Of a stretch of 64,000 nucleotides of DNA, positions 1 to 64,000 are shown piece by piece; position 1 is the stretch's first letter; the number at the start of each line of letters is the position of its first letter. Source of the stretch: Aggregatilineales bacterium (lineage in GTDB: Bacteria; Chloroflexota; Anaerolineae; Aggregatilineales; Phototrophicaceae); NCBI GenBank assembly GCA_030834905.1, contig JAUQWZ010000023.1, positions 1 through 64,000 of the forward strand, written 5' to 3'. Both the position numbers and the translations under genes were made by a program. The notes under the pieces were generated by a model that searched no databases, was not told the origin of the DNA, and saw only the letters and a list, made by a program, of their open reading frames with translations.

Positions 1-307
1 AGCAATCCGTGCCGAAGCCCGTATTGCCGAATTCATTTCTCTTACCCAAACTTCAATTCTGCACGCACTGTTCTGTTGTTAAGCTGCCCCCCTGTCGCCA
101 GGGACGTACATCATACATCCCCGCTTTCCCCTAGTCAAGGGTCACCGAAGGGGAACTATCGAGAATCTGATACAACAAAATACACACGTTTCCAACCTGA
201 CTGTATCCTCACGCTAACGATTGGGAGCCGCCAGACGGGCGCGTTATACTTGTCCCTCAACAGCGAAAACGAGTGTCCTGAGCCTTTTATACAGAGAGGA
301 ACGACCG
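1..307. other. Left-edge stretch without a confident gene
   Basis: One plus-strand frame is open from base 2 to a stop at 80-82 and could be the last 26 codons of a gene cut by the window edge, but it is too short to identify. From about 83 to 307 the base composition is less G+C-rich and no frame looks coding. The stretch ends with a promoter-like sequence (221-250) and a purine-rich ribosome-binding site just before the ATG at 308. Confidence 0.4.
221..250 (+). promoter_or_regulatory. Candidate sigma-70-type promoter of the gp19-like gene
   Basis: A TTGGGA at 221-226 and a TATACT at 245-250 are separated by 18 bp. A start site near 257 would leave an untranslated leader of about 50 nt before the ATG at 308. 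The match is by consensus reading only. Confidence 0.4.
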
Positions 308-763
308 ATGCCAGGTGAGATTATCTCTACCGCTTCGCCCGCAGGACAGGCGCTTGACAGCCTGAGCGCCAACGAGTTTGCCGTCGAACTCGAAAACGAG
401 CGCGCCGCCGGTATCTTTCGTGTATCAGGCTTGACGACCTTCAAGCTGGATGTGAAGCCTGCCCAAACCAAGATCGCGCGCGAGCCGTTCAAAATCATCA
501 AGATCGTCCAGCGCGATCCGAATCTGCCATTTAACCGCTGGGTGCGGGAGACAATTCAGGCGAAAGACGATATCGTGCGCCCGCAGCGGGTGCTGGAGAT
601 CGTCGCGCTGGATGATGGCACCGAGACGCGCCGCTGGAAAGTGACCGGCGCGTGGATCAGCGAAATCAGCTATTCCGATTTTGACACCGGCTCCAGCGAG
701 CTGGTGCAGGAAACCCTGATCATTCACTATGACAGCATCGAAGAGTCGTGGATAGGCGCGTAA
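308..763 (+). CDS. Phage tail tube-like protein (T4 gp19 / contractile injection system family)
   Basis: The 151-residue protein resembles the gp19 tail-tube family, whose members stack as hexameric rings to form the inner tube of contractile tails and of extracellular contractile injection systems. It shows an N-terminal strand with a Phe-x-Val-Glu-Leu core near residue 23, a V-S-G-L turn, a central helix with a conserved Trp, then an R-R-W-K strand and a C-terminal segment with E-L-V-Q-E-T and a terminal His. The frame opens further upstream, but AGAGGA about 8 nt before the ATG at 308 supports that start. No sheath, baseplate or AAA+ gene lies to the right, so any partners must be to the left of the window. 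Family assignment is by eye. Confidence 0.7.
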   Translation: MPGEIISTASPAGQALDSLSANEFAVELENERAAGIFRVSGLTTFKLDVKPAQTKIAREPFKIIKIVQRDPNLPFNRWVRETIQAKDDIVRPQRVLEIVALDDGTETRRWKVTGAWISEISYSDFDTGSSELVQETLIIHYDSIEESWIGA

Positions 764-777
764 GCCGCAGGCGAGAC

Positions 778-818
778 GGGGGCGGTCAGTTAATTCACCC
801 AATTACCTGAGCCGCCCC
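778..818. terminator. Hairpin between convergent genes
   Basis: GGGGCGGTCAG (779-789) can pair with CTGAGCCGCCCC (807-818) around a 17-nt loop, with one bulged G. It lies between the converging gp19-like and M3 peptidase genes and could stop transcription from both sides. It has no strong T-run. Its GAGCCGCCCC arm resembles the short palindromes found elsewhere in this window. Confidence 0.4.
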
Positions 819-832
819 ACAGTTTGCCCCTT

Positions 833-2551
833 CTAGTTCCCCAGACTGCCGCTTTCCAACTCATCAATTGTCCGTATGAGCAAAGCCACCGCTTCACCGA
901 GCGTCTCGTGATTGAAGACGAAGCGCGCGCCAGCGGTGGCGTAAAGATCCGGCAGACCTTTCGTGCCGCCGAGCGCCAGCGCGTCGAGATACGCCCGCAG
1001 CGCGCGCGGCTGATCGCGAAGCATGTTCGCCCAGACCTGCACCGAACCAAGCTGCGCCATGCCGTATTCGACATAATAGAACGGATAGCGGTGGATGTGC
1101 AGCTTGCGATGCCAGCCGGTCTTCATGGCGTCATCCAAGCCGCCCCAGTCCTCGCCGGGCATGAACCGCGCCCACAGGTCTGCCCATGCCGCGTCACAGT
1201 TATTCGGATCGGCTGCCGCGTCGATATGGGTGTAGACCCAGTGCTGGAAGGCATCGACCACCGCCATGTAGGGCCAGAAGTGGATGATCTTCTCCAGATG
1301 GGCGATGCGGGCGCGGGCGGTGTCTTCCGGTGAGTAATATTCGGTCCAGAAAGGCGTGGTCAGCAGTTCCATCGCCATCGAAGCGACCTCGTTGAACTCG
1401 GCTGTGACGGCGCGCTGCATGGCGTAGGGCAGCTTGAACTTCTCGAAGGCATGGAAAGCGTGTCCTGCCTCGTGAACCAGCGTCCGCACGTCGCCATGCA
1501 CGCCGACAGCATTCATGAAGATGAAGGGCGTCCCGGCGATGGGGAAGCCGGTGCAGTAGCCGCCGGGTCCCTTGTTCTTGCGGTTGTCGAGGTCGAGCAG
1601 GTCGTGCTCGCGCATGATGCCAAAATACCGGGCAAGCTGCGGGCTAAGCTTGCTGAAGATGGCGGCGGTATCATCCTCGAATTCGTCAATCGTATCAAAC
1701 GGGCGCAGCGCGGGCAGACCGGACGGATCGACACTGGTATCCCACGGGCGCATCGTTTCGACGCCTAAGTGCTGGCGCTGGCGTTCGTAGAGCGCCGTCG
1801 CTGCCGGGACGACTACATCCTCAATCGCCTGATGAAAGCCCAGGCAGTCGTCGGGCGTGTAATCGAAGCGCAGCCGATTCTTCCAGGCGTAGGCGCGGTA
1901 ATCCGGCAGTCCGGCATTGCTCGCCAACTGCCGCCGCAGCGGGACGAACTGCCGCCACAGGTCATTGATGGCATCGCGATCCGCCAACTGGCGCTCGATT
2001 GCCAGCCGCCATGCCCGTTCGCGCTTGTCCCGATCCGCGTCCTGAAGCACGGGATTGAGCGCGGTGATGGTCTTTTCCTCGCCTTCCCAGAGCACCGTTT
2101 GCGCGCCAAGAATCTTGTTGTACTTCAGCCCAAGCTTCTGTTCCTCGGTTTGCAGCGGCAGATTTTCGTCGCGGAACAGCTCGACTTCGGCGCGTATGTT
2201 GCGCAGCGGCACGCTGAAATTTTCCGGCTCCAGCCCGCTGTCAATCAGCTTCTGGCGCAGCGTATTGGCGGCGGCGTTGGCTTTGGGCTGAATGTGTTCG
2301 ACATAGGCATGAAAGCGCTGCTCGGCTGTCTGATCGGCGGTGTTGCGGGTGGTGGCGACGTACAGCCGCGTGCCCACTTCGCCCAGCACGTCGCCTGCCA
2401 GCGTCAGGTCTTTCAGCCATTCGTCAACAGTTTGCGCCGTCAGCGGGCGGTTGAGCAGTTCATCAAAAACCGGCTCAAACTCCGCCCACGAGTCCGCCGT
2501 CCACAGGGTCTGTAACAGGTCTTCTACAGGTCGAAAGGTGGCGCTCAACAT
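833..2551 (-). CDS. M3 family oligoendopeptidase F-like metallopeptidase
   Basis: A 572-residue cytoplasmic zinc peptidase of the thimet oligopeptidase/PepF clan, expected to cut short peptides. The zinc motif H-E-A-G-H lies at residues 360-364, and the third ligand is probably a Glu about 24 residues later in an E-F-N-E-V-A-S segment. A Tyr/His-rich stretch near the C-terminus (H-R-Y-P-F-Y-Y) fits the substrate-binding region of the family. Length is normal for PepF-type enzymes (about 560-600). The frame has a GTG six codons upstream, but AGAGGA sits 6 nt before the ATG at 2551, which decides the start. It appears to be transcribed alone. Confidence 0.9.
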   Translation of the reverse strand: MLSATFRPVEDLLQTLWTADSWAEFEPVFDELLNRPLTAQTVDEWLKDLTLAGDVLGEVGTRLYVATTRNTADQTAEQRFHAYVEHIQPKANAAANTLRQKLIDSGLEPENFSVPLRNIRAEVELFRDENLPLQTEEQKLGLKYNKILGAQTVLWEGEEKTITALNPVLQDADRDKRERAWRLAIERQLADRDAINDLWRQFVPLRRQLASNAGLPDYRAYAWKNRLRFDYTPDDCLGFHQAIEDVVVPAATALYERQRQHLGVETMRPWDTSVDPSGLPALRPFDTIDEFEDDTAAIFSKLSPQLARYFGIMREHDLLDLDNRKNKGPGGYCTGFPIAGTPFIFMNAVGVHGDVRTLVHEAGHAFHAFEKFKLPYAMQRAVTAEFNEVASMAMELLTTPFWTEYYSPEDTARARIAHLEKIIHFWPYMAVVDAFQHWVYTHIDAAADPNNCDAAWADLWARFMPGEDWGGLDDAMKTGWHRKLHIHRYPFYYVEYGMAQLGSVQVWANMLRDQPRALRAYLDALALGGTKGLPDLYATAGARFVFNHETLGEAVALLIRTIDELESGSLGN

Positions 2552-2628
2552 GGAGAATCCTCTTTCCACATGGGTTCATTGGGATAGTTATAGCGCGTTC
2601 AACGCTCATTTAAAAAAAGTTGAATCGT

Positions 2629-4257
2629 TCAGTCAAAGCCAAACGGCGGGCGGGGGACGCGCTCCGGCGGGTCGAAATCGTAGTAGACGCGGTAAGCGCC
2701 GATCTGCGCCGTGTCGTAAGCAACTCCGGCGTCGGCAAACAGCGCTTCGAGGGCGGCTTCGACCTTGGCTACGTTGGCGGTGATGAAGGCGACTCGCTCG
2801 GCGGCGTCTGAAGCGGCGCGGTAAGGCAGGTAGCGTTCGTAGAACGGCGTATAGCTCAAATCAGGTTTTTCGGGCAGCGTGGCGCTGTACATCATCTGTT
2901 CGGCGCTCAAAAATGCCAGCCGGAAAGAAATCCAGTAGTTGGTATAGCCGTTGTAAAGCTGGTGCTCGTCCAAAAAGGCGATCAGCGCGTCGTCATGGTC
3001 ATGGGGGATATGGTTGATCAGGTTGAACTGGGTCGTCAGTCCGGGCGGATTGGTCGCGGCGGCGCTGATCTGCCCGGCGGCAAAGTACGCCAGCACCAGA
3101 CCAACGACGGCAGCCTGGAGCGCCGCCCGCCGGATAGACGCGACCAGCGTTCCGAGGACGATGCCCAGCGGCAGCGCCAGCGGCAGAAAATAGCGCCCGG
3201 TCGGATCATTGCTGAAACGGGTGGCGACAAACAGCAGGCAGAACCCGCCGATCATACTCAGGATCAGCAGCCGCGCGTCCGGCTTCAAAACGGGCAAGCC
3301 GTCGCTGGCAGCCGGACGACGAATCAGCCGAACCAGCGCGGCGGCGAAGATGAAGATGACCACTGCGCCAAACAGGGGCGCGAAAAACACCGGCGACCAG
3401 GGAAAGCGCATCCCGATCAGGCTTGGCAGACCGAGGAAGAACAGCCCGATCAGGCGCTCGCCCAGCGGCAGGTTGATAGCGTAAGTTCCGGCGAAACTGC
3501 TGCCTTCCATCGAATCGAAATAGAAGCGCAGCGGGGCAAAATCGTTCTCGAAGGCGAAGACCCACCAGGGGGCGCTGCCGATGAAGAAACCGAGCAGGGC
3601 GGCGGCGATGCCTGTCAGCATGGGTTGTAAGGATGTTCTGAAACTCCCACCCGGCGCTTCCACCATGCTTTTCGGGATCAACAGACCCACCGGCACGACG
3701 TAAGCGATGATCAGTCCGTTTGTCCACCAGCCCAGCCCGGCGCAGATTCCCAGCAGCAGCCAGCGCCACCACGAGCGTCGGTGTTGGTGGGTGACGTCAT
3801 AACCCAACAGCAGCAGCAGATTGCCGAGCAGCAGGGTTTCGTTGTAGCCGCCGAGGGTGGCGGTGGTGTAGGTTGCCAGCACCACCGGCGGCACTGCCAG
3901 CACCAGCCCGGCGACCACTGCTACCGTCACCCGACCGGACAGCCGCCAGCCGACGACGAAGCCGCTGGCGACCACCACCAGATACAGCGCCGACTGCACC
4001 AGCCGGATGGCGGTCACCGACTGTCCCAACAGCGCGAAACCGACCGCGACCACCCAGGCGTCGAGGCTGCCCATATATGCCTGACCATAGAAGAAGACCG
4101 GGCGTTCGCCCTGTAGGATGTGCCGCGCCATCAGCGCGACGACGGCTTCGTCGGAATGAAACGAGACGGTCTTAGTCAGCAGCAGCAGAACTCGCGCCAG
4201 CAGCGCCAGCGCCAGCACGACCCCTAAACCGATCCACAGCGATTTCGTCTTCGTCAT
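2629..4257 (-). CDS. Membrane glycosyltransferase, family 39-like (ArnT/PMT fold)
   Basis: A polytopic membrane protein of about 542 residues with roughly ten hydrophobic segments. It has an N-terminal membrane anchor followed by an acidic external loop (S-F-H-S-D-E-A) at the position of the Asp/Glu motif that GT-C enzymes use to bind a lipid-phosphate sugar donor. The C-terminal 120 residues are soluble and probably extracytoplasmic. Such enzymes transfer sugars from polyprenyl-phosphate to proteins or lipids outside the membrane; donor and acceptor cannot be read from sequence. The frame starts at a GTG seven codons upstream (4278); I prefer the ATG at 4257, preceded by GGCGGG. This is one of several GT-C-type proteins in the window. 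Confidence 0.75.
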   Translation of the reverse strand: MTKTKSLWIGLGVVLALALLARVLLLLTKTVSFHSDEAVVALMARHILQGERPVFFYGQAYMGSLDAWVVAVGFALLGQSVTAIRLVQSALYLVVVASGFVVGWRLSGRVTVAVVAGLVLAVPPVVLATYTTATLGGYNETLLLGNLLLLLGYDVTHQHRRSWWRWLLLGICAGLGWWTNGLIIAYVVPVGLLIPKSMVEAPGGSFRTSLQPMLTGIAAALLGFFIGSAPWWVFAFENDFAPLRFYFDSMEGSSFAGTYAINLPLGERLIGLFFLGLPSLIGMRFPWSPVFFAPLFGAVVIFIFAAALVRLIRRPAASDGLPVLKPDARLLILSMIGGFCLLFVATRFSNDPTGRYFLPLALPLGIVLGTLVASIRRAALQAAVVGLVLAYFAAGQISAAATNPPGLTTQFNLINHIPHDHDDALIAFLDEHQLYNGYTNYWISFRLAFLSAEQMMYSATLPEKPDLSYTPFYERYLPYRAASDAAERVAFITANVAKVEAALEALFADAGVAYDTAQIGAYRVYYDFDPPERVPRPPFGFD

Positions 4258-4362
4258 CCCGCCATCCCAGCGTTTCACGGCGCACCACTGCCATCATAGC
4301 ATCGAGCCAGGCGGGGTGATCGTTCAGACTGGGCACAATCAAGCGCTGTCAATGAGGTTGGG

Positions 4363-4797
4363 CTAACTGGCTCTCACCGACGCGACGACCTGTTCAACCT
4401 GGACGCTGAACTGATCCCACTGGCTGACGGGCGCGCTGCCCGCGAGGGTGAGTCTTCGCGTGCCGATGGCGGCTTCGCGCTGGATAGTCTGGAATTCCTC
4501 ACCGGCGCAGTCGGGCGAGGTGATCGGTTCTATGCTGCCGACAGCAGCCAGAATGATTGAACAGTTGTCGGGTGAGACGAAGGTGATCGTCGGCGGCAGG
4601 TCTGCCTGCCCGGTGACAATCCGCCAGCCATCGGGAAATTGCAGTGTGTAGCCGTCGCCCGTGAACGTATTCCCGGTGATAACCACTGCCGGACCGGGAG
4701 TATAGCGCAGGTGTTCGGGCGCGGCGGCGGGAGCGCAGGCGGCAAATAACGCGCACAGCAGGATTACCGGAGCTATCCGCTTAAAATCCCTCTCCAT
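4363..4797 (-). CDS. Small predicted lipoprotein, function unknown
   Basis: The 144-residue product starts with a short basic segment, a hydrophobic core and an L-F-A-A-C lipobox near residue 20, so it is likely a lipoprotein anchored on the outer face of the membrane. The rest is a compact beta-rich domain (G-Y-T-L-Q-F-P-D-G-W) of the sort seen in PsbP/LpqN-like proteins; this likeness is loose. Two cysteines near residues 85 and 101 could form a disulfide. The start at 4797 places the signal sequence correctly; the frame runs back to 4935 but those codons are unlike a signal. It follows the 4839-5348 gene by 41 bp, probably in one transcript. Confidence 0.6.
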   Translation of the reverse strand: MERDFKRIAPVILLCALFAACAPAAAPEHLRYTPGPAVVITGNTFTGDGYTLQFPDGWRIVTGQADLPPTITFVSPDNCSIILAAVGSIEPITSPDCAGEEFQTIQREAAIGTRRLTLAGSAPVSQWDQFSVQVEQVVASVRAS

Positions 4798-4838
4798 GAG
4801 AGTCAAGGATTTTGGATGATGGCTTTCTGGATGCCCTC

Positions 4839-5348
4839 TCATGGCACGCGGTTGGGCGCGTCCGGGTTGGCTGCCATGCCGCGCGAGGCAGCGTCGCCGC
4901 ACGAGATGAAGCCCGCCCATTCGCTCACGCGCCACTCGCCGGCAGCGCCCTGCTCGACCCGGTTATAGATGCAGACGCCGCTGCCGCCTTCAGCCTGTTC
5001 GTAAGTGGCGATCAGATCGACGTTCCAGGCAGCGCCATCGGGCGCGGCGCGGCGGTAGACGACATTCAGAAAGCCGCCCCATTCCGCTGGAATGTAGCTG
5101 GCGATACAGGCGGAAACATCCCCATCGGGGCAGTTTTCGGTCACGTATGCCTGTAAATCATCATCAAGCAGCGCGTAGGCAGCTATCCCGTCGCCGCTGG
5201 AGGCGGCTTTGGTGAACGCCACCGCCGCCGCGAACGCCGGGTTCAGTTCTTCGGGCGTGAGGGCTGCCGTGACCACAACAATGAGAGCCAGCGCCAGCAC
5301 CACTGCCAGCGCGATCCAGAGGAGTCGTTGAGTGTGTTTAGTCTTCAT
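4839..5348 (-). CDS. Membrane-anchored small secreted-domain protein, function unknown
   Basis: A 169-residue protein with a basic N-terminus, one transmembrane or uncleaved signal segment at about 9-29, and an extracytoplasmic domain of about 130 residues. That domain resembles a DUF4878/NTF2-like fold: a helix pair with F-T-K-A-A-S-S-G-D, A-Y-A-L-L-D-D-D-L and a later strand with W-N-V-D-L. The assignment is tentative. Four cysteines lie in the domain. The -10-like TATAAT at 5357-5362 ends only 8 nt before the ATG and no Shine-Dalgarno is visible, so the message may be leaderless. It probably heads a two-gene operon with the lipoprotein. Confidence 0.6.
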   Translation of the reverse strand: MKTKHTQRLLWIALAVVLALALIVVVTAALTPEELNPAFAAAVAFTKAASSGDGIAAYALLDDDLQAYVTENCPDGDVSACIASYIPAEWGGFLNVVYRRAAPDGAAWNVDLIATYEQAEGGSGVCIYNRVEQGAAGEWRVSEWAGFISCGDAASRGMAANPDAPNRVP

Positions 5349-5356
5349 AGGGGCGC

Positions 5357-5362
5357 ATTATA
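5357..5362 (-). promoter_or_regulatory. -10 element 8 nt from the start codon (possible leaderless mRNA)
   Basis: A perfect TATAAT on the minus strand at 5362-5357 has a TCAACA (4 of 6 to TTGACA) 17 bp upstream. Transcription would begin at or within one or two bases of the ATG at 5348, leaving no room for a ribosome-binding site. Confidence 0.45.
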
Positions 5363-5426
5363 GCGCCAGATGGGAGACTTGTTGAGGGCGCTATATTCCG
5401 ATACGCTCTATACTGGCTAACCTATC

Positions 5427-7178
5427 ATGTTCGGTGTTTCGATGACTCGATCTGATTTCCTCATTTCTCCTTATGGCGGTTCGCTGGTCGATCTGCGTGT
5501 TCCCTCGGAAGCGCTGGCGGCGCGCCGGGACTACGCCTACAAACTGCCGTCAATTCAGCTTTCACATCGCGCCGTATGCGATCTGGAACTGCTGGCAACC
5601 GGCGCTTTCTCGCCGCTGGATCGCTTCATGGGGCAAGCCGACTTCCAGCGCGTAATCGACGAGATGCGCCTGGCAGATGGCACTTTGTTTCCCATCCCGA
5701 TCACGCTGCCGGTGCCGCCGGACGCGAACTCGCATCTGGATTCGGACATTGCCCTGCGCGACGAGCAAAACAACCTGCTTGCCATCATGACGATTGAGGA
5801 AATCTACCCCTGGGATCGGGATGAAGTAGCGCGGAAGGTGCTGGGGACACTCGACATCCGCCACCCGCTGGTGGTCGAGATGGCGCGCTGGGGCAGGATG
5901 AACCTCTCTGGCAGCCTTGAAGTGCTGGCGCTGCCCAGGCATTATGATTTCCAGGAACTGCGGCTGACGCCGGAACAGACGCGCCGGGCGCTGGAACGAC
6001 TGGGGCATCCCAACGTGGTCGCGTTCCAGACGCGCAATCCGCTGCACCGCGTCCACGAGGAACTGACCAAACGTGCCGCCGCCGAGATTGACGGCACGCT
6101 GCTGCTGCATCCCAGCGTCGGCATGACCAAGCCGGGCGACGTCGATCATTACACCCGCGTGCGCACCTACCGGGCGCTGATCAACAACTACTATGAGCGC
6201 GGGCGGGTAATGCTGTCGCTGCTGCCGCTGGCGATGCGCATGGCGGGACCGCGCGAAGCGCTTTGGCACGCCATTATCCGCCGCAACCACGGTGTCAACC
6301 ATTTCATCGTTGGGCGCGATCATGCCAGCCCCGGGTTGGATTCGACTGGCAAGCCGTTCTATGGACCCTACGACGCTCAGGAACTGCTGGAGCGTCACAG
6401 CGAGGAAATTGGCGTCAGGCTGGTGCCGTTCCACGAATTTGTCTACCTGCCGGACGAGAATCGTTACGAGCAGGTGTCGAAGATTCAGCCGGGTACGCGC
6501 ACCGCATCCATCTCCGGCACCCAGGTGCGCGACGACTACCTGAACCAGGGACGGCTGCTGCCAGCGTGGTTCACCCGCCCCGAAGTGGCGGAAATTCTGG
6601 CGGAAGCATACCCGCCGCGCCACCGTCAGGGGGTCTGCGTCTGGTTCACCGGCTTGAGTGGATCGGGCAAATCGACCACCGCCGAGGTGTTGGAACTGCT
6701 GCTGCTGGAATATGGACGCCGCGCCACAGTTCTGGATGGCGATGTCGTGCGCACCCATCTATCGAAAGGGCTGGGCTTCAGCAAGGAAGACCGCGATACC
6801 AACATCCGGCGTATCGGCTACGTGGCGGCGGAACTGGCGCGGCAGGGCGGGCTGGTGATCTGCGCGGCGGTCAGCCCCTACCGGACGATCCGCGAGGAAG
6901 TGCGCTCGATGGTGGGCGAAGACCAGTTTGTCGAGGTGTTCGTCAATACCCCGCTGGACGAATGCGAACGGCGCGATACCAAAGGCATGTACGCCAAAGC
7001 GCGGCGCGGAGAAATCAAAGCCTTCACCGGCATTGACGATCCTTACGAGGCACCGCTGAATGCCGAAATCGTACTCGACACGCTCGCGAACACGCCTGAA
7101 TCAAACGCTCGCCGCATCATCGACTATCTGGCGAGCGCGGGCTTCCTGCGCATGTTGGAGCAGGTGTCGTTTGTGTAG
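5427..7178 (+). CDS. Bifunctional sulfate adenylyltransferase / adenylylsulfate kinase
   Basis: The 583-residue fusion activates sulfate in two steps: ATP sulfurylase makes APS and APS kinase phosphorylates it to PAPS. Residues 1-395 are ATP sulfurylase with the Q-T-R-N-P-L-H-R-V-H loop at 201-210, an H-P-S-V-G-M-T-K-P-G-D segment at 228-238 and G-R-D-H-A at 296-300. Residues 400-583 are APS kinase with the P-loop G-L-S-G-S-G-K-S-T at 409-417, D-G-D at 437-439 and R-D-T-N-I-R-R-I-G at 456-464. All key residues are present, so the kinase half looks active rather than a regulatory remnant as in fungi. A TATACT lies 12 nt upstream of the ATG. No reductase or sulfotransferase gene is adjacent; it converges on dinB with a 6-bp gap. 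Confidence 0.93.
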   Translation: MFGVSMTRSDFLISPYGGSLVDLRVPSEALAARRDYAYKLPSIQLSHRAVCDLELLATGAFSPLDRFMGQADFQRVIDEMRLADGTLFPIPITLPVPPDANSHLDSDIALRDEQNNLLAIMTIEEIYPWDRDEVARKVLGTLDIRHPLVVEMARWGRMNLSGSLEVLALPRHYDFQELRLTPEQTRRALERLGHPNVVAFQTRNPLHRVHEELTKRAAAEIDGTLLLHPSVGMTKPGDVDHYTRVRTYRALINNYYERGRVMLSLLPLAMRMAGPREALWHAIIRRNHGVNHFIVGRDHASPGLDSTGKPFYGPYDAQELLERHSEEIGVRLVPFHEFVYLPDENRYEQVSKIQPGTRTASISGTQVRDDYLNQGRLLPAWFTRPEVAEILAEAYPPRHRQGVCVWFTGLSGSGKSTTAEVLELLLLEYGRRATVLDGDVVRTHLSKGLGFSKEDRDTNIRRIGYVAAELARQGGLVICAAVSPYRTIREEVRSMVGEDQFVEVFVNTPLDECERRDTKGMYAKARRGEIKAFTGIDDPYEAPLNAEIVLDTLANTPESNARRIIDYLASAGFLRMLEQVSFV

Positions 7179-7184
7179 AGGGCG

Positions 7185-8369
7185 TTACTCCTCGTCCATC
7201 AGATCGCTGCCGCGCCGGATGATGCGGCTTCCGAAGCGCTCGCGCAGGTCGTCGAGCGCTGCTTCCAGCTTTTCACGCTCCGGTGACAGCGCTGTCTGTT
7301 CCCACAAGCCTAACTGCTGGCTGGCTTCACGGAAGCTGCTGACGCCAACGCCGATCAGCCGCACCGGTCTGCCATCCGTCCAGTTGCGCTCGAACAGTTC
7401 CAGAGCCGCGCCGTGAATGACGTCGTCGTGGTTGGTCGGCTGTTCCAGCGTGATCTGCCGGGTGAGGGTGGTGAAATCTTCCCAGCGCAGCTTGAGCTTG
7501 ACGGTGCTGCCGGTAAGCTGATCGCGGCGCAGTTTCCTGCCGACTTCTTCGGAAAGCTGGCGCAGCGTGCGCCGCAGCGCCTGCCCGTCGCGCACATCGC
7601 GGCTGAAGGTCACCTCTTTGCTGACCGATTTTGTCTCGCTCTCCGGCTCTACCGGGCTGTCGTCAATCCCGCGCGAGCGCTTTGAGAGATCAGCGCCATG
7701 CTTGCCAAAACGCTGCGTCAGGTCAATTTCGCGCCAGTGTGCCAGATCGCCAATGGTGCGGATGCCCAACCGCGCCAGCGCTTCGCCGGTTTTGGGTCCC
7801 ACGCCCCATAATTCGCGCGCTGGCATCGGTGCGAGGAAGGCGGCTTCTTGCCCTGGCGGCACGACGTGGATGGCGTTTGGCGGCGCGTCGCGGGTTGCCC
7901 CGGCTTTGCCGACGTTGTTGGCGATCTTCGCCACCAGCTTGTTGGTCGCCACGCCCAGCGAGCAGGGCAAGCCAAGTTCCTGGCGAATGGTCGCCTGTAA
8001 ACGCCGCGCCAGCGTTTCGCCGTCTTCGCGGCGCATGGTCACGTCCAGAAAGGCTTCGTCAATCGAGATTTGTTCGACCAGCGGCGTGAGATTATGCAGG
8101 CGCTGCATCACTTTCTCAGAAGCGGCGCGGTACTGGTCAAAATGCGGCGGCACGATCAGCAGATCGCGGCACAGGCGAACGGCGCGCGCCATCGGCATTG
8201 CCGAGTGAATGCCATAAGTCCGCGCGGCGTAGGAACACGACGCGACCACGCCGCGCTGGTCGGGCTGCCCACCAACGGCGAACGGCTTGCCGATCAGCGC
8301 CGGATCATGCTGCTCTTCAACGGCACAGAAAAACGCATCGAGATCGAGGTGAAGGATGGTTCGCGGCAT
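7185..8369 (-). CDS. DNA polymerase IV (Y-family translesion polymerase)
   Basis: A 394-residue Y-family polymerase that copies damaged templates without proofreading. The N-terminal catalytic motif has D9 and D11 (H-L-D-L-D-A-F-F), the second carboxylate pair is in S-I-D-E-A-F-L-D near residue 95, and a steric-gate Phe follows the first motif. Helix-hairpin-helix thumb residues and the little-finger domain follow to the C-terminus. The very end has no obvious beta-clamp pentapeptide, although Q-L-G-L-W around residue 360 could serve. The frame opens at 8399, but the ATG at 8369 aligns with family N-termini; neither start has a clear ribosome-binding site. Confidence 0.92.
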   Translation of the reverse strand: MPRTILHLDLDAFFCAVEEQHDPALIGKPFAVGGQPDQRGVVASCSYAARTYGIHSAMPMARAVRLCRDLLIVPPHFDQYRAASEKVMQRLHNLTPLVEQISIDEAFLDVTMRREDGETLARRLQATIRQELGLPCSLGVATNKLVAKIANNVGKAGATRDAPPNAIHVVPPGQEAAFLAPMPARELWGVGPKTGEALARLGIRTIGDLAHWREIDLTQRFGKHGADLSKRSRGIDDSPVEPESETKSVSKEVTFSRDVRDGQALRRTLRQLSEEVGRKLRRDQLTGSTVKLKLRWEDFTTLTRQITLEQPTNHDDVIHGAALELFERNWTDGRPVRLIGVGVSSFREASQQLGLWEQTALSPEREKLEAALDDLRERFGSRIIRRGSDLMDEE

Positions 8370-8430
8370 AGCGGTCACATGTATCTGTATCGCCATCATA
8401 GCACGAATTTTCGATTGTGAGGGGTGATGT

Positions 8431-8457
8431 GGGGACGACTCGCCGAGCCGCCCCTAC
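8431..8457. repeat. GC-rich palindromic repeat overlapping the stop of the metal ATPase gene
   Basis: On the minus strand the repeat begins GTAGGGGCGGCTCG and continues as a mirrored arm, giving gggg/cccc and ctcg/cgag pairings. The TAG stop of the P-type ATPase gene (8456-8454) is the TAG of this repeat. Closely similar palindromes occur at 28484-28517 and 45371-45398. Confidence 0.6.
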
Positions 8458-10652
8458 GCTTCTTTTTTCGCCTCGAAGCGCAGCGGGCGCATCCCGTTGA
8501 GGGTGACCAGCAGCGACGTGCCCACGTCCGCCAGAACCGCCGCCCAGAGTGCCGTCGCGCCGAACAGCGCCAGCACCAGGAACAGCGCCTTGATGCCAAA
8601 GCTGATCGCGACGTTCTGCTTGATCAGGAAGCGGGCGAAGCGCGAGAGGCGAACGGCAAACGGAAGCTGGTTGAGATCGTCCGCCATTAGCGCGACGTCG
8701 GCGGTTTCGAGCGCCTGCGCGCTGCCAGCGCCGCCCATAGCGATGCCCACATCGGCGGCTGCCAGCGCCGGTGTATCGTTGATGCCGTCGCCGACCATCG
8801 CCACCGCGCCAAATTTCGCCTGCAATTCGCGCAGCGCTGCCAGCTTGTCGGCAGGCAGCAGTTCGGCGCGTACTTCATCCACCCCGACCAGCTCGCCAAT
8901 GGCGCTGGCAACGGCGGCATTGTCTCCGGTGAGCATCACCGTGTGCTGTCCCAGCGCGTGGAGCGCGCTCACGACTCCGGCGCTCTCGGGGCGCGCTTCG
9001 TCGGCGACGGCGATAAAACCGCGCACGCGGTCGCCGTCGCACAGCATCATGGCGGTTTGCCCGCGGGCTTCTACGTCCTGCACAAGCTGGCAGAACTGCG
9101 GGCTGTGCGGGTGTTCGGCGTCAAACAGGCTGTGGCTGCCGATGGTGACCAGCTTATCCCGCAGGTGTCCCTGCACGCCGAGTCCGGCAAGCGATTCGAC
9201 CGCTTTCGCCGGGACATAGACTTCGCTCAAGCCGCGCGACTGCGCTGCGTCGGTGACTGCGCGCGCCAGTGGATGAGCGCTGCGTCGTTCGACAGCCGAG
9301 GCAAGCGCCAGCACGTCGTCGCAGTAGGCACAGGGTTTGCCGTCGTCGCAGTCTACCGAGCGCACCTCGGTCACAACCGGCTTGCCGTGTGTCAGCGTGC
9401 CGGTCTTGTCGAAGGCGAAGGCGTGGACGCGCCCCAGCATTTCCAGATGCGCCCCGCCTTTGATGAGCACGCCGTTTCGCGCTGCCGCCGTGATGGCGCT
9501 GATGACCGTGACCGGCGTGCTGATGACCAGCGCGCACGGGCAGGCGATCACCAGCAGCGACAGCGCTCGATACAGCCAGCCATGCGTGCCGTCAGCCGTA
9601 TCGTAAAAAGGCGCGTTTAGCAGCAGCGGTGGCACTATGGCGATCACTGCCGCGATCAGCACCACCGCCGGGGTATACACGCGGGCGAACTGGTCGATCA
9701 GCCGCTGGCTTGGGGCGCGGGCGCTCTGCGCTTCCTCGACCATGCGAATGATGCGCTGGATAGTGTTATCCGCCGCCGTCCGCGTGACTTCGATTTCGAG
9801 CGCGCCGCTGCCGTTGATGCTGCCAGCGAACACGTCGCTGCCGCCCAACTTATGGACGGGCACGCTTTCGCCGGTGACGGGCGATTGATCGACGCCGCTT
9901 TCGCCGCGCCGCACGATGCCGTCCATCGAGATGCGTTCGCCCGGCTTGACCAGAATCGTCTCGCCAACCGCCAGCGCCTCGACTGGAACATCTTCCTCGC
10001 GCCCGCTGATAAGGCGTATTGCCCGCGCCGGAGCCAGCGACATCAGGCTGCGGATGCTCTGCCGGGCGCGGTCGGTGGTGTAGCCTTCGAGCGCCTCGCC
10101 GACGGCAAACAGAAAGACGACGGCTGCCGCTTCCAGCGTTTCGTCGATGAGAATCGCGCCGGCAGCGGCAATGGTCATCAGCAGATTGATGTTGAAATCG
10201 CGGTTGATCCATAACGCCCGGACGCCGCTGACGGCGACCGGATAGAGCGCCACCAGCGTGGCGGCGATATAGATGACGGTGACCAGCGTCTCGTTCAGAC
10301 CGAGCAGCGCGGCGAGCACGCCGATCAGGATGAATACGCCGCCCGTGACTGCCAGCCGGGTGTTGGTTTGTTCGAGCAGGTAGCCGATAAAACCGATGAC
10401 GCCGCCCGGCGGCTGTTCAGTCGGGATGGCGCGGCGAGCCGCCTCCGGCTTGACTTCGTCCTCAAGGCGGTAGCCGAGCGCTTCGACGCGCTGGCGCAGG
10501 ACAGCATTCGTAAGGTCGCCATCAAATGTCAGCGTGGCGCTGGCAAGATCAACCGACGCGGTTAATACACCCGGCAGTCGGCTGACGCCTTTTTCAATTG
10601 TTTGCGCGCAGTGGGCGCAGTCCATGCCGCCAATGCGATAGGTGTGTTCCAT
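8454..10652 (-). CDS. Zn/Cd/Pb-translocating P1B-type ATPase
   Basis: A 732-residue heavy-metal efflux pump. An N-terminal HMA domain carries G-M-D-C-A-H-C (Cys12, Cys15). The membrane CPC motif is at 371-373, the actuator T-G-E-S at 260-263, the phosphorylation site D415-K-T-G-T, the nucleotide-domain His-Pro at 460-461 and G-D-G-I-N-D at 621-626. Lys689 in I-K-A-L-F and Asp709 in L-A-D match the residues that define the Zn/Cd/Pb subgroup in ZntA/CadA. An extra three-cysteine cluster (435, 441, 444) precedes the HP motif and may bind metal. A strong promoter and ArsR-like operator lie just upstream (10681-10754), pointing to metal-induced expression; no ArsR/SmtB gene is nearby. Confidence 0.93.
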   Translation of the reverse strand: MEHTYRIGGMDCAHCAQTIEKGVSRLPGVLTASVDLASATLTFDGDLTNAVLRQRVEALGYRLEDEVKPEAARRAIPTEQPPGGVIGFIGYLLEQTNTRLAVTGGVFILIGVLAALLGLNETLVTVIYIAATLVALYPVAVSGVRALWINRDFNINLLMTIAAAGAILIDETLEAAAVVFLFAVGEALEGYTTDRARQSIRSLMSLAPARAIRLISGREEDVPVEALAVGETILVKPGERISMDGIVRRGESGVDQSPVTGESVPVHKLGGSDVFAGSINGSGALEIEVTRTAADNTIQRIIRMVEEAQSARAPSQRLIDQFARVYTPAVVLIAAVIAIVPPLLLNAPFYDTADGTHGWLYRALSLLVIACPCALVISTPVTVISAITAAARNGVLIKGGAHLEMLGRVHAFAFDKTGTLTHGKPVVTEVRSVDCDDGKPCAYCDDVLALASAVERRSAHPLARAVTDAAQSRGLSEVYVPAKAVESLAGLGVQGHLRDKLVTIGSHSLFDAEHPHSPQFCQLVQDVEARGQTAMMLCDGDRVRGFIAVADEARPESAGVVSALHALGQHTVMLTGDNAAVASAIGELVGVDEVRAELLPADKLAALRELQAKFGAVAMVGDGINDTPALAAADVGIAMGGAGSAQALETADVALMADDLNQLPFAVRLSRFARFLIKQNVAISFGIKALFLVLALFGATALWAAVLADVGTSLLVTLNGMRPLRFEAKKEA

Positions 10653-10680
10653 CCTGGTGACCCACAGTGATAGCTGAAAA

Positions 10681-10693
10681 GATACGTCGTATC
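10681..10693. promoter_or_regulatory. Second inverted repeat between operator and ATPase gene
   Basis: GATACG and CGTATC are a perfect 6-bp inverted repeat around a single T. It lies within the untranslated leader immediately downstream of the larger operator-like repeat and could be a second repressor half or an RNA hairpin. Confidence 0.35.
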
Positions 10694-10719
10694 AATATAT
10701 GAGCCGTCACGCATATATT
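10694..10719. promoter_or_regulatory. ArsR/SmtB-like operator of the metal ATPase gene
   Basis: AATATATG (10694-10701) and CATATATT (10712-10719) form a perfect 8-bp inverted repeat with a 10-bp spacer. AT-rich imperfect palindromes of this form, placed at the transcription start, are typical sites for metal-sensing ArsR/SmtB repressors. The site begins right at the predicted start of the minus-strand promoter at 10726-10754. Confidence 0.55.
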
Positions 10720-10725
10720 AAGTAG

Positions 10726-10754
10726 ATTATACGCTGAGTCAGGGGATAGGTCAA
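10726..10754 (-). promoter_or_regulatory. Promoter of the metal ATPase gene
   Basis: On the minus strand TTGACC (10754-10749) and a perfect TATAAT (10731-10726) are separated by exactly 17 bp. The predicted start near 10719 falls at the edge of the 10694-10719 inverted repeat, leaving a leader of about 67 nt. Confidence 0.65.
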
Positions 10755-10760
10755 TCGGGG

Positions 10761-10787
10761 TATGGGGCAAGGCGTGCCTGCCCCATA
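10761..10787. terminator. Hairpin downstream of the epimerase-like gene
   Basis: TATGGGGCA (10761-10769) pairs with TGCCCCATA (10779-10787), and the inner AGGC/GCCT extends the stem with one bulged A. It lies 13 bp after the stop of the 10800-11822 gene on the minus strand. There is no T-run, so it is either a weak terminator or one of the dispersed GC palindromes. Confidence 0.4.
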
Positions 10788-10799
10788 GCATCCGTGTCA

Positions 10800-11822
10800 T
10801 TACGTCGGAGATTGCAGCCCTTCGGCGAGTTGGGTGTGCAGACGCAGTTCGGCGCGTCGGCGCTTGTAGCCGCTGGGCGTAGGCGGTGGGTTGTCTCGAT
10901 AATAGGTGACGATCTTCTCTAAATAGGTTTTGACCGGCGTATAGGTCATGCCCAGTTCGGTCTTGCTGAGGGTATTATCCAGTTCCGACATCCAGCGCTC
11001 GCTGAAGGGCGAGCAGTCAGGCAGAAAGCCGTTGGCTTCGAGCAGATCGCGCTTGACCCGTACCAACCGGGCTTCAACGCCCATCACGTTCCCCAGCAGG
11101 CTGAGGAAATCGTCCAGCAGCAGCGTTTCATCCTGAGAGATGTTATAGGCGCTGCCTTTCCCCAGTCCCGTCTCCAGCAGCAGCAGGATGGCGCGGGTGA
11201 CGTCATCGGCATAGATGTGGCGCAGGGGATAGTTGGGCGTTGACGGCGCGAGGATGGGACCGCCATCTTTCAGGCGCAGGATGTAGGCGTACAGACGTTT
11301 GAAATGATCGCGTTCGCTGTTGACCATCGGCAGGCGCAGCGACGTATACGGGAAGCCGTGTGCTTCCCAGGCGGCGTGCAAGTGGTCTTCGACCTGACGC
11401 TTCTCCATGCCATACTGCCATTCCTCATAGCCAAAGGTGTTGGGTTTGGGGGCGGGCATCACCCGTCCGGCGTAGTTGGCTTCAGTGAAGGGGCGCGCCA
11501 GGTTTTCACGAACCAGATACACCTGACCGGTGCTGAGGAAGATATAGCGCCCAACATGATCCCTGAAGATATTGACCGCTGCTTCGGCTTCCACGCCCTT
11601 GTAGATCGAATTATCGACCACAGCGTCAAACGAGCGCCCTTTGACAGCGCCCGCCAACTGTTCTGTCTCGGAACGATCACCATGCAGACGTTCCACTTCA
11701 GGGGGAAGCTCATCGCGCGTGATGCCGCGATTGAACGTGGTAACGTGATGTCCGAGCTTCAGCAGTGCATAAACCAGATTATGCCCAAGATTCCGAGTGC
11801 CACCGATAACCAGGATGTTCAT
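10800..11822 (-). CDS. NAD(P)-dependent epimerase/dehydratase-like protein (extended SDR)
   Basis: A 340-residue extended short-chain dehydrogenase-like protein. The N-terminal Rossmann motif G-G-T-R-N-L-G is at 7-13, an acidic stretch near residue 48 may contact the adenine, and the S-T-G-Q-V-Y segment near 97-102 stands where SDRs carry the catalytic Ser/Tyr region. The classical Tyr-x-x-x-Lys is replaced by Y-G-M-E-K-R around residue 138, which keeps Tyr and Lys but with altered neighbours. Such proteins act on nucleotide sugars or serve as RNA-binding CSP41-like proteins; the substrate is unknown. A 10-bp hairpin (11834-11859) lies in its leader. Confidence 0.75.
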   Translation of the reverse strand: MNILVIGGTRNLGHNLVYALLKLGHHVTTFNRGITRDELPPEVERLHGDRSETEQLAGAVKGRSFDAVVDNSIYKGVEAEAAVNIFRDHVGRYIFLSTGQVYLVRENLARPFTEANYAGRVMPAPKPNTFGYEEWQYGMEKRQVEDHLHAAWEAHGFPYTSLRLPMVNSERDHFKRLYAYILRLKDGGPILAPSTPNYPLRHIYADDVTRAILLLLETGLGKGSAYNISQDETLLLDDFLSLLGNVMGVEARLVRVKRDLLEANGFLPDCSPFSERWMSELDNTLSKTELGMTYTPVKTYLEKIVTYYRDNPPPTPSGYKRRRAELRLHTQLAEGLQSPT

Positions 11823-12148
11823 AACAGCACATGAGGCGCGTTCTCACACGAACGCGCCTTCTCCTTTCAACTCATTGCCGCCTAAGGATAGCCGGGTTGT
11901 GCTGTCATTTTGGTTTGGTACCAGTGGCAGCACAACCTAAAGGTATTTTTACACCTAAAACGAACTTTATCCCCAATGACTGATCTTATGTATTCAAATC
12001 AATAGTAATTCGTGATCTGCGCTCTCCTTGACAGCCTTTGATGGTTTACAGGATGTTTTTGATCATACACGCTGTTTGCAGGAACGTAACGGGTTAGTTT
12101 TTGCGTTTCTGCTGTCGCATAACGTGATTGTCCCCTGAATGAGGGACA
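11823..12148. other. Non-coding stretch with two inverted repeats
   Basis: No frame here looks coding. It holds a 10-bp perfect hairpin at 11834-11859 (AGGCGCGTTC/GAACGCGCCT) in the leader of the epimerase gene. A second 10-bp perfect inverted repeat lies at 11895-11904 and 11928-11937 (GGTTGTGCTG/CAGCACAACC); its 23-bp loop contains the palindrome TGGTACCA. A short TGTCCC/GGGACA hairpin at 12129-12148 directly follows the flippase stop codon. Base composition around 11935-12060 is clearly more AT-rich than the flanks. Confidence 0.5.
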
Positions 12149-13540
12149 TTAAGCGCTGCTGCTGGCGCGAGCTTTTTCGCGGAGCGCTGGCAGGGTGAAC
12201 GCCATCGTCAGTCCAATCGAGATGGCAAACAGCAGGTTGATCGTCCACGCGCCGCCGACGGCAATTCCTGAGGCTGTCAGGTCACCCGGCGACCAGCCGA
12301 GAAACGGGTTGGCGAGCGCCTGATGCGTCATCAGCGCAATGCCCACCGGCAGCGCCACGACCAGCGCCACAACCTTGACGCTGAAAGCGGCGCGCATCAT
12401 ACCAAAGGCGCGGTACAGCGGACCAAAGACGCCGCCAACCGTCGTCATCGCGCCGTACAGCGTCAGCGCCACCAGCACCGGGATGGCTGGCGACCATTTC
12501 GCCCCGAACAGCAGCGGAATCGCCAGCGGCGTCAGCAGCGCCATCAGCCCGTAGAAGACCACGCCGCCCAGCGCCAGCACGCCAACCACCCGCCTGAAGC
12601 TGCGCCACAGCGCCGCGAAATCGCCCCGCCCGACCATCTGCGGCACGACCGCCTGCATATTCTCGAACACCGCCGACGTCAGCACGCTTGCCTGGGCGAT
12701 GCCGGTCAGCGCCAGCGTCAGATAACCGACCGCCCGCGCGCCGCCGATCATGCCGACGAGGAAGATGGGAATCTGGGTATACAGATTGGAGAGATTTTTG
12801 TCGAGCGCGTTGGCGACGCCAAAGCGCCAGTAGGGACGCGGCGACTGGCGCGGCACCAGGCTGAGGACGGCGCGCAGCGACGGAAAGCCGACCTGTCCCC
12901 GGCGGCGTATTCGCTCGTACACGCCCAGCGCCATCAGCATGGTTGAATACGAGTAGAACAACCGCGCGGCAACCAGCGCGGCGGGCGTTGGGCTGATCAG
13001 GACGGCGGCGATCAGGCTGGCGGTCAGGGTGAACTGGTTGGCGCTTTGCAGCAGGGTGAGGGTTCGGAACTGGCGCTGGCTTTGCAGCGCGATGACCACC
13101 AGCCCGTAGAGCGCGTCCGCCGGACCCGTGAGCGCCAGCAGTGCCGCGAAAATGCCGATGATCGCGTCGCCTTGCAGCCACTGGGCGGCGGCAGCGCCGA
13201 AGATTCCCAGCAGCAGCGCCAGCGCCAGCGTCGTCATCAGGCTGATCTGCACGTAGAACGCCATCAGGCTGCGGATGGCTGGCGCGCTGTCCGCGCCGAC
13301 GGCGATCCCCAGCCGGGTGCTGGTGCTGGTGCTGACTCCGGTCAGATCGAGGGTTTTCCACAGGTTGTAGAAGTTGTCCGCCTGCCGGTACAAGCCATAA
13401 CCGGCGGGTCCCATCAGCCGGGTGACGATAATGGTTGAGATGGCGCTCAGCAGCGTCAGAAAGACCTTGCCGATCTGGATGATGAGCGTATCCCGAACAA
13501 ACTTGCTCTGGGAAAGCTGCTGGAAGCGCCGGGTGATCAT
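12149..13540 (-). CDS. Polysaccharide flippase-like membrane protein (Wzx/MATE fold)
   Basis: A 463-residue protein with about 12-14 hydrophobic segments and the Wzx/MVF-type N-terminus (I-I-Q-I-G-K-V-F, then I-I-V-T-R-L-M-G-P-A-G-Y-G-L-Y). This group flips undecaprenyl-linked glycans or similar lipid-linked sugars across the inner membrane. A short basic Arg-rich loop near residues 210-215 separates two halves. It is the last gene of a five-gene minus-strand run of glycosyltransferases (starting at 18205), separated from the previous gene by 5 bp, so it probably exports the oligosaccharide they build. Confidence 0.82.
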   Translation of the reverse strand: MITRRFQQLSQSKFVRDTLIIQIGKVFLTLLSAISTIIVTRLMGPAGYGLYRQADNFYNLWKTLDLTGVSTSTSTRLGIAVGADSAPAIRSLMAFYVQISLMTTLALALLLGIFGAAAAQWLQGDAIIGIFAALLALTGPADALYGLVVIALQSQRQFRTLTLLQSANQFTLTASLIAAVLISPTPAALVAARLFYSYSTMLMALGVYERIRRRGQVGFPSLRAVLSLVPRQSPRPYWRFGVANALDKNLSNLYTQIPIFLVGMIGGARAVGYLTLALTGIAQASVLTSAVFENMQAVVPQMVGRGDFAALWRSFRRVVGVLALGGVVFYGLMALLTPLAIPLLFGAKWSPAIPVLVALTLYGAMTTVGGVFGPLYRAFGMMRAAFSVKVVALVVALPVGIALMTHQALANPFLGWSPGDLTASGIAVGGAWTINLLFAISIGLTMAFTLPALREKARASSSA

Positions 13541-13545
13541 CGAGT

Positions 13546-14655
13546 CTATTTCAGCAGTTGGTCGTAGAGCGCGATCATCTGGCTGGCGGTGTGATCCCAG
13601 GTCTGCTGCTGTGCGCGCGCCCGTCCGGCTTGCCCCATCTGCCGGGTGAGGACGGGGTCTGCCAGCAGCCGGATAATAGCGTTCGGCAGCTCCTCGGCGA
13701 TACGAGCCTGCGAGACGAGCAGCCCGGTGTGACCGTCATCGACGGCATCTTCAGCGCCGCAGTCGGTCGTGCCGATCACCGGCAGCCCGGCGGCGCTGGC
13801 TTCCATCAGTGATAAGCCGTAGCCCTCGAACTTCCAATCAACATTGAGCGAAGGCATGGCGAACACGTCGGCGGTGGCGTACCAGTTGATCAGCGCTTCG
13901 TCGGGGATGCGCCCCAGCAGGCGCACGCAGTCCTCAAGATGCAGGGCGTCAATCTCCGCCCGCACCTGGGCGGCGTATTCCGGCTCGGCGTCCAGCGTGC
14001 CGACGATGATGCACTGCACATCGGGGAACTGCTGGCGCACTTCGGACATGGCGCGGACGAGCGCCAGCGTGCCTTTGCGGGCTTTGACGGTGCCAACCGA
14101 CAGCACCGTTGGGCGGTGTCTGGGCGCAGCGCCGGGGGTGATGCTGGCGAAGCGTTCCACGTCGATGCCGTTGTTGACCACGACAGTAGTGATGCCCGGC
14201 ATGGCTTCGGCTGCCTGCTGCGCCGTGTAGCGGCTGACGCAGACCAGCAGCGAACGGCGGAAGGCGCGTTCGTAGACTGCCCCTGCCGGAAACCGGCGCT
14301 CGCGGCTGAATCGGACATACGAGCCATGCCCCGTCACCACCAGCGGGCGCTTGCCAGCCACCCACGCCGCCAGCGGTGCGTAGGGTTCAATGGCGCTGTG
14401 TATAAGGTCGCAGCCGTCGAATGCCTGACGCGCGCGCGGGGCTGCCAGAAGCTGCTTTACCAGCATTCCCCGTTCCAGCGGATCAACCGTAGGCAGCAGC
14501 CGCTGCACCGTGACTCCGGCGGCGGATGGGCTGTTGCGGGCGGCGGCGACGGATACCTGAATACCCGCCCGTCGCAGGGCGTTCAGCAGGCTCAGACTGT
14601 AGTGTGCCCACCCGGATTTGTGGGTCAGGTCGGCGGCTAAAAATCCGATGCGCAT
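13546..14655 (-). CDS. GT4 family glycosyltransferase
   Basis: A 369-residue GT-B fold enzyme. The N-terminal domain begins with a short strand and a glycine-containing turn for acceptor binding (K-S-G-W-A-H-Y). The C-terminal domain has G-T-V-K-A-R-K-G followed by the E-x7-E-type donor site (S-L-M-E-A-S-A-A-G-L-P-V-I-G, near 270-285). It should be a retaining transferase using a nucleotide sugar, acting in the cytoplasm. It lies 5 bp upstream of the flippase gene and 87 bp downstream of another GT4 gene in the same direction. Confidence 0.85.
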   Translation of the reverse strand: MRIGFLAADLTHKSGWAHYSLSLLNALRRAGIQVSVAAARNSPSAAGVTVQRLLPTVDPLERGMLVKQLLAAPRARQAFDGCDLIHSAIEPYAPLAAWVAGKRPLVVTGHGSYVRFSRERRFPAGAVYERAFRRSLLVCVSRYTAQQAAEAMPGITTVVVNNGIDVERFASITPGAAPRHRPTVLSVGTVKARKGTLALVRAMSEVRQQFPDVQCIIVGTLDAEPEYAAQVRAEIDALHLEDCVRLLGRIPDEALINWYATADVFAMPSLNVDWKFEGYGLSLMEASAAGLPVIGTTDCGAEDAVDDGHTGLLVSQARIAEELPNAIIRLLADPVLTRQMGQAGRARAQQQTWDHTASQMIALYDQLLK

Positions 14656-14742
14656 AAGCGTCTACACCGTGATTTCGATGGTTTAATGTGGCGACCAAGC
14701 ATAACATGTTCCGGCGCGTATCTGAATGGATAGAAAAACCGG

Positions 14743-15936
14743 TCACAGCCCCCTGGCGATCTGATTGAGGATGAAGGTTGCCCGCGCTTCCCAGGTGTAA
14801 CGCGCCATCACGAAGTCGCGGGCGCTGGCAGCCAGACGCTCTCGCAGGGGCGGATCGTCGCGCAGCCGGGCGAGCGCTGTCGCCAGCGCCCCGGCGTCGG
14901 ACGGCGGGACGAGCAGCCCGGTGTCTTCGTCGGTCAGAACCTCGGCGGTGCTGGGCAGGTTCGAGGCGATGACGGCGCGCCCGGCTGCCATGTACTCAAA
15001 CAGCTTGATCGGCGAGGCGTAATAGGCGAAATGCTCCGTCCAGGGCAAGGGCATGACGCACACATCGAAGGCGCTCAGATACAGCGGCACGCGGTCGGGC
15101 GTGACCTGCCCGGCATACAGGAAGCGTTCGGCAGGCTGTCCGAGGTCGATCCACTGCTGTTTGAACGCCTGCGCCATCGCGTCCGGTCCGCCGACGAGGG
15201 CGAGGCTGGCGTTGTCCAGCCTCGCCAGCGCCTCGACCAGCAGCCCGACGCCCTTGTCCATCGCCATCGTCTGCAAACGCCCCACATAACCGACGATGAA
15301 AGCCTCGCGCTGCCAGTCAAGCGCCTGACGCGCTTCGACCTGCGACGGCAAATTCTGGAAGCGTTTGGCGCGCACGCCGTCATGGGCGACGTGAGTACGC
15401 GCCGGGTGCGCGCCGAGGGCGATCAGATCATCCGCCAGCTTGCGCGTGGTCGCAAAGACCGTTCCACAGCGAGAAACGACCTGGCGCTGCATCCATCTGC
15501 CAGCGCGCCCGCCTGCCAGGCTGTGGGCTTCATACGCCAGCTTCCGGCGCGGCTTGATCAGGCTGAGCGCGAGCAGCAGCAGTGCCTCGCGGCTGTAAAA
15601 GATATCCGCCTGTGCGAACAGTGACCGCAGCAGCGCGACCAGCGTAAAAGTCACAAGCTGAAGGGTGAAGATGAGCCGCGCGATCCGGTCGGTGCGATTT
15701 GGCACCAGCGGCAGCAGGTCAAGGCAGGGCAGGCGGCGCAGCGAAAAATTGCGCCGGACACCGTAATAGACCCAGGGATCGTCGATTTTTCCCATTTCGG
15801 CTGTGTTCCAGCGCCGGGCGACCCACAGCGACACCTGCGCGCCAGCATCGGCGAAGGCTTCGCAGTTCTGCATGATCTGCAAGCCATGCGCCTTTTCAGT
15901 TGGCAGGCGAATATTGGCGATATAGAGCAGTTTCAT
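14743..15936 (-). CDS. GT4 family glycosyltransferase
   Basis: A 397-residue GT-B glycosyltransferase with an N-terminal K-A-H-G-L-Q-I acceptor-side segment, Y-V-G-R-L near residue 220 and a donor-binding K-L-F-E-Y-M-A-A-G-R-A-V-I-A segment near 315. It starts 4 nt inside the stop of the upstream gene (overlap with 15933-17045), a sign of coupled translation. Acceptor and donor are not predictable. A hydrophobic stretch around residues 90-120 could dock it to the membrane. Confidence 0.85.
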   Translation of the reverse strand: MKLLYIANIRLPTEKAHGLQIMQNCEAFADAGAQVSLWVARRWNTAEMGKIDDPWVYYGVRRNFSLRRLPCLDLLPLVPNRTDRIARLIFTLQLVTFTLVALLRSLFAQADIFYSREALLLLALSLIKPRRKLAYEAHSLAGGRAGRWMQRQVVSRCGTVFATTRKLADDLIALGAHPARTHVAHDGVRAKRFQNLPSQVEARQALDWQREAFIVGYVGRLQTMAMDKGVGLLVEALARLDNASLALVGGPDAMAQAFKQQWIDLGQPAERFLYAGQVTPDRVPLYLSAFDVCVMPLPWTEHFAYYASPIKLFEYMAAGRAVIASNLPSTAEVLTDEDTGLLVPPSDAGALATALARLRDDPPLRERLAASARDFVMARYTWEARATFILNQIARGL

Positions 15937-17045
15937 CTGGACGTTTCATCCGTTTGCCCATTGGGCACAGGCTCGCCCGTTTTGAGCACGCTGACCAACC
16001 GGGGGATGAGCGCGTCGAAGCTGTGTCCCGCGACCACGTTTGCCCGTAACCGGCTGCCGATGGCGGCTCGCTGCTGGTCGGTCAGCGCCAGCAGTTGGCG
16101 CAGGCGCTCCGCCAGCGCGGCGTGATTGTCGGGCGAGGCAACCCGCAGCAGCGCCGCGTCCTGACCCAGCACCGACTCGAAGGCGGCGTTCGAGACTATC
16201 GTCGGGATGCCAACCGCCATCGGCTCAAGCGCGGCTTTGTCGAACAACCCCGGCGGGCTGAGGTTGACGGCGGCGGCGGCGCGGCGGTAGCAGTCACGGA
16301 CGCCTTCCGGCGGCTGGTCACCGGCAAAGATCACCCGGTCGCTGATGCCAAGATCGCGCCCCATCTGCTCCAGTTCGGCGCGGTAGCTGGCGTCTTTTTC
16401 CGGCGGCACGTCGCCAACAAAGACGGCGCTCGCTTCGGGTATGTCGCCGATGGCGCGCAGCAGCGTCGCCTGATGTTTGATCGGCATCAGCCGGGCGACG
16501 TGGACAATGTCTTTTGGCGGCGGCTCGCCCTCTCCATGTAGTGGGGCGTGCGGCAGGCTGGCAGGCGAGAAGAAGTCGGTATCAATGCCGTGACCGATGA
16601 CGCGCAGTTTGGGCGTCTGAAATGGGAAGCTGTCGGGCGCGGCGGTGACCACGCGGCGGGACACCTTCATGCCCAACCGCGCCGTCCAGTGACGGCTGCG
16701 GTGGGTGTACCAGAGGGTGATCGGCAGGCGATACAGGCGGAGCAGCGGCGCGCCCATGACGGCGAACAGCGGCATCATATGGGCGAAGCAGGCAGCATAG
16801 CGGCGCTGGCGCAGCCGACCAAAAAGCAGGCGGTAGAATTCCAGCGCCCGCCTAGTTTCGCCGTAGCCTTTTTCCTTGCCAATTGAAAACACGGTCACGT
16901 TTTCCGCCACCGCGAGCCGTCCGGCGCGCATGGTGATCACGTCGATGTGGTCATAGTGCGGAGCCAGCCGGTTGATCCAGAGGGTGGTGAAGCTGAGGAT
17001 CGGGTCGTCGGCGTCGGTGGCGAGATTGAACAGCAGCAGGTTCAT
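15933..17045 (-). CDS. GT4 family glycosyltransferase
   Basis: A 370-residue GT4-like enzyme. The donor-side signature is a D-K-A-A-L-E-P-M-A-V-G-I-P-T-I-V segment in the C-terminal half, preceded by an H-V-A-R-L-M-P-I-K-H turn. The frame extends upstream to 17078, but the ATG at 17045 overlaps the stop of the preceding gene as ATGA, the usual coupling arrangement, and aligns with family N-termini. It overlaps the next gene by 4 nt as well, so three GT genes are translationally chained here. Confidence 0.83.
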   Translation of the reverse strand: MNLLLFNLATDADDPILSFTTLWINRLAPHYDHIDVITMRAGRLAVAENVTVFSIGKEKGYGETRRALEFYRLLFGRLRQRRYAACFAHMMPLFAVMGAPLLRLYRLPITLWYTHRSRHWTARLGMKVSRRVVTAAPDSFPFQTPKLRVIGHGIDTDFFSPASLPHAPLHGEGEPPPKDIVHVARLMPIKHQATLLRAIGDIPEASAVFVGDVPPEKDASYRAELEQMGRDLGISDRVIFAGDQPPEGVRDCYRRAAAAVNLSPPGLFDKAALEPMAVGIPTIVSNAAFESVLGQDAALLRVASPDNHAALAERLRQLLALTDQQRAAIGSRLRANVVAGHSFDALIPRLVSVLKTGEPVPNGQTDETSR

Positions 17046-18205
17046 TGGCGCAGTCCCAGTTCGACTGCCCGCTGCCACACCTCAACCCACCGGGCAGGGT
17101 AATCGTCGGCGTTGTAGTTATCCAGCGCCAGCCGCCGCCCGGCTTCGCCAAAGACGCGGCAGCGTTCGGGATCGCGCAGCAGCACCACGATACTGCCCGC
17201 CATCGCCTCGATATCGCCATCCGGCACGATATAGCCGTTGACGTTATTCTCAATCACTTCATGGACGCCGACCACGTTCATGCCGACCAGCGGCAGCCCG
17301 GCGGCGGATGCCTCAAACAGCACGCGCGGCACGCCTTCATAGGCGGACGTAATAGCGTAAACGTGGGCGAGAGCGTAGTATGCCGGAAGTTTGTCGTGGG
17401 GGACAACGCCGCCCATGATGACGTGCTCGGTGATGCCCTCTGTCTGCGCCGCTGCCTGTAGGTTCTGCGGCGAACGGGACGGATCACCGATCAGCAGCAG
17501 CCGCGCGTTGGGTTCCTGATCGACCACGCGGCGAAAGACCCGGAACAGCAGCGGGACGCGCTTGGCGGCAGTGGCATAGCCGACCCAGAGGACGACCTTG
17601 TGTTCCGGCTCAAGCCCCAGTTCGGCGCGGCGGTCGCTGAGGACGTAGCCCGGAACCGGCTCGGCAAACCGCGCCGATGCGGTCGCCAGCGGCAGCGAAA
17701 CGACACGTTCGGGCGCATAGCCCATCTCAATGGCGTGATCGCGTTCCTTGCGATTGACCGTTCGCAGCATATCGGCGCGGTTCATGACGTAACGCGCCAG
17801 CCGCAGCAGCATCCGGTTGCGGACAGGGTGTTCATTCAGCCACGCCTGGTTGCCAAAAACATAGGTGTGATTCTGCGCCAGCAGCGGTAACCGCAGCCCG
17901 CGCCGCAGCCAGACGCCGACCAAGCCGGTCAGCAGCATGTCCTGGGTGACGATCAGGTCGAACGCTTCAGCGCCCGCCCGCGCCGCAGCCAGACGGTAGG
18001 CGGCGATAGGAAAGGTCAGCGGGCTGCGGCTGTTGGTCGGAATGACGGCGAAGTTGGGCGCGGGGGATACGGCTTCGGCGCTGCCGCGCCGGGTATGGGT
18101 GATCACCGTAAGCTGACCAGCGAGATCGGCATAGGCATGATGCCGCCGACGCGCGTCGCCATCTTCCATCAGTGCCGGGTCGAAGCTGATCATCAGGACG
18201 TTCAT
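17042..18205 (-). CDS. GT4 family glycosyltransferase, first gene of the polysaccharide run
   Basis: A 387-residue GT-B enzyme. Residues start M-N-V-L-M-I-S-F-D-P, and the C-terminal domain shows W-V-G-Y-A-T-A-A-K-R and V-L-F-E-A-S-A-A-G-L-P-L-V-G, the nucleotide-sugar binding segments of GT4. The open frame begins at 18352, but the first 49 codons read unlike the family and overlap the divergent promoter region, so the ATG at 18205 is preferred. It heads the minus-strand run that ends with the flippase at 12149. Confidence 0.83.
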   Translation of the reverse strand: MNVLMISFDPALMEDGDARRRHHAYADLAGQLTVITHTRRGSAEAVSPAPNFAVIPTNSRSPLTFPIAAYRLAAARAGAEAFDLIVTQDMLLTGLVGVWLRRGLRLPLLAQNHTYVFGNQAWLNEHPVRNRMLLRLARYVMNRADMLRTVNRKERDHAIEMGYAPERVVSLPLATASARFAEPVPGYVLSDRRAELGLEPEHKVVLWVGYATAAKRVPLLFRVFRRVVDQEPNARLLLIGDPSRSPQNLQAAAQTEGITEHVIMGGVVPHDKLPAYYALAHVYAITSAYEGVPRVLFEASAAGLPLVGMNVVGVHEVIENNVNGYIVPDGDIEAMAGSIVVLLRDPERCRVFGEAGRRLALDNYNADDYPARWVEVWQRAVELGLRQ

Positions 18206-18245
18206 AAACGTGGATTGTACCGGATGATGGCGGCGAAGGGCAGAT

Positions 18246-18274
18246 TTGAATGGGACAAAGTCAGAAGGTATCAT
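18246..18274 (+). promoter_or_regulatory. Candidate promoter of the 18339 glycosyltransferase gene
   Basis: TTGAAT (18246-18251) and TATCAT (18269-18274) are 17 bp apart on the plus strand. The start would be near 18281, giving a leader of about 58 nt with a small CAGGG/CCCTG hairpin. Confidence 0.45.
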
Positions 18275-18338
18275 GATGCGGGCAGGGGTTAATCCCTGTC
18301 TGCTGACGACCTGATGATTATGAAAGCGCCTGAACGGT

Positions 18339-19742
18339 ATGCGGATTCTCACGGCTCATAAATTCGCGCTGGTGCTGCTGCTGTGTATTGCCGCGCGGCT
18401 GGGCGTGTTTGCCATCTTTCAGTCCACCTTTGCCTTTGACCAGACCGGCGTGATTCACGGCTCCAGCGCCTACGACACCTACGCGCGCTATCTGGTGGAG
18501 ACGGGCGTGTATGGCAAAAGTGAGCCGGGCGTTCCCGACGGGCATCTGCCGCCGCTGTACAGCTACGCGCTGGCGGGGGTCTACGCGCTTTTCGGGCGCA
18601 GTTCGCTGGCGGTGGCGGTGTTCCACATCGCGCTGGACTGCGTTTCCATATTCTGCCTGTATCACCTGTGCAAGCGCCTGTTCCCACAGGGGGAATGGGT
18701 CGCGCTGCTGGCGGGGGTTTTCTTCGCCCTCTATCCCTATCTCATCTTTCAGAATTTAACGCTGATCGATACGCCGCTGTTCATGGCGCTGCTGTACGGC
18801 TTTCTGCTGCTGGCGGCGCTGCTGCGCGGGCGTCCGGCGCTGGATCGGGAAGCGTGGCTGCTGGGCGGGCTGGCGGGCGTCGTCCTCGGCTTGGCAGCGC
18901 TGACACGTCCCAACGTGCTGATCGTCGCGCCGATGGTGGGGCTGTGGTTCCTGTTCCGCCGTTCGCTGGGGCAGTCGCTGCTGCGGCTGCTGCCGGTGGC
19001 GCTGCTGTCGGTGTTGGTGCTCGTTCCCTGGGTGGCGCGCAATTACGGCATCTACGACACGTTTATCCCGGTGGCGCTGAACAGCGGCGACAACTTCTAT
19101 CAGGGGAACAGCGTTTACACGATCCCCTATTTCAACGCTGGCTATGATGTGCAGTGGGTGCCGCCGCCAGACATCGGCGATCTGGAGCCGTTCACCCCGG
19201 AAGCCAACGCCGCGCTGATGAGCGCCGGGCTGACCTTCCTGCGCGAGAATCCGCAGATTATCCCCGAACTGCTGTGGGTGAAATTTAAGATTCACTGGAG
19301 CATCGAAATCACGCCGCTGCGCAACCCCGAACCGGGCGAGCTGCCGAGGATCGATTATCAGGGCGACGTGATCGCCGAAACCGACGACGCGGGCAATCTG
19401 TCGCTGGGCGCGCTGCCGCCCGATGATCCGGTGGGGCAGTATTCGGGCGATACCTTTGAGCTTGGGCGCGTCATCCACCGCTATTATTACGGCGCGCTGT
19501 TCCTGCTGGCGCTTGCCGGGTCGGCGCTGGCGCTGCGCCGCTGGCGCGAGGTGTCGCTGCTGTGGCTGGTGCAGCTTGCGATGATGGTCGCTTATATCAT
19601 CTTTCATCCGTCCACCCGCTACCGCGCCCCGACTGATCCGCTGCTGTTCGCCTTTTCAGCCTACGCGCTCGTCTGGCTGTGGCTGACCGTGTCGGAGAGG
19701 CGGGGGCGTTCGCTGTCCGGGAATGTCCATCATGCCGCCTGA
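18339..19742 (+). CDS. Membrane glycosyltransferase, family 39-like
   Basis: A 467-residue polytopic protein with about ten membrane segments. The first external loop carries D-Q-T-G-V-I-H-G-S-S-A-Y-D near residues 33-45, the position of the catalytic acidic residue in GT-C mannosyltransferase-like enzymes, and a second loop holds G-H-L-P-P-L-Y as in many bacterial family members. It is transcribed divergently from the GT4 run and overlaps the following acyltransferase by 20 nt, so the two are probably co-translated and act on the same surface glycan. Confidence 0.78.
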   Translation: MRILTAHKFALVLLLCIAARLGVFAIFQSTFAFDQTGVIHGSSAYDTYARYLVETGVYGKSEPGVPDGHLPPLYSYALAGVYALFGRSSLAVAVFHIALDCVSIFCLYHLCKRLFPQGEWVALLAGVFFALYPYLIFQNLTLIDTPLFMALLYGFLLLAALLRGRPALDREAWLLGGLAGVVLGLAALTRPNVLIVAPMVGLWFLFRRSLGQSLLRLLPVALLSVLVLVPWVARNYGIYDTFIPVALNSGDNFYQGNSVYTIPYFNAGYDVQWVPPPDIGDLEPFTPEANAALMSAGLTFLRENPQIIPELLWVKFKIHWSIEITPLRNPEPGELPRIDYQGDVIAETDDAGNLSLGALPPDDPVGQYSGDTFELGRVIHRYYYGALFLLALAGSALALRRWREVSLLWLVQLAMMVAYIIFHPSTRYRAPTDPLLFAFSAYALVWLWLTVSERRGRSLSGNVHHAA

Positions 19743-20376
19743 ACCCAATGAGGTCTATCCAACCAGCTTAGGGGCGATTCTGAAGATCGCCCGTGAAACG
19801 CCCTGGAAAGCCACCAACGAGATCGAACGGCTGCTGGCGCTACCCTATGCCCGGCTGTATTTTGCGATGGCGGGCGTGCCCTGGCGGCGCGGCTGGCGGC
19901 TGTATGGCGTGCCCATCATCCAGCGGCACCGCCGCAGTGAAATGACCATTGGCGAGTACATGGAACTGCGCTCGACGGTACGCGGCAATCCACTCGGCGC
20001 GAATCACCCGTGTATCCTGACCACCCGCCGACCGGGCGCGCGGCTGATCATCGGCGATTTTTTTGGCATGACCGGCGGCTCGGTGGTATGCGAGGAGTCC
20101 ATTACCATTGGCAGCCGCGTGGTTGTGGGCTGCAATACCGTCATCTCTGATACCGACTTTCACCCGCTGGACGCGGCGCGGCGGCGCGAAAATCCGCTGG
20201 ATGGCGCGACCAAGCCGGTCACTATCGAGGACGACGTTTTCATCGGCATGAATTCGCTGATTTTGAAGGGCGTCCGGCTGGGGGCAGGCTGCGTGATCGG
20301 GGCTGGCAGCGTGGTCACGCGGGACGTTCCGGCGGGCGCAGTCGCGGCAGGCGTCCCGGCACAGGTGGTGCGCTAG
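19723..20376 (+). CDS. Left-handed beta-helix acyltransferase (hexapeptide repeat)
   Basis: A 217-residue protein whose C-terminal half (about 95-215) shows hexapeptide repeats (I-I-G-D-F-F, I-T-I-G-S-R, V-I-G-A-G-S) of the WbbJ/NodL/maltose acetyltransferase type. The H-P-L-D segment near 145 resembles the catalytic histidine region. Members usually transfer acetyl groups from acetyl-CoA to sugar hydroxyls or amines. It overlaps the upstream membrane glycosyltransferase gene by 20 nt; a second ATG three codons in (19732) is an alternative start. The likely role is acetylation of the polysaccharide made by this cluster. Confidence 0.82.
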   Translation: MSIMPPEPNEVYPTSLGAILKIARETPWKATNEIERLLALPYARLYFAMAGVPWRRGWRLYGVPIIQRHRRSEMTIGEYMELRSTVRGNPLGANHPCILTTRRPGARLIIGDFFGMTGGSVVCEESITIGSRVVVGCNTVISDTDFHPLDAARRRENPLDGATKPVTIEDDVFIGMNSLILKGVRLGAGCVIGAGSVVTRDVPAGAVAAGVPAQVVR

Positions 20377-20383
20377 GCGGCAG

Positions 20384-20451
20384 GTAGGGACATGATAATA
20401 TCATGTCCGCCCCGGTAAACAGAAACGGACACGACATTGTCGTGTCCCTAC
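20384..20451. repeat. Composite palindromic repeat with mirrored GTAGGGACA ends
   Basis: Two palindromes, GGACATGAT/ATCATGTCC (20388-20408) and GGACACGACA/TGTCGTGTCC (20427-20447), are joined by an 18-bp spacer. The whole unit is bounded by GTAGGGACA on the left and TGTCCCTAC on the right, so it is itself an inverted repeat. It lies between two converging genes and may fold as a double hairpin in RNA from either strand. Confidence 0.7.
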
Positions 20452-20490
20452 AACAAGATGCGCCCCTGCGTCAATTCACCGCCAGCGTGT

Positions 20491-22035
20491 CTATTCCTCT
20501 GCGGGTATGTCAGTCAGCGGCAGCACCTGGGCTTCGACCACCGGCGCTTTGTTTGCCGGAAGCGGCGGCGCGGCTGGCGACAGAGCGCTGCTGCTGCCGT
20601 CCTTCAGCGCGTTGAACAGGCTGCCGACGCGGGCGACGGTTGTTTCGAGATCTTCGCCGCTGAGCGCTTCCACTTTGGTGCGGAACACTTCCGCCACTTC
20701 GGGAATATTGACCAGCATATCCATCAGCGTGTTGCCGGTTCCGCCGCTGCCATTGTGACCGTTGCCCCCGAACTGGACGATACGGACGTTCTCGCCCATA
20801 CCCGCCATTGCAGTGGCGATGGCTTCCATCTTGGCAACATCGGCGCGCAGGATCTGTTCGATCAGGAACTGGCGCAGGTTGATTTCACCCTCAGCGGCGC
20901 TGGCGGCGGCGAGTTCGCGCCGACCTTCGGCTTCAGCGAGCAGCTTGGCTTTCTCGCCTTCGGCTTCCGCCAGCTTAAGCGCCTGAACGGCGGCGGCTTC
21001 GGCTTTCTGACCGGCGGCTTCGGCTTCTTTCATCGCCTGCCACGCCGTAGCATCGGCGCGACCTTTCTGCTCGATGGCGCTGGCTTCGGCTTCGGCGCGG
21101 GTGCGGGTGGCTTCGGCGTTCGCCTGCGCCGTGATAGTCACGCGCTGGCGCTCGCCCTCTGCCTGAATTTCGATAGCTTGGCGGGTAGCGCGGGCGGGAA
21201 CCAGAACTTCGGCTTCCTGCTTTTGCTCAATCGCCAGGGCGTGCTGTTTCTGGACTTCCTGCTCGGAAGCTGCCCGCGCCAGCCCGACCTTTTTCTCGAC
21301 TTCGACTTCGCGGATATTCAGCGCCTCGCGCTCGGCAAGAACGGCGCGCTGCGCTTCCAGTTCCGCCTGTTCGGAAATGCGGGTGGCTTCGGCGGCTTTT
21401 ACCCGCGCTTCCCGTTCGGCTTCCGCCTGGGCGATCTGGGCGTCACGCTTGACGGCGGCGATCTGCGGCGCTGCCATTGCCGTCAGGTAGCCCTGATCGT
21501 CGGAGATTTCCTCAATACCCATCGAGATAATGCGAACGCCCATCGCGGCGACGTCGTCGCGGGCGAGATCCTGCACCTTCTGGACGAAGGCATCCCGGTC
21601 GCGGTGAATTTCCTCAACCGACATCTGCCCGACGATAGCGCGGAAATTGGCGCTCAACGTTTCGGTGATGATGCCGCGAATCTCGTCCCGAGTCTTGTCC
21701 AGGAATGCGCGGGCGGCGGTGCGCAGCGCTGCTTCTTCAGGATCGATCTGCACCTGAGCCACCCAGTCGAGACGAATGGGTACGCCACTTTCGGTATAGA
21801 CCTCGTCCTTTTCCTGCTTGATGGTCATGATGGTGATGTTGAGCTTCTTGTAGGTTTCCAGCAGCGGCATGACGAACACGCCGCCGTTACTGATCAGACG
21901 AGCATCCCTGCGCCCATAAACAACCATCACCTCACTGGGCGGCACCCGGTGGTACTGCCGCGTAATCAGGGCAGCCAGCGCCAGCACGAGGATGACAATC
22001 ACTGCGATCAAGATGATAAGCCCGGTTCCATCCAT
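20491..22035 (-). CDS. Flotillin-like SPFH domain protein
   Basis: A 514-residue membrane scaffold protein. One N-terminal transmembrane segment (about 5-25) is followed by an SPFH/band 7 domain (about 30-220) and a long Ala/Glu-rich coiled coil (about 225-400) with many E-A and A-E-A repeats, as in FloT/YqiK. The C-terminal 90 residues are Gly/Asn- then Pro-rich. Flotillins oligomerise at membrane microdomains and help organise membrane complexes. A strong ribosome-binding site (AAGGGGG) lies 9 nt from the ATG, and the NfeD gene is 36 bp upstream, the usual SPFH-NfeD pairing. Confidence 0.88.
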   Translation of the reverse strand: MDGTGLIILIAVIVILVLALAALITRQYHRVPPSEVMVVYGRRDARLISNGGVFVMPLLETYKKLNITIMTIKQEKDEVYTESGVPIRLDWVAQVQIDPEEAALRTAARAFLDKTRDEIRGIITETLSANFRAIVGQMSVEEIHRDRDAFVQKVQDLARDDVAAMGVRIISMGIEEISDDQGYLTAMAAPQIAAVKRDAQIAQAEAEREARVKAAEATRISEQAELEAQRAVLAEREALNIREVEVEKKVGLARAASEQEVQKQHALAIEQKQEAEVLVPARATRQAIEIQAEGERQRVTITAQANAEATRTRAEAEASAIEQKGRADATAWQAMKEAEAAGQKAEAAAVQALKLAEAEGEKAKLLAEAEGRRELAAASAAEGEINLRQFLIEQILRADVAKMEAIATAMAGMGENVRIVQFGGNGHNGSGGTGNTLMDMLVNIPEVAEVFRTKVEALSGEDLETTVARVGSLFNALKDGSSSALSPAAPPLPANKAPVVEAQVLPLTDIPAEE

Positions 22036-22071
22036 ATTTTTTGCCCCCTTGTTGAAGAATTAAACGTACTG

Positions 22072-22584
22072 TCAGCGTTTTTTCTTGACGTAAAGCACGC
22101 TGTTATCGACATCGACCACTTCGACCACGTCGCCGCGCGCCAGCGCCGTGTCATTCACTTCCTTGATGGCGTGCTTCTGGACATAATCGCCCTCGACCAT
22201 TGCCTCGCTGATTTGCCCCGCCTGGGTGTCAATCGTGACTCGTCCGGCAGCGCCGATCAGCTTGTCCCGGTGAGCCACCTGAGTGGACTGCTGGCGCAAG
22301 ACAAAGCGCAGCAGGCTTAACACAACCCGCCCAATAGCCAGCCCAAGCGCCAGCGCAATGACCAGCGTGAGGGGAAGATTCCAGTTGGAGAGCGTGCCCA
22401 GCAGACCAACCGCGCCAAAAACAGACGCGAAGGCAGCGCCAACCATCAGGGTGAATTCGCCATCCCCACTGGCATCGCCAACATCTAAACTGTCTGTGCC
22501 GTCGCCGCCAAAGAACAGGCTGTAGAGGAAGTACAAAACACCTGCCAGGGTGATTGCGCCGAAAATGTAAGGAAGTATATCCAT
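22072..22584 (-). CDS. NfeD-like membrane protein, flotillin partner
   Basis: A 170-residue protein with an N-terminal hydrophobic segment (about 5-25), a Gly/Asp-rich loop, two further membrane segments (about 46-88) and a C-terminal OB-fold-like domain (about 105-168; G-A-A-G-R-V, then G-D-V-V-E-V-V-D-V-D). This is the short NfeD/YqiJ type found next to flotillin genes and thought to modulate or anchor flotillin assemblies. It is the first gene of the pair. Confidence 0.82.
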   Translation of the reverse strand: MDILPYIFGAITLAGVLYFLYSLFFGGDGTDSLDVGDASGDGEFTLMVGAAFASVFGAVGLLGTLSNWNLPLTLVIALALGLAIGRVVLSLLRFVLRQQSTQVAHRDKLIGAAGRVTIDTQAGQISEAMVEGDYVQKHAIKEVNDTALARGDVVEVVDVDNSVLYVKKKR

Positions 22585-22657
22585 TGAACACTCTCGTCGT
22601 AGTCTATGATGTTAACTATAGATTATTGTAAGCCTGAAGACGCCACTAACCCAATAG

Positions 22658-24655
22658 TTAGGGGCTGGCGGTTTCAGGAACGCGCAAAAACTGCCGTGCC
22701 CACATCTCCAATGTTAGCAGGCGGAACACGACCTCGACCTGTGGCGCGCGCCCGTTGAAGTGCGTTTGCAGCAGCTTTTCCAGCGCCCGGCGCTCGAACA
22801 GATCGCGGATGAACGCGCCGTCGTCCAGCAGCACATCGTGAATGCGACCGCGCAGGTCGTGGGCGAACCAATCGAGGATCGGCGTGCCAAACGGCTGCTT
22901 GGGGCGTTCCAGCGCGAAATCGGGCAGATACGGGCGCATGGCTTCCCGCAGGACGTACTTATTGCGCTTCATGCGGATTTCCGGCGGCACAGCGGCGGCA
23001 AATTCCAGCATCGCCGGGTCGAAAAAAGGCACCCGCGCTTCCAGCGAAGCCGCCATCGTCACTTTGTCGCAGTTGAGCAGGGCGTTGCCCGTCAGCCAGG
23101 TGTTGATGACCAGCGCCTGCGCCGTGTTGAACGGATCGTCGCGCAGGCTGCGGGTTACGATGCCGGCGTAGGTCTGCTCTTTATGGCGCGCCGAATGCCA
23201 GGCGGCTTTCAGCGCCGGGCTGTACAGCTTTTCCCGCAGCGCGTCGGAAAAGACAAAGCCATCGTAGGACAGCGAGCGCATCAGGCTTTCGTCGCGCGGC
23301 AGCAGGGCATGGCGATAGCGCGGCAGATACGTCGGCAGCGCCCCGATGATGCGCCAGCGTTTGAGCGTCGGATAGCTGCCTTCGAGCGCGCCGAGCAGCC
23401 CGCGTGCTGGCGCGGCAACAGCGCGGCTGTTCCACCGCTGAGACATCTCCAGCAGCCAGGGAACGACGCGGTGATGAGCATAGCCGCCGAACAACTCGTC
23501 GCCGCCCAGTCCCGTCAGTACCACCCGGACATGCCGCGCCGTTTCCTGCGCCAGCAGCAGCAGCGATATGGCGGAGGAGTTGGCGTTGGGTTCGTCGTGA
23601 TGGTAGATGTAACGCTCAAAACCCTGCCACCAGTCATCAGCAGTGATCACCCGTTCGTGGTGTTCGGTTTTGAAGTGCGCCGCGATGCGGCGGGCGTGGA
23701 GCAGTTCGTTATCGGGAGTCCGGGCGTCGTAACCGACGGTAAACGTCTTGATGCGTCCCTGCGCCTCGCGGCTCATCAAGCCGAGCATGGACGCCGAATC
23801 GACCCCGCCGCTGAGGAACAGTCCCAGCGGCACGTCGCTGCGCAGATGCAGGCGTACCGATTCTTCCAATAATTCGCGGGCATGGGTGATGATGGCACTC
23901 TCAGCCCTCACCCCCGCCCCCTCTCCCTCAGACAGAGGGGAGACAGATGGTGACTGATCGCTGTTGGAGGGGCGGTAGCCATTCCCAAAGCGCCAGTATT
24001 CCACCAGCCGCGCCGCGCCGTTTTCCGCCACCAGGGCATGACCGGGTGGCAGGCGGCGCACCCCGACGAACAGCGTTTCCTCACCGATCATATAGCCGAA
24101 GCTGAGGTACGTATCCAGCACGCTCAAATCAATGCCGCGTCCAACTGTCGGATCGCTGTAGATGGCTTTTACTTCGCTGGCGAAGCGCAGCAGCCCGTCC
24201 TGCTGGTGCAGGTACAGCGGCTTCATGCCGATGTGGTCAACCGCCAGCAGCAGCCGCCCCCGCTGGCTGTCCCACAGGGCGATGGCGTACATGCCGCGCA
24301 GGTGGGTGAACAGATCGAGTCCGTAGTCTTCATACAGATGGATGATCGTCTCGCCATCACCGTCGGTGGTCAGCCTGTGACCGCGCCTGAGCAGATCGGC
24401 GCGCAGCTCGCGGTAGTTGTAGATTTCGCCGTTGAAAACCAGCGCGATAGTGTGGTCTTCGTTGTACAGCGGCTGGTCGCTCCCCTCGATGTCGATAATG
24501 CTCAGGCGGCGCATCCCCAGCACTACATTGTTTTCGCTGTAGAAGCCGTCGCCATCGGGACCCCGATGGCGGATCGCGTCGCACATGCGCGAGACGAGTT
24601 CCGGGTTGGCGCGGTTAGCCCCGCTTAGATCGACAATACCGCTGATTCCACACAT
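22658..24655 (-). CDS. Asparagine synthetase (glutamine-hydrolysing) with an in-frame repeat in the interdomain linker
   Basis: A 665-residue class II amidotransferase. Cys2 after the initiator Met is the glutaminase nucleophile, and N-G-E-I-Y-N-Y at about 75 completes that domain (1-200). The synthetase domain has the pyrophosphate loop S-G-G-V-D-S-A-S near 285. It either makes asparagine or amidates a sugar or peptide; its place beside the polysaccharide genes leaves both open. Residues about 236-251 are encoded by a CCCTCACCCCCGCCCC-type repeat (23904-23943), which adds a low-complexity Ser/Glu/Gly stretch between the domains. A TTG lies one codon upstream; the ATG at 24655 with CAGGACG upstream is the true start because Cys must be second. 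Confidence 0.9.
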   Translation of the reverse strand: MCGISGIVDLSGANRANPELVSRMCDAIRHRGPDGDGFYSENNVVLGMRRLSIIDIEGSDQPLYNEDHTIALVFNGEIYNYRELRADLLRRGHRLTTDGDGETIIHLYEDYGLDLFTHLRGMYAIALWDSQRGRLLLAVDHIGMKPLYLHQQDGLLRFASEVKAIYSDPTVGRGIDLSVLDTYLSFGYMIGEETLFVGVRRLPPGHALVAENGAARLVEYWRFGNGYRPSNSDQSPSVSPLSEGEGAGVRAESAIITHARELLEESVRLHLRSDVPLGLFLSGGVDSASMLGLMSREAQGRIKTFTVGYDARTPDNELLHARRIAAHFKTEHHERVITADDWWQGFERYIYHHDEPNANSSAISLLLLAQETARHVRVVLTGLGGDELFGGYAHHRVVPWLLEMSQRWNSRAVAAPARGLLGALEGSYPTLKRWRIIGALPTYLPRYRHALLPRDESLMRSLSYDGFVFSDALREKLYSPALKAAWHSARHKEQTYAGIVTRSLRDDPFNTAQALVINTWLTGNALLNCDKVTMAASLEARVPFFDPAMLEFAAAVPPEIRMKRNKYVLREAMRPYLPDFALERPKQPFGTPILDWFAHDLRGRIHDVLLDDGAFIRDLFERRALEKLLQTHFNGRAPQVEVVFRLLTLEMWARQFLRVPETASP
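23904..23943. repeat. Dispersed-type repeat inside the asparagine synthetase gene
   Basis: The stretch reads CCCTCACCCCCGCCCC followed by CTCTCCCTCAGACAGAGGGG and has a small TCTCCC/GGGAGA hairpin. Sequences of this wording are common as intergenic repeats in several bacteria. Here it is translated in frame into the linker of the enzyme and does not disrupt it. Confidence 0.6.
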
Positions 24656-24787
24656 CAAGTCGTCCTGACAGTTTTAGGGTATTTCCAGATTCTAAATCCG
24701 GCAGCAGTAATCGCACAAGCCGAACAATTCATTACAAAAAATATAAACTCTCATTGAAATCTCAGAACATCTGCCGATAAAGCCTGC

Positions 24788-24830
24788 TATAATGTAATTC
24801 GTAATATTCAGTCGAACCTAGATGGAGAAA
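24788..24830 (+). promoter_or_regulatory. -10 element and ribosome-binding site of the 17M-like gene
   Basis: TATAAT lies at 24788-24793, with no good -35 at normal distance. GGAGAAA at 24824-24830 is properly spaced for the ATG at 24837 and overlaps an in-frame ATG at 24822, so the downstream ATG is the likely start. Confidence 0.45.
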
Positions 24831-24836
24831 TATCCA

Positions 24837-25637
24837 ATGGCGAAGACAATCGTTGCTCTTTACGACGACTTCGACAGCGCTCAGGCAGTGCTGCGGGATT
24901 TGCTGGACGCGGGCTTCAGCCGCGAAAACGTTAGCCTGATGGCGAGTGACTCCAGCGGGGAATATGCCCGCCGCTATACCGGCGATCAGGTGGATCGGGT
25001 GAGCGAAGACGTGACGGCTGGCGAAGGCGCCGGGTTTGGCGCAATCGTCGGTGGTTTGGTTGGTTTGGGCGTTGCGCTCATTCCGGGCATCGGTCCGGTG
25101 CTGGGGGCGGGACCGCTGGCGGCTGCCCTGAGCGCGGGCATTGGCGCGGCAGCGGGCGCGATCACCGGCGGCATCACCGCCGGGCTGATTGATATGGGCG
25201 TGGACGAAGACGACGCCAACTATTATGCCGAAGGGCTGCGTCGGGGCGGCACACTGGTGACGGTGACGGCTGACGAGGCGTGGCAGGATCGCGTCGAGGA
25301 GATCATGAACCGCCATCATCCGGTGGATGTCGAGCACCGGGCTGCCTACTGGCGCGAAACCGGCTGGACGGCGTTCAGCGCTGAAAGCATGCCTTATACC
25401 GACGACGATCTGATGCGCGAGCGCGAAGGCTACCGCGATTACAGCAGCCGTTTTGAGACCGGCGGACGCGGCTCAACCTCGTCGGGCGATCTCTACACCG
25501 ACGCAGACCGACGCAGCAGCTATGGTCCCACGGAAACGGGTTATGACAACATGAAGCAAGTGGAAGAAGCGCGCCGCGCCGAACGCGAAAGCAGCAGCAC
25601 GCCCGGCACTCGCGCTTATGACCGGGACACGCGCTAA
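24837..25637 (+). CDS. General stress protein 17M-like protein with Gly/Ala-rich core
   Basis: A 266-residue protein. Residues 1-60 match the general stress protein 17M-like fold (a beta-alpha-beta domain beginning M-A-K-T-I-V-A-L-Y-D with D-L-L-D-A-G-F). Residues 61-118 are a Gly/Ala-rich hydrophobic stretch that may insert into or associate with membrane, as in YtfJ/DUF1269-like proteins. A second short alpha-beta segment (125-165; G-G-T-L-V-T-V-T) closes the domain, and a hydrophilic, Arg/Ser/Glu-rich, probably disordered tail follows to 266. The biochemical role is unknown; relatives are induced by stress. A terminator follows at 25702-25735. Confidence 0.7.
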   Translation: MAKTIVALYDDFDSAQAVLRDLLDAGFSRENVSLMASDSSGEYARRYTGDQVDRVSEDVTAGEGAGFGAIVGGLVGLGVALIPGIGPVLGAGPLAAALSAGIGAAAGAITGGITAGLIDMGVDEDDANYYAEGLRRGGTLVTVTADEAWQDRVEEIMNRHHPVDVEHRAAYWRETGWTAFSAESMPYTDDDLMREREGYRDYSSRFETGGRGSTSSGDLYTDADRRSSYGPTETGYDNMKQVEEARRAERESSSTPGTRAYDRDTR

Positions 25638-25701
25638 GACCTAAGGCGTAAGCAGGGGCGATCCAGTCGCCGCTGCGGTCAATTTCTCAAGAGCAGCATC
25701 G

Positions 25702-25735
25702 GGCGCAGGCTGGATTGCTCCAGCCCGCGCCTTTT
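25702..25735 (+). terminator. Intrinsic terminator after the 17M-like gene
   Basis: GGCGCAGGCTGGA (25702-25714) pairs with TCCAGCCCGCGCC (25719-25731), with one mismatch and a four-base loop, followed by TTTT. It is the best plus-strand terminator in the window. Confidence 0.75.
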
Positions 25736-25809
25736 AGTGGATTTAGCGACCTCACTTTTTTTGTCAGCCTCTGTCGCATACAATAGGGCATAACACGAGG
25801 AGGCTGACC

Positions 25810-26811
25810 ATGCGCCGAGTATTCCTGTTTTTCCTGCTGCTCCTGCTCAGTCTGTCGCTCATTCTGGTTCCGGCAGCGGCGCAGACGTTGATTCCCACCC
25901 TCCCATTTCCGCCGTCATCGACTCCTGTGCCAACCCTTACGCAGGTTCCCAGCAGCACGCCGCGCGGCTGTTTTGCATCGCTCGGATTTAGCCCCGGCGT
26001 GCAGGTGGTGCTGATCCCCGGCGTCAACGTGCGCCATCTGCCGTCACTCAGCGGCGCGGTCGTCAATTACTATACCGAGAGCACACTCCTGCGCGTCACC
26101 GATGGTCCGGTCTGCGAAAACGGCTACAACTGGTGGCGCGTTGAAGGCGTCGGCAATCCCGGCTGGGTGATCGAAGGCAGACCGGGGCGCTACTACCTGT
26201 CCGAAGCTGCCCTGACGCCCGACCCTTCGACGATCTGTTCGCCGCCGCTGGCAATGACCACCGGGGCGCGCACGCGCACGCTGACCGGCGTGCGGGTACA
26301 CGCCGATGCCGGATTAGGCAGCCTTGTCCTGACGGTTGTGCCGCTGAACACATCCATCGAAGTGCTGGACGGTCCCGTCTGTCTCAACCGCATTAACTGG
26401 TGGCGCGTGCGCGTCCCGTTTGACGATATTTCAGTCGAAGGCTGGGTTGGCGAAGGCTACCCGGAAAATTACTGGCTGGAAAGCAACGCCTTCGCCGCGA
26501 CCGCCACCGCCTACTGCCCGCGCCCGCTGCGTCTGGCACCGGGGACGAAGGTGGGCATCACCTATGATGACGCGGTCGCCCGCAGCCTGCGGGCTGCGCC
26601 GTCACGTTCCGCCGCGCTGGTGGAACGGCTGATCGGCGGCGTGGCGCTGGAACTGCTCGGCGAACCCGTCTGCGCCGATGGCTTTAACTGGTGGCAGGCG
26701 CGCGTCCTTTCGACCGATATTACCGGCTGGGTGGCGGAAGGCAGACCCGGCAACTACTGGTTCGACATCATCTACCAGCAGCCGACGCCAACGCCGCTGG
26801 ATTGGGATTGA
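25810..26811 (+). CDS. Secreted protein with three SH3b repeats
   Basis: A 333-residue extracytoplasmic protein. Residues 1-25 are a signal peptide (hydrophobic run then A-A-A-Q). A Pro/Thr/Ser linker follows, then three SH3b-type domains of about 90 residues. Each holds a Cys, an aromatic N-W-W core (Y-N-W-W-R-V, I-N-W-W-R-V, F-N-W-W-Q-A) and a G-W-V-x-E-G-x-P-x-x-Y-x-L ending, and each has two cysteines that can pair. Bacterial SH3 domains often bind cell-wall peptides. AGGAGG lies 6-7 nt before the ATG. Several other secreted proteins here share the same domain. Confidence 0.8.
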   Translation: MRRVFLFFLLLLLSLSLILVPAAAQTLIPTLPFPPSSTPVPTLTQVPSSTPRGCFASLGFSPGVQVVLIPGVNVRHLPSLSGAVVNYYTESTLLRVTDGPVCENGYNWWRVEGVGNPGWVIEGRPGRYYLSEAALTPDPSTICSPPLAMTTGARTRTLTGVRVHADAGLGSLVLTVVPLNTSIEVLDGPVCLNRINWWRVRVPFDDISVEGWVGEGYPENYWLESNAFAATATAYCPRPLRLAPGTKVGITYDDAVARSLRAAPSRSAALVERLIGGVALELLGEPVCADGFNWWQARVLSTDITGWVAEGRPGNYWFDIIYQQPTPTPLDWD

Positions 26812-26835
26812 TACGGCATCAACCCACAACCAATG

Positions 26836-26861
26836 CCGGGGCGCGCCATGATGCGCCCCGG
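26836..26861. terminator. GC-rich hairpin after the SH3b gene
   Basis: CCGGGGCGC and GCGCCCCGG form a perfect 9-bp stem around an 8-base loop 24 bp after the stop codon. No T-run follows. It may be a terminator or a member of the GGGGCGC palindrome family seen at 39931-39959. Confidence 0.45.
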
Positions 26862-26901
26862 TGAACCGATTGCTGCTTCTGCCAGGATAATGATCTGAGA
26901 C

Positions 26902-27459
26902 ATGCCCTCACACCATCCACACCCCAATCCCAGCCTGAACCGCCTGACGCAGTACGGCGGTCTGCTGCTCGTTATCCTGATGCTGGTTGTCGCGGTGGGG
27001 CAGTTGGCGCTGGCGCTGGTCGGGTTCCCGATTGCTGTCCTGCTGATCACCAGCCTCATCACGCTGCTGCTGGTCATGCCGGTGATGATGTTGATCACCG
27101 CATCCCCTGCCGTGTCGGTCAGCCGCGAAGGCATCGTGATCGAGCCGGTGGTCTGGCAAGCGCGGACAATCGGCTGGGATGAGGTCGCCGCCGTCAAGCC
27201 CTATCCGCTGCTGCCGCCGTCGGACACCGAGATCGGACGCCGGGCGCTGGCTGGGCGCAGTCGCTACCGCCCCGCCGAAGGAATCATGCTGGTGATCCCG
27301 TCGCTGCCGCCGCACTACCGCTTCACCGGACTGTTTACCGGCGAAGGTTTTACTGGCATAATCGCGCTGACCAACCGGACGCACAGCGACTATGCGCGGC
27401 TGGTCGCGCTGGTGGAAGCCTACCGGCTGGACGCTGGCGAAGATCAGCACATCGAGTGA
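26902..27459 (+). CDS. Small membrane protein with PH-like domain, function unknown
   Basis: A 185-residue protein with two adjacent transmembrane segments (about 18-42 and 45-70). A cytoplasmic beta-rich domain follows with V-S-V-S-R-E-G-I-V-I-E-P and I-G-W-D-E-V-A-A-V-K-P, the pattern of bacterial PH-like (bPH) domains. I do not recognise a specific family. It is followed 19 bp later by a GT2 gene in the same direction, so they may form an operon. Confidence 0.65.
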   Translation: MPSHHPHPNPSLNRLTQYGGLLLVILMLVVAVGQLALALVGFPIAVLLITSLITLLLVMPVMMLITASPAVSVSREGIVIEPVVWQARTIGWDEVAAVKPYPLLPPSDTEIGRRALAGRSRYRPAEGIMLVIPSLPPHYRFTGLFTGEGFTGIIALTNRTHSDYARLVALVEAYRLDAGEDQHIE

Positions 27460-27478
27460 AGCATAAGGACATCAGGAT

Positions 27479-28486
27479 TTGATTTCTGTCATTGCTACTG
27501 TTTTAAACGAGGGCGATTCTATCCGCCGGCTGATGGATTCGCTGGTGACGCAGACCTGCCAGCCGGACGAAGTCGTCATTGTGGACGGCGGCAGTTCCGA
27601 TCATACGGTGGACGTGCTGCTGGAGTACGAAGACCGCCTGCCGCTGACGGTGCTGGTAATTCCGGGCAGCAGCATCAGCGCCGGACGCAACCGCGCCATC
27701 AGCGCCACCAGCGCGGGCATCATCGCCGTGACCGATGCAGGCGTGGTGCTGGACAGCGCATGGCTGGAAGGCATCACCCGCCCGCTGCGCCAGGACGACA
27801 CTGTAGAAGTGGTGGCGGGGTTCTTTCACGCCAACCCGCACAGCCTGTTTGAAGCCGCGATGGGCGCGACGGTACTGCCGCTGGCAGATGAGATTGACCC
27901 GAATACTTTTTTGCCCAGCAGCCGCAGCGTGGCGTTTCGCCGGTCAGCCTGGGAAGCGGTTGGCGGCTATCCCGAATGGCTGGATTACTGCGAGGATCTG
28001 GTGTTTGACCTGCGGCTGAAGGCGATTTCCGCGCCGCAGGTGTTCGCGCCCCAAGCCGCCGTCTATTTCCGCCCGCGCGAATCGCTGGCGGCGTTTTTCC
28101 GGCAGTATTACCACTATGCGCGCGGCGACGGCAAAGCCGATCTGTGGCGTAAGCGTCATGCTGTCCGCTACGCCACCTATCTGGCGGCGCTGCCGGTGCT
28201 GCTGCTGATGGGTATTTGCGGCAAAGGCATACTGCGCCTGCTGGCGGCGCTGCTGTTTGGCGCTGGCGCGGCGGTGTATCTGCGCCAGCCCTATCGCCGC
28301 CTGCGGGTGGTGCTGGCTGAGGCGGCGCGCGTTGGCGCGGTGCGGGTGACGCTGAAGGGCAATTTAGAGGCAGTTGCCTTCGTCTCGATCATTCGCGTGG
28401 TCGGCGATATCGCCAAGATGATCGGCTACCCAGTTGGCTGGTGGTGGCGGCTGAAGCATAATCCGCCGGACTGGCGGAAAATTTAG
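27479..28486 (+). CDS. GT2 family glycosyltransferase
   Basis: A 335-residue GT-A enzyme: M-I-S-V-I-A-T-V-L-N-E-G-D-S at the N-terminus, V-D-G-G-S-S-D-H-T near 38, a D-A-G donor-site motif near 83 (in place of DXD) and E-D-L near 178 as catalytic acid/base region. One or two C-terminal hydrophobic segments (about 235-265) attach it to the membrane. It probably adds sugar to a lipid-linked or surface glycan. The start codon is TTG, preceded by AGGA. Its TAG stop is the first TAG of a palindromic repeat (28484-28517). Confidence 0.85.
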   Translation: MISVIATVLNEGDSIRRLMDSLVTQTCQPDEVVIVDGGSSDHTVDVLLEYEDRLPLTVLVIPGSSISAGRNRAISATSAGIIAVTDAGVVLDSAWLEGITRPLRQDDTVEVVAGFFHANPHSLFEAAMGATVLPLADEIDPNTFLPSSRSVAFRRSAWEAVGGYPEWLDYCEDLVFDLRLKAISAPQVFAPQAAVYFRPRESLAAFFRQYYHYARGDGKADLWRKRHAVRYATYLAALPVLLLMGICGKGILRLLAALLFGAGAAVYLRQPYRRLRVVLAEAARVGAVRVTLKGNLEAVAFVSIIRVVGDIAKMIGYPVGWWWRLKHNPPDWRKI

Positions 28487-28517
28487 GGCGGCTGGGCGAC
28501 TCACCGAGCCGCCCCTA
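28484..28517. repeat. GC-rich palindromic repeat overlapping the stop of the GT2 gene
   Basis: GGGCGGCT (28486-28493) pairs with AGCCGCCC (28507-28514), and the ends read TAGGGCGG and GCCCCTAC. The TAG stop of the GT2 gene is part of the repeat. It matches the copies at 8431-8457 and 45371-45398 in the GACTCxxxGAGCCGC core. Confidence 0.6.
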
Positions 28518-28550
28518 CAGCTTCGCCGTTACTCCGTTCGCTGCTTACCC

Positions 28551-29273
28551 TCATTCACCGGACTTTTTGCCGTTGGTCTTAGAAGGCTCCGAATCGCGCT
28601 GATTGATGATCATGTCCGATTGACCTTCAGGCAGCGCCTGCTTGCTGCTGCCGTTTAGCGCGTGTCCGTTTTGGCTGGCGGCGGGTGGCTGCTGGAGCAC
28701 CGCATCGACCAAGCCGTATTCGGCGGCGTGCTGCGCATCAAAAAAGGTGTCGCGATCCAGATCGCGCTCAATCGTCTGGCGGTCTTGCCCGGTCTGCCGC
28801 ATGAACACCTCGATCATGCGCTCTTTCAGCCGCTGCGATTCCTTCGCCTGAATCATCAGGTCGGTTGCCTGCCCCTGCGCCCCGCCGTGAGGCTGGTGCA
28901 TGTGGATGGTGGCGTTGGGCAGAGCATAGCGCATCCCCTTCTTGCCCGCCGTCAGCAGCACCGTCCCAAAGCTCGCCGTCCAGCCAATGGCGGTGGTCAT
29001 CACCGGCGCGGTAATCTGCTGCATGGTGTCATAAATGGCAAAGCCGGAATACATCTCGCCGCCGGGGGAACTGACATACATCTGGATCGGACGTTCGCCG
29101 TCTTCACGGCTGAGCCACAGAAGCTGCGCCACGACCAGGTTGGCGAAGGCGGCGTCAATCGGGCTGCCGACCATGATGAGGTGCTCTTTGAGCAGCAGCG
29201 AATAAATGTCATAGGCGCGTTCGCCATAAGATGAGCGCTCGATCACCATCGGCACGACGTTGTAAACAGACAT
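28551..29273 (-). CDS. ATP-dependent Clp protease proteolytic subunit
   Basis: A 240-residue ClpP serine peptidase that forms the degradation chamber fed by ClpX/ClpA/ClpC. The triad is intact: Ser101 in T-A-S-F-G, His126 in H-M-H-Q-P and Asp175 in D-L-D-R-D. The usual G-Q-A-A-S-M-G is changed to G-W-T-A-S-F-G, and the protein carries a Gln/Asn/Ser-rich tail (about 192-240) well beyond the normal length of about 200. GAAGGAG 6 nt before the ATG at 29273 decides the start over the frame opening at 29297. No clpX or tig gene is adjacent. Confidence 0.9.
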   Translation of the reverse strand: MSVYNVVPMVIERSSYGERAYDIYSLLLKEHLIMVGSPIDAAFANLVVAQLLWLSREDGERPIQMYVSSPGGEMYSGFAIYDTMQQITAPVMTTAIGWTASFGTVLLTAGKKGMRYALPNATIHMHQPHGGAQGQATDLMIQAKESQRLKERMIEVFMRQTGQDRQTIERDLDRDTFFDAQHAAEYGLVDAVLQQPPAASQNGHALNGSSKQALPEGQSDMIINQRDSEPSKTNGKKSGE

Positions 29274-29362
29274 CCTGACTCCTTCGGATACTGGCATGGC
29301 GGCATCTCAGACACGCGCCTGCCGCGATCATTTCCGGGCAAAAGAGTCCTGGTACGGGTGCT

Positions 29363-30076
29363 TCACTCGAACGTTGGAATCAACTGCTGCTGCTGAAGAA
29401 AGGCGATCAGATCCTCGAACTCGTCAGCCGGCGCGGTTGGCTGGTCGCTGTAGCTGGCAATATAGCCATACGGCAGCGGTAGCATCGCCAGCGGCGGCGT
29501 GCCCGTGAAACGCTCGGTGTCATGGTCGAGACGCAGGGCGGCGACGATCTGCTCGGACATGGTTTCCTTCAATCGTTCGCGAGCGTACTGCAACCGCTTC
29601 TTGATTGTCGTCAGCGGCAGTTGAAGCTGTTCGGCGATTTCCGCCTGCGAATAGCCGACGATGTAGAACATCTCGGTCACGGCTCGCTCTCCGGCAGGCA
29701 GACCGGCGACCGCCTTTCTCAGCGCAGCTTCCATCTCGCGGTGTTCGACTTCGACCGCTGGGTCATGGGCGGATTCCGGCAGGTTCGTCTCATCTTCCAG
29801 CGGCGAAAGCGGCGCTGCCCGGCGGGTGATGCGGTGGCATTGGCTGATGACGATTCGCTTCAGCCAGGCGGGGAACGCTCTGGTATCGCGCAGTTGGTGA
29901 AGCTGGCGATAGGCGACGAGGAACGATTCCTGTGCCACGTCCTCCGCCAGATGCCGATCTCCCAGCACCTGGAACGCCCATTCGCGGGCAGCGTCGCCAA
30001 AAGACCGAACCAATTGGTCAAAGGCGGGCTGGTCGCCGCTTAAAGCAGCCTCAACAAGACTTTGGTATGGTTGCAT
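29363..30076 (-). CDS. ECF-type RNA polymerase sigma factor with C-terminal extension
   Basis: A 237-residue sigma-70 family factor. Region 2 (about 20-85) contains D-Q-L-V-R-S-F-G and the conserved A-E-D-V-A-Q-E-S-F-L; region 4 (about 120-170) holds Y-S-Q-A-E-I-A-E-Q-L-Q-L-P-L-T-T-I-K-K-R helix-turn-helix. Beyond the core an unfamiliar extension of about 65 residues (173-237) is Pro- and Gln-rich, which suggests a factor regulated through its own tail rather than by a separate anti-sigma protein; no anti-sigma gene is adjacent. Target promoters are unknown. Confidence 0.82.
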   Translation of the reverse strand: MQPYQSLVEAALSGDQPAFDQLVRSFGDAAREWAFQVLGDRHLAEDVAQESFLVAYRQLHQLRDTRAFPAWLKRIVISQCHRITRRAAPLSPLEDETNLPESAHDPAVEVEHREMEAALRKAVAGLPAGERAVTEMFYIVGYSQAEIAEQLQLPLTTIKKRLQYARERLKETMSEQIVAALRLDHDTERFTGTPPLAMLPLPYGYIASYSDQPTAPADEFEDLIAFLQQQQLIPTFE

Positions 30077-30214
30077 GGTCGGGATTCCCGTACAGAATCA
30101 GACTCATGATATAGAGCCAGAATTGCGAAAAAAGGTGACAATGCGACGGACTTTCCATTCTAGCGTATACTACCAGGAGAGCGAGCGCATCAGCATTTCG
30201 GGCAGGGGTTAGGC

Positions 30215-30943
30215 ATGAAGATCGTCAACGTCAATCTAAAAGTTCTGCTGCTGGATACTGACTTTTATGCCTTGCAGTCGATCAACAGCTATCTCGCCTG
30301 GGATCGGCGCACGCGCGTGACGACCATGGTCGAAAGCGCCGACGAGATGTGGCGCTACATCAGCCGTATGCCCGACGCCGAACTGCCCGACGTCATCATT
30401 CTGGATGCCGACCATCTCGGCGGCACCGGATCGCTCCGGCAGACGATTGAGCGCCTGCGCCAGAAAATTGCTGATGTGATCATCATCTGTCTGGCGCAGT
30501 TCGCCAACGTCCCGTTGATTGAAGCGGCGGTGGATTCCGGCGCGCGCGGCTATCTGATGAAGGGTGAAGTGCGCCTGCAAATCGCCTGGGCGATAGTCTA
30601 TGCGCTCGATCACGACTTCATCGTCACGCAGGCGATTGCACAGGCGGGCGAGCAGGTCTTCAACCGCCGCCTGCTGAAAACGACCACCCTGCCGCCGCAT
30701 CGAGAGTATCCCGAACTGACCGAGCGCATTCGTCAGGCGATTGAGCTGTGCGTCGTCAAGGGGATGCCCGCGCACCTTGCCGCCGACGAAATGGGGATCA
30801 GCCTGCACACCATTCGGTCATACATCAAAGAGGGCTACCGCATTATGGAAGCCTATGACGAGACAGAATACCCGGTGGATATGTCGCCGCAGGAACGCGC
30901 CTTCATGCGGCTGACGGGCTTTGACGAAGAAAACGGGCAGTAG
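30215..30943 (+). CDS. Response-regulator-like protein with C-terminal HTH
   Basis: A 242-residue protein. Residues 10-130 are a CheY-like receiver: acidic residues D14/D16, probable phosphoacceptor D64 in V-I-I-L-D, and conserved Lys in Y-L-M-K-G near 114. The C-terminal part (about 175-225) contains G-M-P-A-H-L-A-A-D-E-M-G-I-S-L-H-T-I-R-S-Y, a helix-turn-helix resembling LuxR/sigma region 4, so it likely binds DNA. No histidine kinase gene is near. A TATACT lies upstream at about 30166. It is divergent from the ECF sigma gene, with a 138-bp shared upstream region. Confidence 0.78.
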   Translation: MKIVNVNLKVLLLDTDFYALQSINSYLAWDRRTRVTTMVESADEMWRYISRMPDAELPDVIILDADHLGGTGSLRQTIERLRQKIADVIIICLAQFANVPLIEAAVDSGARGYLMKGEVRLQIAWAIVYALDHDFIVTQAIAQAGEQVFNRRLLKTTTLPPHREYPELTERIRQAIELCVVKGMPAHLAADEMGISLHTIRSYIKEGYRIMEAYDETEYPVDMSPQERAFMRLTGFDEENGQ

Positions 30944-30960
30944 GAAATAACCGAACACTC

Positions 30961-33042
30961 TCATCCCGAACCGGGCGTTGATTTGGGCAGCTCGTTGGGG
31001 TTGGTAGTTGGCGCAGCCGGATCGAACGGCGTGACCTGCGGCTGCACGAAGATCTGCACGAACACGGTTGGCGTGGGCGTCGGCGTGACGCGGCTGGTGC
31101 TGGTCGGCTGCGCCGTCGGCGTCGCTATCGGGGTTGGCGTCTCTGTCGGCGCAGGAATGGGCGTCGGGAAATTGAGATCGATTTGCAGATCGTCCAGGTT
31201 GAAGGTGCTGGCACAGGTGAATGCCGCGCGCTCGCCCCAGCCATGCGCGCCACCGGCGATCTGCACCCGCAGCCAACCGCCGTTCTGATCGCGGGCATCG
31301 ACGACGACGATCTCGCTTGATGGCAGCGTGCTGACGACCTGATTCAGCGGCGTGGGTCCGTTGCGCAGGCTTACCTCGCCATCGACGGTACACTGCGGGT
31401 TGATCGCCGCCAGCGTGAGCGCCTCTTGCAGCGTTTGCCCGTTTTCATCCTGCGCCAGCAGCATGACGGTGGTCACGTCGGCGTTCAGCCGCCCGACCAC
31501 GCTGACCGTCCCGGTCGCGCCGTAGAGGGATTCAATCGGCGTCGTGCTGAAGGTTTCAATGCCCACAAGCTGCGTGCTCGAAGCGTTGGGCACGCTCCAG
31601 TTAAAAGTGATCGTCTGGACGACATAGCGCACCAGCGGCAGCGGCGGGTCGGTGTTGAAATAGGCGGCGCGCAGCGGTTCGTAGACCAGCACGCGCTCGG
31701 ACGCGGTGACTTCCTGGCTGCCGCTGCGGGCGATGACGCCGATGGTGTTTTCGCCGGTCAGGGTGCTGGTGTCGATCTGGATGCTGGTGGCGTCCGGGTC
31801 GGCAGTGGCGATTGGCGTGCCGTTGACCGAAATCAGGATGCTGCTGGCATTTGAGGCTGACCAGTTGAGCGCCAGCGCTTCGCCCTGCGCGATGCGCGCG
31901 CTGCCCACCGTGAAGGCGTTGATGACGGGTACGGGCGCGGGCTGCAGCAGCACCGCCAGCCCCAGAATGATCAGCGCGATCAGCGCCAGCCCGATGCCGC
32001 CGAGCGCGAACGGTGCCCACGAGGGCAGCGGCGGCTTTTCCAGCGCGTAACCGCGCTGGGCGACGATGAAGCCCGACGCATCACCGGAGCGCACGACCAG
32101 ATCGAATGGGTAGATCTGCTCGATGCCATAGGCGCGGCGCTGTTTGGTTTCGACCTGTCCCTGGACGACCATCCGCTGTCCGGCACCCAGCGCGATCTGC
32201 GTGGTGGTCACGTTGAAGCGCAGGCTGTTGGACAAATCGCGGCAAATGAGCGTCAGCGGCAGGGTGTCGCTGCCCTGATTGTGCAGGTGCAGGCGGAACG
32301 AGTCGCCCCGCATCACGCGCGGCGTCTCGAGGGCGATGCCAAAGCCGCTGTACGGCAGAACGTGCAGCGTCACGTTGGCGCGCAGCGCGGTATCAGGGTC
32401 ACTCTTGGGACGCACCGATACTTCAACCGTATAGTCGCCGGGTTTGCTGTCGCTGCGGCGCGCCGGCTTGAAGCTGAGGATCACGTCCGCCGATTTGCCG
32501 GGTGCGATCTCCAGTTCAGGGCGGTCGATGCGCAGCCATTCGCGGGGAACGCCGCTGGCGTCGATCAGGAAGCGCTCCGGCTTGTCGCCGGTATTGGTAA
32601 TCGAGACTTCCGCCGAGGTGTGCGCGCCGGGCGAAATCGGAATTTCCGGACCTTCCATATCGATGCGGAAGCTGCTTTCCACCAGTTCGATACGCCGGGT
32701 TGCGTCTTCCGGCACGATAATCGGGCGGGTCGGGTTTTCGTCGAGGTCGTGATAAATGACCCGCAGTTCACCGATCTGGATTTCCTCGCCGCCGTAAACC
32801 TGATGCGGCTGGTTCTCCTTGATTTTCACGCCGTCGATGAAGGTGCCGTTGACCGATTCCAGATCGGTGATGGTGACTTCGCCGTCCTTGCGAGCAATCG
32901 TCAGGTGATAGCGGGAGATGGTGTCGGTATCAAGCGCGATGGTGTTGCCGCTTGATCGCCCGATGGAAATATTCGCGTCGTTCAGAAGATACGTCTTGAA
33001 CAGCCCATCCGGCCAGAAGACATCAAGCCGACCGTATGCCAT
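30961..33042 (-). CDS. FHA domain protein with transmembrane helix and extracytoplasmic Ig/SH3b region
   Basis: A 693-residue multidomain protein. The FHA domain (about 25-98) has I-G-R-S-S-G-N-T-I, S-R-Y-H and S-V-N-G-T-F, so it should bind phosphothreonine in the cytoplasm. Beta-sandwich NPCBM/NEW3-like domains follow (about 125-330; G-x-S-A-D-V-I-L-S-F and later repeats). A single membrane helix lies at about 343-367, then two Ig/PKD-like segments, an SH3b-like domain (about 570-625; L-R-N-G-P-T-P) and a Pro/Thr-rich tail. The order implies that the NEW3-like part is also cytoplasmic unless topology differs. It is a plausible link between Ser/Thr phosphorylation and the cell wall. AGGA precedes the start. 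Confidence 0.75.
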   Translation of the reverse strand: MAYGRLDVFWPDGLFKTYLLNDANISIGRSSGNTIALDTDTISRYHLTIARKDGEVTITDLESVNGTFIDGVKIKENQPHQVYGGEEIQIGELRVIYHDLDENPTRPIIVPEDATRRIELVESSFRIDMEGPEIPISPGAHTSAEVSITNTGDKPERFLIDASGVPREWLRIDRPELEIAPGKSADVILSFKPARRSDSKPGDYTVEVSVRPKSDPDTALRANVTLHVLPYSGFGIALETPRVMRGDSFRLHLHNQGSDTLPLTLICRDLSNSLRFNVTTTQIALGAGQRMVVQGQVETKQRRAYGIEQIYPFDLVVRSGDASGFIVAQRGYALEKPPLPSWAPFALGGIGLALIALIILGLAVLLQPAPVPVINAFTVGSARIAQGEALALNWSASNASSILISVNGTPIATADPDATSIQIDTSTLTGENTIGVIARSGSQEVTASERVLVYEPLRAAYFNTDPPLPLVRYVVQTITFNWSVPNASSTQLVGIETFSTTPIESLYGATGTVSVVGRLNADVTTVMLLAQDENGQTLQEALTLAAINPQCTVDGEVSLRNGPTPLNQVVSTLPSSEIVVVDARDQNGGWLRVQIAGGAHGWGERAAFTCASTFNLDDLQIDLNFPTPIPAPTETPTPIATPTAQPTSTSRVTPTPTPTVFVQIFVQPQVTPFDPAAPTTNPNELPKSTPGSG

Positions 33043-33126
33043 ACCATCCTGCTCCCGGTAGTTTCAGCGCTCCCGTGTATTCTATCCTGTTTTCGCAAAC
33101 GCGGTATAAGGGACTGGCGAAGTTCG

Positions 33127-33172
33127 GGGAAAAGTAACGGGCGAGAGGGGAATGTGATCGCCTCTCGCCCGT
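33127..33172 (-). terminator. Intrinsic terminator after the oppDF genes
   Basis: On the minus strand ACGGGCGAGAGG pairs with CCTCTCGCCCGT as a perfect 12-bp stem (33172-33161 with 33148-33137). The stem is followed by TACTTTTCCCC. It stands 23 bp after the oppF stop. Confidence 0.7.
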
Positions 33173-33194
33173 ATAATCTGTTTGTCTGTGCCGC

Positions 33195-34238
33195 CTAGTT
33201 CAGTTCTGACACGCGGTGGCAGGCAGCCCAGTGACCGGGGGTGATTTCCACCAGCGGCGGATCAGGCTCCTGGTAGCAGATGCCAGGAATGGCAATCGGG
33301 CAGCGGGTGTTGAAGTTGCAGCCAATCGGCGGGCGCGCCGGGCTGGGCAGGTCACCCGTGAGGATGATGCGCTGGCGCGTCCTTTCCACCATCGGATCGG
33401 GCACCGGCACCGCCGAGAGCAGCGCATGGGTGTACGGGTGCAGCGGGTTTTCGTACACTTCGTCCGTGGGTCCCACTTCGACAATCTTGCCGAGGTACAT
33501 CACCGCCACGCGGTCGCAGATGTGGCGCACCATGCTCAGGTCGTGGGCGATAAAGAGATAGGTCAGGTTGAATTCTTCCTGAAGCTCTTCCAGCAGGTTG
33601 ACCACCTGCGCCTGAATCGACACGTCGAGCGCCGAGATCGGCTCGTCACAGACGATGAAGCTCGGGTTGAGTGCCAGCGCGCGGGCGATACCGATACGCT
33701 GGCGCTGACCGCCCGAAAACTCGTGCGGGTAGCGGTTGACGTAATACGGATTCAGACCGACGCGCTGGAGCAGGTTTTCGACGTATTCCTGAAGCTCGTT
33801 ACGGTTTTGAATGATGTTGTGAATGCGCAGCGGCTCGCTGACGATGTTGCCGACCGACATACGCGGGTTGAGCGACGCAAACGGATCCTGGAAGATCATC
33901 TGCATCCGGCGACGCATCTTGCGAAGCTCGGACGACGACAGGGATGTGAGATCCTTACCCTCGAACACCACCGAGCCGGATGTGGGCTTGTACAACTGGA
34001 GTACAGTTCGTCCGGTCGTGCTCTTGCCGCAGCCCGATTCGCCCACCAGACCCAGGGTTTCGCCTTTGTAAACCTTGAAGCTGATATCATCGACGGCTTT
34101 GACCGCGCCGACCTGACGCTGGATGATCAAACCGGAATTGATCGGAAAATGTTTCTTGAGGTTCGTAACCTCAAGGACAACTTCACGCCCGTCCTGTTGG
34201 GGCTTCGCCACGGCGGGCGCACTGGCAGCACTAGACAC
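33195..34238 (-). CDS. Oligopeptide/dipeptide ABC transporter ATP-binding protein (OppF/DppF type)
   Basis: A 347-residue ATPase with Walker [10 protein letters not shown] (about 70-78), signature F-S-G-G-Q-R-Q-R near 170 and Walker B F-I-V-C-D-E-P. The C-terminal oligopeptide-transporter domain ends with a cysteine-rich stretch (C-N-F-N-T-R-C-P plus two later Cys), the cluster that in DppD/F-type subunits can bind iron-sulfur. It energises peptide import together with OppD. The start is GTG with AGGAGG upstream, overlapping the oppD stop by 8 nt. No permease or binding-protein gene is adjacent. Confidence 0.9.
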
Positions 34239-35253
34239 GTTGAGCCTCCTCCTGAACGAGTGGTTGTCCCGTCCGAACGTCTACCCAGCACGCCTTGACA
34301 TGCTCGGGGTTGCTTTCGGGACCGGGAATGAGTGGTGGCATTTCTTCTTCGCAGATGGCGATCCGGAAGGGGCAGCGAGCATAGAAGGGGCAGCCCTTGG
34401 GCGGAATACGCATATCCGGCGGCGCGCCTTCAATCTGAACCAGTTTCTCGCCCACCTGCCGCTTGTCGTGGCGCGGCAGTGATTTGAGCAGACCGAGGGT
34501 GTACGGATGGCGGGTGTCCTTAAAGACTTCACTGGACGGTCCGCGCTCGACAATGCGCCCGCCGTACATCACCTGTACGGTATCGGCAATGCCAGCGACA
34601 ACGCCCAGGTCGTGACTGATCCAGATAATCGCCATGCCAAGCTGGTCGCGCAGCCGCTTCACCAGATCGAGGATCTGCGCCTGAATGGTGACGTCCAGCG
34701 CCGTCGTCGGTTCGTCGGCAATCAGCAGCTTGGGATTGCACGACAGCGCCATCGCGATCATCACGCGCTGGCGCATACCGCCTGAAAACTGGTGCGGATA
34801 GTTGTTCAGACGGCGGCTGGCATCGGGAATACCGACCATCCCCAGCAGTTCGGCGGCGCGCGCGGTGGCATCACGGTCATTCATGCCCATGTGCAGCTTC
34901 AGGGCTTCAGTGATCTGCGTGCCAATGGTCAGCACCGGGTTGAGCGAGGTCATAGGGTCCTGGAAGATCATGGCGATCTCCGCGCCGCGCACCAGCCGCA
35001 TCTGCTCGTTGGAGAGCTTCAGCAGGTCGCGTCCGTGGAAAATGACCTGTCCGTCTTCAATTTTACCGGGGGGAGTTGGAATAAGTCGCATGATCGACAG
35101 CGCGTGAACGCTCTTGCCGCTGCCGCTTTCGCCCACGACGCCGAGTGTCTCGCCTTCGTGAAGCTCATAGGAAACATCATTTACGGCGTAAACAATGCCT
35201 TCCTGCGTATAAAACCGGGTAACGAGGTTCTTCACCTCCATTAACACACCCAA
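34231..35253 (-). CDS. Oligopeptide/dipeptide ABC transporter ATP-binding protein (OppD/DppD type)
   Basis: A 340-residue ATPase partner of the downstream OppF. Walker A is G-E-S-G-S-G-K-S-V near residue 40, the signature F-S-G-G-M-R-Q-R near 158 and Walker B L-L-I-A-D-E-P near 180; the C-terminal cysteine-rich segment (C-P-F-Y-A-R-C-P) matches OppD/DppD. AGGAGG lies 8 nt before the TTG at 35253, which therefore looks like the real start; the ATG at 35241 is 20 nt away from it. The pair stands alone, so its membrane partners must be encoded elsewhere. Confidence 0.9.
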
Positions 35254-35379
35254 TGAAAAATCCTCCTACGAAATTTCCACATGAACCTGTGGAGCTTCAG
35301 AATGCGCGGCAGAGTTTGCAAAATCATCGAAATACTGTCAAGGCATTAACTTAGTTACTCATTTCACAAGTCAATGGTT

Positions 35380-35414
35380 CAAATAAACAAGAGGCGCATC
35401 TTACGAGCGCCTCT
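35380..35414 (-). terminator. Intrinsic terminator after the SWIM gene
   Basis: On the minus strand AGAGGCGC (35414-35407) pairs with GCGCCTCT (35397-35390) around a 9-base loop, followed by TTGTTTATTT. It stands 24 bp after the stop of the SWIM gene. A T-containing sequence on the other strand may let it act in both directions. Confidence 0.7.
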
Positions 35415-35438
35415 ACATATTTTAACAAATTTACAGCG

Positions 35439-35933
35439 TTATTCCAGGATCGCTACAGGTTTGGTGATCATCTCCTTCAGAATACGCTCCATTGCCATCG
35501 TATGGCAGCACACGCCCCGGCTGTGGAAGAAGGAACAGGTACACTGCCAGTTGCCGCCAGCGTGATTGGTAATGTGTTCGGCGTTTTCGCCCTTGAAGGA
35601 CACCTCAAACGACTGAAGGTGAATTCGATCCGGTTCCTCGGCATATCGTTTCGCCTTCTCTACGTCGCTGACCACGTTCTGACCGGGCGCGTAGGGAAGC
35701 GGGGTGCGTTTCAGCATCGGCTTGAAGAGGCGTTCCAGCGACATAATGTGCGGGCAAATGCTGTGCGTTCGGAAGCCTGGGCAGGTGCAGTCCCAGCCAT
35801 CCGCGCCAAGCGTGATGGTATAAGCGTTGTTATCGCCACTAAACTGCGCTGTCAGTGAATTGAAGGTGATTCGATCACGCTCTTCGGCGTACCGCTTGGC
35901 TTTTTCGATCTTGCCGATCATGCCATAATCCAT
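35439..35933 (-). CDS. Tandem SWIM zinc-finger protein
   Basis: A 164-residue protein made of two copies of one module: E-K-A-K-R-Y-A-E-E-x-D-R-I, a beta strand pair and a SWIM finger C-x-C ... C-x-H. Module 1 ligands are Cys49, Cys51, Cys60 and His62; module 2 ligands are Cys131, Cys133, Cys142 and His144. SWIM domains bind zinc and often nucleic acid or protein partners. The internal duplication gives two fingers facing different surfaces. AGGAGG directly abuts the first ATG (35942), so the ATG at 35933, 9 nt further, is the real start. A leader with a terminator lies upstream (35973-36011). Confidence 0.8.
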   Translation of the reverse strand: MDYGMIGKIEKAKRYAEERDRITFNSLTAQFSGDNNAYTITLGADGWDCTCPGFRTHSICPHIMSLERLFKPMLKRTPLPYAPGQNVVSDVEKAKRYAEEPDRIHLQSFEVSFKGENAEHITNHAGGNWQCTCSFFHSRGVCCHTMAMERILKEMITKPVAILE

Positions 35934-35972
35934 TGCACACATCCTCCTAAGAAAACACTTCGGTTCCGAAAT

Positions 35973-36011
35973 AAAAAAAGCACGCGGGTTTCAGGTGTTA
36001 AAACCGCGTGC
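35973..36011 (-). terminator. Intrinsic terminator in the leader of the SWIM gene (attenuator candidate)
   Basis: On the minus strand GCACGCGG (36011-36004) pairs with CCGCGTGC (35987-35980). The pairing extends by AAAC/GTTT-type bases with one bulge, and seven T follow directly (35979-35973). It lies downstream of the promoter at 36086-36114 and 25 nt upstream of the ribosome-binding site of the SWIM gene, with no gene before it. That is the arrangement of a transcriptional attenuator, or of a small RNA of about 100 nt ending at this terminator. Confidence 0.6.
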
Positions 36012-36085
36012 CAGAAAGTCCGTATGTAGCTGATACACTGTACTTCAGAGGCAACATTTCACGTCCTATGTGCCAACTTTTAACC

Positions 36086-36114
36086 AGTTTATGCCAAGAT
36101 TAAGGCTGTGTCAA
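36086..36114 (-). promoter_or_regulatory. Promoter of the SWIM leader RNA
   Basis: A perfect TTGACA (36114-36109) and a TAAACT (36091-36086) are separated by exactly 17 bp on the minus strand. The start would be near 36079, giving a leader of about 146 nt up to the ATG at 35933. Confidence 0.6.
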
Positions 36115-36297
36115 CCAAAGATGTGGCGTTGATCACAGTGTTTAATGACAAAGCTAACCATTTTAGAACCGCCGCCGCGTTAGGGTTTGAATGCGGTCAA
36201 ATACGGTAGAATCGCCTTTAGTCTGATGGCGCGAGAGCTTTGGCGCATTACGTATTCTTACGTTCAGCCGATAGAGCCGATTTCGTTGATTTCGTTC

Positions 36298-38235
36298 ATG
36301 AATAGTATCCAAAATGGGACGTCTTCGCGGCTGTCCCGATCAGCGCTGTTCCTCTGGCTGGCGGCTGCCATACTGCTGGGCGGTTTTGTCGCGCGGTTGG
36401 TCGGCTACGACTATCACGGTCTGGAAGGCGACGACGCCTTCAGCCTGTCCCTCAGCCGTTTGCCGCTAGACCAGTTGGTGCCGGGGCTGATGGCGTTCGA
36501 GCTGGATATTCATCCGCCGCTGCACTTCCTGCTGGTCAAAGCCTGGACAGGAACTGCCGGGGAAAGCCTGCTGTCGCTGAGGCTGCTGAATTACCTGATG
36601 GATATGCTCACAGGCGGGCTGCTGATCCGGCTTGCCGGGCGCTCGCTGAACCGCCGCGCGGCGCTGCTGGCGGGTCTGTTCTGGATCGGCGCGGCGCTGC
36701 TGCTGAACAGCGACCTGCTGGTGCGGATGTACACGCTGCTGGCGCTGGAGGCGGCGGTTGGTTTCGTCTGCGTCGTGGAAGCGCGGCGGGCGCGCGGCTG
36801 GCGGCGTCCCGCGCTGTTTCTGGCGCTCGGCGGCTGCGCCCTGGTCGCCATGTATACCCACATGCTCGGCTTCGTGCTGGCGGGGGTGTTCGCGGCGGGG
36901 ATATTGGCGGGGGCTGTTCAGCCAACCGATACTGCGTCCCGGCGCAGCGCCATCTTTGCCCTCATTCCGCTGGCGGTCGCGGGGGTTCTCAGTTTGCCTT
37001 ACGCGCAGGCGCTGTGGGCGCTCTACCGTTCCGGTCGCCCGCTGGGGGCTGAGATCAATCCGCTGGCGGCGTTCGCCTTCGCCGACGTTCCCGACGTGAT
37101 CGTCTCGACGCTGCTAACGGGTCGTCCGCTGGTGGTGTTTCCGTTTTTACTGACGCTGATGCCGATGGTCGGTATCGTGCTGGTGTGCCGCCGCTGGCGG
37201 GCGCGGGTTTTGCCGCTGGCGGTTATGGGCGCGGCAGGTATTGCCGCCATGATCGGGCTGGCGTGGGCTGCCGATCTGTTCAAGCCGCGCTACCTGACGC
37301 CGTTCGTCGTGCCGCTGCTGGCGCTGCTGGCGGGCGCGGCGCTGCTGCCCAAACGGGCGCTGTGGCGCGGGATGATCGCCGTGAGCATCGTCGGGCTGTC
37401 CGGCGCGGGGCTGGTGGCGGATTTCGACCGAACGCTGCGGGATGACTGGGTGGCAGCGGCGCGCTACATCGAAACGCACGAGCAGCCAGGCGATGTGGCG
37501 CTGGTGCTGCCCGATTGGGGCGGCGAGGCATTTCGCTACCATTATCATGGAACGTCACCGGTGACGAGCCTGCTGCCCGGCGTGTCTGCCGATCTCGATC
37601 TCGGCGGGCTGCTGACGCCGCTGGTTGAGAGGCGCAGCCGCGTCTGGCTGGTGCTGTACCAGCCGCTGGTGACCGATCCTGCCGGTCTGGTGGACAGTTG
37701 GTTTCGCGCACGCGCTGTCACTCTGACCGAGGTGTTCCCCTCTGGTATTCAGGTCAGGCTGTACGACCTCAACCCGCTGCTGGCGGCTCTGCCGGAAAAT
37801 GCCCGCCCGCTGGACGCCGAATTTGGCGGTCGGCTGGCGCTGCGCGGCGTGACGCTGCCGCTGACGCAGGGGACTTCACGCGATTCGCGGCTGCACCCGC
37901 CGAGCACCTGGGTTTACGTGGAGCTGTACTGGCAAAGCGTCCAGCCGGGCGCGGATGTCATCCCGCGCGTGCGCTTGACGGATGGCATCGGGCAGGTGTA
38001 TGGCGAAACGCTGGCGCGAGACAGCGGCTTGCTGACACGCTATCCGGCGGTTTCCTGGGGGGAAGGGCAGATCATCCGCGCGGGCTACGATCTCAACCTC
38101 AATCCGAGTACACCAGCCGGACTCTACAATATTGAAGTTATAGTACTCGACCCGGCGACCGGCGCACCGCTGCCAGCGGCAGGCGCGGATGCGGGCGCGC
38201 AGTGGGCGATAGCCGGACAATTCACAGTAAAATAA
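36298..38235 (+). CDS. Membrane glycosyltransferase, family 39-like
   Basis: A polytopic membrane protein of about 645 residues. The first external loop carries G-L-E-G-D-D-A-F-S near residues 35-43 (acidic pair of the GT-C catalytic site), followed by about ten membrane segments. Two beta-rich extracytoplasmic regions follow, at about 400-500 and 520-640, the second like a lectin or carbohydrate-binding domain. The frame is open back to 36187, but those 37 codons are AT-rich and unlike the rest, so the ATG at 36298 is preferred; no ribosome-binding site is visible for either. It is probably transcribed alone. Confidence 0.75.
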   Translation: MNSIQNGTSSRLSRSALFLWLAAAILLGGFVARLVGYDYHGLEGDDAFSLSLSRLPLDQLVPGLMAFELDIHPPLHFLLVKAWTGTAGESLLSLRLLNYLMDMLTGGLLIRLAGRSLNRRAALLAGLFWIGAALLLNSDLLVRMYTLLALEAAVGFVCVVEARRARGWRRPALFLALGGCALVAMYTHMLGFVLAGVFAAGILAGAVQPTDTASRRSAIFALIPLAVAGVLSLPYAQALWALYRSGRPLGAEINPLAAFAFADVPDVIVSTLLTGRPLVVFPFLLTLMPMVGIVLVCRRWRARVLPLAVMGAAGIAAMIGLAWAADLFKPRYLTPFVVPLLALLAGAALLPKRALWRGMIAVSIVGLSGAGLVADFDRTLRDDWVAAARYIETHEQPGDVALVLPDWGGEAFRYHYHGTSPVTSLLPGVSADLDLGGLLTPLVERRSRVWLVLYQPLVTDPAGLVDSWFRARAVTLTEVFPSGIQVRLYDLNPLLAALPENARPLDAEFGGRLALRGVTLPLTQGTSRDSRLHPPSTWVYVELYWQSVQPGADVIPRVRLTDGIGQVYGETLARDSGLLTRYPAVSWGEGQIIRAGYDLNLNPSTPAGLYNIEVIVLDPATGAPLPAAGADAGAQWAIAGQFTVK

Positions 38236-38255
38236 GCGAAGCGCCAGATCGTTCC

Positions 38256-38477
38256 TTGCTAATCAGAAACGACTCATGATAATATATTTCTGAATGTATC
38301 AAATTCGATGACGATTCTGGTGTTGACGGAGATTTCTGAGCCTCCTCCTCAACGTAGCCGCAGGTTACGTGTATATTTGAGTTCGTTTTGCCGATGAACC
38401 GGGCACAGCGCTGATTTACCGCGCGTCCCGGTCTTTTGTGTTTCACCGGATATCGCTCTGGAAAAGGAAAGGTTCAC
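38256..38477 (+). promoter_or_regulatory. Candidate promoter and structured leader of the CorC-like gene
   Basis: TTGCTA (38256-38261) with TAATAT (38280-38285) or GATAAT (38278-38283) is a plausible promoter. The leader of about 190 nt contains a stem CTCAACGTA/TACG...TTGAG (38348-38381). It also contains a terminator-like hairpin ACCGGG/CCCGGT with a TCTTTT tail (38398-38437), 40 nt before the start codon. Structured leaders with a late terminator are found before metal-transporter genes, but no known riboswitch motif is recognised here. Confidence 0.35.
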
Positions 38478-39896
38478 TTGGACGACCCCAGTAGTTTATC
38501 GAGCGTGCTGTTACTCATCCTGCTGATCGCGCTTCATGCGTGGATGCAGTTTGCGTATACTGTGCTGACGAATTTCCGCCGCGCCCCGCTGCGTGAGCGT
38601 TCGGAGGCGGGCGACAAAAACGCGCAGCACACGCTGACACTCTCCGATGATCTGCCGCGACTGTATATCACCACCCAGTTGGTGCTGGTGCTGGTGCGCT
38701 TTGCCGTCGTCGCCGTCGCCACCGTCCAGATCGCCGAACCGATTATCTATGCCGAACAGGGCAGCATCTTTCCCGATCCGGGCATCGGCTATGTGGCGGT
38801 GCTGGTGCCGGTGGCGCTGCTGATCTACGTCATTGGCGATCTGGTTCCGTCGGTGCTTGGTAATGCCTACGCTGATCAGGCGGTATCGCTGGTGACGTCG
38901 ATCATACGCCCGGTGATGTTTGTCTTTAGCCCGCTGGTCGCGCTGCTGGTGCGTCTGGGCAAGGTGATCGCTAATCTCACCGGCGGCGAAGATCCCGGCA
39001 AAGCCGTGACGGAAGAAGAGATCATGTCGCTGGTCAACGTCGGGCAGCGCGGCGGTACGATTGAGGACGAAGAAAAAGAGATGATCTACTCCGTCCTTCA
39101 GTTTGGCGAAACCCTGGCGCGCGAAGTCATGGTGCCGCGTCCGGACGTCACCGCCATCGAGATCGAACAGCCGCTGCGGGAAGCGCTGGCGAAATTTATT
39201 GAAAGCGGACATTCGCGGATTCCGGTCTACGAAGAGGAAATCGACAATATTCAGGGGCTGCTGTATGCCAAAGACCTGCTAACGCTGTGGTATAACGGCG
39301 ATCAGGATGCGACCATCCGTGGTATCATGCGCCCGGCGTACTTTGTGCCGGAAACCAAACGCGCCGACATGCTCTTCAAAGAGATGCAGGAGCGCAAGGT
39401 TCATCTGGCGGTGATCGTGGACGAATATGGCGGCACTGCCGGTCTGGTGACGATTGAAGACCTCGTCGAGGAGATCGTTGGCGACATCAAGGACGAGTTC
39501 GACGAGAATGAAGAAGCCGAATATATCCAGCTAGGCGAACACGAATATCTGGTGGACGGCGGTCTGAACCTTGACGACCTGAACGAAATGATGGATATCG
39601 ACCTGCCGACCGACGAAGCCGACTCGCTCGGCGGCTACATCTACAGCCAGCTTGGGCGCGTGCCACAGATCGGTGAGACGATTGTAGAGGTCGAGCATCT
39701 CGTCACCATGCGGATTGAAGGCGTGGACAACCGCCGCATCCGCAAGGTACATATCATCAAGGTCGATCCGCCGAGCGACGACGCGACCGGCGAAAGCGAA
39801 GAAGGACGTGACAGCGACAGGCAGCGCAGCCAGAGCGCCCGCAACGGCGCCAGCGATCCGGTGGAAACGACCGCCCAAGCCAAACCCGCGCAGTGA
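38478..39896 (+). CDS. CNNM/CorC-type membrane protein with CBS pair
   Basis: A 472-residue protein of the CNNM/YfjD/HlyC family, linked to magnesium or cobalt efflux. About four N-terminal membrane segments (DUF21, 1-180) are followed by E-E-E-I-M-S-L-V, two CBS domains (about 195-320; V-M-V-P-R-P-D-V-T-A then D-E-Y-G-G-T-A-G-L-V-T) and the CorC/HlyC accessory domain (to about 420). A hydrophilic tail ends the protein. Residues 17 to 30 look hydrophobic enough to be the first helix. TTG at 38478 is the probable start because GGAAAGG precedes it at 7 nt; the frame opens at 38436. Confidence 0.85.
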   Translation: MDDPSSLSSVLLLILLIALHAWMQFAYTVLTNFRRAPLRERSEAGDKNAQHTLTLSDDLPRLYITTQLVLVLVRFAVVAVATVQIAEPIIYAEQGSIFPDPGIGYVAVLVPVALLIYVIGDLVPSVLGNAYADQAVSLVTSIIRPVMFVFSPLVALLVRLGKVIANLTGGEDPGKAVTEEEIMSLVNVGQRGGTIEDEEKEMIYSVLQFGETLAREVMVPRPDVTAIEIEQPLREALAKFIESGHSRIPVYEEEIDNIQGLLYAKDLLTLWYNGDQDATIRGIMRPAYFVPETKRADMLFKEMQERKVHLAVIVDEYGGTAGLVTIEDLVEEIVGDIKDEFDENEEAEYIQLGEHEYLVDGGLNLDDLNEMMDIDLPTDEADSLGGYIYSQLGRVPQIGETIVEVEHLVTMRIEGVDNRRIRKVHIIKVDPPSDDATGESEEGRDSDRQRSQSARNGASDPVETTAQAKPAQ

Positions 39897-39930
39897 CTGC
39901 TGGCGTATTGGGTGGGCAAAATCTGGTAAA

Positions 39931-39959
39931 GTACAGGGGCGCAGCCAATGCGCCCCTAC
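39931..39959. repeat. GC-rich palindrome between CorC and MoaB genes
   Basis: AGGGGCGCA (39935-39943) pairs perfectly with TGCGCCCCT (39949-39957) around a 5-base loop and is flanked by GTAC and AC. It resembles the hairpin at 26836-26861 and the GTAGGGGCG palindromes of the window. It may serve as terminator but has no T-run. Confidence 0.5.
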
Positions 39960-40004
39960 TTGATCATGGGTGCGAGTTGCGAGCGCCGAGAAAGGATTCT
40001 GAAT

Positions 40005-40514
40005 ATGGGAACACAGGAACACCGCGCTCGCGCGGGGCAGGGACCCGTCACCATCGCTATCGTGACGGTGAGCGACAGCCGCACGCCCGACACCGATACA
40101 AACCGCCGCTATATCGAGCAGCGTATGAGCGAGCTTGGACATGTGGTTGCCGCTTATCGTCTGATCAGGGATGAGCCGGAACAGGTGGCGGCGGCGCTGG
40201 ATGAACTCACGGCGCTGCCCGAAGTCCGTCTGGTGATTTTCAACGGTGGCACTGGCATCAGCCCGCGCGATACCACCTACGATGTGATCAGCCGTATATT
40301 AGAGAAGCCGCTGCCGGGTTTTGGCGAGTTGTTTCGGATGCTCAGTTACCAGGAAGTGGGGGCAGCCGCCATGTTGAGCCGGGCGACCGCCGGTGTCTAC
40401 CGCAAGACGCTCGTTTTTTCGACGCCGGGCAGCCCGAACGCCGTACAGGTGGCGTTGGAAAAGCTCATTCTGCCGGAAATCAACCATCTTGCCTGGGAAG
40501 TGGTGCGGAAGTAG
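40005..40514 (+). CDS. Molybdenum cofactor biosynthesis protein MoaB/MogA family
   Basis: A 169-residue MoaB/Mog fold protein, which activates molybdopterin by adenylylation or related chemistry. The core shows V-T-V-S-D-S-R, an [10 protein letters not shown] segment (about 78-87) that binds molybdopterin, and L-S-R-A-T-A-G and S-T-P-G-S-P-N-A near 120-145. The upstream frame (39948) contains a palindromic repeat, and AAAGGA lies 7 nt before the ATG at 40005, so that start is preferred. No other moa gene is adjacent. Confidence 0.9.
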
Positions 40515-40550
40515 CGGGCGGCGATGCGAAGTGTCCTGTAGGTTCTGATC

Positions 40551-41288
40551 ATGTCCGATTATCGTTCTCCCTCATCGAATGTGCTGTACCGGCTGGTGCA
40601 GGCGATCACCAGTATTGGCGCTGTCTGCTTTCTGGTGGCGGGCTTTCTCGGTCTGCGGGCGCTGGTCTACAGCCAGATCGGGGCGATCCCTTCCACCATG
40701 CTGACAGGGGCATCCGTTGTCGGGTTGATCGGCGCTCCGGTGGGCTTGGTTTATCTGCTGGTTGGGCGGCGCTGGCTGTTCCGCGTGCCGATTGACTGGA
40801 TCAGCATCCAGCTTGGCGTCGTCGTCGGCGGGCTGCTGTACGGCGTCTACAACCTGATCGCGCCGTTTAACCCACAGATGGCAAATATCGACGCCGGGCG
40901 GCGCTTCCTGCAAGGCGGCATTGACGGCTTGTTCATCGGCGCGGTTGCCGGAATGCTGGTTGCCTTCGTCAATGGTCGGCGGCTGCGGCTGCACCGGGCG
41001 GGCATCAGCCGTTACGTGGTCCTTTATCTGACCGTCCTGACGATTTTGTGGGTGGGTATTCTGGTCAACCGGCTGGGCGGCGTCTTTAACGTGGCGTGGA
41101 TCATCGTGGTTTTCGCGCTGCTGGCGGCGGCGCGGGTGGTGTTCTGGAACTTCGGCGCGAAGGCTTATCAGGAGGAAATCGTAGAAGCGCCAGCCGCCGC
41201 CCCACCTAAAAAGCGCCGCGCCTCGAAAAAGAAGGCGGAGCCGGCTTATATACCCGAAGCGGAAGAAAGCGAGGAATATCAGGAGTAA
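40551..41288 (+). CDS. Polytopic membrane protein with charged tail, function unknown
   Basis: A 245-residue protein with about six hydrophobic segments (20-42, 49-70, 82-104, 122-145, 156-176, 182-200). A Lys-rich cytoplasmic segment (P-K-K-R-R-A-S-K-K-K) and an acidic C-terminus follow. I recognise no family; the fold could be a small transporter-like or scaffold membrane protein. It follows moaB by 36 bp in the same direction, but this does not establish a shared function. It converges with the CGNR gene, whose stop lies 13 bp away. Confidence 0.6.
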   Translation: MSDYRSPSSNVLYRLVQAITSIGAVCFLVAGFLGLRALVYSQIGAIPSTMLTGASVVGLIGAPVGLVYLLVGRRWLFRVPIDWISIQLGVVVGGLLYGVYNLIAPFNPQMANIDAGRRFLQGGIDGLFIGAVAGMLVAFVNGRRLRLHRAGISRYVVLYLTVLTILWVGILVNRLGGVFNVAWIIVVFALLAAARVVFWNFGAKAYQEEIVEAPAAAPPKKRRASKKKAEPAYIPEAEESEEYQE

Positions 41289-41301
41289 CGGTGTTGGTTG
41301 G

Positions 41302-41928
41302 CTACTCCGCCTCGATGCGTATTTTGTGCTGGTGACGGCGCTGCTTGACCACATTCCCACAGCTATCCATGCTGCACCAGCGGCGGCTGCGGTTTTTGCT
41401 CATGTCGAGGAACATCCAGCGACAGTCATCGTTTCGACAAATCCGCAGCCGATCCAGTTCGGGCGCAACCAGCAGTTCGGCAGCGGAGCGCGCGACTGCC
41501 CACAGCACCGTATCCAACGCTTCCTCGTTCCATTCCCACTTGAAGTCTGTACCCTGCTTCTGCACCTGTAAATGAGACATGGCGCGCGAAAATTCGGGGT
41601 TCAACACGGCAAGCGCATCGTCAGCCGGTGATGCCCCCTCCGCGATGGCTGCAAACAGGGCATCCAGCGCCTCGCGCAGCACCAGCGCCTTCGCTAAGAC
41701 ACCGACTGCTGCTTCAGAAACCTGTCTTCCCCGGTCGATCAGCCCATCCGCCTGCGCCTTATTCAGGACGTTGGTATAGTGCCCCCAGCGAACCAGCGCT
41801 TCGTAGCTGGTCAGATAATCCTCGCGCTCGTCGCCATATCGCGGGTCTACCGTGTTCACGAAATCCAGACAGAGACTTCCAGCCCGCAGCCGCGGCAGCG
41901 TGAAGCCTTCAAAATCGACAGGAGCCAT
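41302..41928 (-). CDS. CGNR zinc-finger regulator (ABATE/CGNR domain)
   Basis: A 208-residue protein. Residues 15-140 form the helical ABATE-like domain (L-C-L-D-F-V-N-T-V near 20) that may bind a ligand. Residues 160-205 are the CGNR zinc finger with C-R-N-D-D-C-R-W-M-F-L-D, then C-S-M-D-S-C-G-N and a basic end, so four cysteines bind zinc and the basic helix contacts DNA. Such proteins are putative transcription factors. It is divergent from azlC, and a repeat of the form TTGAT-GGTTAT/ATAACCATCAA overlaps the promoter between them, a natural target for it. Confidence 0.82.
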   Translation of the reverse strand: MAPVDFEGFTLPRLRAGSLCLDFVNTVDPRYGDEREDYLTSYEALVRWGHYTNVLNKAQADGLIDRGRQVSEAAVGVLAKALVLREALDALFAAIAEGASPADDALAVLNPEFSRAMSHLQVQKQGTDFKWEWNEEALDTVLWAVARSAAELLVAPELDRLRICRNDDCRWMFLDMSKNRSRRWCSMDSCGNVVKQRRHQHKIRIEAE

Positions 41929-41960
41929 GACTGTTTACCTTCATAACCACTAAAAACCAG

Positions 41961-42000
41961 TTGATTGGTTATCGGATACCCAGTATGATATAACCATCAA
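41961..42000 (+). promoter_or_regulatory. azlC promoter overlapped by an inverted repeat (operator candidate)
   Basis: TTGATT (41961-41966) and TATGAT (41984-41989) are 17 bp apart on the plus strand, a good promoter for azlC. TTGATTGGTTAT (41961-41972) and ATAACCATCAA (41990-42000) are mirror arms with one bulged T, so one arm covers the -35 and the other follows the -10. An extra ATAACCAC half-site lies at 41943-41950. Confidence 0.5.
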
Positions 42001-42044
42001 AACTATGATAGCGAGTTATTCCAGTAAACGCAAGGATAGAAGAT

Positions 42045-42887
42045 ATGCGGGACTATCTATTCGACGCCAAACAGCGGCAGCAGGAACTGCTTCGAGAAGC
42101 AGCAGCAGACCGTCTGGTTCGCGGACAAGACCGCCCAGCCAAACCCGGCTTACGGCAGCGCCCACGCGCGCTCGGTCACGCATCCATCATTGTGAGCGAG
42201 CAGGTGCCTTCCTTCACACGTCAGGGTGCGTTTGCAGGCGCGCGTGGAATCATTCCAATTGTCGTGGGCGGAATCATCTTCGATCTGATCGTCGGAATGC
42301 TGGCGCGCCAGGCAGGATTCACCGCGCTCGAAGCGCTGCTGCTGCACGGGCTGGTCTTCGCGGGTACGGCACAGCTTGCCGCGCTCGCGATGTGGACAGC
42401 TCCACTGCCTATTCTGGCAATATTGGTATCGACCGCCATCGTCAATTCGCGCTATTTACTGATGGGCGCGGCTATTCACCCCTGGATGGCACGCCTGCCC
42501 GTCCACAAGGTCTATGGCACGCTCTTCTTTCTGACCGATGAAACGTGGGCGATGACGCAGAACGAATTTGGCGGCGGCAGGCGTGACGTGGGCTACCTGT
42601 TAGGTAGCGGGATGGTTCTGTGGCTCATCGGATTCATCGGCGTTCTGGTGGGTTACAGCGCGGGCGGATTGATTCAGAACCCTGCCCAGTGGGGTTTCGA
42701 TTTCCTGTTCACCGCCATCATCATCACGCTGCTGGTGAGCATGTGGAAAGGAAGCGAAAGCGCCTTGCCCTGGATAGTTGCGGGGTTGGTGGCTGTCGGC
42801 GTTTCGCTGCTGCTGCCCGGCAACTGGTACATCATGGCTGGCGCGTTAGCGGGCAGTATTGCAGGAGCGCTGCGCGATGCGCATTGA
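42045..42887 (+). CDS. AzlC-type branched-chain amino acid exporter subunit with N-terminal extension
   Basis: The 280-residue protein has the AzlC domain from about residue 58 (R-Q-G-A-F-A-G-A-R-G-I-I-P-I) with about five to six membrane segments and the family motif L-V-F-A-G-T-A-Q-L-A near 110. With AzlD it exports branched-chain amino acids. Residues 1-57 are an Arg/Gln-rich soluble extension (Q-Q-E-L-L-R-E-A-A-A-D-R) not found in typical AzlC. AAGGATAGAAG precedes the ATG at 42045, so the extension is probably translated. The gene overlaps azlD by 11 nt. Confidence 0.85.
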   Translation: MRDYLFDAKQRQQELLREAAADRLVRGQDRPAKPGLRQRPRALGHASIIVSEQVPSFTRQGAFAGARGIIPIVVGGIIFDLIVGMLARQAGFTALEALLLHGLVFAGTAQLAALAMWTAPLPILAILVSTAIVNSRYLLMGAAIHPWMARLPVHKVYGTLFFLTDETWAMTQNEFGGGRRDVGYLLGSGMVLWLIGFIGVLVGYSAGGLIQNPAQWGFDFLFTAIIITLLVSMWKGSESALPWIVAGLVAVGVSLLLPGNWYIMAGALAGSIAGALRDAH

Positions 42888-43176
42888 GACGCTGCTGGTG
42901 ATTCTCGGCATGGGCTTGATCACATATAGCACGCGGGTGGGTGGCGTGTGGCTGATGAGCCGAGTCAAGCCATCTCCATTAATCGAAGCCTGGATGCGCC
43001 ACATTCCCGGCGCAGTTCTGGTCGCCATCATCGCTCCCGCTGCCCTGACGAACGGCGCAGCCGACGCGCTGGGAGCACTCGCCGCCGCGCTGGTCGCGGT
43101 GCGCAGCCGCAGCATGATGCTTACGATTGCGGTCGGCATCACAGCCGTGTTATTCCTGCGCCGGATGCTCCCCTAA
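42877..43176 (+). CDS. AzlD-type branched-chain amino acid exporter subunit
   Basis: A 99-residue small membrane protein with three hydrophobic segments (about 3-22, 38-60, 68-95) and the AzlD pattern Y-S-T-R-V-G-G-V-W-L near residue 18. It is the obligatory small partner of AzlC. The ATG at 42877 lies inside the end of azlC and AGGAG precedes it at about 7 nt, which decides the start over the frame opening at 42859. The overlap suggests translational coupling. Confidence 0.88.
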   Translation: MRIETLLVILGMGLITYSTRVGGVWLMSRVKPSPLIEAWMRHIPGAVLVAIIAPAALTNGAADALGALAAALVAVRSRSMMLTIAVGITAVLFLRRMLP

Positions 43177-43310
43177 CCCTACCACGTCCGCAGTTTCTTC
43201 GTAGAACCGTACTATTGACCCCGCGCTACTGCATCGTCTACACTTCGCCGCATGATTAACGAACAGCCCCACGCGGGGGAACGCGCCTGCGGACGCTGAG
43301 GAAGAACAGG

Positions 43311-44231
43311 ATGCCGCGCATTGTCTCATTAGTCCCCGGCGCTACCGAAATCGTCTGCGCGCTTGGCTTTGAAGCCGATCTGGTTGGACGATCCCATTCC
43401 TGCGACTATCCACCTTCCATTCAGCATCTGCCGGCTGTGACCGAACCGGCGCTTGATCTGACCGGCAGCAGCCGTGAGATCGATCAGCGCCTGCAAACCG
43501 TTCTGCGCGATGGGGGTTCGGTATGGCAGGTGCGCGACGCCGCGCTGGCTGAACTGAAGCCGGACATTCTGCTGACGCAGTTCATGTGCGCTCTGGGCAC
43601 CGTCAGCCCGGATGAAGCCCGGCGGGCGGCGGGCGACAGCCAGACAGCCGCGCCTGAGCTGATTTCCTTAACCGGCAAAACGACTGAAGGCATTGCGGCG
43701 GACATTCAACGGGTGGCGGAAAAGCTGCGCATCCCCGAACGCGGCGACAGGCTGATCGCGGAACTGCGCCAGCGGATGAACCGCGTGGTCGAACAGGCGG
43801 ACGCCCTGCCGGAGAAGCCGACGGTGGCGCTGGTGGAGTGGATCGATCCGCTGGTCGCCGCCGGAAACTGGCTGCCCGAACTGGTGGAGATGGCAGGCGG
43901 CGTGCCGCTGTTTGGCGCTGCCGGGCAGCCGTCACCCTGGCTGGAGTGGGATGAACTGTGGGCGTCTGACCCGGACAGGATCATCATCCTGCCCTGCGGC
44001 TTTGACATTCAGCGGGCGGGCGCGGAAATGCCCGCGCTGGCACGCCAGCCCGGATGGACGACGTTACGGGCGGTGCGCGATGGGCACATCTATCTGACCG
44101 ATGGCAGCCAGTTCTTCAACCGTCCGGGTCCGCGCCTGGTCGAATCGCTCGAAATTCTCGCCGAGATCCTGCATCCCGACGCCTTCCACCTTGGACATGA
44201 AGGAACGGGGTGGACGCGCTATCGCGAGTGA
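43311..44231 (+). CDS. BtuF-like helical-backbone metal-receptor protein without signal peptide
   Basis: A 306-residue protein of the periplasmic binding protein fold used for cobalamin and iron-siderophore uptake (BtuF/FecB type): R-I-V-S-L-V-P-G-A-T-E-I near residue 3, the long central helix and a C-terminal lobe with E-W-I-D-P-L near 175. It has no signal peptide or lipobox, which is unusual for a transport binding protein but is seen in a set of cytoplasmic cobalamin-binding relatives. No btuC/btuD gene and no cobalamin riboswitch are nearby. Ligand unknown. Confidence 0.78.
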   Translation: MPRIVSLVPGATEIVCALGFEADLVGRSHSCDYPPSIQHLPAVTEPALDLTGSSREIDQRLQTVLRDGGSVWQVRDAALAELKPDILLTQFMCALGTVSPDEARRAAGDSQTAAPELISLTGKTTEGIAADIQRVAEKLRIPERGDRLIAELRQRMNRVVEQADALPEKPTVALVEWIDPLVAAGNWLPELVEMAGGVPLFGAAGQPSPWLEWDELWASDPDRIIILPCGFDIQRAGAEMPALARQPGWTTLRAVRDGHIYLTDGSQFFNRPGPRLVESLEILAEILHPDAFHLGHEGTGWTRYRE

Positions 44232-44295
44232 AAAGTCACAAGTGAAAAGTTGAAGGTGTACTTTTTACTTTGAACTTTCTACTTTCAACCTTGTT
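44229..44295. repeat. AT-rich mirrored GTGAAAAGT/ACTTTTTAC repeat
   Basis: Starting at the TGA stop of the BtuF-like gene, the stretch reads TGAAAAGTCACAAGTGAAAAG. It then turns into the complementary CTTTTTACTTTGAACTTTC pattern, forming an imperfect inverted repeat built of short direct repeats. It occupies nearly the whole gap to the next gene. Confidence 0.65.
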
Positions 44296-44304
44296 GGAGC
44301 AACC

Positions 44305-45351
44305 ATGATCGAACCAAAAACGTACCTCATTACCGGCGGCTCAGGCTTTCTGGGCATCAACCTGATCCGCTACCTGCTGGCGCGTGGTCAGCGCGTCGTC
44401 TCGCTGGATATTGTCGATTTTGACTATCCCGAACGCGACCAGATCACCATCGTCACCGGCGATATTCGCGACCGCGCCACCGTTGACCGGGCGATGGAAG
44501 GCGTGCAGATCGTCGTCCACACGGCGGCGGCGCTGCCGCTGTACAGCGAGCAGGATATCTTCAGCACCGACATTGACGGCACGCGCAACGTGATGGACTC
44601 GGCGTTTCATCACGGGGTGGAACGCGCCATCCAGATTTCGTCTACGGCGGTGTACGGCGTGCCCGATCATCACCCGCTGTATGAGCATGACCGCCTGATT
44701 GGCGTGGGACCCTACGGCAAAGCCAAGATTAAGGCTGAGGAAGTTTGCCTGGAATACCGCGACAAGGGCATGTGCGTGCCGATTATCCGCCCCAAATCGT
44801 TCATCGGACCCGAACGACTGGGCGTGTTCGCGCTGCTCTATGACTGGGCGAAAGATGGTCGCGGCTTCCCGATGATCGGCAGCGGCAGCAACCGCTACCA
44901 GCTGCTGGATGTGGAAGACCTTTGCGACGCCATTTATCTGTGCGCCACGCTTGATCGCGATGTGGTCAACCAGACGTTCAACATCGGCGCGAAGGAATAC
45001 ACCACCATGCGCGAGGACTATCAGGCGGTGCTGGATAAGGCGGGGTTCGGGAAGAAGATTGTCCCATTCCCGGCGGGTCCTGTCGTGCTGGCGCTGAAAA
45101 TCCTGGAGAAGCTGAAGCTGTCGCCGCTGTATGCCTGGGTGTACGAGACGGCGAGTAAAGACTCGTTTGTTTCGATTGATAAAGCCGAGCAGGAACTGGG
45201 CTTCAAGCCGCAGTATTCCAACAAGGACGCGCTGATCCGCAATTACCAGTGGTATCTCGATAACCTGCATACCTTCGAGGGGCAAAGCGGCGTCTCGCAC
45301 CGCGTCCCCTGGAGCCAGGGCATCCTCAAGCTGGCGAAGCTGTTCTTCTGA
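44305..45351 (+). CDS. NAD-dependent epimerase/dehydratase (extended SDR, nucleotide-sugar type)
   Basis: A 348-residue extended SDR. The Rossmann motif G-G-S-G-F-L-G is at 12-18, D-I-R-D near 58 contacts NAD, S-S-T-A-V-Y-G-V near 115 holds the catalytic Ser, and the Tyr/Lys pair is Y-G-K-A-K near 140. The substrate-side R-P-K-S-F-I-G-P segment matches UDP-sugar epimerases. It probably produces a nucleotide sugar for surface glycans. TTGGAGC is a weak ribosome-binding site 5 nt before the ATG. It is separate from the other epimerase at 10800. Confidence 0.82.
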   Translation: MIEPKTYLITGGSGFLGINLIRYLLARGQRVVSLDIVDFDYPERDQITIVTGDIRDRATVDRAMEGVQIVVHTAAALPLYSEQDIFSTDIDGTRNVMDSAFHHGVERAIQISSTAVYGVPDHHPLYEHDRLIGVGPYGKAKIKAEEVCLEYRDKGMCVPIIRPKSFIGPERLGVFALLYDWAKDGRGFPMIGSGSNRYQLLDVEDLCDAIYLCATLDRDVVNQTFNIGAKEYTTMREDYQAVLDKAGFGKKIVPFPAGPVVLALKILEKLKLSPLYAWVYETASKDSFVSIDKAEQELGFKPQYSNKDALIRNYQWYLDNLHTFEGQSGVSHRVPWSQGILKLAKLFF

Positions 45352-45370
45352 TCCACCCCAAAATGAGCGT

Positions 45371-45398
45371 GTAGGGGCGACTCATGAGCCGCTCCTAC
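45371..45398. repeat. Palindromic repeat GTAGGGGCG/CGCTCCTAC
   Basis: GTAGGGGCGACTCA is followed immediately by TGAGCCGCTCCTAC, a 14+14 bp near-perfect palindrome with two mismatches. It lies between converging genes (epimerase and PPC/SH3b) and matches the 8431 and 28484 copies. Confidence 0.65.
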
Positions 45399-45418
45399 AG
45401 CTATAAGCGTCGCATCAG

Positions 45419-47266
45419 CTACGGATGATTCCCATCCAGTTCGGTGATGTACAGCGTGCCGCTGACATAAGCATCGGCGCTGTACGACCCCACCCAGATA
45501 TCATACTGACCCGAAGCCGGATTGTTAAAATCAAGCGACGGATGAAGCGTGCCGAAGCTGTCGTCGATGCAGTGCCAACCGCCGCCCGGATTGTTGATGA
45601 TGAGGGTGGTATCGCCGCTGCCAACGAAATAGATCCGCAGCAGAGGGAAGCTGCCAGCGCTGTACTGGAGCCGGAAATCTGGCGCTGAGGTGGCAAAGCC
45701 GACGCAGCTTCCCCCCAGATACGAAGCGTTCACGCCGCCGCCGCTGGTCATGCCGATAGGATAGGGATCGGGCGAAAAACCAGACGCCAGCGTGACCGAG
45801 CCATAATTCGGTGATGAGCCGAAATTGAAAGCGCCGGTATTGGCAGGCGGAACGGCGGTGGGGTTGACAGGTGGTACTGCCGTCGGTACGAACGGCACAG
45901 TCGATACTATTGTAGGCGGGTTCCCGGCAGGCGGAGGATTGTTGTTGTTGACTGGAGGCGGCGCGCTGCCCACCGGCGCGAGCAGCGTCAAGCCATCGGC
46001 TGCTTCCGCTGCCCAGCCGATTACGCCGTTGTAGTTGATCTGCCACCAGGGCGCGTTATCCACACACTGGGGACCGTCAAGCACGCTAACGGCAGAATTG
46101 GTGTTGATCGTGCCGATCTGCTGGGCGCTGCGAGAGGGATTGCTGCGAATACGAACGTTGTTACCGCCGAAGCGCTGCGCCTGCCCGCCGAGGATCAGGC
46201 GCGTGGTATAGCCGCCGCATTCAATAAACGCGGGAACAGTCACGAGCGTTGGTGGGGATGGCGGCGCGGTCATTTCCAGAAAGAGCGTGTAGCCGCCCGT
46301 CGCCAGGCGGTCGAACGCACGTACATTGACGACGTAATCTCCGGTGCGGGGCAGCACGAAGCTTCTTATCAGTGAGTCGAGATTGCCCAGGCTGTCATCG
46401 TCTTCAAACAGGACATTGAGACTCGAATCGTAGAGCGTGAGGTAGGTGTCGAACTCCTCGGAAACGGCGCTGATACTGACCATATCCCCCGCGCTGGCGG
46501 AGAAGTTCCACAGGTCGCCACCGCTGTTGCTCACGGCGTTGCTGACGCCAATGCCACTCTGGAGAAAGCCTTCATTAGTAGGGATGTTCGGATCAGGCGT
46601 GACATCGGTTTCCACGATCAGATCGATGCCCTCCACAATGTTATCAATCTCCAGGCTGCCGATGATCGCTGAAGGATCAACCGCCTGCGCCGCGATGACT
46701 GCTGACCCGAAAGGTGATGTGGAAGCGTCAAAGATTGCCTCTGTTACCTCCAGCGGAATCGGATTGAGGTTCTGGTAACTCCTGTAAAGGGACTGAGCGG
46801 ACTCTTCAACGCGGTTGGCACAGTGCCCCAGAATCGGTCCGTTCCGACCGACCAGCAGCGTGTCATAGAGATCGCCAAAGGCAGTATTGGGCAGGAGCGC
46901 GCTCATACGGTCGATAAAGACCGCGCCGCTGGCATCGGCTTTCCACCAGAACGTCACCTGACTGTCGCCGTCAGGGACGATAACCAGCACCCAGGCATTG
47001 GGCGTGAAGCCCTGTGCGATTGTCGCGTCCAGCCCTTCGTTGTATACCTTCTCGTCGCACGAGCCGAGCGCAGATGATGTTGTCCCAATACCGCCGCTCT
47101 GCGGGCGCGACGTTGGCGTCGGGGGGTTGCGTCGGTTCGGCGGCGTGCCGTTCACCGGCTGGACACGGATGCTTCGGTTGCGTTCCGGCTGTGCGTGTGT
47201 CGCTAAAGGCACTATCGTGACGAGAATAATACATACCAGTATCATGAACCGCTTCGAACGTTTCAT
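45419..47266 (-). CDS. Secreted PPC and SH3b protein, partner gene of the TIR receptor
   Basis: A 615-residue exported protein. Signal peptide 1-25, Pro/Arg-rich linker (30-60), a novel domain (68-230) with paired Cys70 and Cys149, a PPC domain (about 235-332; F-S-A-S-A-G-D and F-D-T-Y-L-T-L-Y-D), an SH3b domain (about 350-430) with W-W-Q-I-N-Y and I-G-W-A, a Pro/Val-rich linker (432-490), and a C-terminal beta-sandwich (490-615). The last domain ends with S-G-Q-Y-D-I-W-V-G, a pattern found in other secreted sensor-like proteins. The ATG overlaps the stop of the TIR gene as ATGA, so the two are co-translated. No enzymatic motif is seen; ligand or wall binding is likely. Confidence 0.72.
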   Translation of the reverse strand: MKRSKRFMILVCIILVTIVPLATHAQPERNRSIRVQPVNGTPPNRRNPPTPTSRPQSGGIGTTSSALGSCDEKVYNEGLDATIAQGFTPNAWVLVIVPDGDSQVTFWWKADASGAVFIDRMSALLPNTAFGDLYDTLLVGRNGPILGHCANRVEESAQSLYRSYQNLNPIPLEVTEAIFDASTSPFGSAVIAAQAVDPSAIIGSLEIDNIVEGIDLIVETDVTPDPNIPTNEGFLQSGIGVSNAVSNSGGDLWNFSASAGDMVSISAVSEEFDTYLTLYDSSLNVLFEDDDSLGNLDSLIRSFVLPRTGDYVVNVRAFDRLATGGYTLFLEMTAPPSPPTLVTVPAFIECGGYTTRLILGGQAQRFGGNNVRIRSNPSRSAQQIGTINTNSAVSVLDGPQCVDNAPWWQINYNGVIGWAAEAADGLTLLAPVGSAPPPVNNNNPPPAGNPPTIVSTVPFVPTAVPPVNPTAVPPANTGAFNFGSSPNYGSVTLASGFSPDPYPIGMTSGGGVNASYLGGSCVGFATSAPDFRLQYSAGSFPLLRIYFVGSGDTTLIINNPGGGWHCIDDSFGTLHPSLDFNNPASGQYDIWVGSYSADAYVSGTLYITELDGNHP

Positions 47267-49299
47267 GAGGATTCCTCCTGTCCCTCCACTTCGGGAGTGG
47301 ACTGTTCCTGTGCTGCTTGAGGTGTGGATTGCTCTTCGGTCGCCGTCGTCGCCTTGCGCAACTCTTCATCAGCCGTATTGCGTAATGCCTCGAACATCGG
47401 CGTCCAATCGTCAAAGCCATAGTCCACCGACATACGCCGGGCGGTTTCGTAGAGGTCGCCTGCTTCCCGGTAGTCGCCCAACCAGTAGTTCGCGTCGCCT
47501 TTGTAGCCGGTGATCTGCATCTCTTGGAAGGGGATGATGCCGTCTATTTCCAGCCCACTATCGTACTCCTCAATCGCACGCCGGTACTCGCCAAACAACT
47601 GGGCAATGTCGCCGCGCATCAGATAGGTTTCGGCGGCGAATGGCGCAATCGTGACGAGGCGCTCGTCCTCGTACAGAGCCACCACCTGGCTTGAGGTTCG
47701 GTTAAACTGCTCGCAGTACTGGTTAATATCCTCGTCGCTGATCGTGTCGCTCGGCTCCAGATAGAAGCACAGGGCGTAAAGGATGCGGTTTTCATTGGTC
47801 ATCAGGGCTGCCTGGACGAAGGGCAGGCGTAGCGAGGGATCGCGTTCGTCCTGCGCCTGCTGGATCAGTGCGAGCGCTTCAAATAGCCGGTCAAAGTCAA
47901 AGCTCACCTGGCTGCAATCCGCCGCGTTGGCTTCGTCCTGCCAGCGGGCTTGCAGAAAGTAGGCGGCTGCCAAACCGGAAAACGGGCGTCCATAAGGTTC
48001 CTCGGCGGTGGCGTCGGCGCTTCGGTACTCGTCGATGGCGATATCGGTCTGTTCGAGCGCGGTGTCGCGGTCGCAGTTGTCGCTGGCGACGGCGGCGATA
48101 CGTAAACGCGCGTTGCCGACGAGCACGTCCACCACCTCGCGCCCGATCAGGTCTTCCCAGCCGTTCAACGAACGCACGCCTTCAAACGCATTCAGCGCCG
48201 CCTGATAATCGCTGCGAATGAACTTGGCGAGTCCGTCCACGATCAGGGCGATGGCGCGGCTGCGGTTGGTCAGTTCGTCTTCAGCATCCAGTTCTGCCGA
48301 AACGGGAATTGCCCTGCCAAAGCGCCCACCGCCGGTGAGATCCGCCGCCCCCGCGATGCTGCTCGTCAGGGCATAAAAACGCGGCTGAAGCACAAGCTGG
48401 TCGTTGCGGTCGCGCTCCACAACCCCATATACCACCACGTCGAGGTTGTGATCCCGCGCAATCTGCTGCGCGCTGATCTGAAGTGCTTCTGCGTCCCCGC
48501 CCTGCACCTGCCCCAGCGCCTCAGGACCACTGCATTCGAGGCTCAACTGCATCCGGTCAACAATCGTATCCAGTTGATCGCACAGTTGAACGCCGAAACT
48601 CTCCGCCAGCGCGCGGGCTTTGTTCGCCTCGACGTTTTCATTGCCCAGCGCAAAGTAAGCGACGCCGACGCCAATATCGGCGCGCGCGTACCATGTCGGC
48701 GTTGGGGGCAGCGGTGTTGCCGTGGGGGTGGTGATAGATGATGCGACCGCCGAGCCGAGGACGACGATCAGCAGCACCAGCAGCAGTCCCCCCAGGCTGG
48801 CGGCGAGCCAGCCAAAGCGTTCCCACCAGACCTTAAGCTGAAATTCCGGGCGGGGCAGTACGTTCGTCAGCCGCTTCAGCCCGGCGGCATAGTCCAGCGT
48901 GAGATCGACAAACTGGTACTCATCCAGCCCCATATCTGCCAGAGACTGATCGGCATCCAGGCGGCGCACCAGCACCGGAAAGATCGGCTTCTTCTCTTTC
49001 TTTGCCTGTTCAATTTCGTCACGGCAGAATTTGGAGCGCAGAAAATCGGGGGAGACGCAGGCGATGACGGCTTCTGAAGCGGTAAGCTGGTCGATCAACT
49101 CCTGCTTCCAGTTTTCGCCCGGCTCGATACCATGCTCATCAACATCCATCCACAGGACGTAATGACGCCTGCGCAGATCGTCAAAAAGCTGGTCTACGGC
49201 GAGGCGGTCACTGCGCGAATAACTGATGAATATCTGCGCGGACTGACGCTTTCTAGTATGAGATGTGTCATCGGGTGGAGACGACATAGGGCTGCTCAT
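47263..49299 (-). CDS. TIR domain protein with transmembrane helix and extracytoplasmic TolB-like/TPR region
   Basis: A 678-residue protein. The TIR domain (about 21-150) has F-I-S-Y-S-R-S-D, W-M-D-V-D-E near 50 and S-K-F-C-R-D-E-I-E; Glu95 is at the position of the catalytic Glu of NAD-hydrolysing TIRs, although activity is not proven. One membrane helix (about 163-187) is followed by a Thr/Pro linker (190-202) and an external region with a TolB/CsgG-like fold (205-320; V-V-V-Y-G-V-V) and TPR-like helical repeats (330-640). Thus TIR is inside and sensors are outside, the same topology as animal Toll-like receptors with reversed order. No ribosome-binding site is seen; a TATAAT (49333-49338) lies 34 nt upstream. 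Confidence 0.78.
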   Translation of the reverse strand: MSSPMSSPPDDTSHTRKRQSAQIFISYSRSDRLAVDQLFDDLRRRHYVLWMDVDEHGIEPGENWKQELIDQLTASEAVIACVSPDFLRSKFCRDEIEQAKKEKKPIFPVLVRRLDADQSLADMGLDEYQFVDLTLDYAAGLKRLTNVLPRPEFQLKVWWERFGWLAASLGGLLLVLLIVVLGSAVASSITTPTATPLPPTPTWYARADIGVGVAYFALGNENVEANKARALAESFGVQLCDQLDTIVDRMQLSLECSGPEALGQVQGGDAEALQISAQQIARDHNLDVVVYGVVERDRNDQLVLQPRFYALTSSIAGAADLTGGGRFGRAIPVSAELDAEDELTNRSRAIALIVDGLAKFIRSDYQAALNAFEGVRSLNGWEDLIGREVVDVLVGNARLRIAAVASDNCDRDTALEQTDIAIDEYRSADATAEEPYGRPFSGLAAAYFLQARWQDEANAADCSQVSFDFDRLFEALALIQQAQDERDPSLRLPFVQAALMTNENRILYALCFYLEPSDTISDEDINQYCEQFNRTSSQVVALYEDERLVTIAPFAAETYLMRGDIAQLFGEYRRAIEEYDSGLEIDGIIPFQEMQITGYKGDANYWLGDYREAGDLYETARRMSVDYGFDDWTPMFEALRNTADEELRKATTATEEQSTPQAAQEQSTPEVEGQEESS

Positions 49300-49332
49300 A
49301 AAATATTATCTTGGAATCAAATAGATGAATGG

Positions 49333-49338
49333 ATTATA
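49333..49338 (-). promoter_or_regulatory. -10 element upstream of the TIR operon
   Basis: A perfect TATAAT on the minus strand, 34 nt upstream of the TIR start codon; the -35 region at 17 bp spacing is poor. The leader would be short, about 27 nt, without a clear ribosome-binding site. Confidence 0.4.
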
Positions 49339-49415
49339 GTACAGAATATCACATAATGGAGCAGAGGGTCTGTTGGCGGGCGTTATCGGCGCTGTCTATA
49401 CGGCAGCCACGCAAC

Positions 49416-49446
49416 AAAAAGCACGCCCGGTAGCTTACGGGCGTGC
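49416..49446 (-). terminator. Terminator of the tRNA-Ser gene
   Basis: On the minus strand GCACGCCCG (49446-49438) pairs with CGGGCGTGC (49429-49421) around an 8-base loop, followed by TTTTT. It begins 9 bp after the tRNA 3' end. Confidence 0.75.
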
Positions 49447-49454
49447 CTGAGAAG

Positions 49455-49541
49455 CGGAGGAGGCGGGATTCGAACCCGCGAAGGCTGTTACACCTTACTC
49501 GCTTTCCAAGCGAGCGCACTAGGCCACTATGCGACCCCTCC
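49455..49541 (-). tRNA. tRNA-Ser (anticodon GGA)
   Basis: An 87-nt tRNA on the minus strand. The acceptor GGAGGGG pairs with CTCCTCC (one G-U), the discriminator base is G, and the anticodon loop has CTTGGAAAG with GGA reading UCC/UCU serine codons. A long variable arm of the class II type and a T-arm with GGGTTCGAATCCC complete the cloverleaf. CCA is not encoded. A terminator follows directly. Confidence 0.93.
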
Positions 49542-49583
49542 AGCGCCACGCATTATATCAAAACAGGAATCGGTTGCCTACGC

Positions 49584-50435
49584 CTATTTTGGGTTCAGCA
49601 TCCCGACGCCGGGTAAGTCTTCGCTCGGCGGGCGGCTCAGGCGGTCGAGAAAGTAATTGACCTGATACACGAACACGTCGGTGGTTTCGATCTGCGGCAG
49701 ATGCCCGCAGTCTGCCACAGCCGAAAGCCTGGCGCCCGGAATTTCCCGGTTCAGCGCTTCAGCATCCCCAATCGGCGCCAGCGCATCGTCGGCACCCCAC
49801 AGCAGCAGCGTCGGCACGCGCGGGGTGCGCTCTTTCGGGATCGGGTAGATCAGCGTTCCCTGCATCAGCCGGGCAAAGGCGGGGGCGCTGTTTTGCGCCG
49901 TCTGCACAAATTCATCCGTCATCAGCCCTTTGTCGAAGAACATAGCTTCCAGGCTTCCGCGCGTGACGGTGGATAGTCCCAGCAGATAAAACATCAGGTG
50001 GCTGATGCCGGGGATTCGGGCGAGCAGCGGCAGCAGCGGCGGGGCATTGGGAACGGCACCACCGTTGATCAGGATGATCGCCGGGGTGTACTGCGGGTAT
50101 GCCGCCGCCAGCAGCCGCGCGGGCAGCGCGCCCACCGACGCGCCAGCCACGACCGCCTGCTCTAGCTCAAGGGCGTTGAGAAAGTCGCGCAGCCAATCGA
50201 CCAGGGCGCTCATGCTCATTTCGGGCAGCGGCGCGGTGCCATTGTAGCCGGGCAGATTAGGGGCGATCACGCGATAGGTTTCGGCAAGCTCGGGGAAAAC
50301 CTCGCGCCAATGCAAATCCGCGTCGCCGATCTCGCCGTGTATCAGCAGGAGGGCGCGCCCGTTGTCCTCACCGGCTTCCCGATACGAAACGGGCAAGCCG
50401 TTTACGGTGGTTGTTTTTTCCTGAATATCCACCAT
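49584..50435 (-). CDS. Alpha/beta hydrolase
   Basis: A 283-residue alpha/beta-hydrolase fold protein. The oxyanion H-G-E motif is at about residue 33, the nucleophile Ser100 in G-A-S-V-G, the acid Asp in G-A-D-D-A near 215 and His in D-C-G-H-L-P near 246. It is cytoplasmic, with no signal peptide; substrate not predictable (esterase, haloalkane or meta-cleavage-type). The frame extends to 50480, but the ATG at 50435 leaves 10 bp to the stop of the upstream glutaredoxin gene and has GAGG close by. It probably shares a transcript with the glutaredoxin gene. Confidence 0.82.
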   Translation of the reverse strand: MVDIQEKTTTVNGLPVSYREAGEDNGRALLLIHGEIGDADLHWREVFPELAETYRVIAPNLPGYNGTAPLPEMSMSALVDWLRDFLNALELEQAVVAGASVGALPARLLAAAYPQYTPAIILINGGAVPNAPPLLPLLARIPGISHLMFYLLGLSTVTRGSLEAMFFDKGLMTDEFVQTAQNSAPAFARLMQGTLIYPIPKERTPRVPTLLLWGADDALAPIGDAEALNREIPGARLSAVADCGHLPQIETTDVFVYQVNYFLDRLSRPPSEDLPGVGMLNPK

Positions 50436-50445
50436 CACCTCAGAA

Positions 50446-50799
50446 TTAGTCGGCGGCGGCTTCCTCGGTAATGAAACCAAAATGCCGCAGCCAGCGCGTG
50501 AATTGTTCGATGTTCGGTTCGGTGATCATTGCGCCGCGATCAATGCCGCGTGGGCTGGCACCGCGCTCCAGCGGTGCCGGTGCTTCAAACGGCAGCAGGC
50601 TGCCCGGTTCAGCCGCCACCAGCGTTGGGACAGAATTAAACCCGGTCCAGTCGATCACCCGCTGGCGCGCTTCCGGGTCTTTATCGGTGTAAATCTCCTG
50701 ATACGCTACTCCATAGTCGTCGAGCACACGTTTTGCCAGCGTCACAAATGGGCATGACATCGCGCGCGAATACATCACCAACTGATATTTCTTATCCAT
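50446..50799 (-). CDS. Glutaredoxin-like protein, monothiol-type active site
   Basis: A 117-residue thioredoxin-fold protein. The active site reads M-S-C-P-F (Cys16), a C-P-x-x type with only one cysteine in the usual position, and S-V-P-T-L near residue 57 is the cis-Pro loop. An extension of about 40 residues (78-117) is Ala/Glu-rich. It should reduce disulfides or carry glutathione or iron-sulfur clusters. It lies 10 bp upstream of the alpha/beta hydrolase start. Confidence 0.78.
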   Translation of the reverse strand: MDKKYQLVMYSRAMSCPFVTLAKRVLDDYGVAYQEIYTDKDPEARQRVIDWTGFNSVPTLVAAEPGSLLPFEAPAPLERGASPRGIDRGAMITEPNIEQFTRWLRHFGFITEEAAAD

Positions 50800-50849
50800 T
50801 CTAAATCTGACTCAATCCTTTCGTCCCTCAAGATCGGCTGCAAAATAGG

Positions 50850-51887
50850 CTACGAACCCTGAACGCTGCCCGGTTCCAAAAAGCAGCGCATCCCTTCGGT
50901 GATGCTGTTGCCGAGCATATCGGCTCGGTCGGTCATGATCTGGCGGTCAGCCAGCATAAAGCCCAGTTCGATAATCGCCGCTGGCGTCTGCGGGTGAATT
51001 TCGCGGAAGGTGTGATAATCGGTCATATCCACGGTCGCGCCCTCGCGCCGATCCAGCCCGGTAGCCAGGGCATAGCTGCGAGCGACGCAGTCCACCAGGA
51101 TCTGATCGTTTCCGCGCGACGTAATGCGGGCGGCGGCGGCGGAAATAAGGAAGCCGCTGACGTATTCGCCGTAATCCTGGCACGAATTGGAGTGGATCGA
51201 CAGCAGCGCCGCCGCCTCATAGTTGTCCAGCCGGGGATCAAATTCGTCGAGAAGATCGACGGTGTAGCCGTAGCCGCGCAGGCTGCGTACGACCATCGTG
51301 GCGACGTTTTCGTTGATGCTGGCTTCCGTCAGCCCGTCGGGACAAACCGCGCCGGGGTCGTTCTGCGGTCCGCGATGCCCGGAGACGATGCCAACCCGCC
51401 GCGCCCAGTTTGGCGTCGGCAGCGCGGTTGGCTCGGTGGTCGCCACGCTGGTTGCCAGCGCCACGCTCAATTCCTGGCGCACATCGCTGGAGATGAACTT
51501 GCTCGGCGTCCACCAGGTGAAGATGGTCGCCGTCAGCCCGGCAGCGGCTAAAACGACAATAAATGACCGGATGATGCCGCCGAAGATGCCGACGGTGCGA
51601 CGCGCGCGCCGTTCTCTGCGCCGGGGACGGCGCGGCGGTTGTTCGGGCTGCGGGGTGGGTGGTGCTTCGGCGGCATCGTCAAACGACGGCTCGCTGTCCG
51701 CTGGCGGTGCGCTGGTTCGCGTCACCCTGGCAGATCGCGCCGGACGCCGCTCGCGGCGGGCTGCCTCGCGCATCATCTCCATGAAGGCAACCGATGGGGA
51801 AGCCTCTTCCTCGGGCGGCTGACGGTTTTTCAGCCACTCGTGGAACTCGTCATCCTCCTCGTTGCGAAAGCGCCTCTCGTCAGTCAT
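50850..51887 (-). CDS. Membrane-anchored N-acetylmuramoyl-L-alanine amidase
   Basis: A 345-residue amidase_3 enzyme. Cytoplasmic N-terminal tail (1-100) is Pro/Arg/Glu-rich and probably disordered, followed by one membrane helix (about 103-125) and the external catalytic domain (165-340). Zinc ligands are His171 (S-G-H-R-G), Glu188 (E-A-S) and His232 (S-I-H-S-N-S); the catalytic Glu is in I-I-E-L-G-F near 300. It cleaves between MurNAc and L-Ala in peptidoglycan. The long cytoplasmic tail is uncommon in amidases. Confidence 0.85.
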   Translation of the reverse strand: MTDERRFRNEEDDEFHEWLKNRQPPEEEASPSVAFMEMMREAARRERRPARSARVTRTSAPPADSEPSFDDAAEAPPTPQPEQPPRRPRRRERRARRTVGIFGGIIRSFIVVLAAAGLTATIFTWWTPSKFISSDVRQELSVALATSVATTEPTALPTPNWARRVGIVSGHRGPQNDPGAVCPDGLTEASINENVATMVVRSLRGYGYTVDLLDEFDPRLDNYEAAALLSIHSNSCQDYGEYVSGFLISAAAARITSRGNDQILVDCVARSYALATGLDRREGATVDMTDYHTFREIHPQTPAAIIELGFMLADRQIMTDRADMLGNSITEGMRCFLEPGSVQGS

Positions 51888-51942
51888 GCCACAGCTTTCA
51901 ATCCACTACCAACAGCATACAACGACATCGGGTTAGCGTCGA

Positions 51943-53841
51943 TTAATCCCCCGCCGCTTCCCTCAATTGATACACCTGAGCGCCGTCCGCGTCAAACAGC
52001 AGTTCGAGATAGGGCGCTGCTTCGACGCTGGAGCGCATTTCGGTTGCTTCAGTGAATGGTGGTCGCCAGCGGTACATCTGCTCAATGCTTTCTGGGTTGG
52101 TCACGATCTGCGGCACGATGACGTAATCAATCCCCGCGTCGGCAAGCAGGCTGGCGTTGTCCGCGTTCGCCGGATCGCGCCAGAAGGCGCGCAGCAGCTC
52201 CTGCTCCGCCAGGCTGTCCTCATCGCCCCTGAAAAACGGCTGCGGGCGATAATAGACGCTGTCGCGCTCGCTGATGACCGGCACCCAGTCCGCCTCATGC
52301 GGTCCGGGATGATTCAGAATGCGGGCATCTGCTGGCGTGTTGTCTTTCAGCCACACCATCGCCTCAACATCGGCAGCCGACGAGAACGCGCCATAGAAAC
52401 CAACCAGCCCCTTGCTCAGCGACAGCAGCGCTGGGCTGAACGCCAGCCCCAGCAGCGCCACCACGCACAACCCGACCAGCACCGCCGGGGCGCGACGCTC
52501 CAGAACTGCCCCGAAGCGCGGTTCGGCGAAGCGTTCCCACAGCCACAGCAGCCCCATCCCGCCGAGGATAGCGTAGGGGATGATCGGTCCATGCCAGGCG
52601 ATGCTAAACGGGTAATCGTAGCGGAACAACGGTGCCAGCAGCCCGCCGAACAGCGATTCGATGACGCCGATGGTCGAGAAATCGAGGATCAGCAGCAGCC
52701 AGCCCACCGCCAGAATCGCCGCCTGATCGCGGCGGCGCAGCCCGACCACTGCGCCGATCAGAGCAAACGGCACAATCAGGACGCCGTGATACAGAATCAT
52801 CACCTGCCAGTGATTCGCGTCACGGGCAAACGGTGAGGTGATGTCCGCGCCAAGCAGATCGCGCGCGTTGGTCAGCCAGGGGGCGATGCCGAGCAGCGCC
52901 ACGATAGGAATGGCGAGCACCATGCCCATCCAGATGGTTGGTTTCGGGCGCGGCTTGCCCAGCCACATCGTCAGCAGCCAGGGCACGTAGCCCAGCCCCA
53001 GAATGATGGTGGTATCCGGGTGCGACAGCACCACCGCGCCCAGCATCAGCCCGGCGGCGATAGCGTCGGCAAGGCGGCTGTGGCGCAGGTAGCGCATGGC
53101 GAAGATCAGGCAGGCGAAGGCGAACACCAGCGCCAGCAGCGTCGTATAGTGGGAATCCATGAAAGCGGTGAACAAGCCAATGCCAAAGATCATCGCCAGC
53201 GCCATCGCCCGCCCCATGCGCTTATCGTAAAATTCAGCGCCAAAGTCATAAGCCAGCAGCACCAGCAGCAGCGACAGCACCGCGCCAACGCCAATCTGGA
53301 CGTGGTGCAGCCCCTGTCCCAACTGCCCGCTTAAATAGGCAGCCAGCGCCGTAAAACCGGGCGAGTACAGGTAGGTGATTTCGGGGTGAAACGGTGCCAG
53401 CGTGCTGAAGCCGCCGCCCAACCGCGCCATCAGGGCGAGATAGCCAAACCCCTGCGCGTCGGTATCCAGCGGCACCGGCAGCGCCAGCGCAGGCAGGATG
53501 AAGATCAGCGCTGCGAAGCCAAACAGCAGCAGATCGGCGGGACCGGGCCAGCCCTGGTCTTCGTCGGCAAGCTCCTCGCCGCGCTCCTCGGCGCGTTTCT
53601 GCCCGTAAGACAGCGTTCCAAAAAGAAAGATGCTGGTCACGAGCGCAAACAGCAGATAATCGATCACCAGCGTGTTCCAGCCGAATAACATCGCCCAGAA
53701 GACCGCGCCGCCAACCACCAGCCCCAGCGCGAGGGCAGCCATCAAGCCGATGCGCGGTTGGTGGGTGTTCCAGGCGGGTGACAGCATCGCGCCCGCGCCA
53801 ATTACAATAGCGCCAAAGATGAAGATGACGATCAGCGGCAT
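51943..53841 (-). CDS. Large polytopic membrane protein, GT-C-like
   Basis: A 632-residue protein with about 12 membrane segments. An external loop carries P-L-D-T-D-A-Q-G near residue 120, which resembles the catalytic-Asp loop of GT-C enzymes. The C-terminal region (500-625; D-V-E-A-M-V-W-L-K-D-N-T and R-I-L-N-H-P) is the soluble domain found in large bacterial GT-C-like or YfhO-type proteins. It may flip or transfer lipid-linked sugars. The specific family is uncertain. It lies 55 bp upstream of the amidase gene in the same direction. Confidence 0.7.
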   Translation of the reverse strand: MPLIVIFIFGAIVIGAGAMLSPAWNTHQPRIGLMAALALGLVVGGAVFWAMLFGWNTLVIDYLLFALVTSIFLFGTLSYGQKRAEERGEELADEDQGWPGPADLLLFGFAALIFILPALALPVPLDTDAQGFGYLALMARLGGGFSTLAPFHPEITYLYSPGFTALAAYLSGQLGQGLHHVQIGVGAVLSLLLVLLAYDFGAEFYDKRMGRAMALAMIFGIGLFTAFMDSHYTTLLALVFAFACLIFAMRYLRHSRLADAIAAGLMLGAVVLSHPDTTIILGLGYVPWLLTMWLGKPRPKPTIWMGMVLAIPIVALLGIAPWLTNARDLLGADITSPFARDANHWQVMILYHGVLIVPFALIGAVVGLRRRDQAAILAVGWLLLILDFSTIGVIESLFGGLLAPLFRYDYPFSIAWHGPIIPYAILGGMGLLWLWERFAEPRFGAVLERRAPAVLVGLCVVALLGLAFSPALLSLSKGLVGFYGAFSSAADVEAMVWLKDNTPADARILNHPGPHEADWVPVISERDSVYYRPQPFFRGDEDSLAEQELLRAFWRDPANADNASLLADAGIDYVIVPQIVTNPESIEQMYRWRPPFTEATEMRSSVEAAPYLELLFDADGAQVYQLREAAGD

Positions 53842-53905
53842 GTATCAACCTGTTTGTGCTGCGAAGAACAATCGCGGAAGTATAGCAGGATTACCGCCTG
53901 AACGA

Positions 53906-54532
53906 CTATAGAAGCCTGTTTTCGGAAAGCTGCGAATACGCCGCCGCCATCCACGGATGCACCACACGCAGCGAGTCGCGCCTGTCCCACAGGAATTGCA
54001 GATAGACCAGCGCAGCGGCGTCCAGCGAAACATCCAGCGCGGCTTTCATCTCGTCAAAGTAGGGCGGCACACCCGGCTGATCCCATGCCAGCTTGTCAGC
54101 GATGAACACCACTTTGTCCAGCGGACTGGCGTCCACCTTCAGCGTGGTATGGCAGCCGACAGCGCTCAATACTGCCTCGTCGCTGATGCCGAAGATTTCC
54201 CGCGCCACTACCACCGACAGCTTCTGATGGATGATCATCGGGAAGGTTGCTTCTTCGGGCAGCACCTCGACGCCCCACGCCTGCGCGGTTTCGATGCGCT
54301 CCGACAGCGGAATGACATTGCTGATGTCGTGCAGCCATCCGGCGGTTTCCGCCGAATCGGCGTTGTCGCCCGTTTTGAGCGCGATGTGCCGCGCTTCCGC
54401 CGCGACGTCACGGACGTGTTCGGCAGTGTGGGGCTTGCCATGATGCGCCAGAAAGGCGGGCGCGTCCTGCTTCAGATTGCCTGTAAACTTCAGTCCAGCC
54501 ATCATTGATTGCATTCCAGCGTCCAAATTCAT
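53906..54532 (-). CDS. HD-domain hydrolase, YqeK-like (symmetrical Ap4A hydrolase family)
   Basis: A 208-residue HD-fold protein. Probable metal ligands are His in E-H-V-R-D, the His-Asp of G-W-L-H-D-I-S, His in I-I-H-Q-K and Asp in F-I-A-D-K-L-A; V-G-C-H-T-T is also typical of YqeK, which hydrolyses diadenosine tetraphosphate in stress responses. AAGGATG lies 5 nt before the ATG at 54532; the frame opens at 54595 inside a repeat, so the downstream start is preferred. Unlike the common arrangement it is not next to nadD or rsfS. Confidence 0.8.
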   Translation of the reverse strand: MNLDAGMQSMMAGLKFTGNLKQDAPAFLAHHGKPHTAEHVRDVAAEARHIALKTGDNADSAETAGWLHDISNVIPLSERIETAQAWGVEVLPEEATFPMIIHQKLSVVVAREIFGISDEAVLSAVGCHTTLKVDASPLDKVVFIADKLAWDQPGVPPYFDEMKAALDVSLDAAALVYLQFLWDRRDSLRVVHPWMAAAYSQLSENRLL

Positions 54533-54555
54533 GCCATCCTTAGTATCGATATATT

Positions 54556-54712
54556 CAACCGCAGAGGGCGCAGAGAAGAAGGATTGAACCACCAAGACAC
54601 CAGGAATAGTAGGGGTGAGGTGCCGCCTCGCCCAAAAGCACCCTTAGGGTTCTCTGTGTCCTTAGTGGTTCAAATAGTCTTTTTCCTGTGCGTTCTTTGC
54701 GCGCCCTGCGGT
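54556..54712 (+). repeat. Large palindromic element, left copy flanking the acyltransferase gene
   Basis: A 157-bp element starting CAACCGCAGAGGGCGCAGAG, running through GAACCACCAAGACACC and a central AGGGGTGAGG...CCTCGCCC, and ending CTTAGTGGTTC then GCGCCCTGCGGT. It is imperfectly palindromic: outer arms, middle arms (GAACCACTAAG type) and a GC-rich core can pair. The mirror copy lies at 55359-55524 in opposite orientation. Confidence 0.85.
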
Positions 54713-54743
54713 AAAATAGAGCAGTAAACAAGGGCAGCACGAC

Positions 54744-55358
54744 ATGGATTTAATGCGTATTTACCCCAACGTCTCTCTGCCGGATGACGCCCAACTGGAC
54801 GATTTTATCATGCTGGGCAAGCCGCCGCGCGGCAAGCAGCCGGGCGATCTGCCGCTGATCATCGGCGCGGGCTGCGTCATTCGCTCGCATACGGTGATCT
54901 ACGCGGGCAACACGATTGGCGTGGGGCTGCAAACGGGGCATCACGTCGTCATCCGCGAGCGCAACCACATCGGCGATCACGTCAGCATCGGCACGCACAG
55001 CATCGTCGAGCATCACGTTCAGATTGGCGACGGCGCGCGCCTGCACAGCCGCGTGTTCGTGCCAGAATACAGCGTGCTAGAGGCGGGCTGCTGGCTGGGT
55101 CCCGGCGTGATGGTGACCAACGCTCGCTACCCACTCAGCCAGGGCGTGAAAGACCGGCTGGACGGCGCGCACATTGAAGAAGGCGCGATCATTGGCGCGA
55201 ACGCCACGCTGCTGCCGGGGGTGCGCATCGGCGCGGGAGCGCTGGTGGGCGCTGGCTCGGTGGTGACCAGAGATGTGCCGCCGGGCGCGGTCGTGGTTGG
55301 CAATCCGGCGAAGATCGTCAAACAGCGGAACGAGATTGAATTCTACAAAGATGAATGA
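54744..55358 (+). CDS. Left-handed beta-helix acyltransferase (sugar N-acyltransferase type)
   Basis: A 204-residue protein built mainly of hexapeptide repeats (I-G-A-G, V-I-R-S-H, I-G-V-G, I-G-D-H-V-S-I-G) over residues 30-190, of the WbbJ/PglD/FdtC group. The catalytic His may lie near 75-85. An N-terminal coil (1-25) contacts the next subunit of the trimer. The DegT aminotransferase that follows suggests a route to an N-acylated amino sugar. The gene is bracketed by two inverted copies of a 160-bp repeat; the right copy begins directly after its TGA. Its own ribosome-binding site is weak. Confidence 0.82.
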   Translation: MDLMRIYPNVSLPDDAQLDDFIMLGKPPRGKQPGDLPLIIGAGCVIRSHTVIYAGNTIGVGLQTGHHVVIRERNHIGDHVSIGTHSIVEHHVQIGDGARLHSRVFVPEYSVLEAGCWLGPGVMVTNARYPLSQGVKDRLDGAHIEEGAIIGANATLLPGVRIGAGALVGAGSVVTRDVPPGAVVVGNPAKIVKQRNEIEFYKDE

Positions 55359-55524
55359 ACCGCCGAGGACGCAAAGAACGCAGAGGAAAAAGATTATTTG
55401 AACCACTAAGGACACAGAGGACACTAAGGGTGCTCCTGGGCGAGGCGCCGCCTCGCCCCTACTATTCCTGGTGTCTTAGTGGTTCAATCCTTCTTCTCTG
55501 CGTCCTCCGCGCCCTCTGCGGTTG
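55359..55524 (-). repeat. Large palindromic element, right copy in opposite orientation
   Basis: A 166-bp element that, read on the minus strand, matches the 54556-54712 element at roughly nine of ten positions. It carries an additional 9-bp GGAGGACGC-like insertion near one end. It starts immediately after the acyltransferase stop and ends 28 bp before the DegT gene. Central GGGCGAGGCGGCGCCTCGCC is nearly a perfect palindrome. Confidence 0.85.
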
Positions 55525-55552
55525 GATATCTTATATCCAGGAAAGGTGCTGA

Positions 55553-56674
55553 ATGTCGAAAATCCCACTGGTTGACCTTAAGGCGCAGTACGACTCGATC
55601 AAGCCTGATATTGACGCTGCCATCGCCCGCGTGATCGCTAATACCAGCTTCATCGGCGGGCGCGAGGTGAGCGCTTTTGAAGAAGCGTTCGCGGCGTTTC
55701 AGGGGACGAAGCGCTGCGTAGGTCTTGCCAGCGGTACGGCGGCGCTGTGGCTGTCGCTCAAGGCGCTGGGCGTTGGCGCGGGCGATGAAGTGATCACCAC
55801 GCCGCACACGTTCATCGCAACCGTCGAACCGATTGAGGAAGTCGGCGCTGTTCCGGTGTTCGTGGATATCGATCCGGTGACCTACAACCTCGATCCGGCG
55901 CGCATCGAAGCGGCGATCACGCCGCGAACGAAGGCGATCATGCCGGTGCATCTGTATGGACAGATGGCGGCAATGGACGCCATCATGGAAACTGCCCGCC
56001 GCCACAACCTGTACGTTATCGAGGATGCGGCGCAGGCACACGGCGCGGTCTACCAGGGCAAACGCGCCGGGCAGTGGGGGCATATCGCCTGTTTCAGCTT
56101 CTATCCGGGCAAGAACCTGGGCGCATATGGCGACGCGGGCGCGATCTGCACCAACGACGACGCGCTGGCGGACAAGATCGCCAAGCTGCGCGATCACGGG
56201 CGTACCAGTAAATACGCCCACGACGAGATTGGCTTCGGCGAACGTCTGGACTCGCTTCAGGCGGCGATTCTCGGAGCGAAGCTGCCACATCTCGCAGAAT
56301 GGACGGAAGCGCGCCGCCGCTGCGCCGCCTATTACACGCAGGCGCTGTCGGGTTTGGGGGGCATTACCACGCCGCGCGAGCTGCCGGACTCGCAGGCGGT
56401 CTATCACATCTACTGTATCGCGGTCACGGGTGACCGGGCGGCTGTCCTGGCAGAACTGAAGAACCGGAATATTGAAGCGGGCATCCACTACCCGATCCCG
56501 CTGCATTTACAGGCGGCGCTGGCGCATCGCGGCGGGCGCGAGGGCGACTTCCCAAACACCGAACACGCCGCGCGTTCGATCATCAGCCTGCCGATCTACC
56601 CCGAACTGAAGATTGAACAGTTGAACCGTGTGGTCGAGGAACTGGCGGACGTGGTAGCGGCGCTGGCGCGGTAG
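55553..56674 (+). CDS. DegT/DnrJ/EryC1/StrS family aminotransferase
   Basis: A 373-residue PLP-dependent sugar aminotransferase. The PLP lysine is Lys187 in Y-P-G-K-N-L, and V-D-I-D near 104-107, E-D-A-A-Q-A-H-G near 157-164 and G-D-A-G-A-I at 193 are typical. It makes an amino sugar from a keto nucleotide sugar, for surface glycans. GGAAAGG precedes the ATG by 7 nt. With the hexapeptide acyltransferase just upstream it could form an aminotransferase/acyltransferase pair such as FdtB/FdtC; no dedicated isomerase is present in the window. Confidence 0.9.
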   Translation: MSKIPLVDLKAQYDSIKPDIDAAIARVIANTSFIGGREVSAFEEAFAAFQGTKRCVGLASGTAALWLSLKALGVGAGDEVITTPHTFIATVEPIEEVGAVPVFVDIDPVTYNLDPARIEAAITPRTKAIMPVHLYGQMAAMDAIMETARRHNLYVIEDAAQAHGAVYQGKRAGQWGHIACFSFYPGKNLGAYGDAGAICTNDDALADKIAKLRDHGRTSKYAHDEIGFGERLDSLQAAILGAKLPHLAEWTEARRRCAAYYTQALSGLGGITTPRELPDSQAVYHIYCIAVTGDRAAVLAELKNRNIEAGIHYPIPLHLQAALAHRGGREGDFPNTEHAARSIISLPIYPELKIEQLNRVVEELADVVAALAR

Positions 56675-56828
56675 CTGCTGCCCAACGCTCTCAAATCGGA
56701 GTCGGTGATTGAACTTGTCTGCTTCTGAAAAGGTAAAAGCAGAAGACCAACATAGTCTTGTCACGACGCGCGGCTTCGCGCCTGCGTCTGGTATGGAACC
56801 TGCTTTTCTCACATTTTAAGGAGCATTT

Positions 56829-57872
56829 ATGCGTCGTTTTTGTCTGTTTCTGCTCATGATCGGACTGTTCGCTGCTTTCATCCCGGTCTTTGCTCAGGAC
56901 GAAACCGCTGAAGCCACCGCCGAAACCGAAGCGGCTGTCACGCCCGAATCAACCGACGCCGCCGACGCCGAAAGCACAACCGAACCTGAAGCCACTGAAG
57001 AATCGCAGCCCGCGCGGGATCGGGTTGAATTTCCCGGCGTGGGCAGTTTCAACGTGCGCGAGGACTTTGGAACGGAGCAGCGCGAGTTCACGATTGACAT
57101 TCCCACGGGCTACCGTGACGACGGCGAGCCGATGCCGCTGGTCTTAGTACTTCACGGCGCGGGGGGCAGCGGGAACGGTATTCGCGCCTTCGCTGGTATG
57201 TCCGAGCTTGGCGAGGAGGTGGGCTTTATCACCGTCTTTCCATCCGGGTTGGGCGGTGCCTGGAACGATGGCAGACCTGACCCCGGTCTTGCGCTGATCG
57301 ACGATATTGCCTATTTCGATCACCTGATCACGCTGCTGACCAACAGCCTGAACATTGACGAACAGCGCGTCTATACGTCCGGCTACTCGATGGGCGGGAT
57401 GCTGTCCTATCGTCTCGGCTGCAACCTGCCGGATCGCTTCGCCGCCATTGCCTCGGTGGCTTCCACCATGCCGCTGTACATTCAGGCGGAATGTGACGCC
57501 GCCCCGCCGCTGCCAGTGCTGCTCATTCACGGCACCGACGACCAGATTGTCCCCTGGGTGGGCATCCGCAACGGCTATATGTCCGCGCCGGAGACGATGG
57601 CGTACTGGTCGGAACACAACGGCTGCACCTATGAAGCTTCATTTGTGATCGAGCCGGATACGTACCCCACCGATGGCACGCTGGTCATCCGCGAGCAGTA
57701 TGATGACTGCGCCGACGAGGTGATGATGTACGGCGTCTATCAGGGCGGACATACCTGGCCCCGGCTGCCGACTCCCACCGGATTTAATCTGGGTACCACC
57801 AGTCACGACATCGTTGCCGCCGAGGTGATCTGGGATTTCTTCCAGCGCCAGACACTCGATCAGGTGGAGTGA
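56829..57872 (+). CDS. Secreted esterase of the poly(3-hydroxybutyrate) depolymerase/LpqC type
   Basis: A 347-residue exported alpha/beta-hydrolase. Signal peptide 1-22, then an acidic Glu/Ala/Thr-rich linker (25-62), then the catalytic domain. The oxyanion segment is H-G-A-G-G-S-G near 109, the nucleophile Ser187 in G-Y-S-M-G-G, the Asp in G-T-D-D-Q-I-V-P-W near 245 and His in G-G-H-T-W-P near 315. The substrate may be a polyester, a feruloyl or an acetyl ester. AAGGAG lies 6 nt before the ATG. Confidence 0.85.
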   Translation: MRRFCLFLLMIGLFAAFIPVFAQDETAEATAETEAAVTPESTDAADAESTTEPEATEESQPARDRVEFPGVGSFNVREDFGTEQREFTIDIPTGYRDDGEPMPLVLVLHGAGGSGNGIRAFAGMSELGEEVGFITVFPSGLGGAWNDGRPDPGLALIDDIAYFDHLITLLTNSLNIDEQRVYTSGYSMGGMLSYRLGCNLPDRFAAIASVASTMPLYIQAECDAAPPLPVLLIHGTDDQIVPWVGIRNGYMSAPETMAYWSEHNGCTYEASFVIEPDTYPTDGTLVIREQYDDCADEVMMYGVYQGGHTWPRLPTPTGFNLGTTSHDIVAAEVIWDFFQRQTLDQVE

Positions 57873-57876
57873 CGGC

Positions 57877-58857
57877 TCAACCTCCCCGGTTTGCCCGCGC
57901 TTCGTAGTCTGACCAGACCGGTTCGGCTGCCGCGTTACCGCCGCAGATCAGCGCCACGGGATGATGGTAATGGCTGACATCGACCGTGCCGGAGAGCAGG
58001 GCGGCGATGACCGCCGCGCCCGCCGGTTCGACGAGCTGGTTGACGTTCAGCCACAACCAGCGCATGGCGTCGATCATCGAAGGGTCGTCCACCAGCACGA
58101 CTTCGTTCACATGGCGCTGAGTTAGCGCCAGCGTGCTGTCGCTGACGGTGGGCGGGGAGAGCGTGTCGGCAATGGTGCGGACTTCCGGCAGGCTGATCAC
58201 CTGTCCGGCTGCCAGGCTGCGCGTCATGGCTGGCGAGCCGGTTGGCTCGACTCCGATGATGCGGACATCCGGTTTCAGCGCCCTGATCGCCGTTGCCATG
58301 CCGCTGATCAGTCCGCCGCCGCCAATAGCGATCAGCACGCAGTCCAGATCGGGCACGTCGTCAAGCAGTTCCAGACCCAGCGTACCCTGTCCCGCCAGCG
58401 TCTTTTCGGTGTCAAACGCATGAACGTAAACCAGCCCGTCCTGCTCGGCGTGTTCCAGCGCTTTGGCGTGGGCGTCGTCCCAGTTCCTGCCATGTTGAAT
58501 CACCCGCGCGTTCCACCGGCTTATCCTCGCCGCGCGGTCAGCACCGGCGGTGGCGGGTAAATAGACGACGGCGGGAATGTTCAGGCGATATGCCGCGTAT
58601 GCCAGCGACAAGCCGTGATTGCCGCCAGAAGCGGCGATCACCCCGCGTTTTTTGGCTTCATCGCTCAATTGGAGCAGGGTATTGAAGACGCCGCGCGATT
58701 TGAACGACCCGGCGACCTGCAAATTCTCCAGTTTGAGGCGAAGCTGGGGCGGTACATTATTCTGAAGGTGCGGCAGCGGTGCCAGCGGCGTGTGCCGTAT
58801 ATAATCCGAAATCCGCGCCCGCGCTTCCTGAATCACTTCAAGTGGTAATTCGTACAT
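57877..58857 (-). CDS. PLP-dependent threonine/serine dehydratase-like enzyme
   Basis: A 326-residue fold type II PLP enzyme. The Schiff-base Lys53 is in S-F-K-S-R-G, A-S-G-G-N-H-G lies at 76-82 and G-G-G-G near 175 binds phosphate. It should deaminate threonine or serine to a keto acid; the length (no C-terminal ACT domain) fits catabolic-type or serine racemase relatives. The frame opens at 58965, but the ATG at 58857 has GGGGGA upstream and aligns with family N-termini. The stop is 4 bp from the convergent esterase gene end. Confidence 0.85.
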   Translation of the reverse strand: MYELPLEVIQEARARISDYIRHTPLAPLPHLQNNVPPQLRLKLENLQVAGSFKSRGVFNTLLQLSDEAKKRGVIAASGGNHGLSLAYAAYRLNIPAVVYLPATAGADRAARISRWNARVIQHGRNWDDAHAKALEHAEQDGLVYVHAFDTEKTLAGQGTLGLELLDDVPDLDCVLIAIGGGGLISGMATAIRALKPDVRIIGVEPTGSPAMTRSLAAGQVISLPEVRTIADTLSPPTVSDSTLALTQRHVNEVVLVDDPSMIDAMRWLWLNVNQLVEPAGAAVIAALLSGTVDVSHYHHPVALICGGNAAAEPVWSDYEARANRGG

Positions 58858-58976
58858 AAGTCCCCCGCCGCGTGTTTGCATGGGCACAGTCTGAAATAAT
58901 GGTGATGTTTTGTGAAGAATAAATGCTCGTCCATTCAGTATAATCGATCTGGTTGGCGCGCCCAAGAGGATTGGTT

Positions 58977-59987
58977 ATGCGACGGTGGACACTGCTGGTT
59001 TTTGCCCTGCTGCTGTTAAACAGCCTGAGTTTGCTTCCCGTATATGGTCAGGGCGGATGGACGCCGGTTTCGCCCGGTGGCGATACCCTGTGCGCGCGCG
59101 GCGCGCCGTACACCTTCTTTACGCGGGCGGGCAATCCCGACAAACTGCTGATCTACTTTCAGGGCGGCGGCGCCTGCTGGAACGCCGAGACGTGCAGCCC
59201 CAACGCCGGGATGTTTGACGACAGCGTGCTGGGCGACGAAATTTACGCCTTCAGCACCGGCATCTTCAATTCGGCGGCGGGCGGCGAAAACCCGTTTGCC
59301 GATTACAGCGCCGTCTTTGTGCCATACTGCACTGGCGACCTGCACACCGGCAGCAGCACCGTCACCTATGATGACCAGACGATTTACCACAACGGCTACG
59401 CCAACGCTACCGCCGCGCTGGACTGGGCATTCGCTAACCTGCGCTCGCCCGCCGAAGTAGTCGTCAGCGGATGCAGCGCGGGCAGCTACGCCTCGATCTA
59501 TTACGCGCCGACGATAGCCCGCCGTTATTCGCGCTCGCGCATCACCCAGCTTGGCGACGCGGGCGCGGGGCGCGTCGTGCCAGGGTGGGGCGGCTTCGAC
59601 GTATGGGGGACATTCGCCCATCTGCCGCGCGGTCTGCGCCGTACCGCGCCGGAACTGTTTTTCGAGGCGGCTTATCGCGCGGTGGCACGCGCTTACCCGC
59701 GCGTCGAGCTGGCGCAGTACAACGCCTTTAACGACAACGTCCAGGTCTACTATTACCAACTGATGGGCGGCACGCTGTCCGACTGGGTGATCGGCTTGGA
59801 GAACAGTCTTGCCGCGCTTGCCGGGCTGGCGAATTTTCACGCTTATACCGGCGCGGGCGGCGAACACTGCATCACCACGTCCGACCGCTTCTACAGCGAA
59901 ACCGTGGACGGCGTGCGTTTCCGCGACTGGTTAGCAGCGCTGCTGGCTGGCGAAGCGGTGCCGGACGTGCATTGTACGGAGTGCTAA
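58977..59987 (+). CDS. Secreted pectinacetylesterase-family hydrolase
   Basis: A 336-residue exported alpha/beta-hydrolase of the pectinacetylesterase/Notum family. Signal peptide 1-24; G-G-G-A-C-W at 63-68, P-Y-C-T-G-D-L-H at 116-123 and the nucleophile Ser167 in G-C-S-A-G-S are diagnostic. A C-terminal His is in G-G-E-H-C. It should remove acetyl or acyl groups from polysaccharides or proteins outside the cell. AAGAGGA lies 7 nt before the ATG at 58977; the TTG 8 codons upstream is rejected. A palindromic repeat follows 7 bp after the stop. Confidence 0.83.
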   Translation: MRRWTLLVFALLLLNSLSLLPVYGQGGWTPVSPGGDTLCARGAPYTFFTRAGNPDKLLIYFQGGGACWNAETCSPNAGMFDDSVLGDEIYAFSTGIFNSAAGGENPFADYSAVFVPYCTGDLHTGSSTVTYDDQTIYHNGYANATAALDWAFANLRSPAEVVVSGCSAGSYASIYYAPTIARRYSRSRITQLGDAGAGRVVPGWGGFDVWGTFAHLPRGLRRTAPELFFEAAYRAVARAYPRVELAQYNAFNDNVQVYYYQLMGGTLSDWVIGLENSLAALAGLANFHAYTGAGGEHCITTSDRFYSETVDGVRFRDWLAALLAGEAVPDVHCTEC

Positions 59988-59994
59988 GAAGACT

Positions 59995-60056
59995 TTAACG
60001 CAAAGGCGCAAAGAGTTTTTCTTTGCGTCTCCGCGCCCTTTGCGGCTTTGCGTTAA
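59995..60056. repeat. Palindromic TTAACGCAAAG repeat after the esterase gene
   Basis: TTAACGCAAAG (59995-60005) and CTTTGCGTTAA (60046-60056) are perfect mirror arms. Inner GCGCAAAGA and TCTTTGCGTC stretches also mirror each other. The unit of 62 bp can fold into a long hairpin. It is the only member of this family in the window. Confidence 0.7.
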
Positions 60057-60152
60057 GGTTTTGTCTTTATTCCTGACACGTTCCTGTCTGTTCATAATGC
60101 CCGCTTCACGCCATAATAGGGACAATCTCAGGCTTAGCGACGTTATTCAGGT

Positions 60153-61793
60153 ATGCCTCAGCTTTACCGGTTAATCTGCTTATTCCTTCTGCTTGCCACG
60201 TCTGTTCCCGCTTCCGCGCAGCCGCCTCATGCCCCGTGTGGGGTGGTTGATGCGATTGAATATCCCATCGATATCAGCGATACGCTGCGGCGCGGGTCGG
60301 ACGATTTCGCCCTTTATCGCGCCCGTTTTGGCGGCAATCACGTCGGCATCGATATTGGCTTTGAACGACTGGGTGAGCCGGTCTACGCGGCGGCGCGCGG
60401 GCGCGTGACCTACGCCGATCCCGAAGGCTGGGACACCGAAAAGGGCGTCGTCATCGTCGAGCACATCTTCCCCGATGGCAGTACGGCGTACTCGCTTTAC
60501 GGTCACATGGAAGAAACGGAGACAACCTTCTTCCCGCTGGTGAACCAGTGTGTCGAGCCGGGCGACGTGGTCGGCACGATTGGCGCGCCCTCGCGCGGGC
60601 TGCCGCACCTGCACTACGAGATTCGCGGCTTTATGCCCGGCGACGGCGGTCCCGGTTATGTCACCGGCAATCCGGCGCAGGCGGGCTGGTTTCACCCGCT
60701 GGATTTTACCGAACTCTGGCGGCTGCGGCTGTCTCCGGCGTATATCGGCTCGGTGACGTTCAGCAGCGCGCCGACGCTGCCGCCGGTCATCCTGGACAGC
60801 GGCGTATTTGTGGTCGCCAGCGGCAACCGGCTGGAAGGCTACGTCGTTCCGGGTACGTCGCTGTGGCGCAGCACCACCGACGGCGTGATAACCGGGCTGG
60901 TCGGGCTGCCCGGCGACCGGGTGGTGGCGCGCACGCGCAGCGGGCAGATGGTGATGCTTCAGGGCGGGCGTTACGCCGCCGTCTGGTCGGTATCGGGTCC
61001 CGAAGCGCCGCTGCTGGCTATCGGCGAAGCGCTGATTGTGCTGACCGACGGCGGCGGCGTGGCAGCCTATATGTCGGGCGGCGAGCGCCTGTGGGCGGTG
61101 TCGCCACAGACAGCGGTCGTCTCCGCCGATCCTGAGGAAAGACCGCCGCGTGTCATCAGCTTCCAGACCAACGGCTCTGAGGTGGCGGCGGTGGTGCAAG
61201 CGGGGGATGAGTACCACTGGCGGCTGGTCGATTCGTCGGGCGAAATCCTCTATGAAACAGTATTTCGGGATAGTCCGGTGACCGCGCCGATTCCGTCTGG
61301 CGGGTGGCTGGCGCTGGATGGCACCACCCTCTATCGCATCCATGATGGTCAGCGCGAGGCACTGGCGACCATCAGCCCGACGCCGGGACGCTGGGCGCGG
61401 CTGACGGCGGATGTGACGGGGAACGCCTATCTTTATCTGGGCGACGCGGGCGCTTCGCTGCTGGCGCTCGATGCGGCGGGTGATGTGCTCTGGCGCGTTC
61501 GCTACCCGATTCCGGTGGGAGTGCTGCCGCCGCTGGTGGCGGTTGGCGGCGGGTGCCTGCTTTACACGCTGGATGTGGATGGAATGCTCAACGTATTCAG
61601 CACGACCGATGGCGCGTTGATCGACCAGCGCAAGCTGTATGCTGGCGGCGACCGAAACGGCAGCCCACCCGCCCGAATGCTCCAGGTAGACGAGTTCGAG
61701 CGCGTGCTGGTGGGCAGCGGCTTCCTGACGACAGCGGCGCTTGATGGCGCGGTGCTGGGCGGCGAAGCGTTGAGCCAGTGCCGGTTAGGGTGA
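60153..61793 (+). CDS. Secreted M23 metallopeptidase fused to a beta-propeller-like domain
   Basis: A 546-residue protein. Signal peptide 1-22, then an M23 (LytM-type) domain at 45-165 with His63 and Asp67 in H-V-G-I-D, Y-G-H-M near 116-119 and H-L-H-Y-E at 152-156, so the zinc site is complete and peptidoglycan endopeptidase activity is likely. Residues 190-540 form repeated beta strands resembling PQQ/quinoprotein-type propeller blades (W-R-V-R-Y, L-Y-L-G-D-A-G), possibly for binding wall polymers. Such a fusion is uncommon. Confidence 0.82.
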   Translation: MPQLYRLICLFLLLATSVPASAQPPHAPCGVVDAIEYPIDISDTLRRGSDDFALYRARFGGNHVGIDIGFERLGEPVYAAARGRVTYADPEGWDTEKGVVIVEHIFPDGSTAYSLYGHMEETETTFFPLVNQCVEPGDVVGTIGAPSRGLPHLHYEIRGFMPGDGGPGYVTGNPAQAGWFHPLDFTELWRLRLSPAYIGSVTFSSAPTLPPVILDSGVFVVASGNRLEGYVVPGTSLWRSTTDGVITGLVGLPGDRVVARTRSGQMVMLQGGRYAAVWSVSGPEAPLLAIGEALIVLTDGGGVAAYMSGGERLWAVSPQTAVVSADPEERPPRVISFQTNGSEVAAVVQAGDEYHWRLVDSSGEILYETVFRDSPVTAPIPSGGWLALDGTTLYRIHDGQREALATISPTPGRWARLTADVTGNAYLYLGDAGASLLALDAAGDVLWRVRYPIPVGVLPPLVAVGGGCLLYTLDVDGMLNVFSTTDGALIDQRKLYAGGDRNGSPPARMLQVDEFERVLVGSGFLTTAALDGAVLGGEALSQCRLG

Positions 61794-61872
61794 ATCAGGA
61801 TACACTATAGTGGATTGCGCCAGCGGTGTTCATCCTGACACATGTTCATCCTGACACAGATGGAGCGCGCCC

Positions 61873-62937
61873 ATGACCGCCTTAGTGACTATCGAACGGC
61901 ACATTCTCGACCAGCAGAAGCGCTACCCTCAGGCGACGGGCAGTTTCACGTCGCTGCTCTACGATATCGCGCTCGCCGCCAAAATCATCGCCCGCGAAAC
62001 GACCCGCGCCGGACTGGCGGGTATCCTCGGCGCGACCGACTCCGAAAACGTGTACGGCGAGCGCCAGCAAAAACTCGACGTATTTGCCGACAACATCATC
62101 TTCAAGATGAACGATCACACCCAGCGGCTGTGCGCGATGGCGTCGGAAGAACACGACGACATTATCGCGATACCGCCGCATTACGGCGCGGGTAAATATG
62201 TGCTGCTCTACGACCCGCTGGACGGATCATCCAATATTGATGTCAATGTCTCGGTTGGTACGATCTTCGCCATTCACCGCAAGATCTCGCGGGGCGCGCG
62301 CGGCAGGATAGAAGATGTGCTCCAGCCGGGGAGCAGCCTCGCGGCGGCAGGTTACGTCATTTACGGCAGCAGCACCATGCTGGTCTACACGACCGGGCAG
62401 GGGGTGCATGGCTTCACTCTCGATCCGAGCGTCGGTGAATTCCTGCTCAGTCACCCGGATATCCGCATTCCAGAGCCGCCGGTGTATTACAGCGTCAACC
62501 AGGGGCATGAAAAATACTGGACTCATGGCGTGCGCCGCTTCACCCGCTGGCTTCAGGGAATAGACGGCGAGGGACAAGCGCCGCTGTCACAGCGTTATAT
62601 TGGCTCGCTGGTGACCGATTTTCATCGCAATCTGCTGCAAGGGGGCGTGTTTTATTACCCGGGCGATATGCGCAGCCCGGACAAGCCCTACGGCAAGATG
62701 CGCCTGATGTTTGAGGTGCAGGCGCTGGGCTTCATCGCCGACCAGGCGGGCGGCTATGCGTCTGACGGCATCGGCAGCGTGCTCACTATTCAGCCGCATC
62801 ACCTGCACCAGCGCGCCCCGATGTTTGTCGGCAACCGCTGGCTGGTGGAGCAGGCGGAAGCCTTCATTCACCAGCACGATCAGGATTGGGTGAAGGCTTA
62901 CGGCGCGTACCGGGACGCCAAACGACAGCCGGTGTAG
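61873..62937 (+). CDS. Fructose-1,6-bisphosphatase, class I
   Basis: A 354-residue enzyme of gluconeogenesis and pentose cycles that removes the C1 phosphate of fructose-1,6-bisphosphate. The metal-binding core D-P-L-D-G-S-S-N is at 114-121, a Glu pair lies near 92, and [10 protein letters not shown] (about 276-285) is the substrate-binding region. The family's N-terminal AMP-site residues are partly conserved. Length is normal. A GGAGC lies before the ATG. It is not linked to other carbon-fixation genes here. Confidence 0.93.
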
Positions 62938-62951
62938 CGGCTGATTTCGCG

Positions 62952-63356
62952 CTACTTGTTTGGCAGCGCCATCTCAGGCGCGCGCTCGCCGTCGCGGTAG
63001 ACGCCGCCGGTCAGGTACGATACTGCCATCCACAACGAGCGCGAATGGCGGTAAAAGAGGGCGCAGAACGCGATATTGTAGGTCACCCAGAAGATCATGT
63101 GCGGCAGCATCGGCGGCTGGAACAGCGCGTGGGCGATGAAGAACCCGCCCATAGTCGTTAATTCGGCAATGCTGAGATTGACGTACATGCCGCCGACCGA
63201 CTCGCCATCCTCGCGCTCGAAACGAACGCCGCAGTGGGAACAGGTTTTGTTGGGTTTGAACAAGCCGCTGAACGTATGTCCCTGCTCGCACGCCGGGCAG
63301 CGCAGTTTCAGCCCAACCCAGAGGACGCGCAGAATATGACTCCACTTTTGAGACAT
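62952..63356 (-). CDS. DUF983 family membrane protein
   Basis: A 134-residue protein with an N-terminal zinc-ribbon-like motif (C-P-A-C ... C-S-H-C, two CxxC pairs at about 20-23 and 39-42) followed by two or three membrane segments (about 65-115). This is the DUF983 pattern, whose function is unknown. No clear ribosome-binding site is seen. It converges on fbp with a 14-bp gap. Confidence 0.8.
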   Translation of the reverse strand: MSQKWSHILRVLWVGLKLRCPACEQGHTFSGLFKPNKTCSHCGVRFEREDGESVGGMYVNLSIAELTTMGGFFIAHALFQPPMLPHMIFWVTYNIAFCALFYRHSRSLWMAVSYLTGGVYRDGERAPEMALPNK

Positions 63357-63454
63357 GGGAAATGATACTCATCTGACAAACTGATGTATCCCATTCTACA
63401 GGAGCGTTTTCCCTTTTCAACAGCCGAAAACAAACTGCCGGGCATTATGTCGAT

Positions 63455-64000
63455 TTACCGCCTGCGGCGCGTCCACAGGCTCATCAGCACCACCGCGATG
63501 GGCATCAGCAGCGATACGCTGTCCCGCCCGCTGGGGACAGGATCGTTCACCACGACGGTGAACGGTATCGGCACGAAGGTCAGCACAAACACCGCCAGCG
63601 AAAAGACGGCGATCAGCTTGCGCCGCGTGTCCATCGGCGTGATAGTGTCCAGCGGCGCGGCGTAAATGCGCCCGAACAGGAACAGCAGCACCAGCCACAG
63701 CAGCCATGCTTCCGAGATGAACAGTACCAGCGCGACGACGGCGAACAGAAACGGATAATACAGCCGCCGGGCGATATCACCGACGAGCGAATAGAGGATA
63801 TGTCCGCCGTCAAGCTGCCCGATGGGCATCAGGTTCAGGGCGGTGACCAGCAAGCCTGTCCAGCCCGCCTGGGCAAGCTGGTTCAGCAGTACGTCCACCT
63901 GTCCATCGGGCAGGAAGCGCCCAAAGACCAGCATTTTTGTGAAGGCATACAGTAGCGAGTTGCCTTCCACCAAGCCGCTAGGACCCAGCGGTTCGATAGG
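63455..64000 (-). CDS. Site-2 protease family M50 metallopeptidase (partial, C-terminal part)
   Basis: The frame stays open to the right edge of the window, so only the last 181 residues are seen. The diagnostic N-L-M-P-I-G-Q-L-D-G-G-H segment supplies the second part of the metal site (Asp), and the H-E-x-x-H helix must lie beyond the edge. Three or four membrane segments follow. Such proteases cut membrane proteins, for example anti-sigma factors. The segment just before it (P-L-G-P-S-G-L-V-E-G-N-S) also matches the family. Confidence 0.85.
   Translation of the reverse strand, partial: PIEPLGPSGLVEGNSLLYAFTKMLVFGRFLPDGQVDVLLNQLAQAGWTGLLVTALNLMPIGQLDGGHILYSLVGDIARRLYYPFLFAVVALVLFISEAWLLWLVLLFLFGRIYAAPLDTITPMDTRRKLIAVFSLAVFVLTFVPIPFTVVVNDPVPSGRDSVSLLMPIAVVLMSLWTRRRR

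Follow-up and report, generated by a model that had tools for sequence, protein, structure and literature searches.

Bacterial TIR and STAND immune proteins characterized to date detect threats inside the cell. The window (the whole 64,000-nucleotide stretch analyzed here) contains a pair of minus-strand genes that raises a different question: can a bacterial TIR domain be governed from outside the membrane by a separately exported protein? We refer to the upstream member of the pair as gene 1 and to the downstream member as gene 2.

Architecture of the TIR receptor

Gene 1 (47263..49299, minus strand) encodes a protein of 678 amino acids. A prior reading, made from the sequence alone, described it as a membrane-spanning TIR receptor with one helix, and the open reading frame, Pfam matches to TIR_2 and TPR, hydropathy, and the layout of an AlphaFold2 model (mean pLDDT of 75 with a 7-row alignment) all agree with that description. 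The protein begins with a TIR domain, followed by a single membrane helix, a Pro/Thr-rich linker, an α/β domain, and a TPR superhelix. The TIR domain (amino acids 22–150; 48850..49236) is defined by its Pfam TIR_2 match (amino acids 23–144; 6.6e-24) together with a structural match. Hydropathy identifies one hydrophobic helix (amino acids 171–189; 48733..48789). In the AlphaFold2 model, the TIR domain spans residues 22–147, a long helix residues 155–186, and a disordered linker residues 187–206; these are followed by the α/β domain (207–330) and the TPR array (338–665).

Charge distribution around the helix points to the orientation of the protein. Among 69 receptors, 188 Lys and Arg residues lie on the N-terminal side of the helix versus 67 on the C-terminal side; the N-terminal count is higher in 53 receptors and lower in 5. 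This family-wide positive-inside bias (N-in/C-out) suggests that the TIR domain faces the cytosol and that the TPR region lies outside rather than in the cytoplasm, as the prior reading had proposed.

The predicted external region consists of two parts. The TPR superhelix (amino acids 338–665; 47305..48288) is defined by the AlphaFold2 model, by structural resemblance to the TPR domain of LGN (Z 22.7), and by a weak Pfam TPR match to amino acids 556–644. It is preceded by the α/β domain (amino acids 207–330; 48310..48681), which had been called TolB-like. The domain is present in the model, but the name is not established: the resemblance to FlgO/TolB-N is weak and derives from L092, the sole relative with a FlgO match (E values of 0.008 and 0.023, which do not reach the curated cut-off). 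Structure comparison, which barely tested amino acids 207–330, returned no FlgO/TolB-like chain for this region.

The TIR domain resembles NAD-cleaving TIRs

Modeling of the TIR domain, which the prior reading had suggested as a check, yielded the fold of NADase TIRs. Its closest structural neighbor is the TIR-APAZ protein of SPARTA (8i87; Z 18.8, RMSD of 2.0 Å over 129 residues), and it also matches the TIR domain of Hydra TRR-2 (Z 17.1). Residue 95 is a glutamate within the motif FCRDEIEQA (codon at 49015..49017), and it had been assigned to the position of the catalytic glutamate in NADase TIRs. That assignment is borne out by its alignment with the glutamate of the CRISPR-associated TIR protein Cat1 and by its invariance in 13 of 13 TIR-type relatives, in which the flanking residues diverge. 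The structural match of residues 21..153 onto 3..144 of SPARTA TIR-APAZ places Glu95 at about residue 77 of that protein, where the substitution E77A serves as a catalytic mutant (PMC10474274). The TIR domain of gene 1 is thus likely to destroy NAD inside the cell.

We considered whether the protein belongs to Thoeris and rejected this assignment. There is no full-length ThsB/ThcB match; NCBIfam ThcB4 covers the TIR part only and scores 53 bits (cut-off, 220). The next gene encodes the exported partner instead of a ThsA-type effector, and PADLOC detected nothing in ten other neighbors.

Gene 2 encodes an exported mosaic protein

Gene 2 (45419..47266, minus strand) encodes 615 amino acids and was delineated from the open reading frame list, Pfam matches to PPC and SH3_3, and a signal-like N-terminus. 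The two genes overlap by the ATGA stop/start sequence noted earlier (47263..47266), and gene 2 has its own Shine-Dalgarno sequence, AGGAGG (47274..47279), within the end of gene 1 and 7 nt before the ATG. The products of genes 1 and 2 are made from the same message.

The product of gene 2 has a single N-terminal signal-like helix that ends in THA before Q; this corresponds to a predicted Sec signal peptide of amino acids 1–25 (47192..47266), MKRSKRFMILVCIILVTIVPLATHA, followed by Q. Downstream lie an N-terminal β domain (about amino acids 70–165; 46772..47059), a PPC domain (251–317; 46316..46516; Pfam 8.2e-07), an SH3b domain (370–421; 46004..46159; Pfam SH3_3 6.7e-10), and a C-terminal β domain (about 508–609; 45440..45745). 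These results uphold the original description of an exported protein with PPC, SH3b, and β domains. By hhalign, the N-terminal β domain and PPC are common to the partners in genomes G002 and G013 (98.8% probability), and the C-terminal β domain matches the L095 partner (98.4%). Many secreted proteins of the genus carry the latter domain as well. Gene 2 is therefore a mosaic of ligand-binding modules in which SH3b and the C-terminal half belong to a genus-wide secreted family that matches mostly away from receptors, while the N-terminal and PPC half is what gene 2 has in common with the receptor-linked genes in G002 and G013. The structure model of gene 2, built from a three-row alignment, is poor (mean pLDDT of 44), and the PPC region is its sole well-modeled part (pLDDT of 74–89 over most of residues 231–335).

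The receptor ectodomain is linked to an exported gene

The ectodomain-plus-partner family, as defined here, combines a match to the A4 ectodomain, one TM helix, and an exported gene immediately downstream. Gene 1 scores 483.7 bits, has its helix at residues 171–189, and is followed by its partner at −4 nt. The sequence-only reading had called for comparison of the gene pair across relatives, and the linkage proved to be conserved. By signal-peptide tests and gene calls that are crude, an exported or lipoprotein gene lies directly 3' of 21 of 28 receptors in the discovery set (15 of 21 after close relatives were collapsed) and of 32 of 42 receptors in a second set from 40 newly fetched loci. 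The background rate is 7–10% (17 of 244 random genes in a 400-kb sample of genome G000 and 17 of 169 neighbor genes), with background genes drawn mostly from one genome; the pooled Fisher p value is 1.5e-32. Among TIR genes of the genus that lack the receptor ectodomain, only 2 of 21 are followed by an exported gene, which rules out the TIR itself as the linked feature.

Within the second set, 23 of the 32 partners begin no more than 10 nt from the receptor stop, and 15 of the 32 carry a lipobox. Overlaps of 1–4 nt also occur in L094, L131, L132, and L137–L139, as well as in many loci of the second sample. Automatic detection found no exported downstream gene for 10 of the 42 new and 7 of the 28 old receptors. 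Inspection of the latter by eye revealed an exported gene in L092 and L098 and a convergent one in L034 and L035; none lies immediately downstream in L091, L133, and L136.

Cytosolic modules are exchanged beneath a constant ectodomain

The ectodomain family occurs in 66 of 396 genomes of the class, a distribution that is patchy and not core. Beneath this one ectodomain family we found TIR, DUF4062, CHAT, nSTAND1, EAD7, and EAD8 modules. Classification relied on Pfam, since small custom profiles detected little in the second sample: DUF4062 matched at 2e-20 and 7e-22, CHAT at up to 3e-33, and nSTAND1 below 1e-120, and EAD7, EAD8, and TIR were also matched. Many distant family members have short N-termini with no recognized effector. 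DUF4062 occupies the N-terminal slot of L034, L035, L085, L094, and L096–L098. In an antiphage system, DUF4062 acts as a TIR-like NADase (PMC13174449), so the same receptor slot is filled by two NADase families that are related yet distinct. The partners also vary, with SH3b, LysM, PPC, FGE (in L086–L089), and Ig-like domains; among 45 partners, SH3_3 is present in 8, LysM in 7, and Big_7 in 5. Because the linkage holds in both sets and not in TIR genes without the ectodomain, the constant unit, as judged from these sequences, is the ectodomain with its exported partner; the cytosolic modules are interchangeable, TIR being one of several.

The prior reading regarded the membrane-spanning sensor with a co-translated secreted partner as an unfamiliar form. 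The genus has many TIR proteins that contain a hydrophobic segment, so a membrane-bound TIR is not by itself novel. The receptor with a linked exported partner does appear to be undescribed: literature on bacterial membrane TIR receptors or TolB-TPR receptors yielded no description of the ectodomain-plus-partner family.

The window pair occupies a tRNA-Ser site where two relatives carry different cargo. PADLOC identified no defense genes, and hence no defense island, among ten neighbors of the pair; in the same PADLOC-only scan of neighbors, no MoxR-vWA or GAP1/GTPase gene was evident beside it. In L031, L032, and L095, genes for secreted trypsin/HtrA-like proteases lie upstream.

A model for signaling across the membrane

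The architecture, charge bias, catalytic-site glutamate, overlapping linkage, and module exchange suggest that the pair is a conflict receptor of two components that works across the membrane with the help of an exported co-sensor, a reading that we place slightly on the probable side of even. The patchy distribution and the tRNA-Ser location fit it as well. The exported product of gene 2 would act as a ligand-binding co-sensor outside the membrane, where the SH3b, LysM, and PPC domains of the partners hint at a cell-wall or surface ligand. The α/β and TPR ectodomain of gene 1 would contact the partner and read its state, and ligand binding would alter receptor clustering via the single helix. 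Clustering would align the cytosolic TIRs head to tail, as NADase TIRs require, and the assembled TIRs would cleave NAD+, leading to cell shutdown or to a nucleotide signal; the receptor may thus serve in defense or cell death. Against this reading stand the lack of PADLOC defense hits among ten neighbors of the window pair, the receptors for which automatic detection gave no exported downstream gene, and the many distant members whose short N-termini show no recognized effector.

Alternatively, the partner may monitor peptidoglycan or surface integrity, and the TIR (or EADs and CHAT in relatives) may serve repair, adhesion, or development, as a scaffold or a modulatory signal, instead of killing. 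Such an envelope-stress or cell-wall sensor would suit the wealth of wall- and surface-binding domains in the partners, the adjoining protease genes, and the lack of defense genes near the window pair. We nonetheless consider it unlikely, given that nSTAND1, CHAT, EAD7/8, TIR, and DUF4062 constitute a prokaryotic conflict and cell-death set (PMC7159879, PMC8195603), that the glutamate is invariant, and that the distribution is patchy. Less likely still, the pair works like a guard system: the ectodomain-bound partner would silence the receptor until the partner is lost, through proteolysis, failed export, or the action of an enzyme from a phage or predator, and the TIR is set off. Tightly overlapping genes fit the fixed stoichiometry of an inhibitor, the lipobox carried by roughly half of the new partners would keep them on the same side of the membrane, and secreted proteases adjoin some pairs; however, the ligand-binding domains of the partners are modular and differ from one partner to the next, which suits sensors better than an invariant inhibitor. 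Chance or operon convenience, by which an exported gene merely sits 3' of a membrane protein gene with no common function, could draw on the abundance of secreted PPC/SH3b genes (most genomes of the genus give more than 20 profile matches each) but is highly implausible in view of 75–76% linkage in two separate samples, the second of newly fetched loci, against the far lower background and TIR control, and of the recurring reading-frame overlap.

If the conflict-receptor reading is true, bacterial immunity would reach out to the cell surface: a dedicated exported partner would allow the outside to be sensed, and the same effectors as in the characterized proteins would be driven in response. 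It is tempting to speculate, with somewhat less than even confidence, that the pair represents a widespread class of immune receptors on the bacterial cell surface, in which one outward-facing unit and a separately exported co-sensor are combined with interchangeable intracellular killing or signaling modules. Such a class, which would include two NADase families, CHAT proteases, STAND NTPases, and death-domain-like adaptors, would correspond in logic to the pattern-recognition receptors on animal cell surfaces. Sequence searches can readily recognize the family by its constant ectodomain and linked partner, and the swapping of two NADase families in one slot directly predicts loss of NAD+ upon clustering.

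Comparison with known systems

Toll-like receptors, and TLR4 with MD-2 in particular, share with the pair a cytosolic TIR, one membrane helix, an external repeat ectodomain, and a separate secreted partner. In gene 1, however, the TIR is N-terminal (N-in by charge bias), and the ectodomain is built of α/β and TPR domains with no leucine-rich-repeat match in Pfam; compared with TLR4/MD-2, the partner is encoded in the same operon and the TIR is probably enzymatic. The label of a reversed Toll-like receptor expresses analogy and not homology, with no evidence that the arrangement descends from a common ancestor. A receptor that senses the outside would, if true, independently parallel those Toll-like receptors that use a secreted co-receptor.

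SPARTA TIR-APAZ and Cat1 resemble gene 1 in TIR fold and glutamate position, and SPARTA is activated by TIR self-assembly (PMC10474274). Those proteins are soluble, and their triggers are nucleic acid or cyclic nucleotide, whereas the TIR of gene 1 is tied to an ectodomain predicted to face outward. The DUF4062 of Swarozyc (PMC13174449) fills the same N-terminal slot in relatives, while the window member has a canonical TIR; that report mentions no membrane version, and the word "transmembrane" is absent from its main text.

The effector-swapping conflict systems that Kaur et al. 2020 (PMC7159879) and 2021 (PMC8195603) describe in multicellular prokaryotes likewise keep one component constant and exchange the TIR, CHAT/caspase-like, STAND, and EAD modules that accompany it, and some have TM variants and external domains (GAP1-N2, EACC1). 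Here the constant part is an external TPR ectodomain with an exported partner; TolB, signal peptides, and DUF4062 go unmentioned in the 2020 report beyond a reference title. EACC1 pairs a single-TM 5' gene with a caspase-like 3' gene; the 3' gene here is exported, and Pfam gave no caspase match for it. Finally, the antigen sensors of diversity-generating retroelements (PMC10907252) couple C-type-lectin/FGE-like sensors, some of them periplasmic, to STAND, TIR, or CHAT, and thereby resemble the receptors with FGE partners in L086–L089. Their sensor is described as a fusion with the NTPase target protein; the sensor proposed here would be a separate exported protein.

Architecture and topology of the gene pair

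The two overlapping genes recognized in the sequence-only reading are both present on the minus strand. Protein 1, the receptor (a 678-amino-acid ORF), is encoded at 49299–47263 and protein 2, its exported partner (a 615-amino-acid ORF), at 47266–45419; the two genes have the sequence ATGA in common at 47263–47266. Because AGGAGG lies inside the first gene, 7 nucleotides upstream of the second start, protein 2 could be translated both by coupling and from its own site. Protein 1 contains a TIR domain (Pfam, 6.6e-24), a single membrane helix at amino acids 171–189 by hydropathy, and a region that TPR models match weakly. In protein 2, hydropathy indicates a signal peptide, and Pfam identifies PPC and SH3b domains. 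For protein 1, AlphaFold2 (mean pLDDT 75, alignment of seven rows) predicts a TIR domain and a helix, then a disordered linker of Pro and Thr that leads into an alpha/beta domain and a TPR superhelix. The predicted structure of protein 2 is poor except for PPC.

The TPR region had been placed outside the cell. In 69 members of the family whose helix could be detected, 188 Lys and Arg residues lie beside the helix on its N-terminal side versus 67 on its C-terminal side; the N-terminal side has more in 53 members and fewer in 5. This charge bias supports a topology in which TIR is inside and TPR outside.

The pair adjoins tRNA-Ser(GGA) (49454–49541), and no known defense gene was found among ten of its neighbors. 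Comparison of loci L162 and L164 revealed other cargo at the same site between conserved flanks in two relatives, namely one Uma2-like gene and one resembling trehalase in G008, and a PAS-type sensor gene in G011 (named by sequence inspection), which fits a putative exchangeable accessory locus.

Linkage of the ectodomain to an exported gene

Linkage was scored throughout by one automatic criterion, set before the 40 new class-level loci came in: an ORF of at least 100 amino acids on the same strand, with an N-terminal signal-like segment and a start −45 to +150 nucleotides from the receptor stop. Simple scripts were used for gene calls and signal detection. The background, drawn mostly from one genome, was 17 of 244 genes (400 kb of the window's genome, G000) and 17 of 169 neighboring genes. 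Against this, the pairing recurs in both samples: 21 of the 28 receptors first collected are linked to an exported gene (15/21 with close relatives collapsed, p 1.8e-11), as are 32 of 42 receptors in the new loci (p 1.9e-21 versus the G000 background; p 1.5e-32 for both samples pooled). In this second sample, 23 of the 32 partners begin at most 10 nucleotides from the stop codon of the receptor gene, and a lipobox is present in 15. As a control, 21 further TIR genes from the genus, all lacking the ectodomain, were scored, and 2 are linked in this way; thus, linkage goes with the ectodomain rather than TIR.

Inspection by eye found two further positive loci (L092 and L098), a secreted SH3b gene in convergent orientation in L034 and L035, and no exported gene immediately downstream in L091, L133, and L136. 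In L091 (3594–5351; G023, contig C18), the TIR receptor has an upstream, divergent exported protein with a WD40 beta-propeller. The window's genome encodes a second membrane TIR protein with another ectodomain (L236, 1549–2835; contig C46) and an exported protein 25 nucleotides downstream.

Exchange of cytosolic modules

The genus has many TIR genes, and TIR domains are strongly expanded in the family, with at least 19 matches in many 5–8 Mb genomes. Few proteins are related to protein 1 over its full length (those of G002 and G013, ~40% identity, and of the more distant G006), each with a signal-peptide gene directly downstream. An ectodomain profile seeded from the window's relatives and searched within genus, class, and phylum revealed that the cytosolic module is exchanged. 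DUF4062 replaces TIR in relatives from G001, G006, G002, G013, G014, and G069, and the cytosolic part has no recognizable module in G022 and G035. In searches of the phylum and class, the module that precedes the ectodomain is an nSTAND1 NTPase (E < 1e-120), EAD8 plus nSTAND1, EAD7, EAD8, CHAT, or TIR; the ectodomain occurs in 66 of 396 genomes of the class sample. Receptors with short cytosolic parts (L204, L208–L211, L221–L223, L226, and L231) have a recurring motif like GDTIIANVGENVRNVVVGKNVIQIG just N-terminal of the membrane helix, which could be a homotypic or amyloid-type signaling motif.

The TIR model of protein 1 resembles SPARTA TIR-APAZ (8i87; Z 18.8, 2.0 Å over 129 residues), the TIR of a Hydra Toll-related receptor (Z 17.1), and MyD88 (Z 16.1). 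Glu95 had been assigned to the catalytic position of NADase TIRs, and the comparisons agree: it aligns with the Glu of CRISPR-associated Cat1, the closest solved TIR by sequence, falls, judging from the residue ranges that the structural match covers, at about the position of SPARTA E77, which is exchanged in the catalytic mutant E77A (PMC10474274), and has an equivalent in 13/13 TIR-type members, including distant ones with differing neighbor residues. DUF4062 is reported to act as a TIR-like NADase of an antiphage system (2026 preprint, PMC13174449). The occupation of one slot by two NADase families supports a probable enzymatic role for the TIR of protein 1.

Exported partners are mosaics

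The N-terminal plus PPC part of protein 2 is common to the G002 and G013 partners (hhalign probability 98.8%), its C-terminal domain to the L095 partner (98.4%), and its SH3b to the partners of L033, L034, and L096; an N-terminal beta domain connects partners of L033, L084, and the FGE type. Pfam counts among 45 partners were SH3_3 8, LysM 7, Big_7 5, N_BRCA1_IG 3, FGE-sulfatase 2, and PPC 2. The LysM and SH3b domains suggest that these partners may bind peptidoglycan or surface ligands. SH3b plus the C-terminal half of protein 2 also resembles a family of secreted proteins that occurs throughout the genus, mostly at sites apart from receptors. The C-terminal beta domain (45440–45745), which has no Pfam family, occurs in many secreted proteins of the genus, often in tandem. 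In one genus (L086–L089), the C-terminal domain of the partners is an FGE-sulfatase (C-type-lectin-like) domain, with the same fold that diversity-generating retroelements use. Genes for secreted trypsin/HtrA-like proteases adjoin some pairs (L031, 5118–6287; L032, 6044–7207; L095, 7857–9137); that of L095 also has SH3b domains.

Proposed mechanism and relation to known systems

We infer a model in which the exported partner would serve as the sensor of a ligand and would be bound and read by the receptor ectodomain. With control running in this direction, clustering would activate the cytosolic module, which in protein 1 would act as an NADase and cleave NAD+, with a presumed benefit in defense.

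The receptor family has its module set in common with conflict systems that swap effectors (PMC7159879, PMC8195603) and with diversified antigen sensors (PMC10907252); the consulted passages of this open-licence literature give no account of a family that joins the ectodomain to an exported partner. Membership of the pair in Thoeris was ruled out by score and partner. The proposed Toll-like receptor arrangement holds as an analogy. Protein 1 has neither the LRR nor the orientation of Toll-like receptors and is therefore not one of them; TLR4, however, pairs with MD-2, and the logic of that pairing is similar to that of the receptor and its exported partner.
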